A stretch of 64,000 nt of DNA from NCBI GenBank assembly GCA_024223715.1, contig JAAEOA010000427.1, forward strand, positions 53,617-117,616, read 5' to 3'. Position numbers and translations under genes: made by a program. The notes beneath the pieces are model-generated. The model worked only from the letters and a program-made list of their open reading frames with translations, was not told the origin of the DNA and made no database searches. Position 1 is the first letter of the stretch; each line of letters starts with the position of its first letter. This DNA comes from a bacterium. Lineage in GTDB: Bacteria; Krumholzibacteriota; Krumholzibacteriia; LZORAL124-64-63. Positions 1-64,000 of this stretch are shown in pieces.

Positions 1-1211
1 ACTTCAATTTTTTCATAACCACGATCAATGTGATAAACCCGGTTCACTTCCGTGGTGCCTTCAGCAGCAGCCCCCGCCAAAACCAGGGCCGCGCTGGCCC
101 GTAAATCCGTGGCCATCACCGGTGCTCCCTGTAGCTTTTCAGACCCGAAAATAGTCGCCTTGTTTCCATCGAGACGAATATCAGCCCCCAAGCGGTTCAG
201 TTCCGACACGTGGGTAAAGCGGTCATTATAAATGCTGTCAGTCATGAAACTCGTGCCATCGGCCAGAGCACAAACAGCCATAATTTGAGCCTGCATATCG
301 GTGGGGAAGCCCGGATAAGGCCGGGTCACCACTTCAATTCTTTTGGGACGCCGGTCCATTTCCACGGTAATCAAATCTTCATCTTCAATAATTTCACAGC
401 CAAGATCCAACAAGACGCTTACCACCGAACGCAAATGTGAAGGATTAACCCGACTCATTGTCACCCGGCCGCCAGTCATGGCCACGCCGGCCATGAAGGT
501 GCCCGCTTCAATTCGATCAGCCATAACCCGATGCTTCAGTGGGGCAATTTCATTGACACCTTCAATGCGCATGGTATTTGTACCGATGCCTTCAATTTTG
601 GCTCCGCTGCGCACCAGGGCTTCGGCCAGACCGGTCACTTCCGGCTCCACAGCACAGTTTTCAAGTTCCGTAACACCTTCGGCAAGAACCGCAGCCATCA
701 GAATATTAGCCGAAGCTCCCACCGAAACGGGTTCAAAACGGAAACGAGTGCCTTGTAAACGTCCTTTGGTTTTCCCAACAATGTACCCTTCATCCAGGTC
801 CAGCTCGGCACCTAAAGCCTGCATAGCGTCCAAGTGAAGATTCACCGGCCGGGGGCCCCAGGCGCACCCTCCGGGCAATGAAACCCTGGCTTCGCCGTGA
901 TAGGCCAACAGCGGCCCCAGAACATAAATACTGGCACGCATTTTACGAACCAGATCATAAGGAGCGTTGCAGCCGTCCTGGTGGGTTGTATCGATGGTCA
1001 GTCGGGAGTTTTCAAAATTACAAACAGCACCAAGTTCTTCGAGAATGGTCATGAAGAAACGCACATCCACCAAATCGGGGACATTTTCAATAATCGTTTC
1101 ACCACGAGCCAATAAAGCTGCAGCCATGAGGGGCAAAACCGCATTTTTGGCTCCGCCAATTGCAATTTCTCCCACCAGAGGAGTGGGCCCCTTGATTACA
1201 AATCTGTCCAC
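1..1211 (-). CDS. murA: UDP-N-acetylglucosamine 1-carboxyvinyltransferase (3' end truncated by window edge)
   Basis: Reverse-strand frame open to the window edge; GTG start reads VDRFVIKGGPTPLVGEIAIGGAKNAVLPLMAAALLA and continues with MurA-like sequence (GGCAWGPRPVNLHLDAMQALGA). Absent from the ORF track because it runs off the end. Confidence 0.93.
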   Translation of the reverse strand, partial: MDRFVIKGPTPLVGEIAIGGAKNAVLPLMAAALLARGETIIENVPDLVDVRFFMTILEELGAVCNFENSRLTIDTTHQDGCNAPYDLVRKMRASIYVLGPLLAYHGEARVSLPGGCAWGPRPVNLHLDAMQALGAELDLDEGYIVGKTKGRLQGTRFRFEPVSVGASANILMAAVLAEGVTELENCAVEPEVTGLAEALVRSGAKIEGIGTNTMRIEGVNEIAPLKHRVMADRIEAGTFMAGVAMTGGRVTMSRVNPSHLRSVVSVLLDLGCEIIEDEDLITVEMDRRPKRIEVVTRPYPGFPTDMQAQIMAVCALADGTSFMTDSIYNDRFTHVSELNRLGADIRLDGNKATIFGSEKLQGAPVMATDLRASAALVLAGAAAEGTTEVNRVYHIDRGYEKIE

Positions 1212-1234
1212 GCTCAGCCTCCCTGCGGCGTTGG

Positions 1235-2131
1235 TTATTGGTCGGTTATTTGAGCAGAGACCACCCGGTCACGGTGGCTGTAATCCTGAATTACCTGTAT
1301 ATCGCTGCCACCGGAGGCAGCAAAAATATCGCTGACATCCTGGGCCTGGTCGTCGCCAATCTCCACAATAATGTATCCACCAGGCCGCACCCAGCGTGCC
1401 ATCTCCGCAGCCAAAGCCTTGTAAAACACCAGACCGTCGGGTCCACCATCCAGAGCTTCACGTGGGTCATGCTGAGCCACTTCCACCGATAGCCCGTCAA
1501 TATCGCCCCGGCGCACATAAGGCGGATTGCTCACCAGCAGGTCCACCTGTCCCTTTAGCTGAGATGGAATGGACTCAAAACGATTGCCTTGGTGAAAGTT
1601 CACTCTGGCACTGACTTCCAACTGGCTGGCATTGCGTGTGGCCAGAGCAATGGCCTTGGGATTAATATCTGAAGCATGCAATACCAACTGCGGAATTTCA
1701 CAAGCCAAACTGATGCCCACAATGCCTGTTCCGCAACCAATTTCCACAGCTACGGGTTCCACCAATCTATGGTCCGCCGGAGTCAGCAGCTCGGCTGCCG
1801 CTTCCACCAGGTGTTCAGTTTCAGGACGGGGAATAAAAACGCCGGCTTCAACTTTAAAGGGTCGGGAATAAAATTCAACCATGCCCAAAATAGTTTGCAG
1901 AGGCTCACCGCTACCTCGACGCCGAACCAATTCGCGGTAGCTGTCCAACTCGGGGCCAAACACCGGCCGGTCAGCCTGCATGTACAATTCCATGCGGGAC
2001 ATTCCCAGAACATCGCCCAGCAAACGCTCGGCATTCAGGCGGCAGGAGTCCAGCCCTTTACTCTCAAAATATCCGGTCGTAACCTTAATGAGCTCACGAA
2101 CGGTTTTATTTTCCGCTGCTGCTGGCATCAT
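1235..2131 (-). CDS. prmC: Release factor glutamine N5-methyltransferase (HemK family)
   Basis: SAM motif [15 protein letters not shown] and catalytic NPPY motif ([12 protein letters not shown]); directly after prfA. Confidence 0.95.
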
Positions 2132-3198
2132 TTGCGCGTGGCGGCCAGGGCTTCTTCACGGCGGTAGGCCAGAATGGCATCTACCACTTCGTCAAGATTG
2201 CCAGCCATTACCGCATCCAGACTGTGAATCGTCAGGCCGATACGATGGTCGGTGACCCTGCTCTGGGGAAAATTATAAGTCCTGATTTTAGCACTGCGGT
2301 CACCAGTACCAACCTGACTTTTACGCTCGGCAGCCATTTCCGCTTCCTGCTCCATAATGGCTTGTTCCAGCAAACGGGAACGCAGGACCTTCATGGCCTT
2401 GGCTTTATTTTTGTGCTGGCTTTTTTCATCCTGACACTGAACAACCAAACCGGTGGGTTCGTGAGTAATGCGCACTGCGCTGTCAGTGGTATTTACCGAC
2501 TGACCACCCGGCCCCTGGGCCCGGTAAACATCGATCCGCAGGTCTTCATTGCGAATGTTCAGGTCAACTTCTTCAGCTTCAGGCAAAGCAGCCACGGTGA
2601 TGGCCGAAGTATGCACCCGTCCCTGGCTTTCGGTAGCAGGCACCCGTTGCACACGGTGCACCCCGCTTTCCCAACGCAGAATACCAAAAGCCCCTTCACC
2701 ACGCACAGCGTAGCTGACTTCCTTCACACCTCCGGCAGTGCCTTCGGTCATATCAACGAGCTCTGTTTTCCAGCCCCGCTTCTCAGCATAACGAATGTAC
2801 ATGCGGGAAATTTCCTCGGCAAAAAGAGCGGCCTCGTCGCCACCGGTACCTGCACGAACTTCCAAAATAACATCACGGTCATCATTGGGATCGTGAGGCA
2901 GCAAGGCTGTTTCCAGATCCTCTTCAGCCTTGGCATAAGCAGGTTCCAGTTCTCCAATTTCCTCACGAATCATTTCCTGCATTTCAGGATCCGATTCATC
3001 TTTCAACAACTCACGGCTATCGTCCAATTGTTCCCCGAGGGAAAGCCACTTTTCACCAAAAGCCAGGTTCTTACTCACCCGCGAATGTTCCCGGGTTAAT
3101 TTGCGATAAGCATCCTGATCGTTTAAAGATTCCGGCTTGGAAAGCTCGTCACTCAATTCCTGGTATCGCTGGCGCAAGGTTTCAACATTGGCCTTCAA
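2128..3198 (-). CDS. prfA: Peptide chain release factor 1
   Basis: GGQ motif ([23 protein letters not shown]) and RF1-type PAT tripeptide ([16 protein letters not shown]). Confidence 0.97.
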
Positions 3199-4265
3199 GA
3201 GACATCTCCCTCTGTGGATTCTTCAGATTTTTCATCACGTACGGATTCAGCTGCACTGTCCAAGGGCATATCGTAATACACCCGCTCCTTGAAGTCATCA
3301 CCTTCCGGTGTCAATACCGCTCGCAAAGCAGCCATCGATACGGTCAGTTGATCATCATCCGGTTCGCTGGTGGTAATCTTCTGAAGCAACAGCCCGGGTA
3401 GAATGACGGGCTTCAGGAACCAGGCTTTGGCGTATTTTCCGGAAAGCTTGATCGCTTCATAAGCCAGTCCGCCAATGACAGGTACAAAGGCAATGCGTTG
3501 CAAACGGTCAACAATTTCTTCCGGACGCCCCAGCAATGAGAAAACCAGAATGGAGATCAGCATGACAAAGAACAGGAAGCTGGTTCCGCAACGGGGATGC
3601 AAAGTTGTGTATTCCCGGGAACCCTCGGCATCCAGAGGGCGACCATTTTCAAAAGCATGAATGCATTTATGCTCGGCACCATGGTACTCAAAGACCCGAG
3701 CCATGTCCGGCAGCTTGCTGACAGCCAGCAGGTAAGCCACAAACATAGCCACCCGAATAATGCCATCGACAATATTCCAGGTCAAACTGCCAGCATCTTC
3801 ACCGACCACCAGGTCGGTCAGCAGAATGGGGAGGTAAAAAAACAGGCCCAGGCTCATGACAAAAGAGAACGCTACCGTGGCCCACATCATGAGGGTGTCT
3901 TTCACGCTGGTCTTCTGATTTTCAATACGGTCTTCGCTGGTTGCCTGATCGGCCGAGAACATCAGGGCGTCAATACCCAGCCCCATGGTTTCAATCAGAT
4001 GAATACCACCACGAACCACGGGAATGTTCAGGAAGGGCAACTTTTTCATAATGCTGCCAAAGGTTTTCTTGCGAACCACAATTCGCCCGTCAGGAGTGCG
4101 TACAGCCATGGCCAGGTAAGATGGGCTGCGCATCATTACCCCTTCAATAAGGGCCTGACCACCTACGGCCAAATCCATATCCCGGGCATCAGAAGCATCA
4201 ACCGAAGCAGGATTATCCACAGCACCAGTATCTTGACTTTGAGTATCGCTCATCACATCTCCCAT
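3195..4265 (-). CDS. DUF1385 family membrane protein
   Basis: [23 protein letters not shown] and [16 protein letters not shown]...[13 protein letters not shown] are typical of DUF1385 proteins, often near prfA/rpmE. Confidence 0.88.
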
Positions 4266-4302
4266 TAAAAGGGTTGCAACCGGAGTTGCAAGGTATCAAA
4301 GA

Positions 4303-4333
4303 GAGGGTGCCGGGACAATCACCCAGCACCCTC
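4303..4333 (-). terminator. Probable stem-loop terminator downstream of rpmE
   Basis: Reverse strand GAGGGTGCTGGG-TGATTGT-CCCGGCACCCTC, a 12-bp stem with one G-T pair, followed by a weak T-rich run. Confidence 0.5.
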
Positions 4334-4335
4334 AG

Positions 4336-4380
4336 GAAGCTTTTCTTGAAGCTTTTCTTGAAGCTTTTCTTGAAGCTTTC
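4336..4380. repeat. Short tandem repeat (12-bp unit GAAGCTTTTCTT, three full copies plus a partial one)
   Basis: Read directly: gaagcttttctt gaagcttttctt gaagcttttctt gaagctttc, between rpmE and its probable terminator. Confidence 0.95.
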
Positions 4381-4425
4381 GAGGTTCCCCCTAAAAAGCA
4401 AAGGGAAAACTCTTTCGAGACCAGC

Positions 4426-4641
4426 CTACTTCTTGGCGGTGGCAGAATTCTCGTACCGTTTGCGGAAACGTTCCACACGACCGGCTGTATCCATGATTTT
4501 CTGCTTGCCGGTGTAAAATGGGTGGCAATTGGAGCAAATTTCCACGTTCAGCGAGTTCTTGGTCGACCGGGTATTGATTACGTTGCCACAGAGGCAAGTA
4601 ATGGTGCAGTCAACGTATTTTGGATGAATATTCTGTTTCAT
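4426..4641 (-). CDS. rpmE: 50S ribosomal protein L31 (Cys-containing form)
   Basis: [63 protein letters not shown]. Confidence 0.97.
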
Positions 4642-4836
4642 TTTTCTAGCTGCCTTTTTTATCTATCCTGTCGGACTATCCTGCGGCTTCTTTAAGCCAG
4701 GAATATTGAATACAGGTTGAGGCCAAAAAGAAGTAAGGAATGAGCTCAATTGCAAGGATATTTTTTATCAAAATACCAAACAATTTAAACACTTTGCTCT
4801 TTTTTTTGGCTTTCTGGCTGAAAACAGGGCCAAAAA

Positions 4837-6225
4837 TCAAGTATTCATTGCGCCCAGGAACTGCTCATTATTTTTGGTTTTACCCAGCTTGGCGATCAAA
4901 AACTCCATGGCTTCAATGGGGTTGTAATCGCTCAGGTACTTGCGCAGAACCCATATTTTAGCCAAATCCTTGCTATCGATAAGCAGGTCTTCTTTCCGGG
5001 TCCCGGACTTGAATATGTCCATGGCAGGGTAAACACGACGCTCTGCGATTTTTCGGTCGAGAACCATTTCCATGTTACCGGTCCCCTTAAATTCTTCAAA
5101 AATGACCTCATCCATACGGCTGCCAGTCTCCACCAAAGCTGTCGCAATGATGGTGAGTGAGCCACCGTCTTCAATATTACGGGCCGCTCCGAAGAAACGC
5201 TTGGGCTTTTGCAAGGCGTTGGAATCCACACCACCGGAAAGAATTTTTCCAGAGTGAGGCACCACAGCATTGTGAGCCCGGGCCAGGCGGGTAATGGAAT
5301 CCAGAAGAATAACCACATCGAGTCCGTTTTCCACCAGTCGGCGACTTTTGGCCAGAACCATATTTGCCACTTGCACGTGACGCTCGGCAGGTTCATCGAA
5401 AGTGGAGCTGACCACTTCACCGTTAACCGACCGAGCCATATCCGTCACTTCTTCCGGACGCTCATCAATGAGCAGCACAATCAGGTGCACTTCCGGATGA
5501 TTAATACTGATGGAATTGGCAATCTGCTGCAAAATGATGGTTTTTCCGGCACGGGGAGGAGAAACAATAAGCCCACGCTGACCTTTGCCAATGGGCGACA
5601 GGAGATTTATTAGCCGGGTGGTCAGAATTTTTGGATCCCCTTCGAGATTCAAAATATCCTCGGGGTACAAAGGTGTCAGGTTGTCAAAGAGGGTGACCTT
5701 CTTGGCAGCCTTGGGGTCCTTGTAGTTAACAGATTCAACCTTCAGCAGGGCAAAGTAGCGCTCATTGTCTTTGGGAGGCCGCACCTGGCCTGCCACCGTA
5801 TCACCGGTTTTGAGGGCAAACTTTTTAATTTGGGACGGGGAAAGATAAATATCATCGGGACCGGGCAGGTAGTTGTATTTGGCAGCCCGCAGAAATCCGT
5901 AGCCTTCGGCCAGGACCTGCAGCACACCCTCAGCATAAATAAGCCCGTTTTTTTCCGTCTGTCCTTCAAGGATCTTAAAAATAAGTTCAGACTTTCGGAG
6001 GGTGCTGACCGCTTCAATTTCCATCTCCTGGGCAACATCCACTAATTCGTGAATGTCCATTTCCTGCAGTATCTTTATGTCCATTTTGCTGTTGGCACCA
6101 TTCTTTTTGGGTTTGGGGGCTGGTTTTTTCGCCCTGACCGGTTTCTTTGTTTTCACACCTTCAGTCTCTTTGGCAGCTAATGGTGTTTCTGATGATTTTT
6201 TTTGTTCGTTTTTTTCCATGTTCAT
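4837..6225 (-). CDS. rho: Transcription termination factor Rho
   Basis: [69 protein letters not shown]; basic, low-complexity N-terminal extension. Confidence 0.97.
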
Positions 6226-6383
6226 TTCACCGATCCTGTAGACCTGATTACCTGAATTCTGAGCGGAATCCCGATTTTCAACCGGACCCTCAAAAGGAAA
6301 CCGGATCTAACGGGGGCAAAGGGTATATTTCAAAAGTGGTGTGTGTTATTCCTCAAGGTCTGAGTCAACAATCAGCCCGCGTT

Positions 6384-6419
6384 GGATACTCAGGATATTC
6401 AGGGTACTCAGGGCATTCC
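6384..6419. repeat. Four degenerate 9-bp tandem units upstream of rho
   Basis: GGATACTCA GGATATTCA GGGTACTCA GGGCATTCC read directly. Confidence 0.85.
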
Positions 6420-6566
6420 AAGAATGTCCTGCAGGAAATCTCCTGGCGCGAAATAATAAACTGATTGCTGAAGTATTGGATAATATTAGCACATCAAATG
6501 CCAACAGGGAAACCTATTTATTTTCACTTTGCATTATTTTCAGACTGTACATCGGAAAATGATACA

Positions 6567-6597
6567 ACAGGACCCCATTTTCACAATGGGGCCCTGT
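6567..6597 (-). terminator. Stem-loop downstream of the TPR lipoprotein gene (possible terminator)
   Basis: Inverted repeat ACAGGACCCCATT-ttcac-AATGGGGCCCTGT; the U-tract is poor. Confidence 0.45.
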
Positions 6598-6606
6598 CTG
6601 AAATTC

Positions 6607-7818
6607 TTAAAAATCTGGTTGTGACGACAACTCTTCGTAGGTCTTGTAATTGGCATCAGAGGCAGTGAAGTCTCCGGTTTCAATTTGAACCATACTCAGG
6701 AAAAGGAAACCCTGGTCATCCGACGGGAAGTTCAGAGTCATGGCCCGGCCAATTTCTTCAGCCCGGCGGAATTTTTCCATGCTGCGGGTTTTCAGGTCAG
6801 CTTTGAGCACGGCATCCTCTTCCAGATCGCCATCACCTTTAAGCTTCATGCCGTAGTCATAATAGGCACGCAAACGAGCCAGCATGGTTCGCTGGTTCAA
6901 ACTGGGATCCAACTCAGCGGAACGATCCAAAGCCACAATGGCGTCTTCGTAGCGACCCACAGAATTCATTCTGTACCAGTTACCAGCTGTGCGCAGAAGC
7001 AGGTTATTATCTTCATCGTTTTCGGCAATCACATCGGCTTCGTTCAAGTCCACAACCCTTACGTAAAGATCCGCCCCACGACCGTATTCACCGTCATCCA
7101 CGGCCAGGGAAGCAATATCCATCAGCAAACGAACGTCATCACCGTGTTCACTCAGCAATTCATTGTACAACTGCCCAGCCTCTTCATCGCGGCCCAATAA
7201 ATCCAATACGTTGGCTTTATCCAGGTTTAGGGAATAAGCCTCGGGATTGGCTTCCAGAGACTGGTTCAACAGCTCCAGAGCCTCTTCCCGCAAAGGAGTG
7301 GCCTGAGTACCAGTGGTATCTTCATCGGCCATCTGCATTTTCATGCGGGCAATACTTTTGATGGGAGTCAGACTGTCCGGCAAGGCAGCAAAAGCCAAAC
7401 GCAAGTGGCCTTCAGCTTGTTCAAAATGACGGCCCTCCCAATCCAGGGCTGCCTGACGCACCCGGTTGGCATAGTTGTACTCCAGAGACTCCTTGACCAT
7501 TTTGGACCATTCTGCGGCGTCCAGCTCAAGAGTCCTCATATAGGCATCGTAGGCCAACTGGTAGTTCTTTTTGGCTTCCGGGTAATCGTCAACTTCCACG
7601 GCCTCGAGGGCCAAATGACTGTAAGCTTCACCCAGGTAATAATAAGCGTCGGGTTCATCATCCCCGTACTGGAAACCATCATGAATCACATTGACCGCTT
7701 TGTCGTAGCTTTGCTCGTCGATGTAAAGAATGGCACTGGTTGTATGAGCGGAACGGCATCCAGCCACTACAACAACGGCCAAAAGAGCAAACAACAGGAT
7801 AAGGCGCGATTTGGACAT
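6607..7818 (-). CDS. TPR-repeat lipoprotein
   Basis: The internal start gives MSKSRLILLFALLAVVVVAGCRS (lipobox VVAGC), followed by TPR-like helical repeats. Confidence 0.8.
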   Translation of the reverse strand: MSKSRLILLFALLAVVVVAGCRSAHTTSAILYIDEQSYDKAVNVIHDGFQYGDDEPDAYYYLGEAYSHLALEAVEVDDYPEAKKNYQLAYDAYMRTLELDAAEWSKMVKESLEYNYANRVRQAALDWEGRHFEQAEGHLRLAFAALPDSLTPIKSIARMKMQMADEDTTGTQATPLREEALELLNQSLEANPEAYSLNLDKANVLDLLGRDEEAGQLYNELLSEHGDDVRLLMDIASLAVDDGEYGRGADLYVRVVDLNEADVIAENDEDNNLLLRTAGNWYRMNSVGRYEDAIVALDRSAELDPSLNQRTMLARLRAYYDYGMKLKGDGDLEEDAVLKADLKTRSMEKFRRAEEIGRAMTLNFPSDDQGFLFLSMVQIETGDFTASDANYKTYEELSSQPDF

Positions 7819-8007
7819 TAAAAATCCCCCTCGGGACTGGGCGGCAAAGACTGCCGAAATGGGAACACCCCTGACGGGACAAACCCGGAATGAAGTGGGG
7901 AACAACAGAACACCTGAACTAAAATTCGAGGACGGAAACCCGCCTCTTCGCTTGTAATAGATATAAAATGGGCTGCTTGGCTGTCAACTTGATTATTGTT
8001 TCGCACC

Positions 8008-8607
8008 CTAATTTGACTCCGGGGAATGACCTTTCATTTGCCGTTTCAAATGTCCGGAACGGAGACCCTTACCACCTCTACGCCCATTTAAGGTACCAAA
8101 TGGCAGAATTTCCAAATACCGCGACCGTTGTTCATCGTCCAGAATTTCCAATTCCTGGAGCATGGTTTCAGTTACCATAGAGTCGAGTTTGGCTTGCTGG
8201 CGGCCCACTTCAGCAATTAAAGGACGAATAATAGAAATTTCAAACCCCGGTTGACCTGCAGCCTCCACCAAAGTCTTTTGAGCTTTGACGATAGTTTGAC
8301 GTTGCTCTTTGAAACCTTCAATTGCCTTGCCGTGAATATCTTTGAACTCCGAAGCCTTGTCATTTTCGAGGCCCAATTGCTTGATCACATATTCCAGTCT
8401 TTTGTCCACAATCCCCCGCCGAAAAGCTCCTCTTTCACCTTTTTCAGGATGTCGATCGGATGGTTTCCCCCTTTCATGCAAAACTGAATGAGGCTCTGAT
8501 GGGATACATCCTGGAGCCGAACGAGTCTGTTCACTACTGAGTCGAACCCAAAGACCCACGTTCAATCCCAATGAAATTAGCGCCAGCAATACCAGAAATC
8601 TTTTCAT
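8008..8607 (-). CDS. Membrane-anchored periplasmic protein, CnrX/Spy (heavy-metal resistance) type
   Basis: MKRFLVLLALISLGLNVGLWVRL signal-anchor; all-helical body LEYVIKQLGLENDKASEFKDIHGKAIEGFKEQRQ...MLQELEILDDEQRSRYLEILPFG. ATGA overlap with the upstream gene. Confidence 0.6.
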   Translation of the reverse strand: MKRFLVLLALISLGLNVGLWVRLSSEQTRSAPGCIPSEPHSVLHERGKPSDRHPEKGERGAFRRGIVDKRLEYVIKQLGLENDKASEFKDIHGKAIEGFKEQRQTIVKAQKTLVEAAGQPGFEISIIRPLIAEVGRQQAKLDSMVTETMLQELEILDDEQRSRYLEILPFGTLNGRRGGKGLRSGHLKRQMKGHSPESN

Positions 8608-8975
8608 GATCCTTCGCTTTCGTCTTGCATTCCCGGATCCAGCCAAATTTCCGCCAAACCGGTGGTGGCGGTTTCATCGAGCCATGACGATTCATCACTC
8701 CAAAGACCGGTTGACTCGTCGGAACCCTGGTCTGTTGCCTGAGCTTGCTGAGAAATACCAGGTAACATGACTCCAACCATCAGGCCAACAACCACGGCAC
8801 CGGCGGCAACTGCTCCCCGTACGAGGGAACCATCGCCAAAGAACCAGCCGGCAGGAGAGTTATTATCCAGGGTTTGGGCTCGCACCTTGGGCCAGACAGT
8901 CGACCCGAGGTCAGATTCCGGAACTCGGCCCTCTTCCAGCAGATCCCACAATTCCCTGTCATGTCCTTTGTTCAT
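8604..8975 (-). CDS. Single-pass membrane protein, probable anti-sigma factor
   Basis: Directly downstream of and overlapping the ECF sigma gene; one TM segment (GAVAAGAVVVGLMVGVMLPG). Confidence 0.6.
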   Translation of the reverse strand: MNKGHDRELWDLLEEGRVPESDLGSTVWPKVRAQTLDNNSPAGWFFGDGSLVRGAVAAGAVVVGLMVGVMLPGISQQAQATDQGSDESTGLWSDESSWLDETATTGLAEIWLDPGMQDESEGS

Positions 8976-9532
8976 GATTCTCCCGCTTTCTCTTTCAGGG
9001 CATCGCCCAACTGACGCATGGCTCTTTGAATTAAAGATTCAACCGCCGGAACCGTCGCATCCATGGCTTCTGCTATTTCCCGATATTTCAAGCCCTGGAA
9101 ACGATGCAAAACCAAGGCCTGCCTTTGTCTTTCCGGTAATTGGGCAATGGCTTGTTTTACCCGCAGAGCATCATTTTTTTTGTGATACTCTGTTTCCGGA
9201 TTAGCCCTGTCATCGGCATGGTCATGATAATCCGGATCAAACCGTATCCAGCTGATAACTTTCCGGCGGCGCAGTTTGCTGCGAGCAAGATTTCCGGCAA
9301 TGCGAAACAGCCAACTCTGGAACTTCCCCTCAGGCGAATATTTGTCAGCCTGGTGATACACTTTTACAAAGGTATCCTGGGTCAAATCTTCGGCTTCTTC
9401 CACCGAAGAAAGCATGTGCACAAGAAAGGCCCTCACTTGATTTTCCCAACGCTGAACAAGGAGGCGGAAAGCCGCCTCCCTGCCCTGCTGTATGGCTTGC
9501 ATGAGAGCATCATCGTGCATGTTATCAGACAC
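8972..9532 (-). CDS. ECF (sigma-70 family) RNA polymerase sigma factor
   Basis: VEEAEDLTQDTFVKVYHQADKY...FQSWLFRIAGNLARSKLRRRK and region 4 AIAQLPERQRQALVLHRFQGLKYREIAEAMDATVPAVESLIQRA. Confidence 0.92.
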   Translation of the reverse strand: MSDNMHDDALMQAIQQGREAAFRLLVQRWENQVRAFLVHMLSSVEEAEDLTQDTFVKVYHQADKYSPEGKFQSWLFRIAGNLARSKLRRRKVISWIRFDPDYHDHADDRANPETEYHKKNDALRVKQAIAQLPERQRQALVLHRFQGLKYREIAEAMDATVPAVESLIQRAMRQLGDALKEKAGES

Positions 9533-9575
9533 TGGATATTACCTTCTGCCCTTGCCAATGACGACCATAAGTGGC

Positions 9576-10157
9576 TTAGCCATCACATCTTTTAACTGGC
9601 TTGCTGTCACAACCAAAATTCCCCTGCCCGCATCCGGATCCATGGTTCCCTTTTTTCCCATGGTTGCCACGAGGAGATTTTCCTTTTCCACCGTGGCGGG
9701 ACCCGCGTTCGCCCATGACAAGCATTTTATCGCGTTGTTCATCGGTTAATTCCTTGCGCACAGCCAGGCGAGTTTTCAAACGCAGGGCTTTCATTTCTGT
9801 TTTTAATTCACCCATTTTCTCATTTAAATCCAAGACGGTATTTTCTGAAGGATTGTCTTTCAGCATTTCGCCTTTTATTTCGTTACGAAGACGCTTCATT
9901 TCTTTTCGTTTCTGCAGGCCTTCATCACGGGAATTTTCAAATAAGACTTTTATGGTTGATTGCTGGTCTTCAGTCAATTCCAGCCGCTTGGCCATCATTT
10001 CCAAACGATGACCTTTTCCTTCGCCCGGTCCATCACCGCAACGGCCAGGCCCCCTGCCCTGAGCCGAAACCAGGCCGGCGGTCAGAATCAGTGTGAGAAC
10101 AAGAATTGATTTTCCGAAACTGAGGAAGCGGGAATTGATTTTGTTATGAGTTTTCAT
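9576..10157 (-). CDS. Spy/LTXXQ-family periplasmic protein with Gly/His/Cys-rich tail
   Basis: Signal peptide ILVLTLILTAGLVSAQ; LELTEDQQSTIKVLFENSRDEG motif; tail HGGKGKSPRGNHGKKGNHGSGCGQGNFGCDSKPVKRCDG. Confidence 0.75.
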   Translation of the reverse strand: MKTHNKINSRFLSFGKSILVLTLILTAGLVSAQGRGPGRCGDGPGEGKGHRLEMMAKRLELTEDQQSTIKVLFENSRDEGLQKRKEMKRLRNEIKGEMLKDNPSENTVLDLNEKMGELKTEMKALRLKTRLAVRKELTDEQRDKMLVMGERGSRHGGKGKSPRGNHGKKGNHGSGCGQGNFGCDSKPVKRCDG

Positions 10158-10250
10158 TTTTTCTCCAGGGCTTTTCAGCCGAACGGTTCAAGAGTTGTTT
10201 TTCGGGTTCGAAAACAAAACGCACCAATTTCAAGATACCAGCGAAAAAAA

Positions 10251-12206
10251 TCACCTTTGTAAACGAGACAGGTTTTCCCGCAGGAATTTATTATTCGGTT
10301 CCTGAACCAGACCCCTCTCGAAAACGGCCTTGGCCTGGTCTTTTTGACCCGATCGTGCCAGCAGAACCCCCAGATCCAAATATCCCTGAGCTTGTTCAGG
10401 GTGGTGAGCCACAAGTTGTTTAGCCGCAAAAAGAGCCTCTTCTTTGCGCCCGGCTCTGCTGAGAAGAACCACAACATTGTGCAAAGTTTCAAAATCACCG
10501 GGAAAATCATCTAATAGAATGAATGCTTCTTCCAGAGCCTTTGCCTCGCGGCCAGCCTGTAAATGTGAGGCCACTACCGCCCGGCCCAAAACCAAATTGG
10601 GTGCCGCTGTCCGTGCTCCCATCATCAGAATTTCATCAGCCCTGGTTTCATGGCCCTGCTCACGCAAAACACTGACATATCCTAAATATGGAGCCGCTTG
10701 TTTCGGACTCTGGTCCACAGCCAATTGATACAGACCAGCCGCCCGTTCATAAGAATCCGGGTCCTGTTCCACAGCCCCCAAAATGGCCCAACGCTGGGCA
10801 TGATTGGCCACCGCCAAAGGACGCCAGGCTTTCAGAGGTGCAGCCAACCCCCAGGGAATTATCAAGAGAAGAGCCACTGTTACAATTGCTATGGTTTGCC
10901 GGGAAAGACCACGCTTCGAAAAAAAGCCCTGCTTCAATTCCAGCAAGCCCACCAAAGCTAAAAGGGCCAGCGCAGGCAAAAGGACCATCCGGTAACGGCT
11001 GACTACAAAAAACAGACTTTGCGCGGCCATCAAAACCAAAAGAGCCACTGCGAGCCATCTCGTTTCAGCCCGTGCGCCTTTTCGCAGCACCGCCCCCGCC
11101 CCCACTAAGGCCAGAGCCACAATGAGCCACCAGGGAATAAACAGGTACTTCAACAAGGAAACATCCTGCTGCCACCCGTGGAATGAAGTCACCTGATCCA
11201 GTTCAAAAGCCTGAGTTTGAAGATGCATTTTCCGAAACCACATTTGCACAAAACGTGCAGGGTTTTCTCTGATGGTATTAAAGGCCAGTTCTCGCCACAG
11301 GGAATCGGCCTCAAGAATTGAAACAGGTTCACCTCCCAAACGCTGTTGAAGAGAAGAACAACCTGCCGGATCGGTCAACCAGTCCCCTTCAAGGCTGGTT
11401 CCCATACCTGTGGCAGCGGGCCCATTCCCCAAATATAAATTCAAACCACTGTTTAAAGAGGGCGGTGACAAATGTCCGCTGAGCTTGGAATTGTGAATCG
11501 TGGGAGGCAAGAGAACCAGAACCATGATCAGTAGGTGCATTCCCACCGATAACCAGGCACGAGAACGACCTGACCGTATCAGAGCCCACACCCCCAGGGG
11601 AGCCAAAACAAGCGTCGACCCTCGAAGTAAAACAGCAAGGCCCAGAACCAGACCTGCTGCCAGGGCACTGAGCAACCGGTGTTGCTTTGAACCGAGAAGA
11701 AAAAAATACAGGGTTATAAAAAATACCAGAGGCACTTCCACCAACGCCATCATTGTGTAAATGGAAAGCGGCAGGTAAAAAGCCACCAAAAAGGATGGCA
11801 GCCACAAGAACCAGAGCATTTTCCCGGATAATTCGGGAGCCAGTCGACCAGCCAGCAAACGCAGCAGAACCAACGTTGCGACCCAGCAAAAAATATTAAA
11901 CAAATAAACCCGTTGCAGAGCACCGGTTGGCAGAACCAAGTCTTTTGACGATTCATACCCGACACCTAAACCAGCCAAAATTTTTGGATACAATGGGGAC
12001 ATAAAAAAAGGCCGGTTCACCGACTCGTCCCCGGCCATTTCCTGATTCAAGTGAAGATAAGCTTCGGAAAGATATTGCTGTTCGTCCAACAATGGCACCC
12101 TGGCAAAGACAGAAGAATCTGCCTGATATACCAAGGCAGCCCACCACCCTGTCAAAATCAGGGGTAATAAAACCCAGGCCCATGTTTTCATGCCCCTGTG
12201 GACCAT
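10251..12206 (-). CDS. GT-C-like (GT39/ArnT-type) multi-TM glycosyltransferase with C-terminal TPR region
   Basis: Many TM helices with an acidic first loop (FARVPLLDEQQYLSEA), PILAGLGVGY; C-terminal TPRs (GLYQLAVDQSPKQAAPYLGYVSVLREQG, GYLDLGVLLARSGQKDQAKAVFERGLVQEPNN). Confidence 0.7.
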   Translation of the reverse strand: MVHRGMKTWAWVLLPLILTGWWAALVYQADSSVFARVPLLDEQQYLSEAYLHLNQEMAGDESVNRPFFMSPLYPKILAGLGVGYESSKDLVLPTGALQRVYLFNIFCWVATLVLLRLLAGRLAPELSGKMLWFLWLPSFLVAFYLPLSIYTMMALVEVPLVFFITLYFFLLGSKQHRLLSALAAGLVLGLAVLLRGSTLVLAPLGVWALIRSGRSRAWLSVGMHLLIMVLVLLPPTIHNSKLSGHLSPPSLNSGLNLYLGNGPAATGMGTSLEGDWLTDPAGCSSLQQRLGGEPVSILEADSLWRELAFNTIRENPARFVQMWFRKMHLQTQAFELDQVTSFHGWQQDVSLLKYLFIPWWLIVALALVGAGAVLRKGARAETRWLAVALLVLMAAQSLFFVVSRYRMVLLPALALLALVGLLELKQGFFSKRGLSRQTIAIVTVALLLIIPWGLAAPLKAWRPLAVANHAQRWAILGAVEQDPDSYERAAGLYQLAVDQSPKQAAPYLGYVSVLREQGHETRADEILMMGARTAAPNLVLGRAVVASHLQAGREAKALEEAFILLDDFPGDFETLHNVVVLLSRAGRKEEALFAAKQLVAHHPEQAQGYLDLGVLLARSGQKDQAKAVFERGLVQEPNNKFLRENLSRLQR

Positions 12207-13261
12207 CAGACGCTGAACCGGATCTCCAGGATGTCTCCGTCCTGAACCTGGTAGTTCTTTCCTTCAAGACGCATTTTATTGGCGGCTTTGGCGGCTGCCC
12301 AACTGCCCGCTTCGATCATGTCCTCATACCCAACAACTTCGGCACGAATGAATCCGCGTTGCAAATCAGAATGAATGACACCGGCGGCTTCAGGTGCGAA
12401 GGAACCTTTCCGCACGGGCCAGGCACGGCACTCATCGGGTCCCACGGTAAAAAAACTCTGCAAATCCAAGGCACTGTATGATGCCTGAATCATCAGATTC
12501 ATGGCCGGTTCTTCAATGCCCAGATCATCAAGAAATTCTTTGGCATCTTCAGGGTCCAGCTCAGCCAGTTCTTCTTCCATGGTGGCACACAGACAAACGA
12601 CCTGAGCTCCGGTTTTTTCTGCTGCCTGAATGGCATCGGCCGGTGGTTCCTGCCCCTCTTCAAGATTGAAGACGGCAATCATGGGTTTGGCGGTTAGAAA
12701 AGCGTAACCTGCTGCCATTTTTTCTTCATCGGGATTCAGTTCCAGATCCCTTAGAGGGCATTCATTTTCCAGTTGATCGCGGAATCGTTCAAACATGGGC
12801 GGCTCAAGAGGATTGCTGTGTTTGCCCATTCGCTCCTTCTCTTTGGTCAGCTTTTCCAATCGATTTTCAACCACCTGTAAATCAGCCAGGGCCAATTCCA
12901 TGGATAGGGTTTCCAGATCGCCCTGAGGGTTCGGCGTCCCAAACCCCCCATCAAAACAACGAACCACCTGAGCCATGGCATCGACCCTGCGTCCGTGTTC
13001 CAGGAAGCGGGTTGCTTCCCGGGCACCGTCAGTTCCTACACCAGCCTGAAAACCTGGAATATCGACCCACTCCACACTGGTGGGGATTTTTCGCTTGGGA
13101 TTGAACATTTTTGAAAGCACCTCGAGCCGCAGGTCAGGCACTTTTCCCACAGCAACGTGAGGATCGACGCCACCCTGTCCCGTAGGCAGACCCGCACCGG
13201 TAATGACATTAAAAAGAGTTGTTTTTCCGGTAAACTTAACCCCGAGAATTCCGATTTGCAC
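12206..13261 (-). CDS. ychF: Redox-regulated ATPase / Obg-family GTPase YchF
   Basis: GTG start gives VQIGILGVKFTGKTTLFNVITGAG; VEWVDIPGFQAGVGTDGAREATRFLEHGRRVDAMAQVVRCF; C-terminal TGS-like domain with FFTVGPDECRAWPVRKGSFAPEAAGVIHSDLQRGFIRAEV. Confidence 0.92.
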   Translation of the reverse strand: MQIGILGVKFTGKTTLFNVITGAGLPTGQGGVDPHVAVGKVPDLRLEVLSKMFNPKRKIPTSVEWVDIPGFQAGVGTDGAREATRFLEHGRRVDAMAQVVRCFDGGFGTPNPQGDLETLSMELALADLQVVENRLEKLTKEKERMGKHSNPLEPPMFERFRDQLENECPLRDLELNPDEEKMAAGYAFLTAKPMIAVFNLEEGQEPPADAIQAAEKTGAQVVCLCATMEEELAELDPEDAKEFLDDLGIEEPAMNLMIQASYSALDLQSFFTVGPDECRAWPVRKGSFAPEAAGVIHSDLQRGFIRAEVVGYEDMIEAGSWAAAKAANKMRLEGKNYQVQDGDILEIRFSV

Positions 13262-13286
13262 TGCAGGCTCCCATACAGAAAATGGT

Positions 13287-13649
13287 CTAAAATTGAGGGG
13301 GAGCCAGCTCAGGGGTGAACGGTGCGGACCAGGGAGAAAAGGGTCCCTGAATACCATTTTTATCCACGGCGGCTACCCGAATGCGGTACTTGTTGCCAAA
13401 AACAACCTCCACACTCACATATTCCGATGGTAACGGGTCAAGGGTCTGAATGTCCACATCATTGATCATTACTTCAGCCACATAATATTCCACAGCAGTT
13501 CCATAAGTTGGTGCCGACCAGACATACTCCGCCGCGGGAGCAGAATCCACATCGGCAATTGCCTCAAAAAAACCACCACAAACACCGAATCCAGCGTACA
13601 AGGCAACAAAAAACAACAACCTAATGGGAGACAGCAGCTTGCTCATCAT
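13287..13649 (-). CDS. Small exported fibronectin-III-like protein
   Basis: N-terminal hydrophobic stretch SPIRLLFFVALYAGFGVCGG; YRIRVAAVDKNGIQGPFSPWSAPFTP is FnIII-like. Confidence 0.55.
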   Translation of the reverse strand: MMSKLLSPIRLLFFVALYAGFGVCGGFFEAIADVDSAPAAEYVWSAPTYGTAVEYYVAEVMINDVDIQTLDPLPSEYVSVEVVFGNKYRIRVAAVDKNGIQGPFSPWSAPFTPELAPPQF

Positions 13650-13926
13650 TGATAAAAACCATCCATTTTGTAACCCGAATTGGAACAGATTCCCAATCCC
13701 TGATAGTGCAACAAGGTAAGATAATTTTGTCTATCTGGCAAAATCATCTGAGATTTTTGAATTGCGGCTAAAAATCCAATTAAAGCCATTATTTTTAAAT
13801 TCTGGGTTGCCAACTCTATGTATTTAACCGCATATTATCCGGGGCGCAAGGATGGCAGCCAAAGAATTGGACACTAGGGTCTTTTTTATTCAATCTTAAA
13901 AAGAACTCTGGCTTCACGGAGGATTT

Positions 13927-15675
13927 GTGATCACAAAAAATCAATTAACCGGTCTCTTCTTTTTTTTAAATATGGTGACAGGCCCCCTGAGTCTGCTGGG
14001 TGCGGATCTAAACGTACCTAACGACTATTATTCCATCAAAGAAGCCCTCTTGCACGCCCAAGCCAGCGACCATATTAAAATTGAGCCCGGTGAATATCTC
14101 GAACTTAATCTTGTGGTGCCACCCGGGGTTGCCCTTTCCGGAACCGGAGCCACTCCGGATGCCGTGGTAATCAATGCCGAGGGCCGCGGTCGAATAATGA
14201 TCTGCGAGAGCCTCAATACCACAACCATCATTCGCAACATTACTTTTCTTAATGGGGCTGCCACCGGTTTTGCTGTTTATGACCAAAGTGGCGGAGCCAT
14301 CCTCATGAACAACAGCGACCTGCGACTAGTCAATTGTAACTTCAGGAATAACACAGCCGAAGGTCACGGCGGCGCCATTCGCTGTTCCCACGCCTCACCT
14401 CAAATTATTAACTGTAATTTTGAAGGGAATACCGCTCTTCAGGGTGGTGGTGGTGCTATCGATTGCAGTTATGAAAGCAATCCTGTCCTGCAAAGTTGTT
14501 ACTTTCTGGACAACACCGCCCTTTGGGGCGGGGCGCTTTCCTGTAGGGGGAGCTCGTCTCCTATAGTTCACGGATCTGGATTCGACCGTAACCTGGCCAC
14601 CGGTGCTTTGGGTTACGGAGGTGGAGTCATGGCCGATTCCCAGGCTAATCCTCTATTTCAGGAATGTTCGTTTTTCGGAAATCAGGGAAATTACGGTGGT
14701 GCTTTAGCCAGTTTTGCCGGATCATCCACAAATCTTGACCATTGTACAGTCGTTGGAAATTCAAGTGTTTTTATTGGCGCAGGAATGCTCTGCATTCAAT
14801 CTTATCCGTCCATAACCAATACTATCATTGCTTTTCAAGACGGTTTGTCGGTAGCCTGCAGCGGGGCATCGCTTCCAATCATTGAGTGCAGCAATATCTT
14901 TGGTAACAGTGGTGGTGATTGGTTCGGTTCCATTAGCCCCCAACTCCAAGTTGAGGGCAACTTGTCCGTTGATCCTCAATTCTGCGATCCCAACCTGGGC
15001 AACAACTTCCGTTTTAATCTGGTGCCCGATTCGCCGTGCGCCGGATCCGCCGATGGCTGTGGCCTGATGGGAGCCTGGAGTGCCCAATGCCAAACCACAC
15101 CCGCTTATATTTCTGATTTTCTCAGCCAATGGGAAAATGGTCTCCCCAAAATATCCTGGACTTTGGGAAACCATGGCCCCACCCCGGAGTTGGTTTTGCG
15201 CAGAACTACCAAGAACCATCCGGATGGCCCGATCCAAATCCCCATCCGCATGACCGATTCCGGCTATTGTGAAGGGTGGGATCACCAGCTCATCCCCCAA
15301 GCCGATCAACAATACGTCTATAATCTCTTTGAAATTCAATTGAACGATTCACTGAAGCTCATTGATCAAACGACTCTTGATGGTAGCGGAATGTTTCAAC
15401 CCCTCCACCTGCGCCACGCCTGGCCAAACCCCTTTAACCCCGCCACCACCATCAGTTTTGAAGTTTCCGGACAAAAGGAAATTACTGTTGAGGCCTACGA
15501 CCTGCGAGGCCGTCGCGTCCGAAAATTGACCCGGCAGATATATATGACGGGAGTCCATTCTTTGGTGTGGGATGGTAAAAACGACTATGGACAGCCCCTT
15601 GAATCGGGCACTTATTTCATCAGGCTTCAATCAGGAACCCTGATCGAGAATCAAAAAGTATTGTTGCTCAAATAG
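13927..15675 (+). CDS. Exported right-handed beta-helix protein with C-terminal FlgD/T9SS-like domain
   Basis: Signal peptide region; repeats such as NCNFRNNTAEGHGGAIRCSHASPQIINCNFEGNTALQGGGGAI; C-terminus HAWPNPFNPATTISFEVSGQKEITVEAYDLRGRRVRKL...GVHSLVWDGKNDYGQPLESGTYFIRLQSG. Confidence 0.88.
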   Translation: MITKNQLTGLFFFLNMVTGPLSLLGADLNVPNDYYSIKEALLHAQASDHIKIEPGEYLELNLVVPPGVALSGTGATPDAVVINAEGRGRIMICESLNTTTIIRNITFLNGAATGFAVYDQSGGAILMNNSDLRLVNCNFRNNTAEGHGGAIRCSHASPQIINCNFEGNTALQGGGGAIDCSYESNPVLQSCYFLDNTALWGGALSCRGSSSPIVHGSGFDRNLATGALGYGGGVMADSQANPLFQECSFFGNQGNYGGALASFAGSSTNLDHCTVVGNSSVFIGAGMLCIQSYPSITNTIIAFQDGLSVACSGASLPIIECSNIFGNSGGDWFGSISPQLQVEGNLSVDPQFCDPNLGNNFRFNLVPDSPCAGSADGCGLMGAWSAQCQTTPAYISDFLSQWENGLPKISWTLGNHGPTPELVLRRTTKNHPDGPIQIPIRMTDSGYCEGWDHQLIPQADQQYVYNLFEIQLNDSLKLIDQTTLDGSGMFQPLHLRHAWPNPFNPATTISFEVSGQKEITVEAYDLRGRRVRKLTRQIYMTGVHSLVWDGKNDYGQPLESGTYFIRLQSGTLIENQKVLLLK

Positions 15676-16570
15676 CTTTTCGCCGGACAACAATCCCCGC
15701 TGCGGGCCGCCCATCCGGGTCGTGCCCTTCTTCCGAAGCAATAATATCAAACTCATGCTTGGGAAAAGCCTGAATCAACTCTCCGGGTGCCAAACGGTGT
15801 ATTGGTCGGGGATGGCCATTATAGCCAGCTACCTGTCGAAAGGTCCGGACCATTGCCACCCCTGAAGGCTGTAACATTTTTGGTAAGTGAGCCAGCAGGC
15901 CTCGCTCCAAATAGCGGAAATTTAAGATAACCGACCAAGGCCCTGCCGGAATCTGTTTCAGATCCCGTAAATCTCCGGAAATGAATTCACAGGAAACCGA
16001 CCGGCTTCGAGCCAAAGTGCGTCCCATTTCAAGAGCTTCGTCCTGCCAATCAATACCCAGGGTTCGATATCCCCGTTCAGCCAAATAAACCACAGCTCGC
16101 CCACTGCCACAGGCGAGGTCAAGGACCGGACCCGCCGACGGGGGTGGAAGCCAGTCTTCATATTGAACCAACCAGGGCGGTGGGGACCACAAATGGTTCT
16201 TCGAGTCCCCGGTTTGTTTGAACTCAGCAGGACACTGCCGACCTGCCCAGCCCAGAGAATCTACCGTTGTCCGGCCTCTTTTTTCCAGTTCCCGGGCAAT
16301 ATGACTGGCCTGGTCACTTTGACCTGCCACCACAAGCATGGCTTCGTGGCGGGGTGGAAGAAAAATGGATGGTAAAAGATGATCCAGATCCAACTTGTGT
16401 ACTGGCAACTCATTAACATCATCAAGCTGGTGATGGGTTGCCCCCTTGAGATGCCCTTTCCTGAATTCGGAAAAGGGCCGAACATCCAGGATATTACCCG
16501 CTTGCCAGCCCTGGCATGATTCCAAAAATGTTCGCATCAATAAATACCTCTTCAAGAAGTTGCCGTTCAT
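15668..16570 (-). CDS. Rhodanese-like domain fused to class I SAM-dependent methyltransferase
   Basis: N-terminal NILDVRPFSEFRKGHLKGATHHQL (rhodanese CDC25-like block); C-terminal GPVLDLACGSGRAVVYLAERGYRTLGIDWQDEAL (SAM motif I). Confidence 0.82.
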   Translation of the reverse strand: MNGNFLKRYLLMRTFLESCQGWQAGNILDVRPFSEFRKGHLKGATHHQLDDVNELPVHKLDLDHLLPSIFLPPRHEAMLVVAGQSDQASHIARELEKRGRTTVDSLGWAGRQCPAEFKQTGDSKNHLWSPPPWLVQYEDWLPPPSAGPVLDLACGSGRAVVYLAERGYRTLGIDWQDEALEMGRTLARSRSVSCEFISGDLRDLKQIPAGPWSVILNFRYLERGLLAHLPKMLQPSGVAMVRTFRQVAGYNGHPRPIHRLAPGELIQAFPKHEFDIIASEEGHDPDGRPAAGIVVRRKAI

Positions 16571-16739
16571 CCCAAAATGGAACTAAATTATGCTGACATC
16601 TTTGCTACATAGTGCGAGACTGCTGCCGAAGTCAACTGACTGAAGGCAGTAGCCTGGGTTATTCACCGAATGAATTCAATACAAAGCTTTCGCGCTTTCC
16701 CATAAACGAAACCATAATTGACGCCGCCAAGGAGAAAAC

Positions 16740-19364
16740 ATGCCCGCAATTCAACAGTTCACTGTTACTCCCAACCTGCCCGAACCGCTGCAGCCCCTGC
16801 TCCAGATTGCCAACAATATTTGGTGGAGCTGGAACATCGAAGCGATCAACCTGCTGCGCCGGGTGGATTCTGAATTGTGGGACACTCATCACGGCAACCC
16901 AATTGCTGTTTTGGGCTCTCTCTCCTCGGAAAGGGTCGCCAAGCTGGTCAAAGACCGGGCTTTTCTGGCCCATCTGGAACGAGTAAAAGGTGATTTGGAC
17001 CGATACCTTAATTTGACTTCATGGTTCGAGAGCGAACACCCGGAGAACAACCAGTCACTCATTTCATATTTTTCCATGGAATTTGGATTGCACGAATCGC
17101 TCCCTCTTTACAGTGGAGGACTCGGCATTCTGGCTGGTGACCATCTGAAATCGGCCTCTGATTTGGGCCTGCCTCTAATTGGAGTCGGTCTGGCCTATCA
17201 AACAGGATACTTTAACCAGTACCTGAACCATGATGGTTGGCAAATGGAAGAATACACCGTCAACGATTTTTACAACATGTCCATGCAGTTGGAAAAAGAT
17301 GACGACGGAAACGATGTCACCATTGAAGTGCATTATCCGGGAAGAACGGTCACGGCAAAAATTTGGCGGGTTCAGGTAGGACGTAATCCCCTGTTCCTGC
17401 TGGACACCAATCTTCAAATGAATCGAACGGAAGATCGGGAACTGACCAGCAAGTTGTATGGCGGCGATACCGAGATGCGCATCCGGCAGGAAATTTTGCT
17501 GGGCATTGGCGGCCTGCGTGCCCTGATCAAACTGGATCTGGAGCCAAGCATGTGCCACCTGAATGAAGGCCATTCTGCTTTCCTGGCTCTGGAAAGAATT
17601 AACCTGCTGATGAAAAACCGGGGCCTCAGCTATGAGACCGCTTTTGAAATGGTGCGGGCCACCAATGTCTTCACCACCCACACCCCGGTTCCTGCAGGTA
17701 ACGACCGGTTCCAACCCGAGCTGATGCAAACTTATTTGGCCAGCAAAGCCAATGATCTTGGCATCAGCATGGATGAACTGATGGCCCTGGGTCGGGAAAA
17801 CCCTGACAATAAAAATGAGACTTTTTGCATGACCGTTCTGGCCTTGCGCTTAAGCCGCAACGCCAATGGCGTGTCTGAGCTTCATGGCCACGTATCGCGT
17901 GACATGTGGAAAAACTTATGGCCCGGTGTCCCCACTGAAGAAGTGCCCATCGCCCATGTGACCAACGGCATTCACACCCGCAGCTGGCTTTGCAGTGAAA
18001 TTGCCCGCCTCTACGACCGCTACCTCGGTCCCCGCTGGCATGAAGAGCCAACTAACAAAACCATCTGGGATAGAGTTGAACTCATCCCTGATGCCGAATT
18101 ATGGAGATCTCACGAACGCATGCGTGAACGCCTGGTAGGCTTCATTCGTGGACGGATGCACAAGCAAGCCCTGAAGCGCGGCTCACACCGTGCCACTATT
18201 GAAGCGGCCTCCGAAGTTCTGGATCCTGAAGCCTTGACCATTGGCTTTGCCCGCCGTTTTGCCACTTACAAAAGGGCCGCCATGATTTTACGCGACCCTG
18301 CTCGTCTATCTCAGATTCTCAACGACCCGGAGAGGCCGGTTCAGCTCATTTTTGCAGGTAAGGCCCACCCTATGGACCAGCCTGGGAAAGAGCTTATTCG
18401 CCAGCTGGTTCACCTTGCAGAAGAAGAAGGCTTCCGTCATCGCATTGTTTTTGTGGAAGATTACAACATTGAAGTGGCCCGCTATATGGTTCAGGGTGTT
18501 GACATGTGGTTAAACACTCCGCGGCGTCCGCTTGAAGCCAGTGGCACCAGTGGAATGAAAGTTCCTCCCAACGGAGGCATTAACCTTTCAATTCCCGATG
18601 GCTGGTGGTGTGAAGGATACGAACCCGGCAACGGCTGGACCATTGGCGGAGGCGAAACCTTCGAAGATGAAGTCTATCAGGATGAAGTGGAAAGCACGGC
18701 TCTGTACGATCTGCTGGAAAATGAAATCGTACCCATTTTCTACGACCGCAGCAGTGACGATGTGCCCCGTGAATGGACACGCATCATGAAAAACAGTATG
18801 CGAACGGTGAACGCTGAATTTAATACCAACCGCATGGTTGAAGAATACACTCAACGTTTTTATGTGCCTGCCCTTGAAAACGCCGAAAGGCTGGAAGCGG
18901 ACAACTACAAAAAAGCCGCGGAATTGAGTCAATGGCGGGCTTCCACTTTAAAGAAATGGCCTCAATTGAAAGTGAATTGTGTAGATTCCGCCCCTCTTGC
19001 TGCCCACCCCATGGGCACTCAATTACCGGTAAAAGCTGCCATCGACCTGGGAGGAATTCCTGTCGAAGATGTCCTGGTTGAAGTCTATCACGGCCTGGTT
19101 AATGCTGCCGGAAATATTGTTGACGGGGAAACGGATACTCTTTTTGCTACCGACGAAACCCATGAAGGCGCCGTTGTGTTTAGTGGCAAAATTGCCTGCC
19201 GAAGGGCTGGAAGAAGAGGCTATACCGTTCGAGTAATGCCCCGCAAATCGGGATTCCCTCTGGGGCATTTCGAAGCGGGTGTTGTTTCCTGGTGGCAGGA
19301 TACTGAAAGCCGTTCCTGCACTCCGGTTGCTGAAAGAGAAGCCAAAGCTACGACTAAGAATTGA
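16740..19364 (+). CDS. glgP: Alpha-glucan phosphorylase (GT35, DUF3417-containing type)
   Basis: LLQIANNIWWSWNIEAINLLRRVD; YFSMEFGLHESLPLYSGGLGILAGDHLKSASDLGLPLIGVGL; TNVFTTHTPVPAGNDRF; EASGTSGMKVPPNGGINLSIPDGWW. Confidence 0.95.
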   Translation: MPAIQQFTVTPNLPEPLQPLLQIANNIWWSWNIEAINLLRRVDSELWDTHHGNPIAVLGSLSSERVAKLVKDRAFLAHLERVKGDLDRYLNLTSWFESEHPENNQSLISYFSMEFGLHESLPLYSGGLGILAGDHLKSASDLGLPLIGVGLAYQTGYFNQYLNHDGWQMEEYTVNDFYNMSMQLEKDDDGNDVTIEVHYPGRTVTAKIWRVQVGRNPLFLLDTNLQMNRTEDRELTSKLYGGDTEMRIRQEILLGIGGLRALIKLDLEPSMCHLNEGHSAFLALERINLLMKNRGLSYETAFEMVRATNVFTTHTPVPAGNDRFQPELMQTYLASKANDLGISMDELMALGRENPDNKNETFCMTVLALRLSRNANGVSELHGHVSRDMWKNLWPGVPTEEVPIAHVTNGIHTRSWLCSEIARLYDRYLGPRWHEEPTNKTIWDRVELIPDAELWRSHERMRERLVGFIRGRMHKQALKRGSHRATIEAASEVLDPEALTIGFARRFATYKRAAMILRDPARLSQILNDPERPVQLIFAGKAHPMDQPGKELIRQLVHLAEEEGFRHRIVFVEDYNIEVARYMVQGVDMWLNTPRRPLEASGTSGMKVPPNGGINLSIPDGWWCEGYEPGNGWTIGGGETFEDEVYQDEVESTALYDLLENEIVPIFYDRSSDDVPREWTRIMKNSMRTVNAEFNTNRMVEEYTQRFYVPALENAERLEADNYKKAAELSQWRASTLKKWPQLKVNCVDSAPLAAHPMGTQLPVKAAIDLGGIPVEDVLVEVYHGLVNAAGNIVDGETDTLFATDETHEGAVVFSGKIACRRAGRRGYTVRVMPRKSGFPLGHFEAGVVSWWQDTESRSCTPVAEREAKATTKN

Positions 19365-19380
19365 TGATTTGTTTATAAAA

Positions 19381-19411
19381 AAAACCCGGCCACCGTGCCG
19401 GGTTTTTTTAT
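19381..19411. terminator. Intrinsic terminator (likely bidirectional) between glgP and the HTH gene
   Basis: AAAACCCGGC-cacc-GTGCCGGGTTTTTTT. Confidence 0.85.
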
Positions 19412-19737
19412 GATAACCCTGGAATTATACTTTTTAAATCGGCCACATATTTTCGAAACAACCGTCTGCCTTTAGGTGTGACTTTTATGGTTGTTAAAGG
19501 CTTTTTGCCTACAATAGATTTCTCCTGGGCCACCAACGCCCCCTCCTCCAGCTTCGACAAATGAACCGACAAAGTACCATCGGTCAGTTTTAGTTCATCT
19601 CTCAGGGAGGTGAAAGAAATACCTTTCCTTGTGCGCAGCAAAGAGGACAGGACCAGCAAGCGGACCCGACCATGAATTAACGGTAAAAGAAGGTCCCGAC
19701 CCACCTGGCCAGCACCATTTTGCTGAATTTGCGCCAC
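19408..19737 (-). CDS. Winged-helix (HTH_34/MarR-like) transcriptional regulator
   Basis: IHGRVRLLVLSSLLRTRKGISFTSLRDELKLTDGTLSVHLSKLEEGALVAQEKSIVGKKPLTTIKVTPKGRRLFRKYV. Confidence 0.85.
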   Translation of the reverse strand: MAQIQQNGAGQVGRDLLLPLIHGRVRLLVLSSLLRTRKGISFTSLRDELKLTDGTLSVHLSKLEEGALVAQEKSIVGKKPLTTIKVTPKGRRLFRKYVADLKSIIPGLS

Positions 19738-20109
19738 GCCAGGGGCCTCCTTGCCTTTGGCGTTTCATGCATCGTTTTTGGAAGCAGCTTCCTTGCCGCC
19801 CCGTTCGATATTTTTTTAAATTATCAGGGACCGGCGAAGTCAGTCTTGTTGTATCACCTTGCCGATCCCTGTTCATCAGGGGAGGCCGCCCTGCCTCCCC
19901 TGAAATCGGTTCAATTGACGAACGTTTGGTTTACCCCACCAAATCTCCCACCGCAAATCCTTTTGCAACCAGAAGTTTGATGAGGGGGCGACTGGCACCC
20001 AGGACCAGGTTGTCCGCCCCCTTGCCTCCCGGAGATCCTTCTCCAGTTCCCTTTCGGGGGATCCATTGCTCCGTCGGGATCCGGCCGCTCGTAGTTGAAC
20101 CTTAACTAT

Positions 20110-20130
20110 GTACTTTAATAACCAAAGTAC
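20110..20130. repeat. Short inverted repeat GTACTTT-N7-AAAGTAC
   Basis: Read directly: gtactttaataaccaaagtac. Confidence 0.9.
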
Positions 20131-20149
20131 TTTTATTTTTCAAGTTGTG

Positions 20150-20269
20150 TTTTTCTGAGTGTTGATTATTTATTTCCCGGATGTCCTCGGTTTCTTGCTA
20201 ACCATGGTTAAGGGAAGGGGTTAGTTGCCTGCGGATTACCGGCAAATAAATAATCAACACTCAGAAAAA
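20150..20269. repeat. 31-bp inverted repeat (30/31 identity) with 58-nt spacer
   Basis: Left arm 20150-20180 TTTTTCTGAGTGTTGATTATTTATTTCCCGG; right arm 20239-20269 CCGGCAAATAAATAATCAACACTCAGAAAAA; the spacer holds the perfect palindrome TAACCATGGTTA. Confidence 0.97.
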
Positions 20270-20282
20270 GGTCTGGTGAAAG

Positions 20283-20453
20283 ATGGGCGGGAGGGTTTGG
20301 AAATTATTGAGAGGGGCATTTGTATTATTTGGGGATCATATTTGGAGGGAATTTGGGCAATTCTGGAGTGGGTTGGATGCTTTGTTTGGGAATGAGGCCT
20401 GGTCGAAGATAAAGTGTGGAAGTTGGCCCAAAACGAGAGAGGAAAAGTCTTGA
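20283..20453 (+). CDS. Candidate small Trp-rich protein (56 aa), unlisted small ORF
   Basis: ATG at 20283: MGGRVWKLLRGAFVLFGDHIWREFGQFWSGLDALFGNEAWSKIKCGSWPKTREEKS*. No strong RBS; unusual codon usage. Confidence 0.35.
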   Translation: MGGRVWKLLRGAFVLFGDHIWREFGQFWSGLDALFGNEAWSKIKCGSWPKTREEKS

Positions 20454-20532
20454 TGCCGGGTTTTACATTCTTTGCGGAACGGATTATCTTTTTTGGGTGG
20501 TTGAGATTAACGTTAACTAACGAGGTATTGTG

Positions 20533-21753
20533 ATGCGGCAATTTGATCCGGAACAGGCGATGGTTGAGACTCGGCGGGAATTTGGGGAACACGGTGGCGT
20601 GGCACCTTCCATTGAGAGGTCAGCCACTTTTTCAGTTCTTGAGCCAGGAACCATGCCTCAGATTTTTGCAGGGGAGAAAACTCCTGAAGCTGGGGGCTGT
20701 TATCTTTATAGCCGACACTTTAATCCGACGGTGAATGTTCTGGCTCGGTATTTGGCAGCCATGGAAGGTACCGAGACTGGCATCTGCACTGGAACAGGCA
20801 TGGGCGCCATTACGGTAACTATTCTTCAACTTTGTAAAATGGGATCTCACCTTGTGGCCAGCAACACCATTTATGGTGGGTCCCACGCATTTATTAAAGA
20901 AGTTTTGCCCGAGATGGGTGTGGAATCGACAATGATTGACCCCACCGATCTTGAGGCCGTCAAGGCCGCCATTCAGCCCAATACCAAAGCCATATACGTG
21001 GAAACCATGGGTAACCCCAAACTGAACATTGCCAACATTCCTGAATTGGCGAAAATTGCCAAAGCCGCTGGTGTTAAACTGATTGTCGACAATACGTTCA
21101 CCCCTGTTCTGGTCTCGGCCAAAGAACTGGGTGCCGATATTGTGGTTTACTCCCTGACAAAATTTGTCAACGGTGCCAGTGACCTGATGGGTGGTGCTGT
21201 TCTGGGTGAGAAAGACTTTATTTTTGAACTGATGGATTTGCATACTGGCCGGGCCATGCTCCTTGGGCCCACCATGGACGCTCGGGTGGCTTTTGATATT
21301 GCCCAACGTTTGCCTTTGTTACCTCTGCGCATGAAAGAGCACTCCCTGAGAACCATGACTCTGGCTGAAACCGCCCAAGAAATGGGTGTGGATGTTTCTT
21401 ATCCCGGTCTGGAAAGTCATCCTCAACACGAATTGCTGCGCTCAATGGTTAACGAGGGATATGGATTCGGTGGCCTGATGACCATTGACTGCAAGACTCT
21501 GGACAAGGCCAACGAGCTTATGTCTGTCTTGCAGAATCAGGAAAAATTTGGAGTCATCGCAGTTTCCCTCGGTTACTTCGATACTCTGATGTCCTGTTCA
21601 GGATCTTCAACTTCGTCTGAGCTGTCGGAAGAAGATCAACGCACCATGGAACTTTCCCCCGGCCTGGTTCGCATTGCCATTGGCCTTACCGGAAGCCTGG
21701 AAGAGCGTGTTGAACAGCTGAAGCGAGGACTAAAAACTGTGGGCCTGGCCTAA
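20533..21753 (+). CDS. Cys/Met-metabolism PLP-dependent enzyme (methionine gamma-lyase / trans-sulfuration family)
   Basis: YSRHFNPTVNVLARYLAAMEGTE; SNTIYGGSHAFIKEVLPEMG; KLIVDNTFTPVLVSAKELGADIVVYSLTKFVNGASDLMGGAVLG (PLP lysine in SLTKFVNG). Confidence 0.9.
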   Translation: MRQFDPEQAMVETRREFGEHGGVAPSIERSATFSVLEPGTMPQIFAGEKTPEAGGCYLYSRHFNPTVNVLARYLAAMEGTETGICTGTGMGAITVTILQLCKMGSHLVASNTIYGGSHAFIKEVLPEMGVESTMIDPTDLEAVKAAIQPNTKAIYVETMGNPKLNIANIPELAKIAKAAGVKLIVDNTFTPVLVSAKELGADIVVYSLTKFVNGASDLMGGAVLGEKDFIFELMDLHTGRAMLLGPTMDARVAFDIAQRLPLLPLRMKEHSLRTMTLAETAQEMGVDVSYPGLESHPQHELLRSMVNEGYGFGGLMTIDCKTLDKANELMSVLQNQEKFGVIAVSLGYFDTLMSCSGSSTSSELSEEDQRTMELSPGLVRIAIGLTGSLEERVEQLKRGLKTVGLA

Positions 21754-21778
21754 TAACCAATTTTTTCAACAGGAATCG

Positions 21779-21809
21779 CCAGCACCCTCTTGAGGGTGCT
21801 GGTTTTTTT
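21779..21809 (+). terminator. Intrinsic terminator
   Basis: CCAGCACCCTC-tt-GAGGGTGCTGG followed by TTTTTTT. Confidence 0.92.
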
Positions 21810-21919
21810 CCCAAGGCAATATCATGATGCAAAATCACTAGGGTTGACTCCCCCATTTACAGGGCTATCTTTGCTCTCGATAATACCACACACCCTTAAA
21901 ATCCCACGAGGAGGCGAAC

Positions 21920-23119
21920 ATGAAGCCCGAAAAACTCATCGCAATGGAAGACAAATTTGGTGCCAACAATTATCACCCGTTGGACATCGTCATCAAGAAG
22001 GCTGAAGGCATCTGGGTTGAAGATGTTGAAGGCAACAAGTACATGGACTTTCTGGCCGCCTACAGTGCTGTCAATCAAGGTCACTGCCACCCACGCCTGC
22101 TGAAGGCTTTGCGTCGCCAAGCTGCCAAAGTTACTCTTACCAGCCGAGCCTTCCGCAATGACCAATTGCCTCACTTCTGCAAAGAAGTTGCCGAGCTGAC
22201 CGGTTACCCTAAAGTTCTGCCTATGAACTCCGGTGCCGAAGCTGTGGAAACAGCCATCAAAGCAGCCCGTAAATGGGGCGAAAAAATCAAAGGCATCAAA
22301 AAAGACAAAGCTGAAATTATTGTCTGTGCCGACAACTTCCACGGCCGGACCACCACCATTGTTGGCTTCAGCACTGAAGACCAGTATAAAGACGGCTTTG
22401 GTCCTTTCACTCCTGGCTTTAAGGTCATTCCTTTTGGCGATGCAAAAGCTCTCGAAGCTGCAATCACCAAAAACACCTGTGCTTTCATGGTTGAACCGGT
22501 TCAGGGCGAAGCTGGAATTAACGTTCCACCCAAAGCTTTCATGAAAAAAGCCCAGGCCCTTTGCAAGAAAAACAATGTCTTGTTCATTGCAGATGAAATT
22601 CAGTCCGGCCTGGGTCGTACTGGCAAAATGTTTGCCTTCGAACACGCTGGAGTTACTCCTGATGCTGTCATTATTGGCAAAGCCCTCAGTGGTGGTTTCT
22701 ACCCTGTCTCGGCTTTCCTCAGCAGTGATGAAGTGATGGGTGTTTTTAACCCCGGCGATCACGGTTCCACTTTTGGCGGCAACCCGTTGGGTATGGCTGT
22801 TGCTCGTGAAGCGTTGAAAGTTCTTACTGAAGAAAAATTGGTTGAGAACAGCGCCAAGCTGGGTCCCTGGTTCATGGACAAGCTGCGGGCCATGAAGTTC
22901 AAAAGCATGAAAAAAGTTCGTGGAGAAGGCTTGTTTATTGGACTGGTTCTGGACCGTCCTGCCCGTCCTTATTGTGAAGCTCTGATGGCTGAGGGTATGC
23001 TCTGCAAAGAGACCCATGAAAACGTCATTCGCTTTGCTCCTCCTTTGACCATCACCAAAAAAGAGCTGAACATGGCTCTTCGTAAGGTGAACAAAGTGTT
23101 TAAGAAACTGGATAAATAG
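21920..23119 (+). CDS. rocD: Ornithine--oxo-acid transaminase
   Basis: YHPLDIVIKKAEGIWVEDVEGNKYMDFLAAYSAVNQGHCHPR; LFIADEIQSGLGRTGKMFAFEHAGVTPDAVIIGKALSGGFYPVSAFL; RBS aggagg. Confidence 0.95.
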   Translation: MKPEKLIAMEDKFGANNYHPLDIVIKKAEGIWVEDVEGNKYMDFLAAYSAVNQGHCHPRLLKALRRQAAKVTLTSRAFRNDQLPHFCKEVAELTGYPKVLPMNSGAEAVETAIKAARKWGEKIKGIKKDKAEIIVCADNFHGRTTTIVGFSTEDQYKDGFGPFTPGFKVIPFGDAKALEAAITKNTCAFMVEPVQGEAGINVPPKAFMKKAQALCKKNNVLFIADEIQSGLGRTGKMFAFEHAGVTPDAVIIGKALSGGFYPVSAFLSSDEVMGVFNPGDHGSTFGGNPLGMAVAREALKVLTEEKLVENSAKLGPWFMDKLRAMKFKSMKKVRGEGLFIGLVLDRPARPYCEALMAEGMLCKETHENVIRFAPPLTITKKELNMALRKVNKVFKKLDK

Positions 23120-23140
23120 TTCTGGTTTTTGAAGTGGATT

Positions 23141-23172
23141 AAAGCCCGGGGTTTTGGCCTCGGGCTTTTTTT
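23141..23172 (+). terminator. Intrinsic terminator after rocD
   Basis: AAAGCCCGGGG-ttttggc-CTCGGGCTTTTTTT. Confidence 0.9.
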
Positions 23173-23303
23173 ATTGATGTGTTTTTAACGCATTAGAACT
23201 AGGGGTTGGGTTTCAAATTTTTACAGTCAAATGCCTGCCTTTTAGTAAGACCAGCAATGCAACACTCTGAATTCAAACCTATCTAAGTCTAAGCGTTGAT
23301 CCT

Positions 23304-24509
23304 TCACTTTGATGTGCCCCGGTACATAGCCTTAACCCCTCCAAACGACAGGTGCTCGGTGGCTACCGGCTGGCCAATGAAAGGGATAAAGTCCACATCG
23401 TAATCACAAAGGTGAATCCAGGAGGCAATAGTATCGGCGTCTGTGGTTCCCCAGTCGTTATAAGTCATGTTCAGAATGGGGAGATCTCTGGCTGAGGATT
23501 CAGGGCAATAGTAATTCTGCCTCACTGTATAATCTCCATGGGCAAGGATACAATTTGTGACTTGCAAGGATTCCAGGTGAGCAATGTCCACAGAGGACCT
23601 TGTCACATCCTGGATTACCGAATTTATAACTCTGACATTGCTACCGGGCCCATAGATGCGAATGGCTCGATCTTGATGAAGGAAAAAACAGTCTTCGATG
23701 TTGCAGTTACTATTTTGCGCTCGAAAACCCACTCCAGACCTGTTGGTATTAAAATGATTTTCAAAGGTGCATCCTGTAATTTGGGCAAATATCCCTTCAT
23801 ACCCAGATGCAACAGTTAACCCACCTGCCCCACCCTCAAAATTACAGTTACTGACCTCGACATCCCGGTTTGATTCAAGGTGAACTCCCATATCCGGGTA
23901 CTGGTGTTCGCCCTCAAACAAAAAGTTGCAATCAGAAATCCTAACCTGATCAAAACCCTTCACCCCAAATGAAATGGAACCTTCGGCTGAATTATTGAAA
24001 ATGCTATTTGTCAGTTCAAAATTGTCCCCATAATAGCAACTGAAGCTTGATGCATTGGAATCAAACCTGCAATTCTCTATCTCCACCTGATCTGGAGAGG
24101 GGAGTGCATTTATTGCATAACGCATATTTTCAAATCCAATGTTTTCAATGCGAATTTTGCTGGTGCATCCAAAATCTGGATTTGCAACTATTCCCCAAAG
24201 ATTCCCTAGAGAATAGTCATAGGGTTCTGTTGGACCCAAGATGGTCTCCTCAGGTCCAGCGCCAATCAATGTTAGTTCTGATTGGGCCACCAAAACCCGA
24301 ACAAAGGCCGTCCAACCAGGAGTGGTTACAATTTCACCTTCGTTATAGCGGCCTGGGCCGATAAGAATGATATCACCTGAGGCTGCGGCATCTACTGCAT
24401 CCTGAATCGTTAGAAAATCCCCACTGCCATCTCGTTCTACACGCAATGTTGCACCAGAAACAGGCAGCGCCAAGACCAAAGAAAAAAGTCCGATTATCGC
24501 TATTTTCAT
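23304..24509 (-). CDS. Exported right-handed beta-helix (pectate-lyase-like) protein
   Basis: MKIAIIGLFSLVLALPVSGATLRVERDGSGDFLTIQDAVDAAASGDIILIGPGRYNEG; parallel beta-helix repeats; C-terminus LSFGGVKAMYRGTSK. Confidence 0.85.
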   Translation of the reverse strand: MKIAIIGLFSLVLALPVSGATLRVERDGSGDFLTIQDAVDAAASGDIILIGPGRYNEGEIVTTPGWTAFVRVLVAQSELTLIGAGPEETILGPTEPYDYSLGNLWGIVANPDFGCTSKIRIENIGFENMRYAINALPSPDQVEIENCRFDSNASSFSCYYGDNFELTNSIFNNSAEGSISFGVKGFDQVRISDCNFLFEGEHQYPDMGVHLESNRDVEVSNCNFEGGAGGLTVASGYEGIFAQITGCTFENHFNTNRSGVGFRAQNSNCNIEDCFFLHQDRAIRIYGPGSNVRVINSVIQDVTRSSVDIAHLESLQVTNCILAHGDYTVRQNYYCPESSARDLPILNMTYNDWGTTDADTIASWIHLCDYDVDFIPFIGQPVATEHLSFGGVKAMYRGTSK

Positions 24510-24580
24510 GATGTTCTCCAATTCAGAATGCGTGCCGATTTCCATATTTTGAAAGGTTTTCCGAAATTTTAAGATTAGGT

Positions 24581-25489
24581 TCATTTCAGCATAATCAATT
24601 GCTTCTTTAGAACCACCAGCCCAGCTTCCAGCCGAGCAAAATACACCCCACTGGCCGCCTGAGATCCGCTACTATTTCGCCCATCCCAGGTCACCTGGTG
24701 TTGCCCCTCCTCCAGATGCTGAACCAAAAGTTCGCAGACCAATCGGCCGCGCAAATCGAAAACGCACAGACTTACATGGCCCGAACTTGGGACCACAAAT
24801 TTTAACTCTGTTTGAGGATTGAAAGGATTTGGGTAAGCGACAAGTGAAGCAACAGCAGAATGTGGTATTGGTCGCTCATCATCGACAAGATCCACCTGAC
24901 TGTTATCAGCCAGCCTTAAAACCAATACATCTCCTGCGGCTTTGTTTGTGTCCAGGATAGGTTCCACAGCCATCTGTGAACTTGCGGCCATGGGATTCCA
25001 GTCTTCATTGTTTCCCGTCAACCAGCAGCTGCGCACTCCACTGCCTTCTTGAAAGCCGAGGCCAAAACCGCCATTGGCCCCGTTATGAAGAAAACCAGAA
25101 CCTTCCGGTAGTCTAAAAAAGAGATATAGACCCGCACTGTCAGCAGTAATTGGCTGTGGGAACACCACTTCGCTCCAACTGGATGTTGTTCCAGATACAT
25201 TCTGAACAAGAGAAACGGCATCTGATATATGGCCAGGCCACTCCAGCAGCCCGGCTTGGGCAAGAATTTCAGGATACTCGGTATTTCCATCGTTTTGAAA
25301 CCAGCGAACTCCTGAAACAACAGCACCTTCTTCTATGGGCACCCAGACCGCAAGACAAGTCTGGGCGTTTATATTGTCTAAGCCAAAAACGCCTTCTATC
25401 TCAGGCAATTCAGTTGCTTGGGCCATACTGCATGAAACAAGAAGGACCAAAAGGGCAACTCTAAAATTTTGAATGACTTTCATTTGCAT
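24581..25489 (-). CDS. Exported protein with C-terminal FlgD/T9SS-like sorting domain
   Basis: Signal peptide FRVALLVLLVSCSMAQA; C-terminus LVAYPNPFNPQTELKFVVPSSGHVSLCVFDLRGRLVCELLVQHLEEGQHQVTWDGRNSSGSQAASGVYFARLEAG. Confidence 0.82.
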   Translation of the reverse strand: MQMKVIQNFRVALLVLLVSCSMAQATELPEIEGVFGLDNINAQTCLAVWVPIEEGAVVSGVRWFQNDGNTEYPEILAQAGLLEWPGHISDAVSLVQNVSGTTSSWSEVVFPQPITADSAGLYLFFRLPEGSGFLHNGANGGFGLGFQEGSGVRSCWLTGNNEDWNPMAASSQMAVEPILDTNKAAGDVLVLRLADNSQVDLVDDERPIPHSAVASLVAYPNPFNPQTELKFVVPSSGHVSLCVFDLRGRLVCELLVQHLEEGQHQVTWDGRNSSGSQAASGVYFARLEAGLVVLKKQLIMLK

Positions 25490-25500
25490 ACCTCCATTAC

Positions 25501-28227
25501 TTATTCAACTTCGGGACAATTCAAGACATACAGGGTTTTGTTCCAAGTGAAATGCTGGTTTAGAACTCGGCTGTGAATTATGTACGGCACAGTCAGTATC
25601 TGGTCACAAATGCGGTTTTCCCACTTGAAGAAATGTTTGTATTTATCTCCAATTTTTTCAACCGTGTAGACCACATCCGGGCTGGAGGAACTCAGGGAAT
25701 AAACCGTGGTTACCCCGTCGGCAACCCCATTGGGAAACTCAACCTCATCCAATGAAATATCGCTCGGATGAGGTGTGTCCCATTCAAAAACCCAAGTCAC
25801 TAAAGTATCGCCCGGGGCCCACTCCATGTAGGATTTCACCGATTTTCTGATAATGGTAGGTTGGCCTATTGTCAGGGTGTTGTACTGGCCTGGTAAAACC
25901 CTTTCGTATTGGGTCTGTCCACAAGGCCAAATGACTTCAACATCAACCGTATCGGCATATGCACCCAAGCCGAATGAAAGATCCAAATCGTTTTGCCCCG
26001 CATTACCGCTGCCTCCGTCGACCACCCTTGCCTGGACATTTCCAGCCCATTCAACAATTACTGTGGCCCCAATTCCGTAGGTGTTACAGGAAAGATTTTC
26101 TGACCGAAGACGGATCCCTACCCAGTTGTTGGGATTGCCTCCAGGGAAGGCACCCTCATTTTTGAAGAAGAAGGGAGCATCGCCCTCAGATGCGATCATC
26201 AATTCTGAGAAACCGTCCAGGTTCCAATCTGCTGCACACAAACCATGAGCCTCGAATGTATCCCCATTCAACTGCCGAGTGCCAAACGCAGCACCTCCGG
26301 ATGTATTTTCCAAAATTCGACTTCTCCATTCATATAAAGCCGAATTTGAAATTCCGAAATCCAACCAACCATCCAGATTGTAATCAAAAATATCAAGGTC
26401 TGTTGGAGCAATTTGGTCTTCTGGAGCTTCAGACCAGCCCAAGGATAAACTTGCGGTCCCTGTTTCAACAAAATGATTGGTGAATATGCCTCTTCTGCCT
26501 GCTACGCCTCTTGCATGAAAAACAATGTCAATATCTCCATCATTGTCAAAATCTCCCGGCCCGGCAAAAGCCCCGCCATGCCAGAGATCATCCCTGTTAG
26601 CAAAAAGCAAAACTGATTGGTCAGAAAAAGTGCCCCCATCATTTCTGAAGTACCTGGAGGCTGGATGCGGCCTAGTATTTGGGTGAGCATCTCCAAATTG
26701 AAGATAGTCAAAAAGAATCAAATCCATATCATGGTCCTGATCCAGGTCAACCCAAAACAAGGAACGAAAATCCATTTGATTGTAAGTCTCTCCAGTAGGG
26801 GTAGGAAAACCGATGGAATCAGTAACATTTACAAAAACTCTATTTTCCAGGTCGTTGCCCTGTACTTGTTGATTGTGGTAAATAGTGAGACCCTTGGCGC
26901 CAATATCAGAATCGAAAGTGGAAGAGTTTGGTGAGCCCGCAACAGCAAGGTCAAGATAACCGTCCCCATCAAAATCTCCCCATGCCCCATTTAGAGTCTG
27001 TTCATTGTTTACGTTGGAACCAAACACTTCGGTGGATGCATCTGAAAAAGTTCCATTGCCATTATTTCGATACAGTCGATGACCTTCACTATAATAGGAG
27101 CCCTCATCCCATTTTGCATTTGGGGCGTAGAAATCCAGATCACCATCGTTATCATAGTCAGCGACAAGGATTCCGACTGTTCCTTTAGGTGGGGAAATCA
27201 CGGTGCTTCCATTGTCGAAAGTAAAGTCAGTTACATCAAAAAACTCAGTAATTCCATCCGAAGTAAAACTATCCGACCTAAAAGCCATCCCATTATTTTC
27301 CGAGCTAACCGATTGAAACCCACTTACGACCATGTCTTTGTTTGTATCTCCAATGAAATTGAAGGCTGCCGCATTGGATCGTTTCGGCATGTGAAGGGCC
27401 AGAGCATCATCAATCAATGTATCCTCCGAATAGTCATAATACGCACTCCCAGGCAACTCTGGTGCCCCCACTCCCTGCAATACGGAAAAATACTCCAAAG
27501 CTGCAAAAATACGTGCCCCCTGCTTAAAAGAAAACTCCTCCCAGCAACTCATTGGCGAGTTGGACATAATATTCCCGGGATCAGGAGAATGAGCAGGATA
27601 TTGACTGACAAAACTGCTTGAAAGGGTGCAATCTCCGAGGACAAAACCAACCAATCCAGGATCAGCGGGAGTATCGTCAACTAGATCTCCAGTAGCTCCG
27701 GCGTTGCTGCCATCAGGATTCTCAACCCCAAATTCCGTTTCATCAGTTTCATACAACCCCAAGCAATTCCCCAAAAGACGACTGAGGGCTGAGCGAGAAG
27801 ACAGGCTTCCAGTCAAGACCATTGATGAGCTTGGAACCCCCGCCGCGCGTCCTTTGGCTGAGCCGGATGAAGGTCCGAGATAAATATCAATGGCATCTGT
27901 ATGAGGATTTTCAGAAAATAGATCCCCGGCATAAAAATCCGGATTGTTATAAAAAAGAGAATTTGGCAAATCTTGCTGACCAATTAGTGAAAGCATAACA
28001 CCCAGAGGTTCAAAATCTGAAGATGCGACAGCAAACAAGGAATCTACCTCGACAGAACTGAGCCCGCCGGAGCCATCGGTTTCCCGTAAAACATGGATAT
28101 AACATCGAATGGCAATGCTGCTGAGGCTGGTGATATAGTCGGGAGATTTGTTTTCTACTACAAGTGAATCAGGATACGAAACAGGTGTGTTGCAATCAAG
28201 ATACTGGGCTCCAACTACCCCCCCCAT
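25501..28227 (-). CDS. FG-GAP/VCBS and ASPIC/UnbV repeat protein with N-terminal pappalysin-like (M43) pseudo-protease domain; true start probably 28286 via frameshift
   Basis: DYDNDGDLDFYAPN, DFDGDGYLDLAVAG, DLDQDHDMDLILFD repeats; C-terminal IGATVIVEWAGNVQARVVDGGSGNAGQNDLDLSFGLGAYADTVDVEVIWPCGQTQ; N-terminal LGNCLGLYETDE...ATGDLVDDTPADPGL...NIMSNSPMSCWEEFSFKQGARI resembles the M43 zinc region. Confidence 0.85.
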   Translation of the reverse strand: MGGVVGAQYLDCNTPVSYPDSLVVENKSPDYITSLSSIAIRCYIHVLRETDGSGGLSSVEVDSLFAVASSDFEPLGVMLSLIGQQDLPNSLFYNNPDFYAGDLFSENPHTDAIDIYLGPSSGSAKGRAAGVPSSSMVLTGSLSSRSALSRLLGNCLGLYETDETEFGVENPDGSNAGATGDLVDDTPADPGLVGFVLGDCTLSSSFVSQYPAHSPDPGNIMSNSPMSCWEEFSFKQGARIFAALEYFSVLQGVGAPELPGSAYYDYSEDTLIDDALALHMPKRSNAAAFNFIGDTNKDMVVSGFQSVSSENNGMAFRSDSFTSDGITEFFDVTDFTFDNGSTVISPPKGTVGILVADYDNDGDLDFYAPNAKWDEGSYYSEGHRLYRNNGNGTFSDASTEVFGSNVNNEQTLNGAWGDFDGDGYLDLAVAGSPNSSTFDSDIGAKGLTIYHNQQVQGNDLENRVFVNVTDSIGFPTPTGETYNQMDFRSLFWVDLDQDHDMDLILFDYLQFGDAHPNTRPHPASRYFRNDGGTFSDQSVLLFANRDDLWHGGAFAGPGDFDNDGDIDIVFHARGVAGRRGIFTNHFVETGTASLSLGWSEAPEDQIAPTDLDIFDYNLDGWLDFGISNSALYEWRSRILENTSGGAAFGTRQLNGDTFEAHGLCAADWNLDGFSELMIASEGDAPFFFKNEGAFPGGNPNNWVGIRLRSENLSCNTYGIGATVIVEWAGNVQARVVDGGSGNAGQNDLDLSFGLGAYADTVDVEVIWPCGQTQYERVLPGQYNTLTIGQPTIIRKSVKSYMEWAPGDTLVTWVFEWDTPHPSDISLDEVEFPNGVADGVTTVYSLSSSSPDVVYTVEKIGDKYKHFFKWENRICDQILTVPYIIHSRVLNQHFTWNKTLYVLNCPEVE

Positions 28228-28617
28228 AATGAAAACCCAATTGCAATTACAACAAAAATCAACTGTGCGTAACGGTTCGAGTTCATTTTTTCCCCCTCAG
28301 GAATCTCATAGATTATGAAATGACCATCCAACAATTGCATGTCTTGAAATGTACTGTCTGTCTTGAAATATACTCCCCTTGTTCCTAGTTTACCTTGCCT
28401 GTTTTTTTTCTGTCAAGGAAAAATGCCGAATAACTCCGTCAAGTTGGTGCCCAAGCATTTCAGGCTCAACCCAATAGATTAGAAACCAATAATACTTCAC
28501 AAATTTGCCTTTCTTCGAATTCCTTAAAAGAATGAAGCCAAAAACTATCAATTTTGTATTATGTTCTTTGCTTCCATCTACTATCAATTATCGTATCACC
28601 CATCCCAAGGAGCAGCC

Positions 28618-30054
28618 ATGCCCCGCCGTCTAATTGCCCTTTTCGGTGTCGCTTTACTGTCTTGCATTAGTGCCTGCACAACATGTCCACCGCCTGAGCA
28701 CTGCACTAAAAAACTACCTGAGCAGTCCACCCCACCTGCATCGCCCAAATTGCAAACCCTGCTCACCGCCGCCATCACCGACGAATACACCTACGACAAA
28801 CTAGGCGAACTCTGCGATACCATCGGCCCACGTCTAACCGGCTCCCCCGGTATGAAAAATGCCATCAAATGGTCCAAGCAGTCTATGATCGATGCAGGCT
28901 TCGACAGTGTTTGGACTGAGCCCGTAACTGTCCCCTACTGGACTCGAGGCAAAGAATGGGCCCGCTGCACCGCCCCTCTGGAATTCGATTTAATTCTAAG
29001 CTCCATGGGATTAAGCGACGGCACCGGCCCCGAAGGAATTGAAGCGGAAATTCTGGCCGTTCGTAACTTCGAAGAGCTGGAAGCCCGATCCTCAGAAGCC
29101 GAAGGAAAAATCGTTCTTTTCAACCCTCCTTGGGAAGGCTACGGAAAAACCGTACAATATCGTGTGCACGGAGCCAGTGTCGCGGCCCGTCTCGGTGCGG
29201 TTGCTGTTCTCATTCGCTCGGTAACCGGAACAAGCCTTGGTGCGCCGCACACCGGCATGATGGAGTACGCCGACGATGCCCCCCGCATTCCAATTGCCGC
29301 CTTAACCGTTGAAGATGCCGGCCGCCTCTTTCGTATGAGCCAGCGCGGCCTCAAGCCTGTGGTAAAACTCTACATGGAAGCCACCAACCACGGAGAAACT
29401 ACCAGCTACAATGTCATTGGTGATATCCGTGGCACTGAAAAGCCTGAAGAAATCGTTCTACTGGGCGGACATCTCGATTCCTGGGATGTAGGAACCTGCG
29501 CTCAAGACGACGGCGCGGGCGTTGCGCTCAGTTTGGGCGCCGCCCGACTAATCCTGAAACAAGACCTGCGCCCTCTGCGTACCATTCGAGTTGTCCATTT
29601 CACATGCGAAGAAATGGGTGGCCATGGTGGAAGAGCTTATTTAGACGCCCATCGTTTTGAACTGGATCAACACATTCTGGCTCTGGAAAGCGATGCCGGC
29701 TCTTATCCACCATTAGGTTTTTCCGTTGAGGCCGACAGCACAGTCGTCGCTTATATCGATGAACTGGCCGCACCTTTGGCTCAGGTTGTAACCGGCAGTT
29801 GGAAAGTTCGTGCTGGTGGCAGCGGTGTAGATGTGGGCCCCATTGTCCGATCCGGTGTTCCGGGAGTCGGTCACTGGGTCGATAACCCCCACTACTTCGA
29901 TGTGCACCACAGCCTGGCCGATACATTCGAAAAAATTGATCCTGATGTTCTGTCACGGAATGTGGCCGTTATTGCCGGACTTATATATTCGGTAGCCAAC
30001 GACCCGGTTTCCCTGCGGAGTTTAATAATTTCACCTGCCGATGGAGGTCATTGA
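28618..30054 (+). CDS. M28 family zinc aminopeptidase, lipoprotein
   Basis: MPRRLIALFGVALLSCISAC (lipobox); VLLGGHLDSWDVGTCAQDDGAGVALSLGAAR and VHFTCEEMGGHGGRAYLDAH metal-binding motifs; RBS aaggag. Confidence 0.93.
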   Translation: MPRRLIALFGVALLSCISACTTCPPPEHCTKKLPEQSTPPASPKLQTLLTAAITDEYTYDKLGELCDTIGPRLTGSPGMKNAIKWSKQSMIDAGFDSVWTEPVTVPYWTRGKEWARCTAPLEFDLILSSMGLSDGTGPEGIEAEILAVRNFEELEARSSEAEGKIVLFNPPWEGYGKTVQYRVHGASVAARLGAVAVLIRSVTGTSLGAPHTGMMEYADDAPRIPIAALTVEDAGRLFRMSQRGLKPVVKLYMEATNHGETTSYNVIGDIRGTEKPEEIVLLGGHLDSWDVGTCAQDDGAGVALSLGAARLILKQDLRPLRTIRVVHFTCEEMGGHGGRAYLDAHRFELDQHILALESDAGSYPPLGFSVEADSTVVAYIDELAAPLAQVVTGSWKVRAGGSGVDVGPIVRSGVPGVGHWVDNPHYFDVHHSLADTFEKIDPDVLSRNVAVIAGLIYSVANDPVSLRSLIISPADGGH

Positions 30055-33000
30055 TGCGATCGCTCATTTCCCTGAAAACTCTCTTGTTGGTCACCTTGCT
30101 GTTAAGCGCTTTACCCGCATTTGCCAGTGACGTGGTTTTTGACAAACCAAACTACGATGACATGCGCCTGTTGCGCTTTCCCGACATCCACGAACAAACC
30201 ATCGTCTTCAGTTATGCCGGCGATTTATGGACCGTTAGTAGCACCGGCGGACGCGCCCGTCGACTCACAGGTTCGGTTGGTTTCCAGAACCAGGCTAAAT
30301 TCAGCCCGGACGGAAAAACCATTGCCTTCAGTGGCAATTACGATGGCAATAATGATGTCTATCTGGTAAATGCCCAAGGCGGCGAACCGGAGCGTTTGAC
30401 CTGGCATCCGGGACAGGACCGAGTCATCGATTGGCAACCCGATGGTCAATCAGTACGCTTCCAATCGCGTCGCCAAACTCGCACCGGCCGGGATATGCAA
30501 CTTTACACCGTAGACAAAGATGGGGGCCTGCCCGTTCGCAATCCCCTGCCCACCGGTGGCCTGAGCAGCTACTCCCCCGATGGCACCAAAATGGCTTACA
30601 ACCGCATGAGCCGGGAACATCGTACCTGGAAACGCTACAAAGGTGGCATGGCTCAGGATATCTGGATTTATGATTTTAATAAAAATGACACCGCCAAAAT
30701 TACTGATTGGATTGGCAGTGACAATTACCCCATGTGGCAAGGCGATACGGTCTATTACAACTCAGACAAATCGGGCAACCTTCAAATCTGGGCTTACGAT
30801 ACCAAGACCGGTGAACACCGACAAATTACTGAGCATAAAGAATATGATGTCAAAAATCCCAGCCAGGGACCCGGTGCCATTGTGTACGAAAACGGTGGCT
30901 GGCTGTGGGTCTTGAACCTGAAAACAGAACGTAGCACTCGCATTGTGGTTTCTCTGCACAGCGATAACCCTTTGACTCGTCCCACTATTAAAAACGTGGG
31001 CACTCAGGTTCGTTCCGGCAGCATCGCACCAGACGCCAAACGGGCTGTCTTCGGTGCCAGAGGCGACATCTTTACTGTGCCTGCCGAAAAAGGGAACATT
31101 CGTAACCTGACCGCCACACCCGGCGTACGCGAGCGGAATCCTGTGTGGTCACCAGATGGGAAAAATGTGGCTTATCTGAGCGATGAGTCTGGTGAATATG
31201 AAATCTGGCTGAAATCCGGAGACGGCAAAGGCGAAGCTCGTCAACTGACTAAAGGCAGCAATACTTACAAGATGAATTTGGCCTGGTCACCGGACAGCAA
31301 ACACCTTCTGATGAACGACGCCGCCATGACCCTATATCTGGTTAATGCAGAGTCAGGCAAAATCAAAACAATTGATAAAAGCGTCAGTGGTGAGATTCAG
31401 GATTTCGACTGGAGCCCTCACTCCGACTGGGTTGCTTACGCCAAAGGTGAAGAAAATGGATTTCGCTCCATCTTCCTTTACAACCTGGACAATGAAAAAA
31501 CTCATCGAGTTACCAGCGACTTCACCGATGAAGGTTCGCCCTGCTTCGACCAAAACGGAAATTACCTTTTCTTCACTTCCGGAAAACATTTCAACCCAAC
31601 CCTTGGGGGTTTCGATTTAAAACCGCTCTGGGGAAATATGGAAGGCATATACCTCGTAACACTGCGGGAAGATGTTGAACATCCATTGCCACCGGAAAGC
31701 GATGAAGTTGAAGTCAAAGACGATGAAGAAGATGCTGAAAAATCAGACGACGATGATGATGACGAAGACGGCGACAATAAAGATAACGACGACAAAAAAG
31801 ACGAAGAATCCGAAAAGGAAGATGAGACCCTGATCATTGACCTTGAAGGCCTTGCCCAGCGCATGGTCGACTTGGGCGTGGGCCCTGGTCAATTTGGCAA
31901 CCTGCGACACGCCGAAGGAAAACTTTTCTACACCAGCAGGCCTTTCCAGGCCGGTGGCAGCCAACAGGAATTTAGCCAGCGGGTTTCCATCAAGCTTTTC
32001 GATTTTGAAGAGCGCGAAGAAAAAACTGTCCTGGGCGGCGCGTTCAATTTTGAGCTGTCAGCCGATGGCAAAAAACTTTTCTACCGCAACATGGGTGGAT
32101 TTGGAATTGTCAGCGCCGCGGCCGACCAAAAGCCTTCCGATAAACCACTGCGAACCAGTGAAATGCAGGCTCGCGTTAACCCTCGTGCCGAGTGGAAACA
32201 AATGTTCCGCGACGCCTGGCGTCAGGAACGGGACTTCTTCTACGACCCGGGCATGCACGGCATGGACTGGGACGAGATGTACGACCGTTACGGCCAATTG
32301 GTGCCTTATGTGGCCCATGGCGCCGACTTCACCTTCATTCTTGGAGAATTAATCGGTGAACTGAATTGCTCCCATAGTTACGTTCGAGGTGGCGATATGC
32401 CACGTCCCAAAAGAGTGGGCACCGGATTGCTTGGCTGTGACTTTACTGTCGACCGTGAAAGTGACCGTTATCGTTTTGGTCGGATTTTCCGGGACCGGAA
32501 TTGGGATTCCACTGTACCCACGCCTTTGCATCAGCCAGGAATGGATGTAAACAACGACGACTACATCATTTCCATTGATGGGGAAAACCTGACCCTCAAA
32601 ACCAATCCTTACAGCCTTCTGGAAAACAAAGTAGGCCAACAGGTCGTTTTGGAAATTGGCCCGAACCCCAGTGGCAAAGATAGTCGTGAAATTACCGTCA
32701 CTCCCATTGCTGGCGACGGCGTTTTGCGCTACGAAGCCTGGGTTGAGGACAACCGCCGCCGGGTCGATGAATTATCTGACGGCCGCATTGGCTATCTGCA
32801 CTTGCCCAATACCGCTGTGGGTGGGCAAAAAGGCTTTGCCAAAGGTTATTACCCCAACCTGCGTAAAGACGGAATCATTATTGATGAACGCTTCAACGGC
32901 GGAGGGTTCATTCCAGATTTCTTCATGAACATTCTGCGTCAGAAACTGGTCAACCTCTGGAAGCCCCGCTACGGTCAGGATTGGCGCACACCGGGAACGG

Positions 33001-33386
33001 CCTTCCTGGGCCACATGGCCATGATCAGCAATGGTTATGCCGGAAGTGGTGGCGATGCTCTGCCTTATTACTTCAAGTTCTACGAGTTGGGTCCAGTCAT
33101 TGGAACCAGGACCTGGGGTGGACTGGTGGGAGTTAGCCGTGGCATAGGCCTTATGGATGGTGGCGGTGTCACTTTCCCGGAGTTTGGCCTCTTTGATTCT
33201 TCGGGTAACTGGGATGTTGAAAACTATGGCGTTGATCCCACAATCCCCCTGGACAACCTGCCTCACGAACTTGTCGATGGCAAAGACCCACAACTTGAAA
33301 AAGCTGTGGAAGTTCTGTTGCAGAAGATTAAAGATGAGCCGATGGAAGTGCCTTCGGTAAGAGGTTTCCCGAGAAACAAAAAGTAA
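30051..33386 (+). CDS. Tricorn-like exported S41-type protease (propeller repeats, acidic insert, PDZ, C-terminal protease domain)
   Basis: Signal peptide TLLLVTLLLSALPAFAS; FSPDGKTIAFSGNYDGNNDVYLVNAQGG repeats; GRIGYLHLPNTAVGG...IIDERFNGGGFIPDFFMNIL; ISNGYAGSGGDALPYYFK. Confidence 0.92.
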   Translation: MMRSLISLKTLLLVTLLLSALPAFASDVVFDKPNYDDMRLLRFPDIHEQTIVFSYAGDLWTVSSTGGRARRLTGSVGFQNQAKFSPDGKTIAFSGNYDGNNDVYLVNAQGGEPERLTWHPGQDRVIDWQPDGQSVRFQSRRQTRTGRDMQLYTVDKDGGLPVRNPLPTGGLSSYSPDGTKMAYNRMSREHRTWKRYKGGMAQDIWIYDFNKNDTAKITDWIGSDNYPMWQGDTVYYNSDKSGNLQIWAYDTKTGEHRQITEHKEYDVKNPSQGPGAIVYENGGWLWVLNLKTERSTRIVVSLHSDNPLTRPTIKNVGTQVRSGSIAPDAKRAVFGARGDIFTVPAEKGNIRNLTATPGVRERNPVWSPDGKNVAYLSDESGEYEIWLKSGDGKGEARQLTKGSNTYKMNLAWSPDSKHLLMNDAAMTLYLVNAESGKIKTIDKSVSGEIQDFDWSPHSDWVAYAKGEENGFRSIFLYNLDNEKTHRVTSDFTDEGSPCFDQNGNYLFFTSGKHFNPTLGGFDLKPLWGNMEGIYLVTLREDVEHPLPPESDEVEVKDDEEDAEKSDDDDDDEDGDNKDNDDKKDEESEKEDETLIIDLEGLAQRMVDLGVGPGQFGNLRHAEGKLFYTSRPFQAGGSQQEFSQRVSIKLFDFEEREEKTVLGGAFNFELSADGKKLFYRNMGGFGIVSAAADQKPSDKPLRTSEMQARVNPRAEWKQMFRDAWRQERDFFYDPGMHGMDWDEMYDRYGQLVPYVAHGADFTFILGELIGELNCSHSYVRGGDMPRPKRVGTGLLGCDFTVDRESDRYRFGRIFRDRNWDSTVPTPLHQPGMDVNNDDYIISIDGENLTLKTNPYSLLENKVGQQVVLEIGPNPSGKDSREITVTPIAGDGVLRYEAWVEDNRRRVDELSDGRIGYLHLPNTAVGGQKGFAKGYYPNLRKDGIIIDERFNGGGFIPDFFMNILRQKLVNLWKPRYGQDWRTPGTAFLGHMAMISNGYAGSGGDALPYYFKFYELGPVIGTRTWGGLVGVSRGIGLMDGGGVTFPEFGLFDSSGNWDVENYGVDPTIPLDNLPHELVDGKDPQLEKAVEVLLQKIKDEPMEVPSVRGFPRNKK

Positions 33387-33398
33387 TATTGGTAATCA

Positions 33399-33437
33399 TC
33401 CCCGCGTCACCCTTCATGGTGGCGCGGGGGTTTTTTT
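33399..33437 (+). terminator. Intrinsic terminator after the Tricorn-like gene
   Basis: CCCCGCGTCACC-cttcat-GGTGGCGCGGGG followed by TTTTTTT. Confidence 0.92.
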
Positions 33438-34698
33438 ATAAATACCGGCGCAGTACTTTTTTTATGGTCATTCCCTGTACGACAATACTGAACAGAACCA
33501 CTACGTATGTGCAGGTAAGGATCAGATTTTTTTCAGGCATAGGCGGCAGCGAAAGAGCCAGAGCCACCGAGATGCCACCGCGCAATCCAGCCCAGGTCAA
33601 AATTCGAGTCACCCCTATGGGGAATCGATTCCGCAAACCAATAACACTGATAGGCACCCAAACACTGACAAACCGGGCCATTAATACAATAGCAATGACT
33701 ACCAAACCCGCGATCAGGCTTCGGCCACTGAATGAAATAACCAGAACCTCTACCCCAATCAACATAAAGAGCAGGGCATTGAGGATTTCATCCAAAAGCT
33801 CCCAGAACTTCTCCAGATAATCGGCCACCTCATCGCTCATGGCCAGAGCCCGTCCCCGATTTCCAATCAAAATGCCAGCCACGACCACGGCAATAGGACC
33901 GGAAACATGAAGAGACCAAGCCAGACTGTAGGCCCCCATTACCAAGGCCAAAGTTATTAGCACTTCAACTTTGTAGTCATCAATGCTCAGCATCATTCTG
34001 TAAGCAAGATACCCAGCAACCAGGCCCAGGACTGTGCCTCCACCAGCTTCCTGGAGGAAAAACAAAGCCACCCCTGCGCCACTCATCTCGCCATGACCAT
34101 CACCGGCCCCGTGACCGGCATGAGTGCCCAGCATAGCCACCAGAGCGGTGAACAGAACCACGGCAACACCGTCATTAAACAAACTCTCACCGGCGATATT
34201 GGCTTCCAGGTCCTGAGGTGCGTTCAGAGTTTTTAAAGTGCCCATGACTGCGATAGGGTCGGTGGGGGAAATGAGCGATCCAAAAATGAGACAGGCAAGA
34301 AAACTGACTTCGAAACCCAACAGCCGGAAGAGCCACCAACTTAAATAGGCCACAATAAAAGTAGACATCAGCAGACCAATTGTTGCCAGTGAAGCAATGG
34401 TCCATTTCCTTTTTATGAAATATTCCAGATCTACATGCAGGGCTCCGGCAAACAAGAGAAATCCCAGCATACCGTGCATTAGGGTCCGATTGAAATCAAT
34501 ATTACTCAACGTGGTCTGGAGTTGATTGACAATGGCCAGGCCGGGAAAAATCCAGTGCAACAGCATGATACCCAGAGAGCTGGCCAGGCTGATCATCAGC
34601 AGGCCAACGGTGGGCTCCAGTTTGAGCCAACGATGATTGATGTAGCCAAAAACGGCTGCCAGAACCATCAACAGAGAAATAATGTCAAAAAGAGACAT
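33436..34698 (-). CDS. Na+/H+ antiporter, CPA1 (NhaP/SOD2) family
   Basis: MHGMLGFLLFAGALHVDLEYF; FGSLISPTDPIAVMGTLK; NIAGESLFNDGVAVVLFTALV; WAGLRGGISVALALSLP. Confidence 0.93.
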   Translation of the reverse strand: MSLFDIISLLMVLAAVFGYINHRWLKLEPTVGLLMISLASSLGIMLLHWIFPGLAIVNQLQTTLSNIDFNRTLMHGMLGFLLFAGALHVDLEYFIKRKWTIASLATIGLLMSTFIVAYLSWWLFRLLGFEVSFLACLIFGSLISPTDPIAVMGTLKTLNAPQDLEANIAGESLFNDGVAVVLFTALVAMLGTHAGHGAGDGHGEMSGAGVALFFLQEAGGGTVLGLVAGYLAYRMMLSIDDYKVEVLITLALVMGAYSLAWSLHVSGPIAVVVAGILIGNRGRALAMSDEVADYLEKFWELLDEILNALLFMLIGVEVLVISFSGRSLIAGLVVIAIVLMARFVSVWVPISVIGLRNRFPIGVTRILTWAGLRGGISVALALSLPPMPEKNLILTCTYVVVLFSIVVQGMTIKKVLRRYL

Positions 34699-34746
34699 AG
34701 CGCCTTTCAGGGTATACCGGTCAAAATCCAATCGTATTATTCTGGA

Positions 34747-36972
34747 CTATTCACGGATTTGTTTGAGAAAACCCAAGGTTACATAGAGCGAGTCGTTGCC
34801 ATCGTCGGCCCGACCATAAGCAATGCTCAACGGCCCCATGGGAGTGGTTCCCACAAAAGCAATGGATCCTGTGTACCGCAAATCATCAATGGCCGCGTCC
34901 TCAGGCGCATACCAGGCATTTCCAGCTTCTACCATAAGAGCAACATACCACGATGTGGAGAAAGGGCTGGGCTCGCCAGCCAGTTTATGATACCACTTCA
35001 CCTGGCCAAGGCTATAACGTTGCCCACGCAATTGATCTCTCTGATAGCCCATCAGACGGTTCATTCCACCTAAAGTAAACATATCAAATTCTGGAAGTGA
35101 GGAGCCGAAGTTTGTTCCCCCTTGAAGAGAAAAATGAAAGGTGTTTCCGGCGAAGGTGGAAGCTAGGGAAATTCGGCCTTCAAATTTGTCATAATTCAAG
35201 TCGGACCCAAATTCTGGCCGACCGGCAAAGTACCTTAAATAACCTTCGTAACCGCTTCTGGGAAGGAATGGATAATCTTCTTTGTCAAACTTCACCATAA
35301 ATCGATAACCGCCGCGGTATCCGTCAAATCCAATACCGCTAACCCCTGTCCTGCCCGATCCCTTTAAATGACCAAATTCAACACCTGCCCGAACTTCTCC
35401 CCAATGCCCAATTCGAGCCCCAACGTCTGGAATAAAATTCCAAGCCTGGATTTTGTAGTTCCCATAATGAAACAATTCATAATACCAAGGCAAAATCTGG
35501 CTTTTGTATTTGCCTGAAAGAGATACAAAAGGAATCCTTTTCCAGGTTAATGGTTGATAAAACTCCGATCTTAGAAAAGTAGATTTTCCTGCCTGAGCAT
35601 CGGTTCGTAATTCTGCACCAAAACGATTCATTTCCAGGCGGTTCCAACGAACCCTGGCATCCAGGTCGCTGACATTTCCCGCCCCGCCATAATAAGAAAA
35701 ACCAAAATTGAGAATATTTGGTGAATAAAATTTTTCTTCAGCACTGATGACCAAGGTAATTTCATTGTCATCCTCCTCGAGGCTGAAATCTACAATATCA
35801 AAAACTCCAAAATCATAAATCTCCGCCAGGTCACTTTTCAATTCATCAAGGTTCAGGACCTGACCGGCCTGTTGTCGAATACTTTTTAGAATGGCCTCAT
35901 TGTGCACTCCGGAATGGTTGTTTAATCGAATTTCATCAATTACCAGGTTCACATCGCCAGGGTGTTGATGCAACTTCAAATGCTGCTGGTATTGCTCGTG
36001 AGAAACAGCCAGCTCTCTCAGCCTTTTTTCTTCCCTGTAAGCGGCTTCATAACCCGGTTCGATAGTTAAACCAACTTTGACAAAATCCCGGGATGAAATA
36101 TTTAGGATGGGTTGAATAATGACGTCTGCAAACTCAAGCTGGGGATCAACATTTTGCCTGGAATTAATAATTCCCTTTTGCATATTCACCCCACCAATAG
36201 TCTCAAAAAGATAAGGATCTGTTTCTTCTGGCAAGGAGCCAACATCGACAGCAATAATGATGTCGGCACCCATTTCACGGCATACATCAACCGGCAAATT
36301 TCTGGCTAAATAACCATCGACCAGAGTATGGCCTTCCCATTCAACAGGAGGGAAAACTCCAGGGATGCTCATGCTGGCACGAACAATTTTTAAGAGATTC
36401 CCTTTGTCCGGAATGAACATTTGACCTGTTTGAAGATCGGTGGCAACGGCCCGAAAAGGGTAAGGTAAATTATCAAAGCCATTGTGTCCGGCGAGGTACA
36501 GGTAGTTATTCCGAAAAGCAAAGCTTAGTTTTTGGCCAGCAATCATACCGCTGGACAAAACAATTCTGCCCTTCCACCCCCATTCCACAGGAAGGAACGA
36601 TGCGGAATCATCTTGCTTGCGTCTAAAGTTTCGCTCCTGGCGAGCGGGACGATCGGAAAACAAATCATCCCAATCCACACCCATCAAAATTTCTTCAATT
36701 TCATCTGGAGTTAACCCGATGGCAAACAGCGCCCCAACAACCGACCCCATGCTTGTTCCCGTGACATAGTCCACCGGAATATTCATTTCCTCCAGCGCCC
36801 GCAATACTCCCACATGAGCTGCACCACGGGCCCCGCCACCTCCGAGGACCAACCCAATACTTGGCCTTTCATGAGTCGTTTCTTTTGAAAGTACTGGAAA
36901 GGCCATGGCAAGGGTAAGGGTAAGGAGACCCAGAAAAATAATTCCCGCCAAGTCAATTCTTTTTACTCTCAT
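34747..36972 (-). CDS. Patatin-like phospholipase with POTRA-like and outer-membrane beta-barrel regions (PlpD / type Vd-like)
   Basis: IGLVLGGGGARGAAHVGVLRALEE, GTSMG nucleophile elbow, DGYLARNLPVDV; C-terminal half rich in amphipathic strands, ending SIAYGRADDGNDSLYVTLGF. Confidence 0.88.
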   Translation of the reverse strand: MRVKRIDLAGIIFLGLLTLTLAMAFPVLSKETTHERPSIGLVLGGGGARGAAHVGVLRALEEMNIPVDYVTGTSMGSVVGALFAIGLTPDEIEEILMGVDWDDLFSDRPARQERNFRRKQDDSASFLPVEWGWKGRIVLSSGMIAGQKLSFAFRNNYLYLAGHNGFDNLPYPFRAVATDLQTGQMFIPDKGNLLKIVRASMSIPGVFPPVEWEGHTLVDGYLARNLPVDVCREMGADIIIAVDVGSLPEETDPYLFETIGGVNMQKGIINSRQNVDPQLEFADVIIQPILNISSRDFVKVGLTIEPGYEAAYREEKRLRELAVSHEQYQQHLKLHQHPGDVNLVIDEIRLNNHSGVHNEAILKSIRQQAGQVLNLDELKSDLAEIYDFGVFDIVDFSLEEDDNEITLVISAEEKFYSPNILNFGFSYYGGAGNVSDLDARVRWNRLEMNRFGAELRTDAQAGKSTFLRSEFYQPLTWKRIPFVSLSGKYKSQILPWYYELFHYGNYKIQAWNFIPDVGARIGHWGEVRAGVEFGHLKGSGRTGVSGIGFDGYRGGYRFMVKFDKEDYPFLPRSGYEGYLRYFAGRPEFGSDLNYDKFEGRISLASTFAGNTFHFSLQGGTNFGSSLPEFDMFTLGGMNRLMGYQRDQLRGQRYSLGQVKWYHKLAGEPSPFSTSWYVALMVEAGNAWYAPEDAAIDDLRYTGSIAFVGTTPMGPLSIAYGRADDGNDSLYVTLGFLKQIRE

Positions 36973-37037
36973 CGAAATGCCTCCGGCAAATGAAAATTGG
37001 CGGCACTAATCAAAGATGCCGCCCCAAAAAACCTCAA

Positions 37038-37676
37038 TTAAAAATCTAAACCAGCCATGACTGACCAGGTTTTATTTTTGGCTTGATCAATCAGTTTGTC
37101 ACCAGATTTCTCCACTGTATCAGTTATGCCCTGAGTGTAACGAGCTTCAAGGGAAATTCCAATCAACCGGATGCCTCCACCGAGGACCCAGCCATAATCT
37201 TCACTATTCAGACTTTCATCAATTTCCACCCAATCGCTGTTAATTCTTTCATTCTTTTCTTCAGCAGACATTAGGAAAGCGATGGAGGCTCCACCGTACA
37301 CAAAGGGTTTCAAAACAGGTGTGGGTAATTCGTATTTCAGCAGTAAAGGAACTTCAAAATAGGTCAATTTTGTTTCCCAGGACCGCGAACTGAGACCATC
37401 AATAGACTGACCTTTGGCACCTTTCATGGAATAAAGGCCCTCCAGTTGTAAATCAAAAATACCCAAAGGGAATTTCAAATGAACCCCGCCCACAAAACCG
37501 GTTTTTGCTTCCTGCTCCAGCTCATCAATGCTTTCAATGGTTTCAAGGTCGTTCAGGTCTGCAATGTTAATTCCGGCTTTGATTCCAAAGCTGGGCCCAG
37601 CCCAAACAGGGGCACCCATAAGAAGAGCACTCAACACCACTACTAAGCCCGTTGCTATCATTTTGCGCATTTTCAA
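37038..37676 (-). CDS. Outer-membrane beta-barrel protein (PorT/OMP_b-brl_2-like)
   Basis: Signal peptide ATGLVVVLSALLMGAPVWA; GPSFGIKAGINIADLNDLE...GFVGGVHLKFPLGIFDLQLEGLYSMKGAKG; C-terminal aromatic strand. Confidence 0.8.
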   Translation of the reverse strand: MKMRKMIATGLVVVLSALLMGAPVWAGPSFGIKAGINIADLNDLETIESIDELEQEAKTGFVGGVHLKFPLGIFDLQLEGLYSMKGAKGQSIDGLSSRSWETKLTYFEVPLLLKYELPTPVLKPFVYGGASIAFLMSAEEKNERINSDWVEIDESLNSEDYGWVLGGGIRLIGISLEARYTQGITDTVEKSGDKLIDQAKNKTWSVMAGLDF

Positions 37677-37748
37677 ACCTCCAGAGAATGGTCGTGTTTT
37701 AATACCGAAGAAGAGAATAAACTCATATGGTCAAAAAGGGAATTCAAT

Positions 37749-39335
37749 TCAGTGTTTTTTTGCCAGCGCGTGGGCTTTCTGCAGAAGATCTACTATATCC
37801 TGATTGTCAGGAGCCAGCTGGGCCGCTTTCTGCAAATCGAGCAACGCTTTGTCATAATTTTTCTGATGCAGATTCAGCAACCCTCTATTGTACCACGAAG
37901 TAACCAGGCTGGCATCCAGAGCCAAAGCCTTTGAAAAGGATTCTTCGGCTTGATGAGGCTGATTGGACATAACCCACGCCAAACCCATATCCTGCCAAAT
38001 TCTGGGTTCATTGGGAGAAATCTCTGCTGCATATTGTAAATGCCTTAAGGCGTCCCGATGATTCTTTTTCTGTAAATATAAATGGCCTAAAGTGCTTTCA
38101 ATTTCAGAATCAGGATACCCCAAATCGTCCATCAGTTCGGATGCTTGTTTAAGATCCCTTATGCCTCTGTTGATTTTTCCGCCATAAGCAAAAACCAGCC
38201 CCCGAGCTCGATAGGCCCATGGCTTGTCCATTTCTTTTCGGATCAGTATTCCAGTGGAATTAACCACTTGCCCGGCCCAGAAGTTCTTTCGGGTTCCCTC
38301 TTCAGATTTTTGAAAACGACGAAAAGCCAAGCTGGTATAGGAGGAAAGAGAGCCAGTGATATAATATTTGTCGTATGCCAGCCAAACCAACTGTCGATGG
38401 CCACCAATTTCGGCATTCAAACGGTCATGACGCATTTTCAGCACACAGGATTTATCTCTGAATGGCAGTGAAGATGCCGACTCCTCATACCAACGACTGG
38501 CCATGGAGTGTTCAGCCAGGCGTTCGGCAATTTCACCCATTTCCCGCCAGCACTCAGCCTGATGCTCTTTGTTGGGGTTAAGCCCCATGACCAGATTAAA
38601 AGCCTGACGCCGATCACCATTGCCCACCCGATAAGAAGCCTGAATCCAAGGGACATCAGTATCGCCGGGATCCAGACGCAGAATATCATCAGCGGTTTTG
38701 AATGCTTCAGAACGCAGGCGGGAGTGCCCAGCAAGCAATCCATAAATCTGCCATACCTCGGCATCGCCAGGAGCCACTTTTCGTGCAGCTCGAGCCCAAT
38801 TTAAGCCCTCGTGCCATTCACCCCGATCGTAGTGCACCCACGCCCGAGCCATGGCTGTTCGGCGTTGCATTTCCCGTTTGTCCCATTTGTGGTCACCTGG
38901 CTCAAACCCGCGAATGGCTTCCGCCGCCGATTCCAAACACTGAACAGTTTTCAGATAATTTCCCAACCAGCGCCAATAGTGAGCCAATTGTAACCAGATA
39001 CGAGGGTTGTCCGGAGCCAGCCCCGCTGCATTCAACAGCGCCTGGATTTGTACGTTTGAGCTATTTGCATCTTCAAAACGATCCAACCAGAATCGTGACT
39101 GGGCCCGACGATTTTCCTGCGTAATGGCAGGAAGGTCCAAAAACTTCTCATAACTCAGGGAGTCAGTTGCCGCGGAATAAGCCAGACCACTTTCTCCGGC
39201 ACAATGAACCTCCGGAGATGTTGACGAACATCCGCCCAGCAGCAACAAGGTTAGAAAAAAGGAAATCCCCCATTGCCAAAAGGCAACAGGGGAATTCTTC
39301 AAAACCATCCGGTTCGAAAAAATGTCAAAATTCAA
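37749..39335 (-). CDS. TPR-repeat lipoprotein
   Basis: LTLLLLGGCSSTSPEV lipobox; TPRs such as LGHLYLQKKNHRDALRHLQYAAEISPNEPRIWQDMGLAWVMSNQPHQAEESFSKALALDASL. Confidence 0.85.
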   Translation of the reverse strand: MNFDIFSNRMVLKNSPVAFWQWGISFFLTLLLLGGCSSTSPEVHCAGESGLAYSAATDSLSYEKFLDLPAITQENRRAQSRFWLDRFEDANSSNVQIQALLNAAGLAPDNPRIWLQLAHYWRWLGNYLKTVQCLESAAEAIRGFEPGDHKWDKREMQRRTAMARAWVHYDRGEWHEGLNWARAARKVAPGDAEVWQIYGLLAGHSRLRSEAFKTADDILRLDPGDTDVPWIQASYRVGNGDRRQAFNLVMGLNPNKEHQAECWREMGEIAERLAEHSMASRWYEESASSLPFRDKSCVLKMRHDRLNAEIGGHRQLVWLAYDKYYITGSLSSYTSLAFRRFQKSEEGTRKNFWAGQVVNSTGILIRKEMDKPWAYRARGLVFAYGGKINRGIRDLKQASELMDDLGYPDSEIESTLGHLYLQKKNHRDALRHLQYAAEISPNEPRIWQDMGLAWVMSNQPHQAEESFSKALALDASLVTSWYNRGLLNLHQKNYDKALLDLQKAAQLAPDNQDIVDLLQKAHALAKKH

Positions 39336-39368
39336 AAGGACATCCTTTCCTGTGAACCCAAAGAAAAA

Positions 39369-39917
39369 CTACTTTTTCTCCGTAACGGGATGATCGATTT
39401 CAGCCCAGCGTTTTTCCATATCAAATTCTTTGTAGGTTGGACTATCGCTGTTATGACACTGAGTGCAGTGCTCTTCGGTTTTTTCCCGAATCATGCCATT
39501 GGCCACAGCGGCATCATGATCCTTCATGATTTTTTTCTTTTTGTAATCGGAACCGGCGCCATGACATGCTTCACAACCAACACCTTCGGTATCAGCATAT
39601 TTCCCCTTGGCATTAACCGCAGGGTTGCCGAGGAAAACACGGGTTACATGACATTTAAGGCAGGCTTCTTCTTTCTGGGGATCGCCAAGGCCTTGGTCGG
39701 CAGCAATTTTTTTAGCTTCCGGAGTACCCAGAGTTTCATATGCCTTGGCGTGAGCAGAGTCTTGCCACAGGACGTAAGGATTTCCAATTTTCTTGTGGCA
39801 GCTTTTGCATTTACTTGAGCCGACCAGTTCGTGATCAACCTTGGCCTCAGGAGCCATTCCCATCAACAAACCACCCAAAACAACCAAGCCCAATGCCAAA
39901 ATCAAATGCCGTTTCAT
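39369..39917 (-). CDS. Exported tetraheme c-type cytochrome (cytochrome c554-like)
   Basis: MKRHLILALGLVVLGGLLMGMAPEA signal; four CXXCH motifs: CKSCH, CLKCH, CEACH, CTQCH. Confidence 0.9.
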   Translation of the reverse strand: MKRHLILALGLVVLGGLLMGMAPEAKVDHELVGSSKCKSCHKKIGNPYVLWQDSAHAKAYETLGTPEAKKIAADQGLGDPQKEEACLKCHVTRVFLGNPAVNAKGKYADTEGVGCEACHGAGSDYKKKKIMKDHDAAVANGMIREKTEEHCTQCHNSDSPTYKEFDMEKRWAEIDHPVTEKK

Positions 39918-40055
39918 AGCTCCTCCTGGTCCACCCAGGTTTCCCATTAGGCAACGGCCAAAACAGGAAGACATAAGGGTGATTTTAATGTGCAAAGTTC
40001 TCAAACTTACTATGGAAATATAGCATCTGGAACCATGCGTGTCATGAAAATGTCA

Positions 40056-41261
40056 CTATTTATTCACCAGACGATTCCACCAATTGCCTTTGGGCAGTTC
40101 TTCCACCAAAAGCAGTGGAACCCGGCCCAATTCCACTCCATCCAGAAAAATTACTGTTTGTCCCACTTCCTGCCCTGCGGGCAGGGGTGCTTCCAGCTTT
40201 TCCGGCAACTGGTTTTCTACAACCAAATCACCTTCCCGGTTCCGGGGAACCATCACGGTTAAGGTTGCTCCAGTTTTCACCGTAGCTTCAGTAACTTTTC
40301 CGCCTTTGACTTTCACGGGGGTTTCCAAAACCACATCAGCCTGGGGGATGATTTTCACTTGCTTGTAAGCATTAAACCCATAACTCAAGAGCCGAGTGGT
40401 TTCTGTGGCTCGGGCCTGATTGCTACTGCATCCCATCACCACCGAGATCAGACGTTTCCCTTTTTGTACAGCCGAAGCGGTAACACAGAACCCTGCGGCC
40501 CCGGTAAACCCGGTTTTTATTCCATCGAGTCCCCTAAATTTTCCCACCAGTTTGTTGGGGTTATAAAGGGTGAATTTCCCGTCCCGGAAGGGAGCTGTTT
40601 TGGTTGAAGCCCATTCCAAAGCTTTTGGGTGACTGATCATTTCCCTGCCCAGAATAGCCATGTCTTCAGCCGTGGTCAGATCCGGGCTTTGTTTGTAACC
40701 GGCAGGAAGGCCATGCACCGAGTGAAATTCACTGTTGGTCATGCCCAGATCGGCAGCCCTCATATTCATCAGATCAACAAAGGCCTCCACACTTCCGGAC
40801 AAATGTTCAGCCAAAGCCACAGCAGCATCATTGGCCGAATGAATGGCCAGGGCTTTCAGAAGTTCTTCCACAGTAAAGGTTTCGCCGTGTTTTAAATAAA
40901 CCTGCGATCCCCCCATTTTACTGCTGCGGGCCGAAACCGTAACAATGTCTTCGTATTTCAAATCACCTTCGGCAATATGTTCCAGCACAATGAGCTCGGT
41001 CATCATTTTCAGCATGGATGCGGGTTGCCGCCGAACCTGGGAATTGGTTGCTGCCAGCACCAAACCCGTTTCTGCATCAATGACAATGGCGGATTTGAAA
41101 TCGCCCTCCATTACTGCAGGCTCGAAAGAACGGGGCGATTCCTGTTCAGAAGACTGTGCTTCCACTGTTTCTGGAGTTTCACTGGCCAAAACGGTGGTGG
41201 AAAGCAAAAGGGTCAGAACAATGCTAATCCAGACTGATGGAGTGAAGAGATCCTTCTTCAT
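40056..41261 (-). CDS. D-alanyl-D-alanine carboxypeptidase (PBP5/6 family)
   Basis: SxxK (PASMLKMMTELI), SxN (AIHSANDAAVALAE), KTG (GIKTGFTGAAGFC). Confidence 0.93.
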   Translation of the reverse strand: MKKDLFTPSVWISIVLTLLLSTTVLASETPETVEAQSSEQESPRSFEPAVMEGDFKSAIVIDAETGLVLAATNSQVRRQPASMLKMMTELIVLEHIAEGDLKYEDIVTVSARSSKMGGSQVYLKHGETFTVEELLKALAIHSANDAAVALAEHLSGSVEAFVDLMNMRAADLGMTNSEFHSVHGLPAGYKQSPDLTTAEDMAILGREMISHPKALEWASTKTAPFRDGKFTLYNPNKLVGKFRGLDGIKTGFTGAAGFCVTASAVQKGKRLISVVMGCSSNQARATETTRLLSYGFNAYKQVKIIPQADVVLETPVKVKGGKVTEATVKTGATLTVMVPRNREGDLVVENQLPEKLEAPLPAGQEVGQTVIFLDGVELGRVPLLLVEELPKGNWWNRLVNK

Positions 41262-41789
41262 CGAGTTTCCGTCCTTAAAAATGCAGCACCGTATGAGTGA
41301 GCATCAGATCATGTCGAGGTTGATTCCAATGGCCTGCCCTGTCAGGTTTGCGCACCAGAATTAATTTCATCTTTTGCAGGGTAACTGAAATTTGCCATTT
41401 AAGCCAAGACTGCCCTTATTTTTATGGCCATTTTGTTACCCCAATCCACTTTTCTTCGTCCAAAGTATCAAAGCAAGTGAACATTTCCAACCGTGATCGC
41501 CACTGAACAGTTCCATTGATTTTCAAATCGACGTTGGCGAAAAAATAAATGCCTCTTTCAGTGCACCGGTTTTCCCAGAGATAAATCCAGAAATATCTTT
41601 CCCGAGACAAATGCCGAGCCGGTCATAAAGACCAGAAACAAATGGTTTTCGGATAAGCCAGGGGGTGAGTTTCTCTGCTTTGAAGCAGCCCCTTTTCCCA
41701 GATTGAGGCGTTTGATTCAGAATCGAAGAAAGGCAGGGTTTTGTCAAGATGGCAGGCAGGGAAAAATGAGTTTTCCACAGGAAAATCCC

Positions 41790-41811
41790 GGATGGGGAAA
41801 ACACCCCATCC
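41790..41811. terminator. Stem-loop downstream of trpB (possible terminator, weak U-tract)
   Basis: GGATGGGG-aaaaca-CCCCATCC. Confidence 0.45.
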
Positions 41812-41847
41812 GCGACAATCTATCTTCAATTTTTCACCGACATTCAG

Positions 41848-43107
41848 CTAGCAGAAGAGGCCTTTGGCTGGACCGTCGGGACTGTCATTCAACCCTTTTC
41901 GGCGGGTAAATTCGTCCATGTCTTTGTCGCCCCGCCCTGAGAGATTGCAAACAATCAGTGCGTCTTCAGCAAAAGTGCCCTTCAGTTTTTCCAGATAGGC
42001 CAAAGCATGAGAGCTCTCCAGGGCTGGAATAATGCCCTCCAGTCGGCAAAGAGTGGCAAAGGCCTCCATCACTTCTTCATCGGTGGCCGCTTCGTAAGTC
42101 ACCCGGCCGGCATCTTTCAAAAAACTGTGTTCCGGGCCGATTCCCGGATAATCCAAGCCCGCGGCGATGCAGTGATTCCCCTCTCTACTAACCAATCCTT
42201 CGGGAATGCAATAGGTATTCATGCCGTGAATGACCTGTGGATTTCCAGTGGTCAGAGTGGCGGCATGACGGTTGGTTTCCACACCGGAACCGGCGGCTTC
42301 CACGCCCACCATGGCCACCTTTTCGTCCATAAGAAATGGGTAAAATAACCCGATGGCATTGCTGCCCCCACCCGTACAGGCGCAGAGCATGTCCGGCAGG
42401 CGTCCAAATTGAGCGAGAACCTGCTTGCGAGCCTCAGTCCCAACAACAGATTGAAAATGGCGCACAATCATAGGATATGGATGAGGTCCAACCGCAGATC
42501 CCAGAAGATAAAATGCGTCATCCGCTTCGGCGACCCAGGCTCCAATAGCCTCATCTACTGCCGCGCTTAAAGTTTTATCGCCACTGGTGGCTGGGACCAC
42601 ACGTGCCCCCATCAGACGAATCCGGTTCACATTTGGCAATTGCCGACGCATGTCTTCTTCACCCATATAGATATCGCATTCGAGCCCGAGGCGGGCCGCA
42701 ACCGCTGCAGTGGCTACGCCATGCTGACCAGCACCCGTTTCAGCGATGAGTTTCTTTTTTCCCATTCGACGGGCTAACAACGCTTGTCCGAGGCAGTTGT
42801 TTAGTTTGTGAGCTCCGAGGTGATTCAAATCTTCACGCTTCAAAAGAATGGTCGCTCCCAAATATTCACTCAAACGTTGGGCATAGTACAGTGGGGTGGG
42901 ACGTCCCGAGTACTCCACGTATTCACGATGCAGTTCTGCTTCAAAGACTTCATCATTGCGATATTTCAGGAAAGCTTCAGTTAAATCCTCCAAAGGTTTT
43001 TCCAAAGGCGGGGGCACAAAACGGCCACCATAGGGTCCAAAAAAACCATTTTTATCGGGAGTATTAATTAGATTGCTTCGGTTGAGATTCGATTCCGGGG
43101 TGGCCAT
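41848..43107 (-). CDS. trpB: Tryptophan synthase beta chain
   Basis: NGFFGPYGGRFVPPPLEKPL; LKREDLNHLGAHKLNNCLGQALLARRMGKKKLIAETGAGQHGVATA; CTGGGSNAIGLFYPF. Confidence 0.96.
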   Translation of the reverse strand: MATPESNLNRSNLINTPDKNGFFGPYGGRFVPPPLEKPLEDLTEAFLKYRNDEVFEAELHREYVEYSGRPTPLYYAQRLSEYLGATILLKREDLNHLGAHKLNNCLGQALLARRMGKKKLIAETGAGQHGVATAAVAARLGLECDIYMGEEDMRRQLPNVNRIRLMGARVVPATSGDKTLSAAVDEAIGAWVAEADDAFYLLGSAVGPHPYPMIVRHFQSVVGTEARKQVLAQFGRLPDMLCACTGGGSNAIGLFYPFLMDEKVAMVGVEAAGSGVETNRHAATLTTGNPQVIHGMNTYCIPEGLVSREGNHCIAAGLDYPGIGPEHSFLKDAGRVTYEAATDEEVMEAFATLCRLEGIIPALESSHALAYLEKLKGTFAEDALIVCNLSGRGDKDMDEFTRRKGLNDSPDGPAKGLFC

Positions 43108-43169
43108 GACTTTCTCCTTGGGTTTGGATCCTTTGATGATCCTTTGTCGGTTGTTTTTCATCATCCTTG

Positions 43170-43204
43170 AAAAAAAACCGCCGACTTCCTTAGGAAGCCG
43201 GCGG
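43170..43204 (-). terminator. Intrinsic terminator in the trpB leader (putative attenuator)
   Basis: Reverse strand CCGCCGGCTTCCT-AAGGAAGTCGGCGG-TTTTTTTT, between the leader peptide and trpB. Confidence 0.9.
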
Positions 43205-43237
43205 CGAAGTTGCGCTGGTTTTGCTGGTCAATGTCAA

Positions 43238-43327
43238 TTACCGCAGCGCACACCTCTCCATCCGGCAGCAAAGCCACCAATTGCGCGACAGGGCACAATA
43301 AAGGGAGATGTGAATCATTCTCTGCAT
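43238..43327 (-). CDS. Putative trp leader peptide (29 aa, tandem Trp codons)
   Basis: Reverse-strand ATG preceded by CAGGAG: MQRMIHISLYCALSRNWWLCCRMERCALR*; TGG TGG at codons 17-18. Confidence 0.75.
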   Translation of the reverse strand: MQRMIHISLYCALSRNWWLCCRMERCALR

Positions 43328-43390
43328 CAGGTTTCACTCCTGAGGGAATTGAACGACACCGGACCAGCCGATGCTTTGACCTACCTTGTT

Positions 43391-43419
43391 ATTGTACCGG
43401 GATTTGAGGTTTAACGCAA
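43391..43419 (-). promoter_or_regulatory. Candidate sigma-70-like promoter for the trp leader
   Basis: Reverse strand TTGCGT-N17-TACAAT upstream of the leader peptide; weak -35, good -10. Confidence 0.4.
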
Positions 43420-43510
43420 GCCAAAAGTTGTCTTTTTGACGTTTGGCAACTTCCAGAGACAGATATGGAAGGAAGAATCTCTCCCCGGGGAGCGATTTTC
43501 ACCCCTATTT

Positions 43511-44116
43511 CTAAAGGAAAACCTTTATTCCTAATAACAAACTGAAACGATTCGCGTCACGGGTAATTTGGTCGACAGGGATTTTTTCTTCGAACTGGCC
43601 GAGCTGGTAATTGAATTCCAGATCTGTGGCAATAGCTTCAGTCATCATCCAGCTTATGCCGGCGCTCATGGTCACCATTCCGGAATTATATTTGGATTCG
43701 AAGTTTGTACCATCCACGCGGGCTTGTCCCCAGAGGTACCCAATGCTGAGATAAGGAACAACGTGCCCGGCAGGATCATCGCCACCAAAAAAATCAAAAT
43801 AGCGGTGGAAGATCGGGCCAATGCTGTACTGACTGTTCCAGAAATCTCCCTGGATGAACCAACGGCCTTCCATATGCAATGACAAGGACCATTGATTGGC
43901 GATAAAATAGCCTCCACCGGAGCTGAGAATCCACTCCTGAGTTCGGTCACCTTCCGGATTTTCAAAATAAGTATTTCCAGCACTGGAAAATGAGAAATGG
44001 CCATCGATGATTCGAGTTCCTTTTTTCAAAAAAGAAGGGCCCTCAGAGTCAGCAGCGGCGGAAGCCGTTGCGCAAAGTAAAATTGCCACAAACATGAATT
44101 TGCTGAAATTATTCAC
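43511..44116 (-). CDS. Exported outer-membrane beta-barrel-like protein
   Basis: GTG start overlapping the upstream stop; signal FMFVAILLCATASAAA; alternating strands with aromatic-rich C-terminus FSLLLGIKVFL. Confidence 0.65.
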   Translation of the reverse strand: MNNFSKFMFVAILLCATASAAADSEGPSFLKKGTRIIDGHFSFSSAGNTYFENPEGDRTQEWILSSGGGYFIANQWSLSLHMEGRWFIQGDFWNSQYSIGPIFHRYFDFFGGDDPAGHVVPYLSIGYLWGQARVDGTNFESKYNSGMVTMSAGISWMMTEAIATDLEFNYQLGQFEEKIPVDQITRDANRFSLLLGIKVFL

Positions 44117-44837
44117 TTTTTTTCTCCGGTTTTTCGAAAACGTAAATGCTGGCGGAAAAACGACCAATAGCGTAAGGACCACCCTGAAAATCGGAAAAAT
44201 GCCCCAATAGGTTGAAGCCGGTTTTTTCATTCAGAGCCAAATAGTCGGCACTGTTTTGGGGATACAGAGTGGTTTCACCCGCAAAAACTTCTTCCCCCTG
44301 ACACATCAATTGAGTTCTGAACAAGGTTGTTCCCCGCGAGGTGTGAGTGTAGTTGCGGAAAAATTCCAAATCACCTTCGGGAAATTTGAGAACCGGAAAT
44401 TCATAGGCTTCGAAATGCAAAAGAGGGTCGAAATTTACGGTTTGGAAAATCCAGTGTCCTCCTGGTTTCAACAAACGTTTTACTGAGCGTAAAAAGGATG
44501 GAAGATCCTGGGAAGGTAAATGAGGAAGGACATTGCCAATGCAATAAACACCACTAAATGACTCGGGTTGTAATCCGGATATTTCCTGTAGATCCATAAT
44601 GCGGAAAGTTGTCTGAGGGTGCTTCTCTTCCGCCTGGGCAATCATTCCAGGATCCAGGTCCAGCCCCAAAACATCACGGCCCTTCTTGGTCAATTGGCCA
44701 CAATACCCTCCTGTTCCGCAACCAAGGTCCAAATGACGACCCTCTTCACTCAGCCAGCGGTCCAGGAATTTGAAGGTCGCCTCCCGCACGGGGAATATTT
44801 TTTCATAATGTCCGGAAAAATCTGCGTAGAAAGCCAT
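44109..44837 (-). CDS. Class I SAM-dependent methyltransferase
   Basis: RHLDLGCGTGGYCGQLTKKGRDVLGLDLDPGMI; GNVLPHLPSQDLPSFLRSVKRLLKPGGHWIFQTVN. Confidence 0.88.
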   Translation of the reverse strand: MAFYADFSGHYEKIFPVREATFKFLDRWLSEEGRHLDLGCGTGGYCGQLTKKGRDVLGLDLDPGMIAQAEEKHPQTTFRIMDLQEISGLQPESFSGVYCIGNVLPHLPSQDLPSFLRSVKRLLKPGGHWIFQTVNFDPLLHFEAYEFPVLKFPEGDLEFFRNYTHTSRGTTLFRTQLMCQGEEVFAGETTLYPQNSADYLALNEKTGFNLLGHFSDFQGGPYAIGRFSASIYVFEKPEKKSE

Positions 44838-44908
44838 GTCATACCTTTGCGATGATGTTATGGTGTAGGTGTAGGTAACTTATCTCATTCTGACCGGAGG
44901 TGCGACCC

Positions 44909-45367
44909 ATGTTTCCATTTAAAAAAATCCTCTGCCCCACCGATTTCAGCGAAGCATCGATTTGCGGCATCAAAATGGCTCGTGAAATGGTTGAGAAATT
45001 TAACTCCGAAATTATTTTATTGAATGTTCACAAGCCTATCCCTCATTTACCCTCTCCGCGCATGGAAGCTTCGGATATTACCTTTGACGTTTCAGCCTAT
45101 GAAGAGGTGATTGTATCCGAAGCAAAAACCTCTCTGGAAGAAATCCGTCAGGAATTTTTGGGCCCTGAAGCCATGGGCAAAGTGCTGGTCCATATTGGCA
45201 GTCCCGCCAAAGAAATCCTGAAAGTGGCCGATGAGGAAAAAGTGGAAGCCATTTTCATTGCTACTCATGGCCACACAGGTTTAAGCAAAATGGTTTTTGG
45301 TTCTGTTGCGGAAAGAATTGTGCGCAAGGCTCACTGTCCTGTCCTGACTATTCGCTCCTGCGAATAA
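44909..45367 (+). CDS. Universal stress protein (UspA family)
   Basis: MFPFKKILCPTDFSEASICGIKMARE...HIGSPAKEILKVADEEKVEAIFIATHGHTGLSKMVFGSVAERIVRKAHCPVLTIR. Confidence 0.94.
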   Translation: MFPFKKILCPTDFSEASICGIKMAREMVEKFNSEIILLNVHKPIPHLPSPRMEASDITFDVSAYEEVIVSEAKTSLEEIRQEFLGPEAMGKVLVHIGSPAKEILKVADEEKVEAIFIATHGHTGLSKMVFGSVAERIVRKAHCPVLTIRSCE

Positions 45368-45385
45368 TGAGCTGCAATTACTGAG

Positions 45386-47137
45386 TTAGGGGTTTGAGGT
45401 AAAAACATACATTTCATACCCCTGAACAGGCCACAGATCGTCCCGTACCGCTCCATTTCGAGTCAGAGCGGCACGCCAGAATTCAATTCGCCGGTCATCT
45501 CCCTGGCGTATGGCTATTTCCACTCGAGCCATTCCCTGGGAACGCATTTCATGAAACAGATTTTCCGGGTCTTCCCTTCCAGCTTCACACTCCAGCAGGC
45601 GTATTCTAAAAAATTTTATTTCCGGTGGGACCCAACCGGAGGTTCCGCCTGTAACCGGCAACCCGGTAACCAAGCTTCGAATCAACCACCTGGCTTCAGT
45701 CCGGTCTTCATCGTATTCGTGAGCCGGAGCTGGAAGAGTAAGCACCGCTCCACCGGTATTGGCGATAAATGCAGGGTGGCCGTCCCAACCGATTTCCACT
45801 GAAGGGATGGCAGCGGGAAGGGAAACAAAAATCATCAAAATTACAGGCAACATAGGTGCTGCCCATCGGCGAGGACCCTGGCGATATTTCAAGACCAGCT
45901 GCTCGGCCCCTACCGCTGACCACCAGGCAAGAGCCACCACCATTAGCCATGAAAAGCGCCAGGCAGCCCGATAAGCCTTAAATGGGGGTGCAATTTCACG
46001 AAGCCACTCCATTGGCAAAGACAACCGGAAATCGGTCCCGGGCAGCCCCAGAGAATCTCCAAATGAAAAAACCAGCCCCACAGTTCCCAAAATGAGCATG
46101 GACCGACCAAAACGGCGACTTTGGAAAGGTAAATATCCGCGCCGCCACCAGCCCACAGCAAAGAGGCCCAAAGCCAACCAGCCAGGATGCAAAACCTGCC
46201 TATCACATTGGAAATAACGTTCAGAACCAACTTTGCCCTGCCCAACCCAATCCCTGGGACTGCTGCGATAAACACCACGAGTAAAAAAATGCTGGATGTC
46301 GGCACAACCCAGCCTGACTTCCAGAGTATCTCGTGTAAAGCGTCGGGAACGCTCAGCTAATTGAAGTCGCTGTTGGGCCAACATCCAAACTGCGGCCACA
46401 GCAACAATCAAAGGTAAGATGGTTACTTTACCTATATTGACAAACAGGCCAGGGGTAACTGTTTGCCTTCTGATTCGATGGGCAAGCCAGGCAATTAGAA
46501 GAACAACTACGCCAATGACTGCGTAGGCAAAACCATACCAACCCCAAGCGGCCTGCATTACCAGCCCAGCGGCCAGCAGCCACCAGAACAACCAAGTTGA
46601 AAGGCCGGCATTCTGGCGACGCAAAGCGGCCGTAAGTGCCGCCAGGCTGAAAAGGACAAAAGGTGGGGGAAGCTGGTTCAAATGGCCTATTTGAGAATGG
46701 GTATAAGGGGCCGCAATGAGAGCCAGAGCGGCAACTCCACTGGCCCAGCGTGAGCCACCCGAGGCTATCCACAAAGCGGCCATACCGGCTGCGGCCAGAA
46801 GAAGGCTCCCCAAATACGCCAAGTTGTACTGAGCTGAAACCGTTGGGGAAAATAGCCAGCGAAAAGGGGCAATTAACCAGGCTTGCCCCAAAAGGGAATC
46901 CATGAACCCCAATGAACCTTCAACAGGATAAAAGATGGGTAAATTTAACCACTGAGGGATTTGACTCCATTGGCGGGCACTCCATTCCAGCAAACCCGTT
47001 TGAAGAATGGCGTCAATTCCACCAAAAGGCCCTACAACTGAATGGGAGAAATTTTTCCAGACCGGCCCCAGAAAGGCGGCAATTAAAACCAGGACTCCTG
47101 CCCATGAAACCAAACCCAGTGTTTTTTCCCGGATCAT
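45386..47137 (-). CDS. Multi-pass membrane protein, GT-C-fold-like
   Basis: About 10-12 hydrophobic segments, long C-terminal soluble region; MIREKTLGLVSWAGVLVLIAAFLGPVWKNF start preferred. Confidence 0.6.
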   Translation of the reverse strand: MIREKTLGLVSWAGVLVLIAAFLGPVWKNFSHSVVGPFGGIDAILQTGLLEWSARQWSQIPQWLNLPIFYPVEGSLGFMDSLLGQAWLIAPFRWLFSPTVSAQYNLAYLGSLLLAAAGMAALWIASGGSRWASGVAALALIAAPYTHSQIGHLNQLPPPFVLFSLAALTAALRRQNAGLSTWLFWWLLAAGLVMQAAWGWYGFAYAVIGVVVLLIAWLAHRIRRQTVTPGLFVNIGKVTILPLIVAVAAVWMLAQQRLQLAERSRRFTRDTLEVRLGCADIQHFFTRGVYRSSPRDWVGQGKVGSERYFQCDRQVLHPGWLALGLFAVGWWRRGYLPFQSRRFGRSMLILGTVGLVFSFGDSLGLPGTDFRLSLPMEWLREIAPPFKAYRAAWRFSWLMVVALAWWSAVGAEQLVLKYRQGPRRWAAPMLPVILMIFVSLPAAIPSVEIGWDGHPAFIANTGGAVLTLPAPAHEYDEDRTEARWLIRSLVTGLPVTGGTSGWVPPEIKFFRIRLLECEAGREDPENLFHEMRSQGMARVEIAIRQGDDRRIEFWRAALTRNGAVRDDLWPVQGYEMYVFTSNP

Positions 47138-47290
47138 TTTCCCTCCAAAAGAGAACCAGCTTTCAGCTATTCCTTTTCGGGCAATTGATAATTTTGACTT
47201 TCGAGGTCGCCTTTCTGCAGACTTGAACTGAGTATAACAAGTGGCAGGGGAACTGCCAACCTTACAGCTGAAAATCGCCAACCAAAAAAT

Positions 47291-47431
47291 GGGTTGTGCC
47301 CAAAAGAATGTCGCTGGTTCAACTTGTGGCCACAGATTTGATTAAATACTGGAATTTTATGTGTTTTAGCTTGAAGATTGCTGGGTACTTTTGTATAAAA
47401 GTACCCAGCGACATTCTCCTGGGCACAACCC
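47291..47431. repeat. Nested inverted-repeat element (MITE/REP-like candidate)
   Basis: Outer 27-bp arms 47291-47317 and 47405-47431 match at 25/27; inner 13-bp perfect arms GCTGGGTACTTTT-gtat-AAAAGTACCCAGC at 47380-47409. Confidence 0.95.
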
Positions 47432-47432
47432 T

Positions 47433-48989
47433 TTAGTTGCCAACCTGCCTCACGCTGTCAATGACTGTACCATCGACCCATTTGATAGCTGCAACAACCT
47501 TGTCCCCAAGAATGGGTTTGTCGGCTGCTCCCCCACAGATCTGCTCCACTTCAGCCTTGATCTCTTCAATAGGGCGGATTGGCAAGCTTGAGCCACGCAA
47601 CTGGTCGTGCAAATCCCGTCGCAGTGGATTGATGGCAATGCCTCGCTCGGTAACGATGACATCAATAAGTTCACCCGGTCCGCACAATGTTGTAACTTCG
47701 TCCACCAGCACGGGAATACGATCCCGGAAACTGGGAATGGGTAAAATTGTGCATTTGCTGGCCAGACAATTTTGCCAGCCGCCAATTCCGTGTAATAGAC
47801 GGCCGTCGCTGTGAGTCACCACATTTGCATTGAAATTCACATCGACTTCGGTCGCTCCAAGAACAACAGCATCGAGCATGGAAGCAAAATTGCCTTTTCC
47901 GTGCCAATTGTAACTGGTAAACGGTGACGTATTCTGATGACCTGGGTTTTCACGCATGGAGCGCACGCCTTCGAGATCAAAAGTCTGGCCATCGAGGATG
48001 TAATCGGTGAGGCCTTCTTCAAGCATGTTGACCAGATACTGAGTGGATCCGCCACGAACAAAACGAGCCTTGATGTTGCGTTCGCGCATCATGTCCCGCA
48101 GAAAGAGAGCAAAGCTCAGAGCTGTTCCACCGGCACCGGCCTGGAAGCTGAATCCATCGCGCACAATACCAGCTTCATCACAGAAACGGGCTGTCAGTTC
48201 AGCAATAAGCAAACGATCAGGAGATTTGGTTATTTGGGTTGTTCCACTGACAATTTTACTGGCATCACCAATGCTGTCCATGACCACAACCTGATCCACA
48301 TTGTTGCCCTGAATTTGCCAGGGGATGCAGGGGAAAGGAACCAGATTGTCAGTTACTGCAATAACATGATCGGCATATTCACTGTCAGCCAATGCAAAGC
48401 CCAGCAGACCACAAGCCGTGGGGCCGCGGTCACCAGTGGCATTGCCAAAAGCATCGGCGGTGGGGGCGGCAATAACGGAAATGTCAATTTTGACTTCCCC
48501 GTCCTGAACCGCCTGGTAACGTCCGCCATGGCTGCGCAAAACGGCCATACCTTTCATTTTTCCCCGGGTGCAGAAGTCACCCAAAGGCCCGTTCATGCTG
48601 CCTTCGATATGACTGATGACACCACTTTCCAGCAGATCAATCATTCCGGCATGACAGGGAAAACTGGCACTTGGAAACCAGCGCAATCCTTTGACACCCA
48701 ATTCCGCTGCTGCAGCAAAAATCGCGTTGGCTACATAGTCGCCATTGCGCAAATGATGATGAGTGCTGATAGTCATCCCATCGCGCAGACCGGCATTGAC
48801 CAGGGCCTGTTTGATGGACTCAACAGTTTTGTCGCCATCAGCAGGATAGTCGGCAGCACTGCGAATAGGGGCTCCATATTTGCGCCCTTCAGGAGTGTAT
48901 TTTCCCACACCCTGAAAAGGAACGGCAACTTGACCATTGATTTCGGTGGGCACCATGCGCCCGGCCGCGTTCTTCACCAGCTTGGTCAT
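47433..48989 (-). CDS. citF: Citrate lyase alpha subunit
   Basis: TISTHHHLRNGDYVANAIFAAAAELGVKGLRWFPSASFP; SVIAAPTADAFGNATGDRGPTACGLLGFA; GAGGTALSFALFL; VTERGIAINPLRRDL. Confidence 0.95.
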   Translation of the reverse strand: MTKLVKNAAGRMVPTEINGQVAVPFQGVGKYTPEGRKYGAPIRSAADYPADGDKTVESIKQALVNAGLRDGMTISTHHHLRNGDYVANAIFAAAAELGVKGLRWFPSASFPCHAGMIDLLESGVISHIEGSMNGPLGDFCTRGKMKGMAVLRSHGGRYQAVQDGEVKIDISVIAAPTADAFGNATGDRGPTACGLLGFALADSEYADHVIAVTDNLVPFPCIPWQIQGNNVDQVVVMDSIGDASKIVSGTTQITKSPDRLLIAELTARFCDEAGIVRDGFSFQAGAGGTALSFALFLRDMMRERNIKARFVRGGSTQYLVNMLEEGLTDYILDGQTFDLEGVRSMRENPGHQNTSPFTSYNWHGKGNFASMLDAVVLGATEVDVNFNANVVTHSDGRLLHGIGGWQNCLASKCTILPIPSFRDRIPVLVDEVTTLCGPGELIDVIVTERGIAINPLRRDLHDQLRGSSLPIRPIEEIKAEVEQICGGAADKPILGDKVVAAIKWVDGTVIDSVRQVGN

Positions 48990-50251
48990 TTTTTTGCTCC
49001 TTCAGTCAGCTCGCCGTTTTTTCGGGATCCTGGTTTTTCAGCATTGTCGCGCCAGTCTGCTGACAGCAGGCCCACCAACATGGCAATTTCCACGGTGGTC
49101 AGTGCCCGCTTAACGACGGGGGCATCGATCATTTTGCTGCCTAGACTGACCACACCCAAACCTTCGGATTCAGCTTTTTCGAAAGCCACTACAATTTTTT
49201 TGGCGCGGTCAATTTCCGAGGCATCCGGAGCAAACGCTTGGTGAACCACTGGAATTTGACGGGGATGAATACATCCCTTGCCAACAAAACCCAGACTTTT
49301 AGCTTCTAATACAGAATCGCGCAGACTGTCCATGTCGTTGACATCGCTAAAGACAGTATCGATAGCCTGCAGCCCCGCTGCCTTGGCACCATTGATAACC
49401 TGAGACCGAGCCCAAAAACTCTCGGTACCGGCATTAGTTCGCTGGGTTCCGATATCGGCGGTGTAATCTTCCAAGCCAATGGCAAGACCAATAATGTTAG
49501 GATGCGAACATGCAATCTCATAGGCTTGCCAAGCACCCTTGGCTGATTCAATAATGGGCATGAGATAAACCGGGGTATCCACATCAAGATTTTTTTGGAT
49601 TTCGGCAATGCGCTCGGCAACAGCAACAACTTCAGCAGGCTCTTCTACTTTGGGAATCAATATTAGATTCACGTTGTGAGGAATGATCCAGTCAAGATCG
49701 TCCAGACCATGCTGTCCCTGATTTATGCGAACCATGCGCTCGGCACCATAAAAATTTACAGCCCGTAAAGCGTTGCGGACCAGGCAGCGAGCAGAGTCTT
49801 TTTCTTTTGGCGCCACCGAGTCTTCCAGATCAAGGATGACACCATCGGGTTGGTGCAATCCTGCGTTCACATAAAACTTTGGTTCATTGCCGGGCAGATA
49901 CAGTCGGCTGCGGCGAAGGCGGTCACGACTGCTTTCGCCCAGGCAAGCCTCGCACAAGGGCAAAAGGAATTCACCCGAAGGTTTGTGACCACTGCGCAGA
50001 ACAGCTGTTTCCAAACGTGCGGCCAAGGTGAAAGGCAAAGCCCCTTTGTCGTCCACGGAAATGATTGCGTTGTTCAAACCGAGAGTTTCACAACCCTCGC
50101 GCATGAGGGCTTCAATTCGTGGGCCGAACATGCCAGCCACTTTGGAAATCAGTTTGATTTGCAGACCGCCGGAAGATTGAATTTCAACTGTCACATGACA
50201 GTCGGAACGAACCTTGGGGCCTTTTTTACCGGCTACACCGATTGTTGGCAT
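48986..50251 (-). CDS. Fused citrate lyase acyl-carrier (gamma) and beta subunits
   Basis: N-terminal about 95 aa CitD-like (KVRSDCHVTVEIQSSGGLQIKLISKVAGMFGPRIEALMREGCETLGLNNAIISVDDKGALPFTLAARLETAVLR); remainder CitE-like (RLRRSRLYLPGNEPKFYVNAGLHQPDGVILDLEDSVAPKEKDSAR). Confidence 0.9.
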   Translation of the reverse strand: MPTIGVAGKKGPKVRSDCHVTVEIQSSGGLQIKLISKVAGMFGPRIEALMREGCETLGLNNAIISVDDKGALPFTLAARLETAVLRSGHKPSGEFLLPLCEACLGESSRDRLRRSRLYLPGNEPKFYVNAGLHQPDGVILDLEDSVAPKEKDSARCLVRNALRAVNFYGAERMVRINQGQHGLDDLDWIIPHNVNLILIPKVEEPAEVVAVAERIAEIQKNLDVDTPVYLMPIIESAKGAWQAYEIACSHPNIIGLAIGLEDYTADIGTQRTNAGTESFWARSQVINGAKAAGLQAIDTVFSDVNDMDSLRDSVLEAKSLGFVGKGCIHPRQIPVVHQAFAPDASEIDRAKKIVVAFEKAESEGLGVVSLGSKMIDAPVVKRALTTVEIAMLVGLLSADWRDNAEKPGSRKNGELTEGAKK

Positions 50252-50581
50252 GAGTGGTGCCTTTCGGGAGACGTAAAGGGACGCATCGGGTGGCGTCCGA
50301 GGGTATGGGATTATTCCTGAAAAGTGGTAAGCAAAGCCATTTCATGCAAGACAGTTATTAAAAGTATTGCCAATATTATAGTTACTGGCACCTGAACCCT
50401 TAAGTGTGGATAACCTGGGAGACAAAACTTCAAATTTTATTTTCGCCAATATTTCGCTTTTTCGCATCTTGTTTTATTTCAACAGGTTTGGCGTTTCTGG
50501 CGTGTCAAGAACCACTTTGGGGAAAACCTTCCAAACCTGTGGATAACTTTAGGATAACTTCAAGGGTCTCCAAAAATAAAA

Positions 50582-50622
50582 ACCACGGGCCAAAGAATTC
50601 GAATTCTTTTCGCCCGTGGTCA
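50582..50622 (-). terminator. Long stem-loop terminator downstream of pepD
   Basis: Reverse strand ACCACGGGCGAAAAGAATTC-GAATTCTTTGGCCCGTGGTTTTTATTTTT. Confidence 0.8.
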
Positions 50623-50712
50623 TTCCAAAAATCACATTTTTTGAACTACAAAAATCTCTCCCAAGCGGGTCCAATTAAACCTCAATTGGGAAAAAGTGAA
50701 ATTTCTGCTTTT

Positions 50713-52170
50713 TTAACTTTTGGCAACCTCTGCCAGAGTGGCCGCAAAAAGTTTCCAAACCTTCTGAACTGATGAAATTTGAACCTTCTCATCGGGCGAG
50801 TGAGCACCCCGAATATTTGGACCGAAAGAAACAATATCCAGGTCAGGATATTTTTCAGTCAACAGGCCGCATTCCAGTCCAGCGTGAATGGCCAGCAACT
50901 CGGCCTCGGTCTTGAAAGCACTTTTGTATTGCTTGCGGGTCACGGCAAGAAGATTGCTCTTCAGGTTGGGTTTCCAGCCGGGGTAACCTTCAGGTTGCTC
51001 CACTTCAGCATCGGCCAGGATGCCAATGGCTTTGTGCTGGGCCACCAAAGCTTCAAGTGAAGGCATAATGGAAGACCGGCTGCAACAAACCATGCGAACT
51101 TTGGATCCTTTGGTCGCCACAACACCCAGGTTGGTGCTGCTTTCCACCAGACCGGCAATGTCCTGGCTCATGGAAGTAACACCGTTGGGGATGGCCGACA
51201 ACAGACGAAGAGTGTTCACGCTGGAATTCAAGCTGAAACACCGGGGAGCTTTTACAGCACTGGTTTTCCATTCGAAGCCATCGTCAATACCAGCGAGCTC
51301 TTCTACTTTTATACGCTCCAGGAAGGTATCGACAAGTTTTTTAAACCGACGGCCATCGGCTTTGGCAACAACCACTTTGGCTTCAGCTTCGCGGGGAATG
51401 GCGTTGCGCATGCTGCCACCGTTAACTTCAACCAGGCGCAGAGGCATTTCTTCCGAAACGGCCAACAGAACCCGGGTCATGATTTTGATGGCATTGCCAC
51501 GGTTCTCATGAATGTTCAAACCGGAGTGACCACCACGAAGACCACCAATGACAATTTTACGCCCACCGCTTTCTTTGGGCGCACGGGTGGCTTTATTTTT
51601 CAGGGTAAAAACAGAATCACGCCCGCCGGCACAGCCAACAAAAATGGCATCGTCTTCTTCAGAATCCAGATTGATCATTTGGCGGGATTCAAAAAAGCCA
51701 GCCTCCACACCAGCAGCACCAGTAAGGCCGCGCTCTTCATCTACAGTGAGCAGAACTTCCACCGGGCCGTGTACGACTTTTTTGTCGTCAGCCAGAGCCA
51801 GGCCCATTGCTACACCAATGCCATTATCGGCTCCCAGAGTGGTCCCGTCGGCTGTTACCCAGTCACCATTAATCTGAAGTTTCAGAGGATCCGTATCAAA
51901 ATCGTGTTTGGTGGCTGAATTTTTTTCACACACCATATCAACGTGGCCCTGAATGAGGACAGGAGCGGCCTTTTCCATGCCCTTGGTGGCAGGAATTCTG
52001 ATCAGGAGGTTGCCCACCTTGTCGTCCGACCAAGATAAATTGCGTTCATCGGCCCAGGCTTTGAACATTTTCATCACGCCGGTTTCATTTCCGGAACCGT
52101 GAGGAATGTCGCACATTTTTTCGAATATCTGCCATACGGGGGCAGGCTGAAGTTTGTCCAACTTGGCCAT
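50713..52170 (-). CDS. pepD: Aminoacyl-histidine dipeptidase (PepD/M20C)
   Basis: VWQIFEKMCDIPHGSGNETGV; VLIQGHVDMVCEKN; WVTADGTTLGADNGIGVAMGLAL; EVLLTVDEERGLTGA; MINLDSEEDDAIFVGCAGG. Confidence 0.95.
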   Translation of the reverse strand: MAKLDKLQPAPVWQIFEKMCDIPHGSGNETGVMKMFKAWADERNLSWSDDKVGNLLIRIPATKGMEKAAPVLIQGHVDMVCEKNSATKHDFDTDPLKLQINGDWVTADGTTLGADNGIGVAMGLALADDKKVVHGPVEVLLTVDEERGLTGAAGVEAGFFESRQMINLDSEEDDAIFVGCAGGRDSVFTLKNKATRAPKESGGRKIVIGGLRGGHSGLNIHENRGNAIKIMTRVLLAVSEEMPLRLVEVNGGSMRNAIPREAEAKVVVAKADGRRFKKLVDTFLERIKVEELAGIDDGFEWKTSAVKAPRCFSLNSSVNTLRLLSAIPNGVTSMSQDIAGLVESSTNLGVVATKGSKVRMVCCSRSSIMPSLEALVAQHKAIGILADAEVEQPEGYPGWKPNLKSNLLAVTRKQYKSAFKTEAELLAIHAGLECGLLTEKYPDLDIVSFGPNIRGAHSPDEKVQISSVQKVWKLFAATLAEVAKS

Positions 52171-52320
52171 GAGAGCTCCTTGTTTTCCGGCTTAAACCGG
52201 ATTCATCCTTAGGGATCGGGTTCAATGACTGAACTGTTTGAATGAGAAGATTATTTGGCTGCATGATTTTATTGCATGATTAAACAGCATGATTAAACAG
52301 CGTGCCGAAGAGATACAATA

Positions 52321-54159
52321 CTAGAAGCCGTGCCGCAAGACAAGACCCCAATGGCCCGCAGTTACTAAATTTCCACAGGGATCAAGGTCCAGAGTATTCA
52401 ACCGGTCGTGATGTCCGGAATGCATGGAGGTCCATTGGCTACCATCGTAGGATAAAACTGTGCCATTATCCCCTACGGCATAAGTATGGCCCTGGTCATC
52501 GCCGCCTACATTCTTTAGTGAAAAGAGTGTACCACTGTCCTGAACCAGCCAGGGTGTGTCCTCTCCCAATTGACCGCTGTGATTAATAATCAGACCACTT
52601 GACCCTACAGCCACGGTTTGCTGGTCAGCCCGGCACCAAATCCCAGTCAGAGGCAATGAAGTATTGCTTTGCATTTCCTGCCAGATAATGCCATTAAAAT
52701 AAAGAATCGTCCCTCCGGCCCCCACGGCATAAACCTCTTCGGGGCTGCGGCCATGCACTGCCATTAAAGGTCGGTCCGATCCACTGGTCATCGGTTCCCA
52801 ATTCAAACCATCAAAATGGACAATGATTCCGCCGGCCCCCACCGCATAAACATCATCGGAATTGACACCCCAGATGGCTTCCAGGTTTACTTCGCTTTGT
52901 AACCGCCAGGTTTCCCAGGGGCGTCCCCCGCGATACCGGGCAATAACTCCGTCGGTGCCTACAATAAAAAAATCATCATCAGATTCGCCCCAGATACCGG
53001 AATAATCGACACCGTCGAGAGGCGGAGCAATGTTTTGCCAGCCACCGCCATGGGCTTGCAGAACAACACCCTGTTTTCCCACCGCGAAAATTTCACCACA
53101 GGATGGGGTGAAAACATCTTTTATCCAGTGAGTATGCCCCACGCTGATAATTTGCCAGGCCGGATCAGTAACCTGTTGGACAAGACCGTTGTAACCTGTC
53201 ATGAGCAAAGCGCTGTCCTGATTATCCCACATACCGTATAAGTAACGGCCCTCAGCGATAACCCTTGGATTCCAGTCGTCCGGACCGCGAGTCAGGAAGA
53301 TTCCCCCTGAACCAATGGCCACCGGATCGTGTCCGGGTAATCCGCGCACCGACCAAAGTCGTTCTGTGGTACCGCTGTTCTCAGGGTTCCAGGATATACC
53401 GTCGAAATGAGTGATGCTGCCCAGAGAACCAACTGCAAAAATATCGTCAGGTTCAAAACCCCAGATACAGTCAAGAACCTGGTCAATCCCTGAATCCTGC
53501 TCCAGCCATACAGAACCATCAAAATGCATAACTATTCCAGAACTGCCACAGATATAAATGTTGTCTTCGGCAGTACCCCACACACTGTAAAAATTGGTTT
53601 CTACGCCAACATCCAGAGGGCTCCAATTATTTCCGTCGAAATGAACGACGGCACCACTATTACCCACCGCGTAAACATTTTCCCAGTCGGTACCCCAAAT
53701 TCCATTCAAACCACCGGGAGAATAAGTATGCCGGCCAGTCCATTGCTGCCCATCGAACTGGTAACAAACCCCATTTTCACCCACGGCCAGGACATGCTCG
53801 GAGTCGGAACCCCAGACACCATAAAGAGAGGAACTGAAATCGAATTGCCATGATTGCCATTGTCCGTTGGAATAATGCCGAATGCTGCCGTGTTCGCCCA
53901 CTGTGAAATAATTGGCTTCGGTCACACCCCAGACTGAGCGCTGGGTGTATTCAGGTTCCAGGATGACTTCCCAGCTGGGATCGTCCTGAACCACGGTGGG
54001 ATCGTCGTCGCTGCACCCGGATAGGGAGAAGATAGCCATGAGGATCATTAACCAAGCCAAAAAAGTGCGATGGATTCGGATGATCTCTCGGTTTAAGATT
54101 GAAACCGTATTGTTATGACTCATCAAAGGAGCGATCCTGACATTTTGTCTCCGGGGCAA
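52321..54159 (-). CDS. Lipoprotein built of tandem beta-propeller-type repeats (VWG..AVG..G.I.HFDG..W)
   Basis: LMILMAIFSLSGCSDDD lipobox; repeats NVYAVGNSGAVVHFDGNNW, NIYICGSSGIVMHFDGSVW, DIFAVGSLGSITHFDGISW, DVYAVGAGGIIVHFDGLNW. Confidence 0.8.
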   Translation of the reverse strand: MPRRQNVRIAPLMSHNNTVSILNREIIRIHRTFLAWLMILMAIFSLSGCSDDDPTVVQDDPSWEVILEPEYTQRSVWGVTEANYFTVGEHGSIRHYSNGQWQSWQFDFSSSLYGVWGSDSEHVLAVGENGVCYQFDGQQWTGRHTYSPGGLNGIWGTDWENVYAVGNSGAVVHFDGNNWSPLDVGVETNFYSVWGTAEDNIYICGSSGIVMHFDGSVWLEQDSGIDQVLDCIWGFEPDDIFAVGSLGSITHFDGISWNPENSGTTERLWSVRGLPGHDPVAIGSGGIFLTRGPDDWNPRVIAEGRYLYGMWDNQDSALLMTGYNGLVQQVTDPAWQIISVGHTHWIKDVFTPSCGEIFAVGKQGVVLQAHGGGWQNIAPPLDGVDYSGIWGESDDDFFIVGTDGVIARYRGGRPWETWRLQSEVNLEAIWGVNSDDVYAVGAGGIIVHFDGLNWEPMTSGSDRPLMAVHGRSPEEVYAVGAGGTILYFNGIIWQEMQSNTSLPLTGIWCRADQQTVAVGSSGLIINHSGQLGEDTPWLVQDSGTLFSLKNVGGDDQGHTYAVGDNGTVLSYDGSQWTSMHSGHHDRLNTLDLDPCGNLVTAGHWGLVLRHGF

Positions 54160-54288
54160 TACAGGGCGGAGCTTTTGTAGTAGGCGAAAAGGAGCAAAAC
54201 CCGGCCCGGCAAGACCGGGCCCGATTCAGACTCCATTGTAACACATTCTATCCTGAAAAGTTGCAATGAATTGCTTAAATTGCCTCAT

Positions 54289-56376
54289 TTAAGGACGTTT
54301 CACTGTCAAAGGAGAGTCGCTGAGAGGCCAATTTCCCTTGGTGGGAGACCCATTTCCTGCGGGAAAAATCAGATAACTGTATTTCCCATAATGTCCCAGA
54401 CGACGAGCATAAGACTCCAGGCGATGCGGGCTGTTGCACAGGATAATCAGATCGGTAATGGTTGAATCGTACGGATTGGTTCCGGTGAAAACCAGATCGT
54501 AGTCTTTCAGGTTGTAACGTTTACCATCCAGGAAAAACGTATTTCCGCTGATCATCAATTCCGAATTCTGATATTTGCCGAGCAACTCGGTGCCGGGGTT
54601 GATCAGAATACTGGAAGTTCCTGAACCCGGTTTGGTATCGGCCGGCAATTCCCCGTTTTCAACAATGGCATACAATGGCTGACTGAGGAACTCGCTGGCA
54701 AATTTATGGGCGGCCTGAACCATCAGGTTGGGCGCATGATCCAGAACAATAGTGGGCCCCATTTCAGCCAATACCTGACTGAGGGTTGGCTCTATTTCAG
54801 CCAGATGCAGCCTGCGGAACAAGTTCGTACCAGGGTCAATGGAAATGCTCCGGACTTTTTCGGCCTTGAGTTCAAATTTCTGGCTCATTTTATTGAAATG
54901 AATAGTTTTTTCCACTGCCCCTTCGGCTGTATCCAGAACCACAGGAACCTGCAGGTCGTACGGAGGGGCCCCCTGTCTCAATTTGAAAGAAACCTTGTCG
55001 CCATCAAACTCCACATCTTCCAAAGCCAGGATAGGCGCTCCGGTTCGGGTCAGCCACTGCTTCTGGAAGTCGCTGAAGTCTTTGCCGGAAGCGGTTTCAA
55101 AAGCAGCAAAAAAATCGCTCCAGTTGGTCTGGGCATATTTGTGCTCTTTAGCCACTGCTTGCAAACCATCCACAAAAGCCTCACGGCCTATTAGATTCTC
55201 CACCATATGGAAGACCATCATGCTTTTGCCATATCCAACCGCCCGGGTGGCTCCGCTGTGGCGACTCATAAATTCCGCCAGGGGGAAGTCATTGCTGCTG
55301 TCTCTGGTGTAAGCAGCGTAATCTTTCAGAGTGGTACGACGATACTGGCGGGCTTCTTCATCACTTTTAAGTTTCTTGTAATGATAGTCAGCACAATAAA
55401 CAGTCAGACCTTCACACCAATTTCCTTCACTAATATCCACAAAAACTGAGTTGCCCCACCAGTTATGGCAGATTTCATGACCAAAGCTTGTGTAGGGAAT
55501 AAAAGGCAGACGCAAAACGGTGCCACCGAGCAGTGTATATGAAGGCATTCCATATCCGGTGGGAAACCAGTTTTCAACTGTGGCAAACTTCTTGTAGGGA
55601 TAAGGACCAATCATTTCTTCGTACATGGCAATGTAGGCTTTGGTGCGCTCCATGTATGTGGCTCGAAGGCGGGCATCGTCTTCCAGGAAAAAAGTCTGAC
55701 TGATGATGCCCTCTTTGACGGGTTCTTCGTGTACAAAATATTTGTTGGCAATTAGGTTCAGACCATCGGACGGATACCGGGCCACCCAGCGGGAATGAAG
55801 CCTGTCACCACGAAGTTCGTGCTCGGTGCGTTCACCCTGGGTTACGGATTCAAATCCAGCAGGCGTATCGATGCTTAAATCGTGGGTAACCATGACATCT
55901 TCAGCCCACGGCAACCATTCAGCCATTCCAGATAGATAAATCCCTTCCTGGCTAATGGTGGCTGTTATTTCATTTCCAATATTCTCTCTGGAAAATGTCA
56001 TTTTTTCCACGGACTCGAAAAAATATCCGGAATACTGTAAATCCAGCTGGCCTCCGGCAGGAGAAAGGCCACAAGCTTCAAGATTAATCATCTGGAACAG
56101 TCCGTCTTCGTCTTCACCTCTGGAAACAGCGACAGTGGGATCGACACTTTTTTTCCCCATGCGGGAAATGCTCACTACGCTGAGTTGGTCGCCCAAACGG
56201 AGCTCTTTGACTCCTTCAGGGATATCCAGGTGATCATTGATGATCACGGTATGAGAATCCACATCAAAAACCAATTGAGCCTGGTGCGACATGATTGAAG
56301 CCTCGGCAAAAGCACTTCCAGTGGCCAAAACCAACAGAGATAAAAAGATAAGACCCGTGGTGACCATAATTTTCAT
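54289..56376 (-). CDS. M1-family (gluzincin) metallopeptidase, exported
   Basis: Signal peptide LIFLSLLVLATGSAFA; GHEICHNWWGNSVFVDISEGNWCEGLTVYCADY (HEXXH-X18-E). Confidence 0.88.
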   Translation of the reverse strand: MKIMVTTGLIFLSLLVLATGSAFAEASIMSHQAQLVFDVDSHTVIINDHLDIPEGVKELRLGDQLSVVSISRMGKKSVDPTVAVSRGEDEDGLFQMINLEACGLSPAGGQLDLQYSGYFFESVEKMTFSRENIGNEITATISQEGIYLSGMAEWLPWAEDVMVTHDLSIDTPAGFESVTQGERTEHELRGDRLHSRWVARYPSDGLNLIANKYFVHEEPVKEGIISQTFFLEDDARLRATYMERTKAYIAMYEEMIGPYPYKKFATVENWFPTGYGMPSYTLLGGTVLRLPFIPYTSFGHEICHNWWGNSVFVDISEGNWCEGLTVYCADYHYKKLKSDEEARQYRRTTLKDYAAYTRDSSNDFPLAEFMSRHSGATRAVGYGKSMMVFHMVENLIGREAFVDGLQAVAKEHKYAQTNWSDFFAAFETASGKDFSDFQKQWLTRTGAPILALEDVEFDGDKVSFKLRQGAPPYDLQVPVVLDTAEGAVEKTIHFNKMSQKFELKAEKVRSISIDPGTNLFRRLHLAEIEPTLSQVLAEMGPTIVLDHAPNLMVQAAHKFASEFLSQPLYAIVENGELPADTKPGSGTSSILINPGTELLGKYQNSELMISGNTFFLDGKRYNLKDYDLVFTGTNPYDSTITDLIILCNSPHRLESYARRLGHYGKYSYLIFPAGNGSPTKGNWPLSDSPLTVKRP

Positions 56377-56713
56377 AGGAAGTTTCTCCTGGACAGAATT
56401 TCAATACAACTTCTTTTGCGTAGATGATAGTAGAAACGATCCCTGATTGGCAAGTAGATCTACTCTGGTTATTTCGCAAATGCTCCATTATTACCGTTTT
56501 GTTATCTGCTTTATTCTTGTTGCAAACATTTTATAACTCATTATTCTAATTGAGGGTCGCTTCGTTGGTTTTGACGACCCCCTCATTATTCAATTCGTTG
56601 TTCCGGTTTCACCGGTCGCTTCATTTCGTGAATGCATTCAGCCGGTAGTTTGTTACAACTTTTTTCTTTTTTGGGGAACACCAAAGAAAGATAGCCAACA
56701 GATGTTCTTTATG

Positions 56714-57301
56714 ATGACGTTGGATGCACATGCGGGACAGGACTTCATGTCTCGGCTAAAAGCCAGACACGAAGGCACACTCGCTGAGTTAACGAAGGAA
56801 TACCTGCCGCAGATTTACCGCGCCGCCCGGGGCGCAGGTCTCAGTGTGCAGAACGCGGAAGACGCCGCCCAGAATACGTTTGTTACGTTCATGGAAAAAC
56901 TTGACGATTTCGAAGGCCGCTCTCATGTCCGAACCTGGCTGTTTGGAATACTCTATCGTAAGATTTCAGAGAGCAGGCGTGGTGCCCAACGAGACGATGG
57001 TGCTGAAGATATTGACGAAGTCATGGAAAGCCGCTTTAAGACAAATGGTTTCTGGGCCAACCCACCCAGAGAAACTGACGCAGCAGCTTTTGACCGGGAT
57101 ATTCGGACTCACCTTACTGAGTGTCTCGATGGAGTGAACGATGACCAGCGTTTGGCTTTTATAATGCGCGAGGTGAACGATCTGGATAGTGACGAGATCT
57201 GCCAGGTCATGGATGTGAGTCGATCCAATTTGGGTGTTCTGCTCTATCGTGGACGCAACAAACTGCGTGAATGTCTGGAATACAGGAACATCAAGGGGTA
57301 G
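56714..57301 (+). CDS. ECF RNA polymerase sigma factor
   Basis: QNAEDAAQNTFVTFMEKLDDFEGRSHVRTWLFGILYRKISESRR; region 4 VNDLDSDEICQVMDVSRSNLGVLLYRGRNKLRECL. Confidence 0.9.
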   Translation: MTLDAHAGQDFMSRLKARHEGTLAELTKEYLPQIYRAARGAGLSVQNAEDAAQNTFVTFMEKLDDFEGRSHVRTWLFGILYRKISESRRGAQRDDGAEDIDEVMESRFKTNGFWANPPRETDAAAFDRDIRTHLTECLDGVNDDQRLAFIMREVNDLDSDEICQVMDVSRSNLGVLLYRGRNKLRECLEYRNIKG

Positions 57302-57303
57302 GT

Positions 57304-57540
57304 ATGCTGAAGTGCAATCAGGTGACCAAAATTGTGGCCACCGACGATTACAGGGAACTTGGGGTCCTGAAAAAAATGGAATTCAAAATGCACCTGCTTA
57401 TGTGCAAGCACTGCCAACGCTATTTTTCTCAGTTGAAAAGCCTGGGGTTTGAGGCCCGCAGGAATGCTGAAAATCATGAAGCGGGTACCGAGCAGTTGCA
57501 ACGAATGGAGAAGAACATCAGAGAGCAGTTGGATGGGTAG
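57304..57540 (+). CDS. Small zinc-finger anti-sigma-like protein
   Basis: ATG at 57304 just after the sigma stop: MLKCNQVTKIVATDDYRELGVLKKMEFKMHLLMCKHCQRYFSQL; H-X3-C-X2-C pattern. Confidence 0.7.
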   Translation: MLKCNQVTKIVATDDYRELGVLKKMEFKMHLLMCKHCQRYFSQLKSLGFEARRNAENHEAGTEQLQRMEKNIREQLDG

Positions 57541-57568
57541 TCTTGCTTGAGCTGACCTTCATCTGTTC

Positions 57569-58669
57569 TTATTTTTTGATTTCAATCAACCGATACAATC
57601 CAACACAATTTCCATCCCCATCGGAACGGTCTGCATCTTCAACCCATAACAGTTTGTCTCCCCAAATTTTATAATCCCCTGTTTGGCTTGGCATTGACGA
57701 TATTTTTATTGCGCCCACTGTATTGTCAAATCGATTCAGGACTTCGAATTCCACACTGTCGGCTGTTCGGTTGGACCGCTGGACCCATAGCCTTCCGTTG
57801 GGCCTGGCAAAAACATGTTCGCCGGCCTGCTCCAACAGGAAAGAATCAACTTTATTATGAAGCTCATCAATTTCATCTTGAACTATTTGAGTGTCTCGTT
57901 TTATTCCCTGCCAGCCGCTGCCAATAGTCTTTACATATTCCAACTTTTCATTGAATACCTCGAAAATAGCTTTTCTTGTATCCTTCTGAATAAACACGTA
58001 GCCGTCCTCTGCAAGGCACATTCTGGGAAATGGGCGCCAGACATCTGCAGGAATCCGTCTTCCGGGTTTAGGCTTTTCCATTAAACTTTCTTTGATCAGA
58101 GTACTGCTCAGAAGTACTGCGTCGGCATCCAGAGCCACCAAAGAAATCTGAGAAGCGAAACCAAAGTCAACCTTTTCAACACTGTTCCATATGGCAATAA
58201 AACCACCATTATAAGGTTCAATCTGCTGGCATTGTTTTGTGGCCGGAAACAAAATTGATTTTTTGAACTCGCCAGAATTTGAATAATACAAAACCTTGGA
58301 TTGGGGTGAATAGTCGGCAACTCCAACCAGGCCACTATTTAGAGAAAAAGGTTCACAAGGTCCAAAATGGTCTTCTGGACCAGAACCTTTGCTGCCAACC
58401 GACCAGTGAATCTGGTTGTCAAAAGACAAGGACATTAGCTGGTCGCCAATTCGATCAAAAATGACCAGACCATCATCGGTCACGGATATGGCCCCCATCA
58501 GATTGTCAAAAAACACATCGCCTTTGGATTTATCGAAAAGAGAAAATTCCAAACGTGCGGAACAATCCATTTCATCGATTTCCTGCAACATAAATTCTCG
58601 GATATTGTTGTCACAAATAGCAGCTGAGGGAATGACAAAAATAAGAAAAACCAACAAAATTCGAAACAT
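57569..58669 (-). CDS. Exported six-bladed-propeller-like protein
   Basis: MFRILLVFLIFVIPSAAICD signal; ISVTDDGLVIFDRIGDQLMSLSFDNQIHWSVGSKGSGPEDHFGPCEPFSL resembles 6-bladed propeller proteins. Confidence 0.6.
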   Translation of the reverse strand: MFRILLVFLIFVIPSAAICDNNIREFMLQEIDEMDCSARLEFSLFDKSKGDVFFDNLMGAISVTDDGLVIFDRIGDQLMSLSFDNQIHWSVGSKGSGPEDHFGPCEPFSLNSGLVGVADYSPQSKVLYYSNSGEFKKSILFPATKQCQQIEPYNGGFIAIWNSVEKVDFGFASQISLVALDADAVLLSSTLIKESLMEKPKPGRRIPADVWRPFPRMCLAEDGYVFIQKDTRKAIFEVFNEKLEYVKTIGSGWQGIKRDTQIVQDEIDELHNKVDSFLLEQAGEHVFARPNGRLWVQRSNRTADSVEFEVLNRFDNTVGAIKISSMPSQTGDYKIWGDKLLWVEDADRSDGDGNCVGLYRLIEIKK

Positions 58670-58698
58670 ATGAAACCTCTTTAGATTATCATAATTGC

Positions 58699-58724
58699 AA
58701 AAAAAAGGGCCCCCGAAGGGACCC
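58699..58724 (-). terminator. Intrinsic terminator after the lectin-like gene
   Basis: Reverse strand GGGTCCC-TTCG-GGGGCCC-TTTTTTTT. Confidence 0.8.
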
Positions 58725-58746
58725 AGATATCGTATCAGCTCAACTT

Positions 58747-59304
58747 TTACCGGTAAAGCGATTTAACCGCACCCCAGCTTGATTCCTCATTAGCCACAAC
58801 ATCATTGGAATATTCCACAATCATGGGCTTGGGATTCAGGCTGTGATGATCGTTCCACATTCCGCCTCCACCAGGAGTGAACTGCAGATACATTTCGCCA
58901 TATTGCTCGTCCCAGTCATTGGGTTCACCCGGGGCCCAGTTGACCCAATCGAAACCTTCTTCAGTTACCCAATGCCAGTTGGCAGCAGGTTCGCTGTGAT
59001 CGCTGTTCTGGTAGCCACCAATCCAAGGGTCGCCTGCTGGTGGTGGAGCATCGCCTCCAAGAACCATATTATAGACAAAATCGTTTTCAGCCTGGCTGGT
59101 TAAGGTCACCAAATAACCTGGACTGCCAAAGACATTGCGGTTTTCGGCAATAATATGAGCTTCTTCCCAGGTCACTAAGGGCGACAGGTATTCATAATAA
59201 TGGCCATTACCCTCCCATTGAACGACATCAGCAGAGGCGGTCAACGGCACCAGAGCCACCAATAGAAGGGTCAGGGTCATCAAAAGGCTGTATCGGGCAT
59301 TCAT
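58747..59304 (-). CDS. Exported C-type-lectin-domain protein
   Basis: MNARYSLLMTLTLLLVALVPLTASA signal; TWEEAHIIAENRNVFGSPGYLVTLTSQAENDFVYNMV...WIGGYQNSD...DWVNWAPGEPNDWDEQYGEMYLQF...MWNDHH. Confidence 0.9.
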   Translation of the reverse strand: MNARYSLLMTLTLLLVALVPLTASADVVQWEGNGHYYEYLSPLVTWEEAHIIAENRNVFGSPGYLVTLTSQAENDFVYNMVLGGDAPPPAGDPWIGGYQNSDHSEPAANWHWVTEEGFDWVNWAPGEPNDWDEQYGEMYLQFTPGGGGMWNDHHSLNPKPMIVEYSNDVVANEESSWGAVKSLYR

Positions 59305-59425
59305 ATTTACCTCCAAGGTATTGTCCGGGGAAAAGCCGCCAATTGGCCTGTCCCTCAATTCGACCTACTGGATTATACCAGATTTGATTTGCTTTTTTCA
59401 ACACTTTTTTTACTTTTTGCACTCT

Positions 59426-60205
59426 TTAGGCTTCGGCTTTTTTAGTGTTTTGGGGATTTTCGGGCAGATTTTCCAAAGGAACCAAGGATATTTCAGTCAT
59501 TTGTTCGGCTATCCAATGCTCTGTATGGTCATTTATTTCACCCGCTTTTAGGCCTTTTGTATCCAGAACCGGGCCCACAACCACCTTCACCGTACCTGGT
59601 TTAATAATAAAACCGGTGCTGGTCCAGAATTCACCCGCATTATGGGCTACCGGTACAACCGGATATCCACTGCGGGCTGCCAGCATGGCTCCGCCAATAC
59701 TGAAACGGCGTTCTTTTCCCGGAGGGATTCGTGTTCCTTCAGGAAAGATCACAACCCACAATCCGCGTTTCAATCTTTCAGTGCCCTGCTGGATGACTTG
59801 CATGAGGGCCTTTTTTCCACCCTTGCGATCAATGGCGATGGCACCCATAACTTTCAATCCCCAGCCAAAAATAGGAATCCACAACAACTCACGTTTCAGG
59901 ACCCACACCTGGGCGGGAAAAATAAACTGCAAGGCAAAAGTCTCCCAGGCAGACTGGTGTTTGCACAAAATAATCCCATTTTCAGAAGGTATGTTCTGCA
60001 GACCAACCACTTCATACTTGACACCACACACCACTCGCAAAATTTCCATCACACCGGTGGACCAACGGGCCATGGCTTTGTTTCGCTGAGTGCCCGGTAA
60101 AACCAAGCACAACAAAAGCAACGGAACAACCATCACCGTAGCCAACCCAAGCAATAAATAGAACAGCAGGCTACGGAAAAAAAGCATTGGTTTGGATTGC
60201 ATCAA
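59426..60205 (-). CDS. plsC: 1-acyl-sn-glycerol-3-phosphate acyltransferase (PlsC family)
   Basis: IILCKHQSAWETFALQFIFPAQVWVLKRELLWIPIFGWGLKVMGAIAIDRKGG; VVIFPEGTRIPPGKERRF. Confidence 0.93.
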   Translation of the reverse strand: MMQSKPMLFFRSLLFYLLLGLATVMVVPLLLLCLVLPGTQRNKAMARWSTGVMEILRVVCGVKYEVVGLQNIPSENGIILCKHQSAWETFALQFIFPAQVWVLKRELLWIPIFGWGLKVMGAIAIDRKGGKKALMQVIQQGTERLKRGLWVVIFPEGTRIPPGKERRFSIGGAMLAARSGYPVVPVAHNAGEFWTSTGFIIKPGTVKVVVGPVLDTKGLKAGEINDHTEHWIAEQMTEISLVPLENLPENPQNTKKAEA

Positions 60206-62961
60206 TCAACCACCACTTCCACCAAGGGCATGGTTTTCAGGTATTTTTCCGCTGCTGTAACCAGGTTCTCAAGAGTGACATCATCGTAAGCGGTCAAAGC
60301 GTTCAAGTAACCAGGGATGTCATTGGTTAATTCAGCCATGGCCAAATAATAAGCCTGCCCCATGGATGACAACCGGCGCATCATTTGCCGGCCTGTCCGG
60401 GCACTGCGAATTTTGTCCAGTTCATCCTGAGTAATGGATGAGGCGTCAAAATTGGCAATGAATTCCCTGAGTGCAACCAAGCCTTCATCCATGCGTTCCA
60501 CTGGCGGATTCAACCACGAGATAAACTCACCCTGTCCCGAGCGCACAGAAAAAGAGGCCCCCACGCTGTAACTCAAACCCCGGGTTTCACGCAGATCCAT
60601 AGCCATGCGGTCGCTCATTATTGCCGTGACCAACTTCAGGGCATTCTGGTCCTCTTCCGCTACCGGAATTATGGTTCCCAAACGGATGGCACTCAACTCA
60701 CCACCCACGGTTTTACGCACCTGACTGCTTTCTGAAACCACGGGAAGAGCTGGCAAACCGGTGACAGGTTTTCCACGACCCGGCAGTTTTTCTTCGATGA
60801 GTGCACGCATCTCTTCATGGGGATACGGTCCAACAATTGAGAAAATCAGGTTTTCAGGAGAGAAAGCTTTACGGTAAACCTGACGGACCTGATTAAAATT
60901 AAGGGATGCCAGGCTCTCGGCATCCCCTTCGGCAGGCAATACCAAAGGATGATCACCGTAAAGAATTTCATCCAGAGTGCGATTGGCGACACTGCGAGCA
61001 CTGGCCTGTCCATCTTTCATAGCTTCAATGCGCTGAATGCGTTCTCTTTCAAAATCATCTTTGTCAAAAGCGGCGTGCTGGATTTCCCTGATCAGCATTT
61101 CCAGCATTTCAGGACCGTATTGGCTTGACAATTCTATACGAATAAAACTGAAACGACCGTTAGTGTAGTAGTTGTCCATGGGAATGCGGTCATCATCCAC
61201 CAGTTTAACCACGGCACCGAGTTCACGAAGACGCCGCGCAAGGCAAACATCATCGCAACCGGAATATCCTTCGGTGAGCATGCGGTGCACCAGATCAAGG
61301 GCTCCGGCGTGGGCGTTTTCCTGGTCAACCATGGCCCGACCTCGAATGGTCAGATGAATGGCCATTAAGGGACTGTCGCTGTTGGTTTGGCTGATAAGCA
61401 CCGCACCATTTGCCAATTCCGTTCGATCCACCTGCAAAGGAGCCGGGGCCGATTCTTCAGCAGCGGGTTTTTCCCCTTCGGCTTCGCCCATGCCCATGTC
61501 ACTCATGCTCATGCCCTGCTTCTTCATGGCTGCCAGCATTGCCGGGGGCATTTTCATACCTTCAGGCATGCCCATTGCCGCCATGGGGTCTTCACTGTTT
61601 CCGCTTTCACTCTCAATGAGAATGGCCTCACAAGGCGCATCAATTAGCCAGTTGGTCATGGCGCGAGTCACTTCTTCGGTGCTCACCTGGGCCAGTTGCT
61701 CCAGATATGAGACGAAGAAATCGGCACCACCAATAGCTACGGGTTCGGCTATGTAAATACCAGTCATACGCAACTGCTCGCGCTCCAAAAGAGTGTGAGT
61801 TTCAGACATGCGCACAATACCAAGGATATCGGCTTCATCGATACCGCTTTCAATCGCACCAGTAAGAGCATCTTGCACCAGGCGATACAGAGCGCTTGGG
61901 TCGGATTTTTCTTTGAGGGAAAAATGCATGGTCAAACGACCAAACCCAGGAGCTTTTTCCCAACCCCAGGAAAAGCTGGGCCTGATTTCATCATCGACGT
62001 CGGCCAGGGCGCGAGTCAAAACTCCGGAACCTTCAAGGTCCAGCAATTGCGCCATAACCAGGAACGGAAAGAATTCATCCATACCGTATGTCGGAGCTTC
62101 AAAAGACAAAGCGAGAACCCTCTGGTCACCAGCCCGCCGCGTAACAGAAGTGGTTTTGCTAATGTAGGGAGAGGTTTTCAGACCTGTTTTATCAAGAGTA
62201 CCGGGGGCAACGGAACCGTAATATTTTTCCAGCATTTCAAGGGCTTCTTCGCGCTCAAAATTTCCGGCCAGAGTCAGAATCATGTTGTTCGGGACATACC
62301 ATTTACGATAGAAGTCATACACATCATCGCGAACCATATGTTCAATAGTGCTTTTGGTTCCCAGAGTAGGCAACTCCAGGCTGGTTCCCCCATAAAGAGC
62401 CTGACGCATGGCCACTTCGGTTTCATGTCCCGGCCAATCACGGCCCTGAACAATTTCCCCAATGACAATGCCTTTTTCCTTGGCAAATTTTTCTTCAGGA
62501 ATGATGGAGTGAAACAGCATTTCCGACTGCAACTCAAAACCGGTTTCCAGATTTTTTGCAGGAATAACCATCATGTAGTTTGTGAAAAAATCAGTGGTAT
62601 TTGCGTTGTTGTATGCTCCGGCCCGGTCGGCCATGTCGTACTGCTCTTCCTGGGTGTATTTTGACGACCCATTAAACAACAGGTGTTCAAGCATATGGCT
62701 CATACCGCTGGTCCGGAAATCTTCCCAAGCCGATCCCACCCGAACCTGAGTAAAAATACCAGCCATGGGTTGAGCGGGGTTGTGCATCAGAATAACTTCC
62801 AGGCCATTTTCCAGGCGCAGCACTTCCACATTTTCAGGCAGTGGATAAAACACGGGGTCCAGATTTGGATCCAACAAACTGCTTTGCTTCTCTGCCATGG
62901 CCAAAGACGCCACACAAACACAAGCCACCAATAGGACGACTCCCACAAAATTCTTTTGCAC
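60202..62961 (-). CDS. M16 family (insulinase-like) zinc protease, two M16 halves
   Basis: HXXEH in GMSHMLEHLLFNGSSKY; GIVIGEIVQGRDWPGHE; second half LETRGLSYSVGASFS. GTG start VQKNFVGVVLLVACVCVASLAMA preferred. Confidence 0.92.
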   Translation of the reverse strand: MQKNFVGVVLLVACVCVASLAMAEKQSSLLDPNLDPVFYPLPENVEVLRLENGLEVILMHNPAQPMAGIFTQVRVGSAWEDFRTSGMSHMLEHLLFNGSSKYTQEEQYDMADRAGAYNNANTTDFFTNYMMVIPAKNLETGFELQSEMLFHSIIPEEKFAKEKGIVIGEIVQGRDWPGHETEVAMRQALYGGTSLELPTLGTKSTIEHMVRDDVYDFYRKWYVPNNMILTLAGNFEREEALEMLEKYYGSVAPGTLDKTGLKTSPYISKTTSVTRRAGDQRVLALSFEAPTYGMDEFFPFLVMAQLLDLEGSGVLTRALADVDDEIRPSFSWGWEKAPGFGRLTMHFSLKEKSDPSALYRLVQDALTGAIESGIDEADILGIVRMSETHTLLEREQLRMTGIYIAEPVAIGGADFFVSYLEQLAQVSTEEVTRAMTNWLIDAPCEAILIESESGNSEDPMAAMGMPEGMKMPPAMLAAMKKQGMSMSDMGMGEAEGEKPAAEESAPAPLQVDRTELANGAVLISQTNSDSPLMAIHLTIRGRAMVDQENAHAGALDLVHRMLTEGYSGCDDVCLARRLRELGAVVKLVDDDRIPMDNYYTNGRFSFIRIELSSQYGPEMLEMLIREIQHAAFDKDDFERERIQRIEAMKDGQASARSVANRTLDEILYGDHPLVLPAEGDAESLASLNFNQVRQVYRKAFSPENLIFSIVGPYPHEEMRALIEEKLPGRGKPVTGLPALPVVSESSQVRKTVGGELSAIRLGTIIPVAEEDQNALKLVTAIMSDRMAMDLRETRGLSYSVGASFSVRSGQGEFISWLNPPVERMDEGLVALREFIANFDASSITQDELDKIRSARTGRQMMRRLSSMGQAYYLAMAELTNDIPGYLNALTAYDDVTLENLVTAAEKYLKTMPLVEVVVD

Positions 62962-63007
62962 TTTTTCTATCCTTCGAAACAAGTAAATGGTTCCAGCGTT
63001 GCAGTTT

Positions 63008-63778
63008 TTAGTTCTGACCCGATTCGGCACCATCAATAATTCCCACAAAGTCTTCAGCTTTCAAAGCGGCTCCACCAATTAAGCCACCGTCAACATCGGG
63101 CAGGCCAATCAGTTCCCTTGCGTTACCAGGTTTACAGCTGCCACCGTAAAGAATGCGCATAAAGTCGGCCACTTCTTTGCCCATCAGTTCGCTGACAACA
63201 CCCCGTGTGAAAGCATGTATTTCCTGTGCCTGCTCGGGAGTGGCCGTTTCCCCGGTACCAATGGCCCAAACCGGTTCGTAGGCCAAAACCGTATTGTAAG
63301 CGTTGGCAAATTCAAGTTTAGGCAGCACGCCTTGCAATTGCTGGCGAACCACTTCTTCGGCCCGGCCTTCTTTGCGCTCACCCAAAACTTCACCAAAACA
63401 AAAAATCGCCTTCAGGCCGGCCTGATGAATGCGATTAATTTTAGCGACAAATTGGTCATCCGTTTCTTTTTGATACTCGCGCCGTTCACTGTGAGCAATA
63501 ATTACGTACTGCACACCGGCTTCCTTGAGCATATCTACAGATACCTGACCTGTGTATGCGCCTTTTTCCTGGTCGGAACAATTCTGGGCACCCAGAAGAA
63601 CCGGCTCGCCTTTGGCAATTTCAGAAACGGCGGGAATAGTAAGATAAGGTGGGCAGACAAGAACATCGCCTTTTAGAGCCCGTCCTTTCAACAAATCCTG
63701 AACCTCGGCAGTCAGTTGACAACCAGCAGCAGGTCCCATATTCATTTTCCAGTTTCCAGCGACGAGATAGCGGCGCAT
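63008..63778 (-). CDS. tpiA: Triosephosphate isomerase
   Basis: RRYLVAGNWKMNMG; VIIAHSERREYQKETD; VLAYEPVWAIGTGETATPEQAQEIH; ILYGGSCKPGNARELIGLPDVDGGLIGGAALK. Confidence 0.97.
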   Translation of the reverse strand: MRRYLVAGNWKMNMGPAAGCQLTAEVQDLLKGRALKGDVLVCPPYLTIPAVSEIAKGEPVLLGAQNCSDQEKGAYTGQVSVDMLKEAGVQYVIIAHSERREYQKETDDQFVAKINRIHQAGLKAIFCFGEVLGERKEGRAEEVVRQQLQGVLPKLEFANAYNTVLAYEPVWAIGTGETATPEQAQEIHAFTRGVVSELMGKEVADFMRILYGGSCKPGNARELIGLPDVDGGLIGGAALKAEDFVGIIDGAESGQN

Positions 63779-63893
63779 AGCAGGCTCCTCTTGGCAAATT
63801 GGCCAGGGTTATTGGTCTTGAGATTTTCCGAGGTTAATATGGCATTTTTTCCGCAAATTGTCCACTTGTGAGCAAAATTCCGAGAACAATTGA

Positions 63894-63914
63894 GTTGTGC
63901 CCAGGAAAATGTCG
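63894..63914 (+). repeat. Partial second copy of the 47291-47431 inverted-repeat arm
   Basis: GTTGTGCCCAGGAAAATGTCG matches the reverse complement of the 47405-47431 arm (GTTGTGCCCAGGAGAATGTCG) at 20/21. Confidence 0.85.
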
Positions 63915-64000
63915 TTCTTTCTTTGCTTAGATTAAACCAGAAGACCTTTGATATTTCCTAGCGAGCGTAGGCCAGGTCATGCGAATTGTTTTTAGGCAAA

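Follow-up and report, generated by a model that had tools for sequence, protein, structure and literature searches.

A one-base frame break at a G8 tract between a signal peptide and a probable exported pseudoprotease–FG-GAP protein

A tract of eight guanines separates a signal peptide from the protein that follows it by a single reading frame. The two open reading frames (ORFs) are very likely one gene broken at the tract, because the closest full-length homologue, and with it a second one, carry both parts in the same frame. The break itself is almost certainly a one-base change in tract length, since the tract is the sole G/C run of at least 7 in the window, i.e., in the whole 64-kb stretch of DNA analyzed here. 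As to its origin, we favor an incidental change, given that no other G8 or G9 run of the genome visibly breaks a gene and that the tract is absent from both relatives. Phase variation is a reasonable hypothesis, but it is not established, and the genome context lends it no support.

The Locus and Its Relatives

The locus is on the minus strand, and all positions are those of the window. A ribosome-binding-site-like GAGGGGG (28298–28292), read directly and compared with other start contexts, stands 5 nt (AAAAA) 5′ of an ATG at 28286. This ATG opens an ORF of 23 residues (MNSNRYAQLIFVVIAIGFSLWGG; 28215–28286), whose stop codon TAG (28217–28215) comes directly after the G8 tract (28218–28225, C8 on the plus strand). 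All these elements had been described in a sequence-only reading of the same DNA and are confirmed. The 908-aa ORF (25501–28227), which would encode the mature secreted protein, is in a frame one base apart from that of the upstream ORF, with the junction at the tract. Its ATG at 28227 overlaps the tract, the G of the codon being tract base 1. The sequence-only reading had found no ribosome-binding site for this start, and indeed no Shine-Dalgarno (SD)-like motif is present 5′ of it. The frame of the 908-aa ORF stays open for 23 codons 5′ of 28227 (to 28296), but these include no ATG, GTG, or TTG. Downstream of the break there is no stop across 908 codons.

When the two parts are joined, the product begins MNSNRYAQ-LIFVVIAIGFSLWGGVV-GA, with putative cleavage before the next residue, Q. 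A positively charged n-region, a hydrophobic core, and small residues at −3 and −1 precede the mature domain, as in a Sec signal peptide heading an exported protein, and the mature N-terminus is predicted to be QYLDCNTPVSYPDSLVVENK. The hydrophobicity of the upstream peptide is matched by only 12 of the 1293 ATG-opened 23-codon peptides of the window (top 1%), and its assignment as a signal peptide also draws on its in-frame equivalents in the relatives.

Homologues were searched in 58 related genomes. The closest full-length one (L002, on G024:C8) comes from the same family and has 45% identity; its signal peptide and mature part are in one frame (MHRDRRYGFFFLAFCILITTWASTGRA-QYFTCNT). Counted from the Met, the conserved QY is preceded by 27 residues in L002 and by just as many in the window if the two ORFs are joined (MNSNRYAQLIFVVIAIGFSLWGGVVGA-QYLDCNT). 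The second homologue, L004, is likewise in frame (MLTRLVLVTVFTLSLTSIQALAAT-QYLTNNTPV), with 24 residues before QY. Hence, the claim that the G8 tract separates a signal peptide from its own protein by one frame is borne out by the in-frame signal peptide of L002 and its matching length. Relatives starting at the counterpart of 28227 without a signal peptide, which the sequence-only reading had named as evidence against its view, are not what is found, as L002 and L004 both have in-frame signal peptides. The G tract is absent from the junction in both. The gene was found in none of five congeners, and a scan of genome contigs gave only distant FG-GAP homologues. In L004 (G014:C249, minus strand, 481 aa), the N-terminal part runs directly into the C-terminal part, and the region of the M43 motif is missing along with most FG-GAP repeats, either by internal deletion or by assembly collapse (the contig is short).

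A 302-aa gene with a signal-peptide-like start and a C-terminus resembling the T9SS type A sorting domain or FlgD_ig (24581–25489) lies 11 bp 3′ of the 908-aa ORF. It is intact in the window, and it is adjacent to the homologue in L002 too. The 908 stop-free codons and this intact, syntenic neighbor suggest that the break is either recent or spurious. The 302-aa gene is the first of two exported-type genes 3′ of the 908-aa ORF (23304–25489, minus strand); the second, which overlaps it by 4 bp, codes for a 426-aa right-handed β-helix (NosD-like) protein.

The Encoded Protein

The product of the whole gene is best explained as an exported protein of ~928 residues, comprising a signal peptide, an inactive M43-like domain, FG-GAP repeats, and a UnbV_ASPIC domain. 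The C-terminal two thirds match FG-GAP_3 (85.5 bits, cut-off 26.9) and UnbV_ASPIC (49 bits, cut-off 23.4), both above the curated Pfam cut-offs, and in this part the protein resembles the CRTAC1-type FG-GAP/UnbV_ASPIC proteins. Among plasmid records, only CRTAC1-family matches are found, and these are confined to the C-terminal part. The N-terminal domain (27469–28212; ~250 residues) gives no match when searched alone against Pfam, M43 included. The profile of its family, which includes homologues with an intact motif, matches pappalysin-2 (E = 8.7e-13) and ulilysin (E = 6e-6) in the PDB. An AlphaFold model of the domain, of moderate confidence (pLDDT 68.6), has PAPP-A as its top Foldseek match (E = 2.2e-6, TMq 0.62). 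Alignment, profile, and predicted structure thus all point to a metzincin domain with an M43/pappalysin-like fold.

The resemblance to the M43 (pappalysin/ulilysin) metalloproteases concerns the family profile and the fold, but not the active site. In place of the HExxHxxGxxH motif, the domain in the window (27469–28212, minus strand) has RLLGNCLGLYE and that of L002 (L002:1498–2244) has HLLGHCLGLYD, so that the window protein has none of the zinc-binding histidines of the motif, nor its catalytic glutamate. The HExxH of active enzymes is kept in L003, L008, L010, L011, L017, and L088, and the whole HExxHxxGxxH motif is intact in L003, L008, and L010. The first five, those scanned against Pfam, all match Peptidase_M43 (two of them just under the curated cut-off). 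The active site of the window protein has apparently been inactivated, and the gene probably codes for an exported pseudoprotease–FG-GAP protein. More distant homologues retain the motif, and it seems that catalysis was lost in steps within the FG-GAP-fused branch.

G Tracts in the Assembly and Chance Expectation

A genome-wide pattern search of the 4.62-Mb assembly gives 30 G8/G9 runs (21 G8 and nine G9), including the one studied here, and no G run longer than 9. By an ORF-based count, 21 of the other 29 are in ORFs and 8 are non-coding; on closer look, two or three of these ORF assignments (L039, L045, L056) probably do not hold and the runs concerned are non-coding as well, which leaves ~18–20 in ORFs read through intact. 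No gene break is visible at any of the 29, as judged from ORF layout and not from homology, and none of them falls within a recognizable signal peptide. Because the other runs visibly break no gene, never exceed 9, and are absent from recognizable signal peptides, nothing in the genome points to a repertoire of tract-based switches. A search across the genome for a family of G tracts at gene starts was likewise negative, the near-start candidates being explained otherwise: the tract of L032 encodes a motif, LGGGRGTR, of a GlgC-like protein, that of L039 is upstream of a more plausible start, that of L045 adjoins a start codon, that of L056 abuts a tRNA-like sequence, and that of L076 is behind a lipoprotein signal. 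At L053 (G000:C281, ~1501), a G8 in the 5′ untranslated region directly precedes the ribosome-binding site for a protein with a signal peptide (MRVFLIVVLCLFSAGFAIGQN...), and this is a possible site for effects of tract length on expression.

In the family set, 34 of 38 genomes have a G run of at least 10 (some at contig ends), whereas this assembly (G000) has none, and a technical limit on homopolymer length was considered for this reason. A runs in the assembly reach 15–18, which leads to rejection of such a limit for A/T only, not for G.

At this base composition, G or C runs of length 8 should occur 0.5–0.9 times per 64 kb (both strands), and the presence of one somewhere in the window is unremarkable. 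With 30 runs in 4.62 Mb, chance alone would put one within the 70 bp that could hold a break in the frame of the gene with a probability of ~5e-4. GGG represents 15.5% of the glycine codons in the genes of the window; two consecutive GGG codons have a probability of ~0.02 on this usage and of ~0.08 on that of the gene itself (26 GGG among 93 Gly codons). The improbability of the paired codons weakly supports a retained tract.

Origin of the Frame Break

The break probably reflects an incidental one-base change in the tract, by assembly error or by real mutation, and not an evolved switch. One gene would encode the exported protein, with the G tract specifying the end of the signal peptide, and slippage would have altered the tract by one base, the alternatives being a base-calling or consensus error and a random mutation that arose recently in the cells sampled. 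Should the base count be real, translation from 28286 would end after 23 codons, and there would be at most reinitiation at ATG 28227, giving a cytoplasmic product without export signal; those cells would not secrete the protein. Consensus error is perhaps the form that this change took, although we hold this tentatively. In metagenome contigs assembled from Illumina reads, homopolymer errors affect 0.32–1.02% of genes (PMC3277595), a short-read rate that may not be the one of this assembly's platform; it would correspond to tens of genes in a genome of this size, which makes such an error plausible. In a large survey, homology-supported singleton frame breaks were mostly sequencing errors and not genuine indels (PMC3711429). 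The present case has in common with metagenome homopolymer frameshift errors (PMC3277595) the one-base difference in a homopolymer, the otherwise intact gene, and the single assembly, but here the other G8–9 runs and the long A/T runs are read through intact. Intact reading of the G8–9 runs in genes and of the A runs of 15–18 suggests that the assembly handles homopolymers well, and consensus error is therefore not the default. A real but non-adaptive slippage mutation, the other form of incidental change, is a doubtful candidate when taken by itself. What speaks against an incidental change in either form is the placement of the G tract, since a phase-variable switch would be expected at just such a site, near the 5′ end of the gene and within the signal peptide of an exported protein.

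Under phase variation, slippage between tract lengths would reversibly join and separate the signal peptide and the mature protein, turning export ON and OFF, and the assembly would represent an OFF majority. We regard this as rather unlikely, even though several observations go in its direction. The tract occupies codons 21–23, within the signal peptide, where one-base changes would switch the frame of an otherwise intact gene; its coincidence with the break is far beyond chance (P ~5e-4), and two GGG codons in a row are infrequent. High-frequency switching by homopolymers near gene starts is known elsewhere (PMC2831843), and Bifidobacterium breve provides a documented case, with a G tract in its first pilus gene (PMC9187656). 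On the other hand, G8 is under the threshold of at least 9 used for G/C tracts in a survey of the Neisseria phasome (PMC5953494), which the presumed joined state would just reach, and it is shorter than the tracts of B. breve (G9–G12). In this genome no run reaches 10 and the other recognizable signal peptides lack a tract of this kind, and the tract is not conserved in the nearest homologues, L002 and L004. No report of phase variation by homopolymers in metagenome-assembled genomes came up in a literature search.

Several known systems can be compared. The sortase-pilus switch of B. breve is similar in having a G tract in the first gene of a surface structure, two ORFs split by frame, and a deposited genome that is out of frame; its tracts of G9–G12 have measured length variants, and G tracts are a repeated feature of the pilus clusters of the genus (PMC9187656), whereas here a G8 is known from one consensus sequence and the relatives lack it. 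In inlA of Listeria monocytogenes, too, a one-base change in a short 5′ homopolymer (6–7 bases) cuts off an exported protein shortly after its start, so that short tracts can be hypermutable; that tract is however a poly(A) with measured reversion (PMC2831843), and ours is a poly(G) considered from sequence alone. The Neisseria loci share with ours the poly-G and the frame-dependent expression of surface or exported products, with 15–19 tracts above the threshold of at least 9 per genome in switching species (PMC5953494); here the tract is a G8, and the nine G9 runs of the genome come without gene break. An undescribed switch in an uncultured environmental lineage, toggling the secretion and not the synthesis of an inactive-protease/FG-GAP surface protein, is improbable in our view. 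In such a switch, cells in the out-of-frame state could still make a product that stays in the cytoplasm, with translation reinitiating at the ATG that overlaps the tract. The deposited tract length of B. breve differed from the majority length (PMC9187656), and this precedent, the rates of PMC3277595, and the judgment of PMC3711429 warn against trusting a single consensus.

Two further explanations take the present sequence as functional. By recoding, a −1 shift of the ribosome on the G run, or slippage of RNA polymerase, would produce some signal-peptide-bearing product. Once slipped by −1, both tRNAs can pair again on the G run that precedes UAG, which would give exactly WGG-VVGAQ, and the stop is directly 3′ of the run. 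Yet the 95 nt that follow have less structure than shuffled sequences (z = +1.81; an equal or better fold in 197 of 200 shuffles), the sequence 5′ of the run has no evident SD-like stimulator, and L002 and L004 encode the junction in one frame without the run, so that the recoding site is not conserved. Thus, of the usual marks of programmed −1 frameshifting, the slippery run is present, and both the downstream structure and the conservation among homologues are lacking. Recoding is very improbable. The other explanation is that of separate genes, in which the 908-aa ORF would natively start at ATG 28227, or be coupled to a leader peptide, and remain in the cytoplasm, the upstream peptide being a leader on its own. 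The overlap of this ATG with the end of the upstream ORF has a geometry that permits reinitiation, but there is no SD motif 5′ of it, the domain types and the syntenic neighbor with its T9SS tail are typical of exported proteins, and signal peptide and mature part share one frame in L002 and L004. The comparison with these relatives largely refutes separate genes, to which we give hardly any credence.

G-tract switching of exported proteins is so far best known in host-associated bacteria. If tract length varies among cells, such switching would be extended to an uncultured lineage and to a tract below the length threshold of surveys. Even if there is no switch, the automated call of a 908-aa protein leaves out the signal peptide and would lead to a false cytoplasmic assignment.
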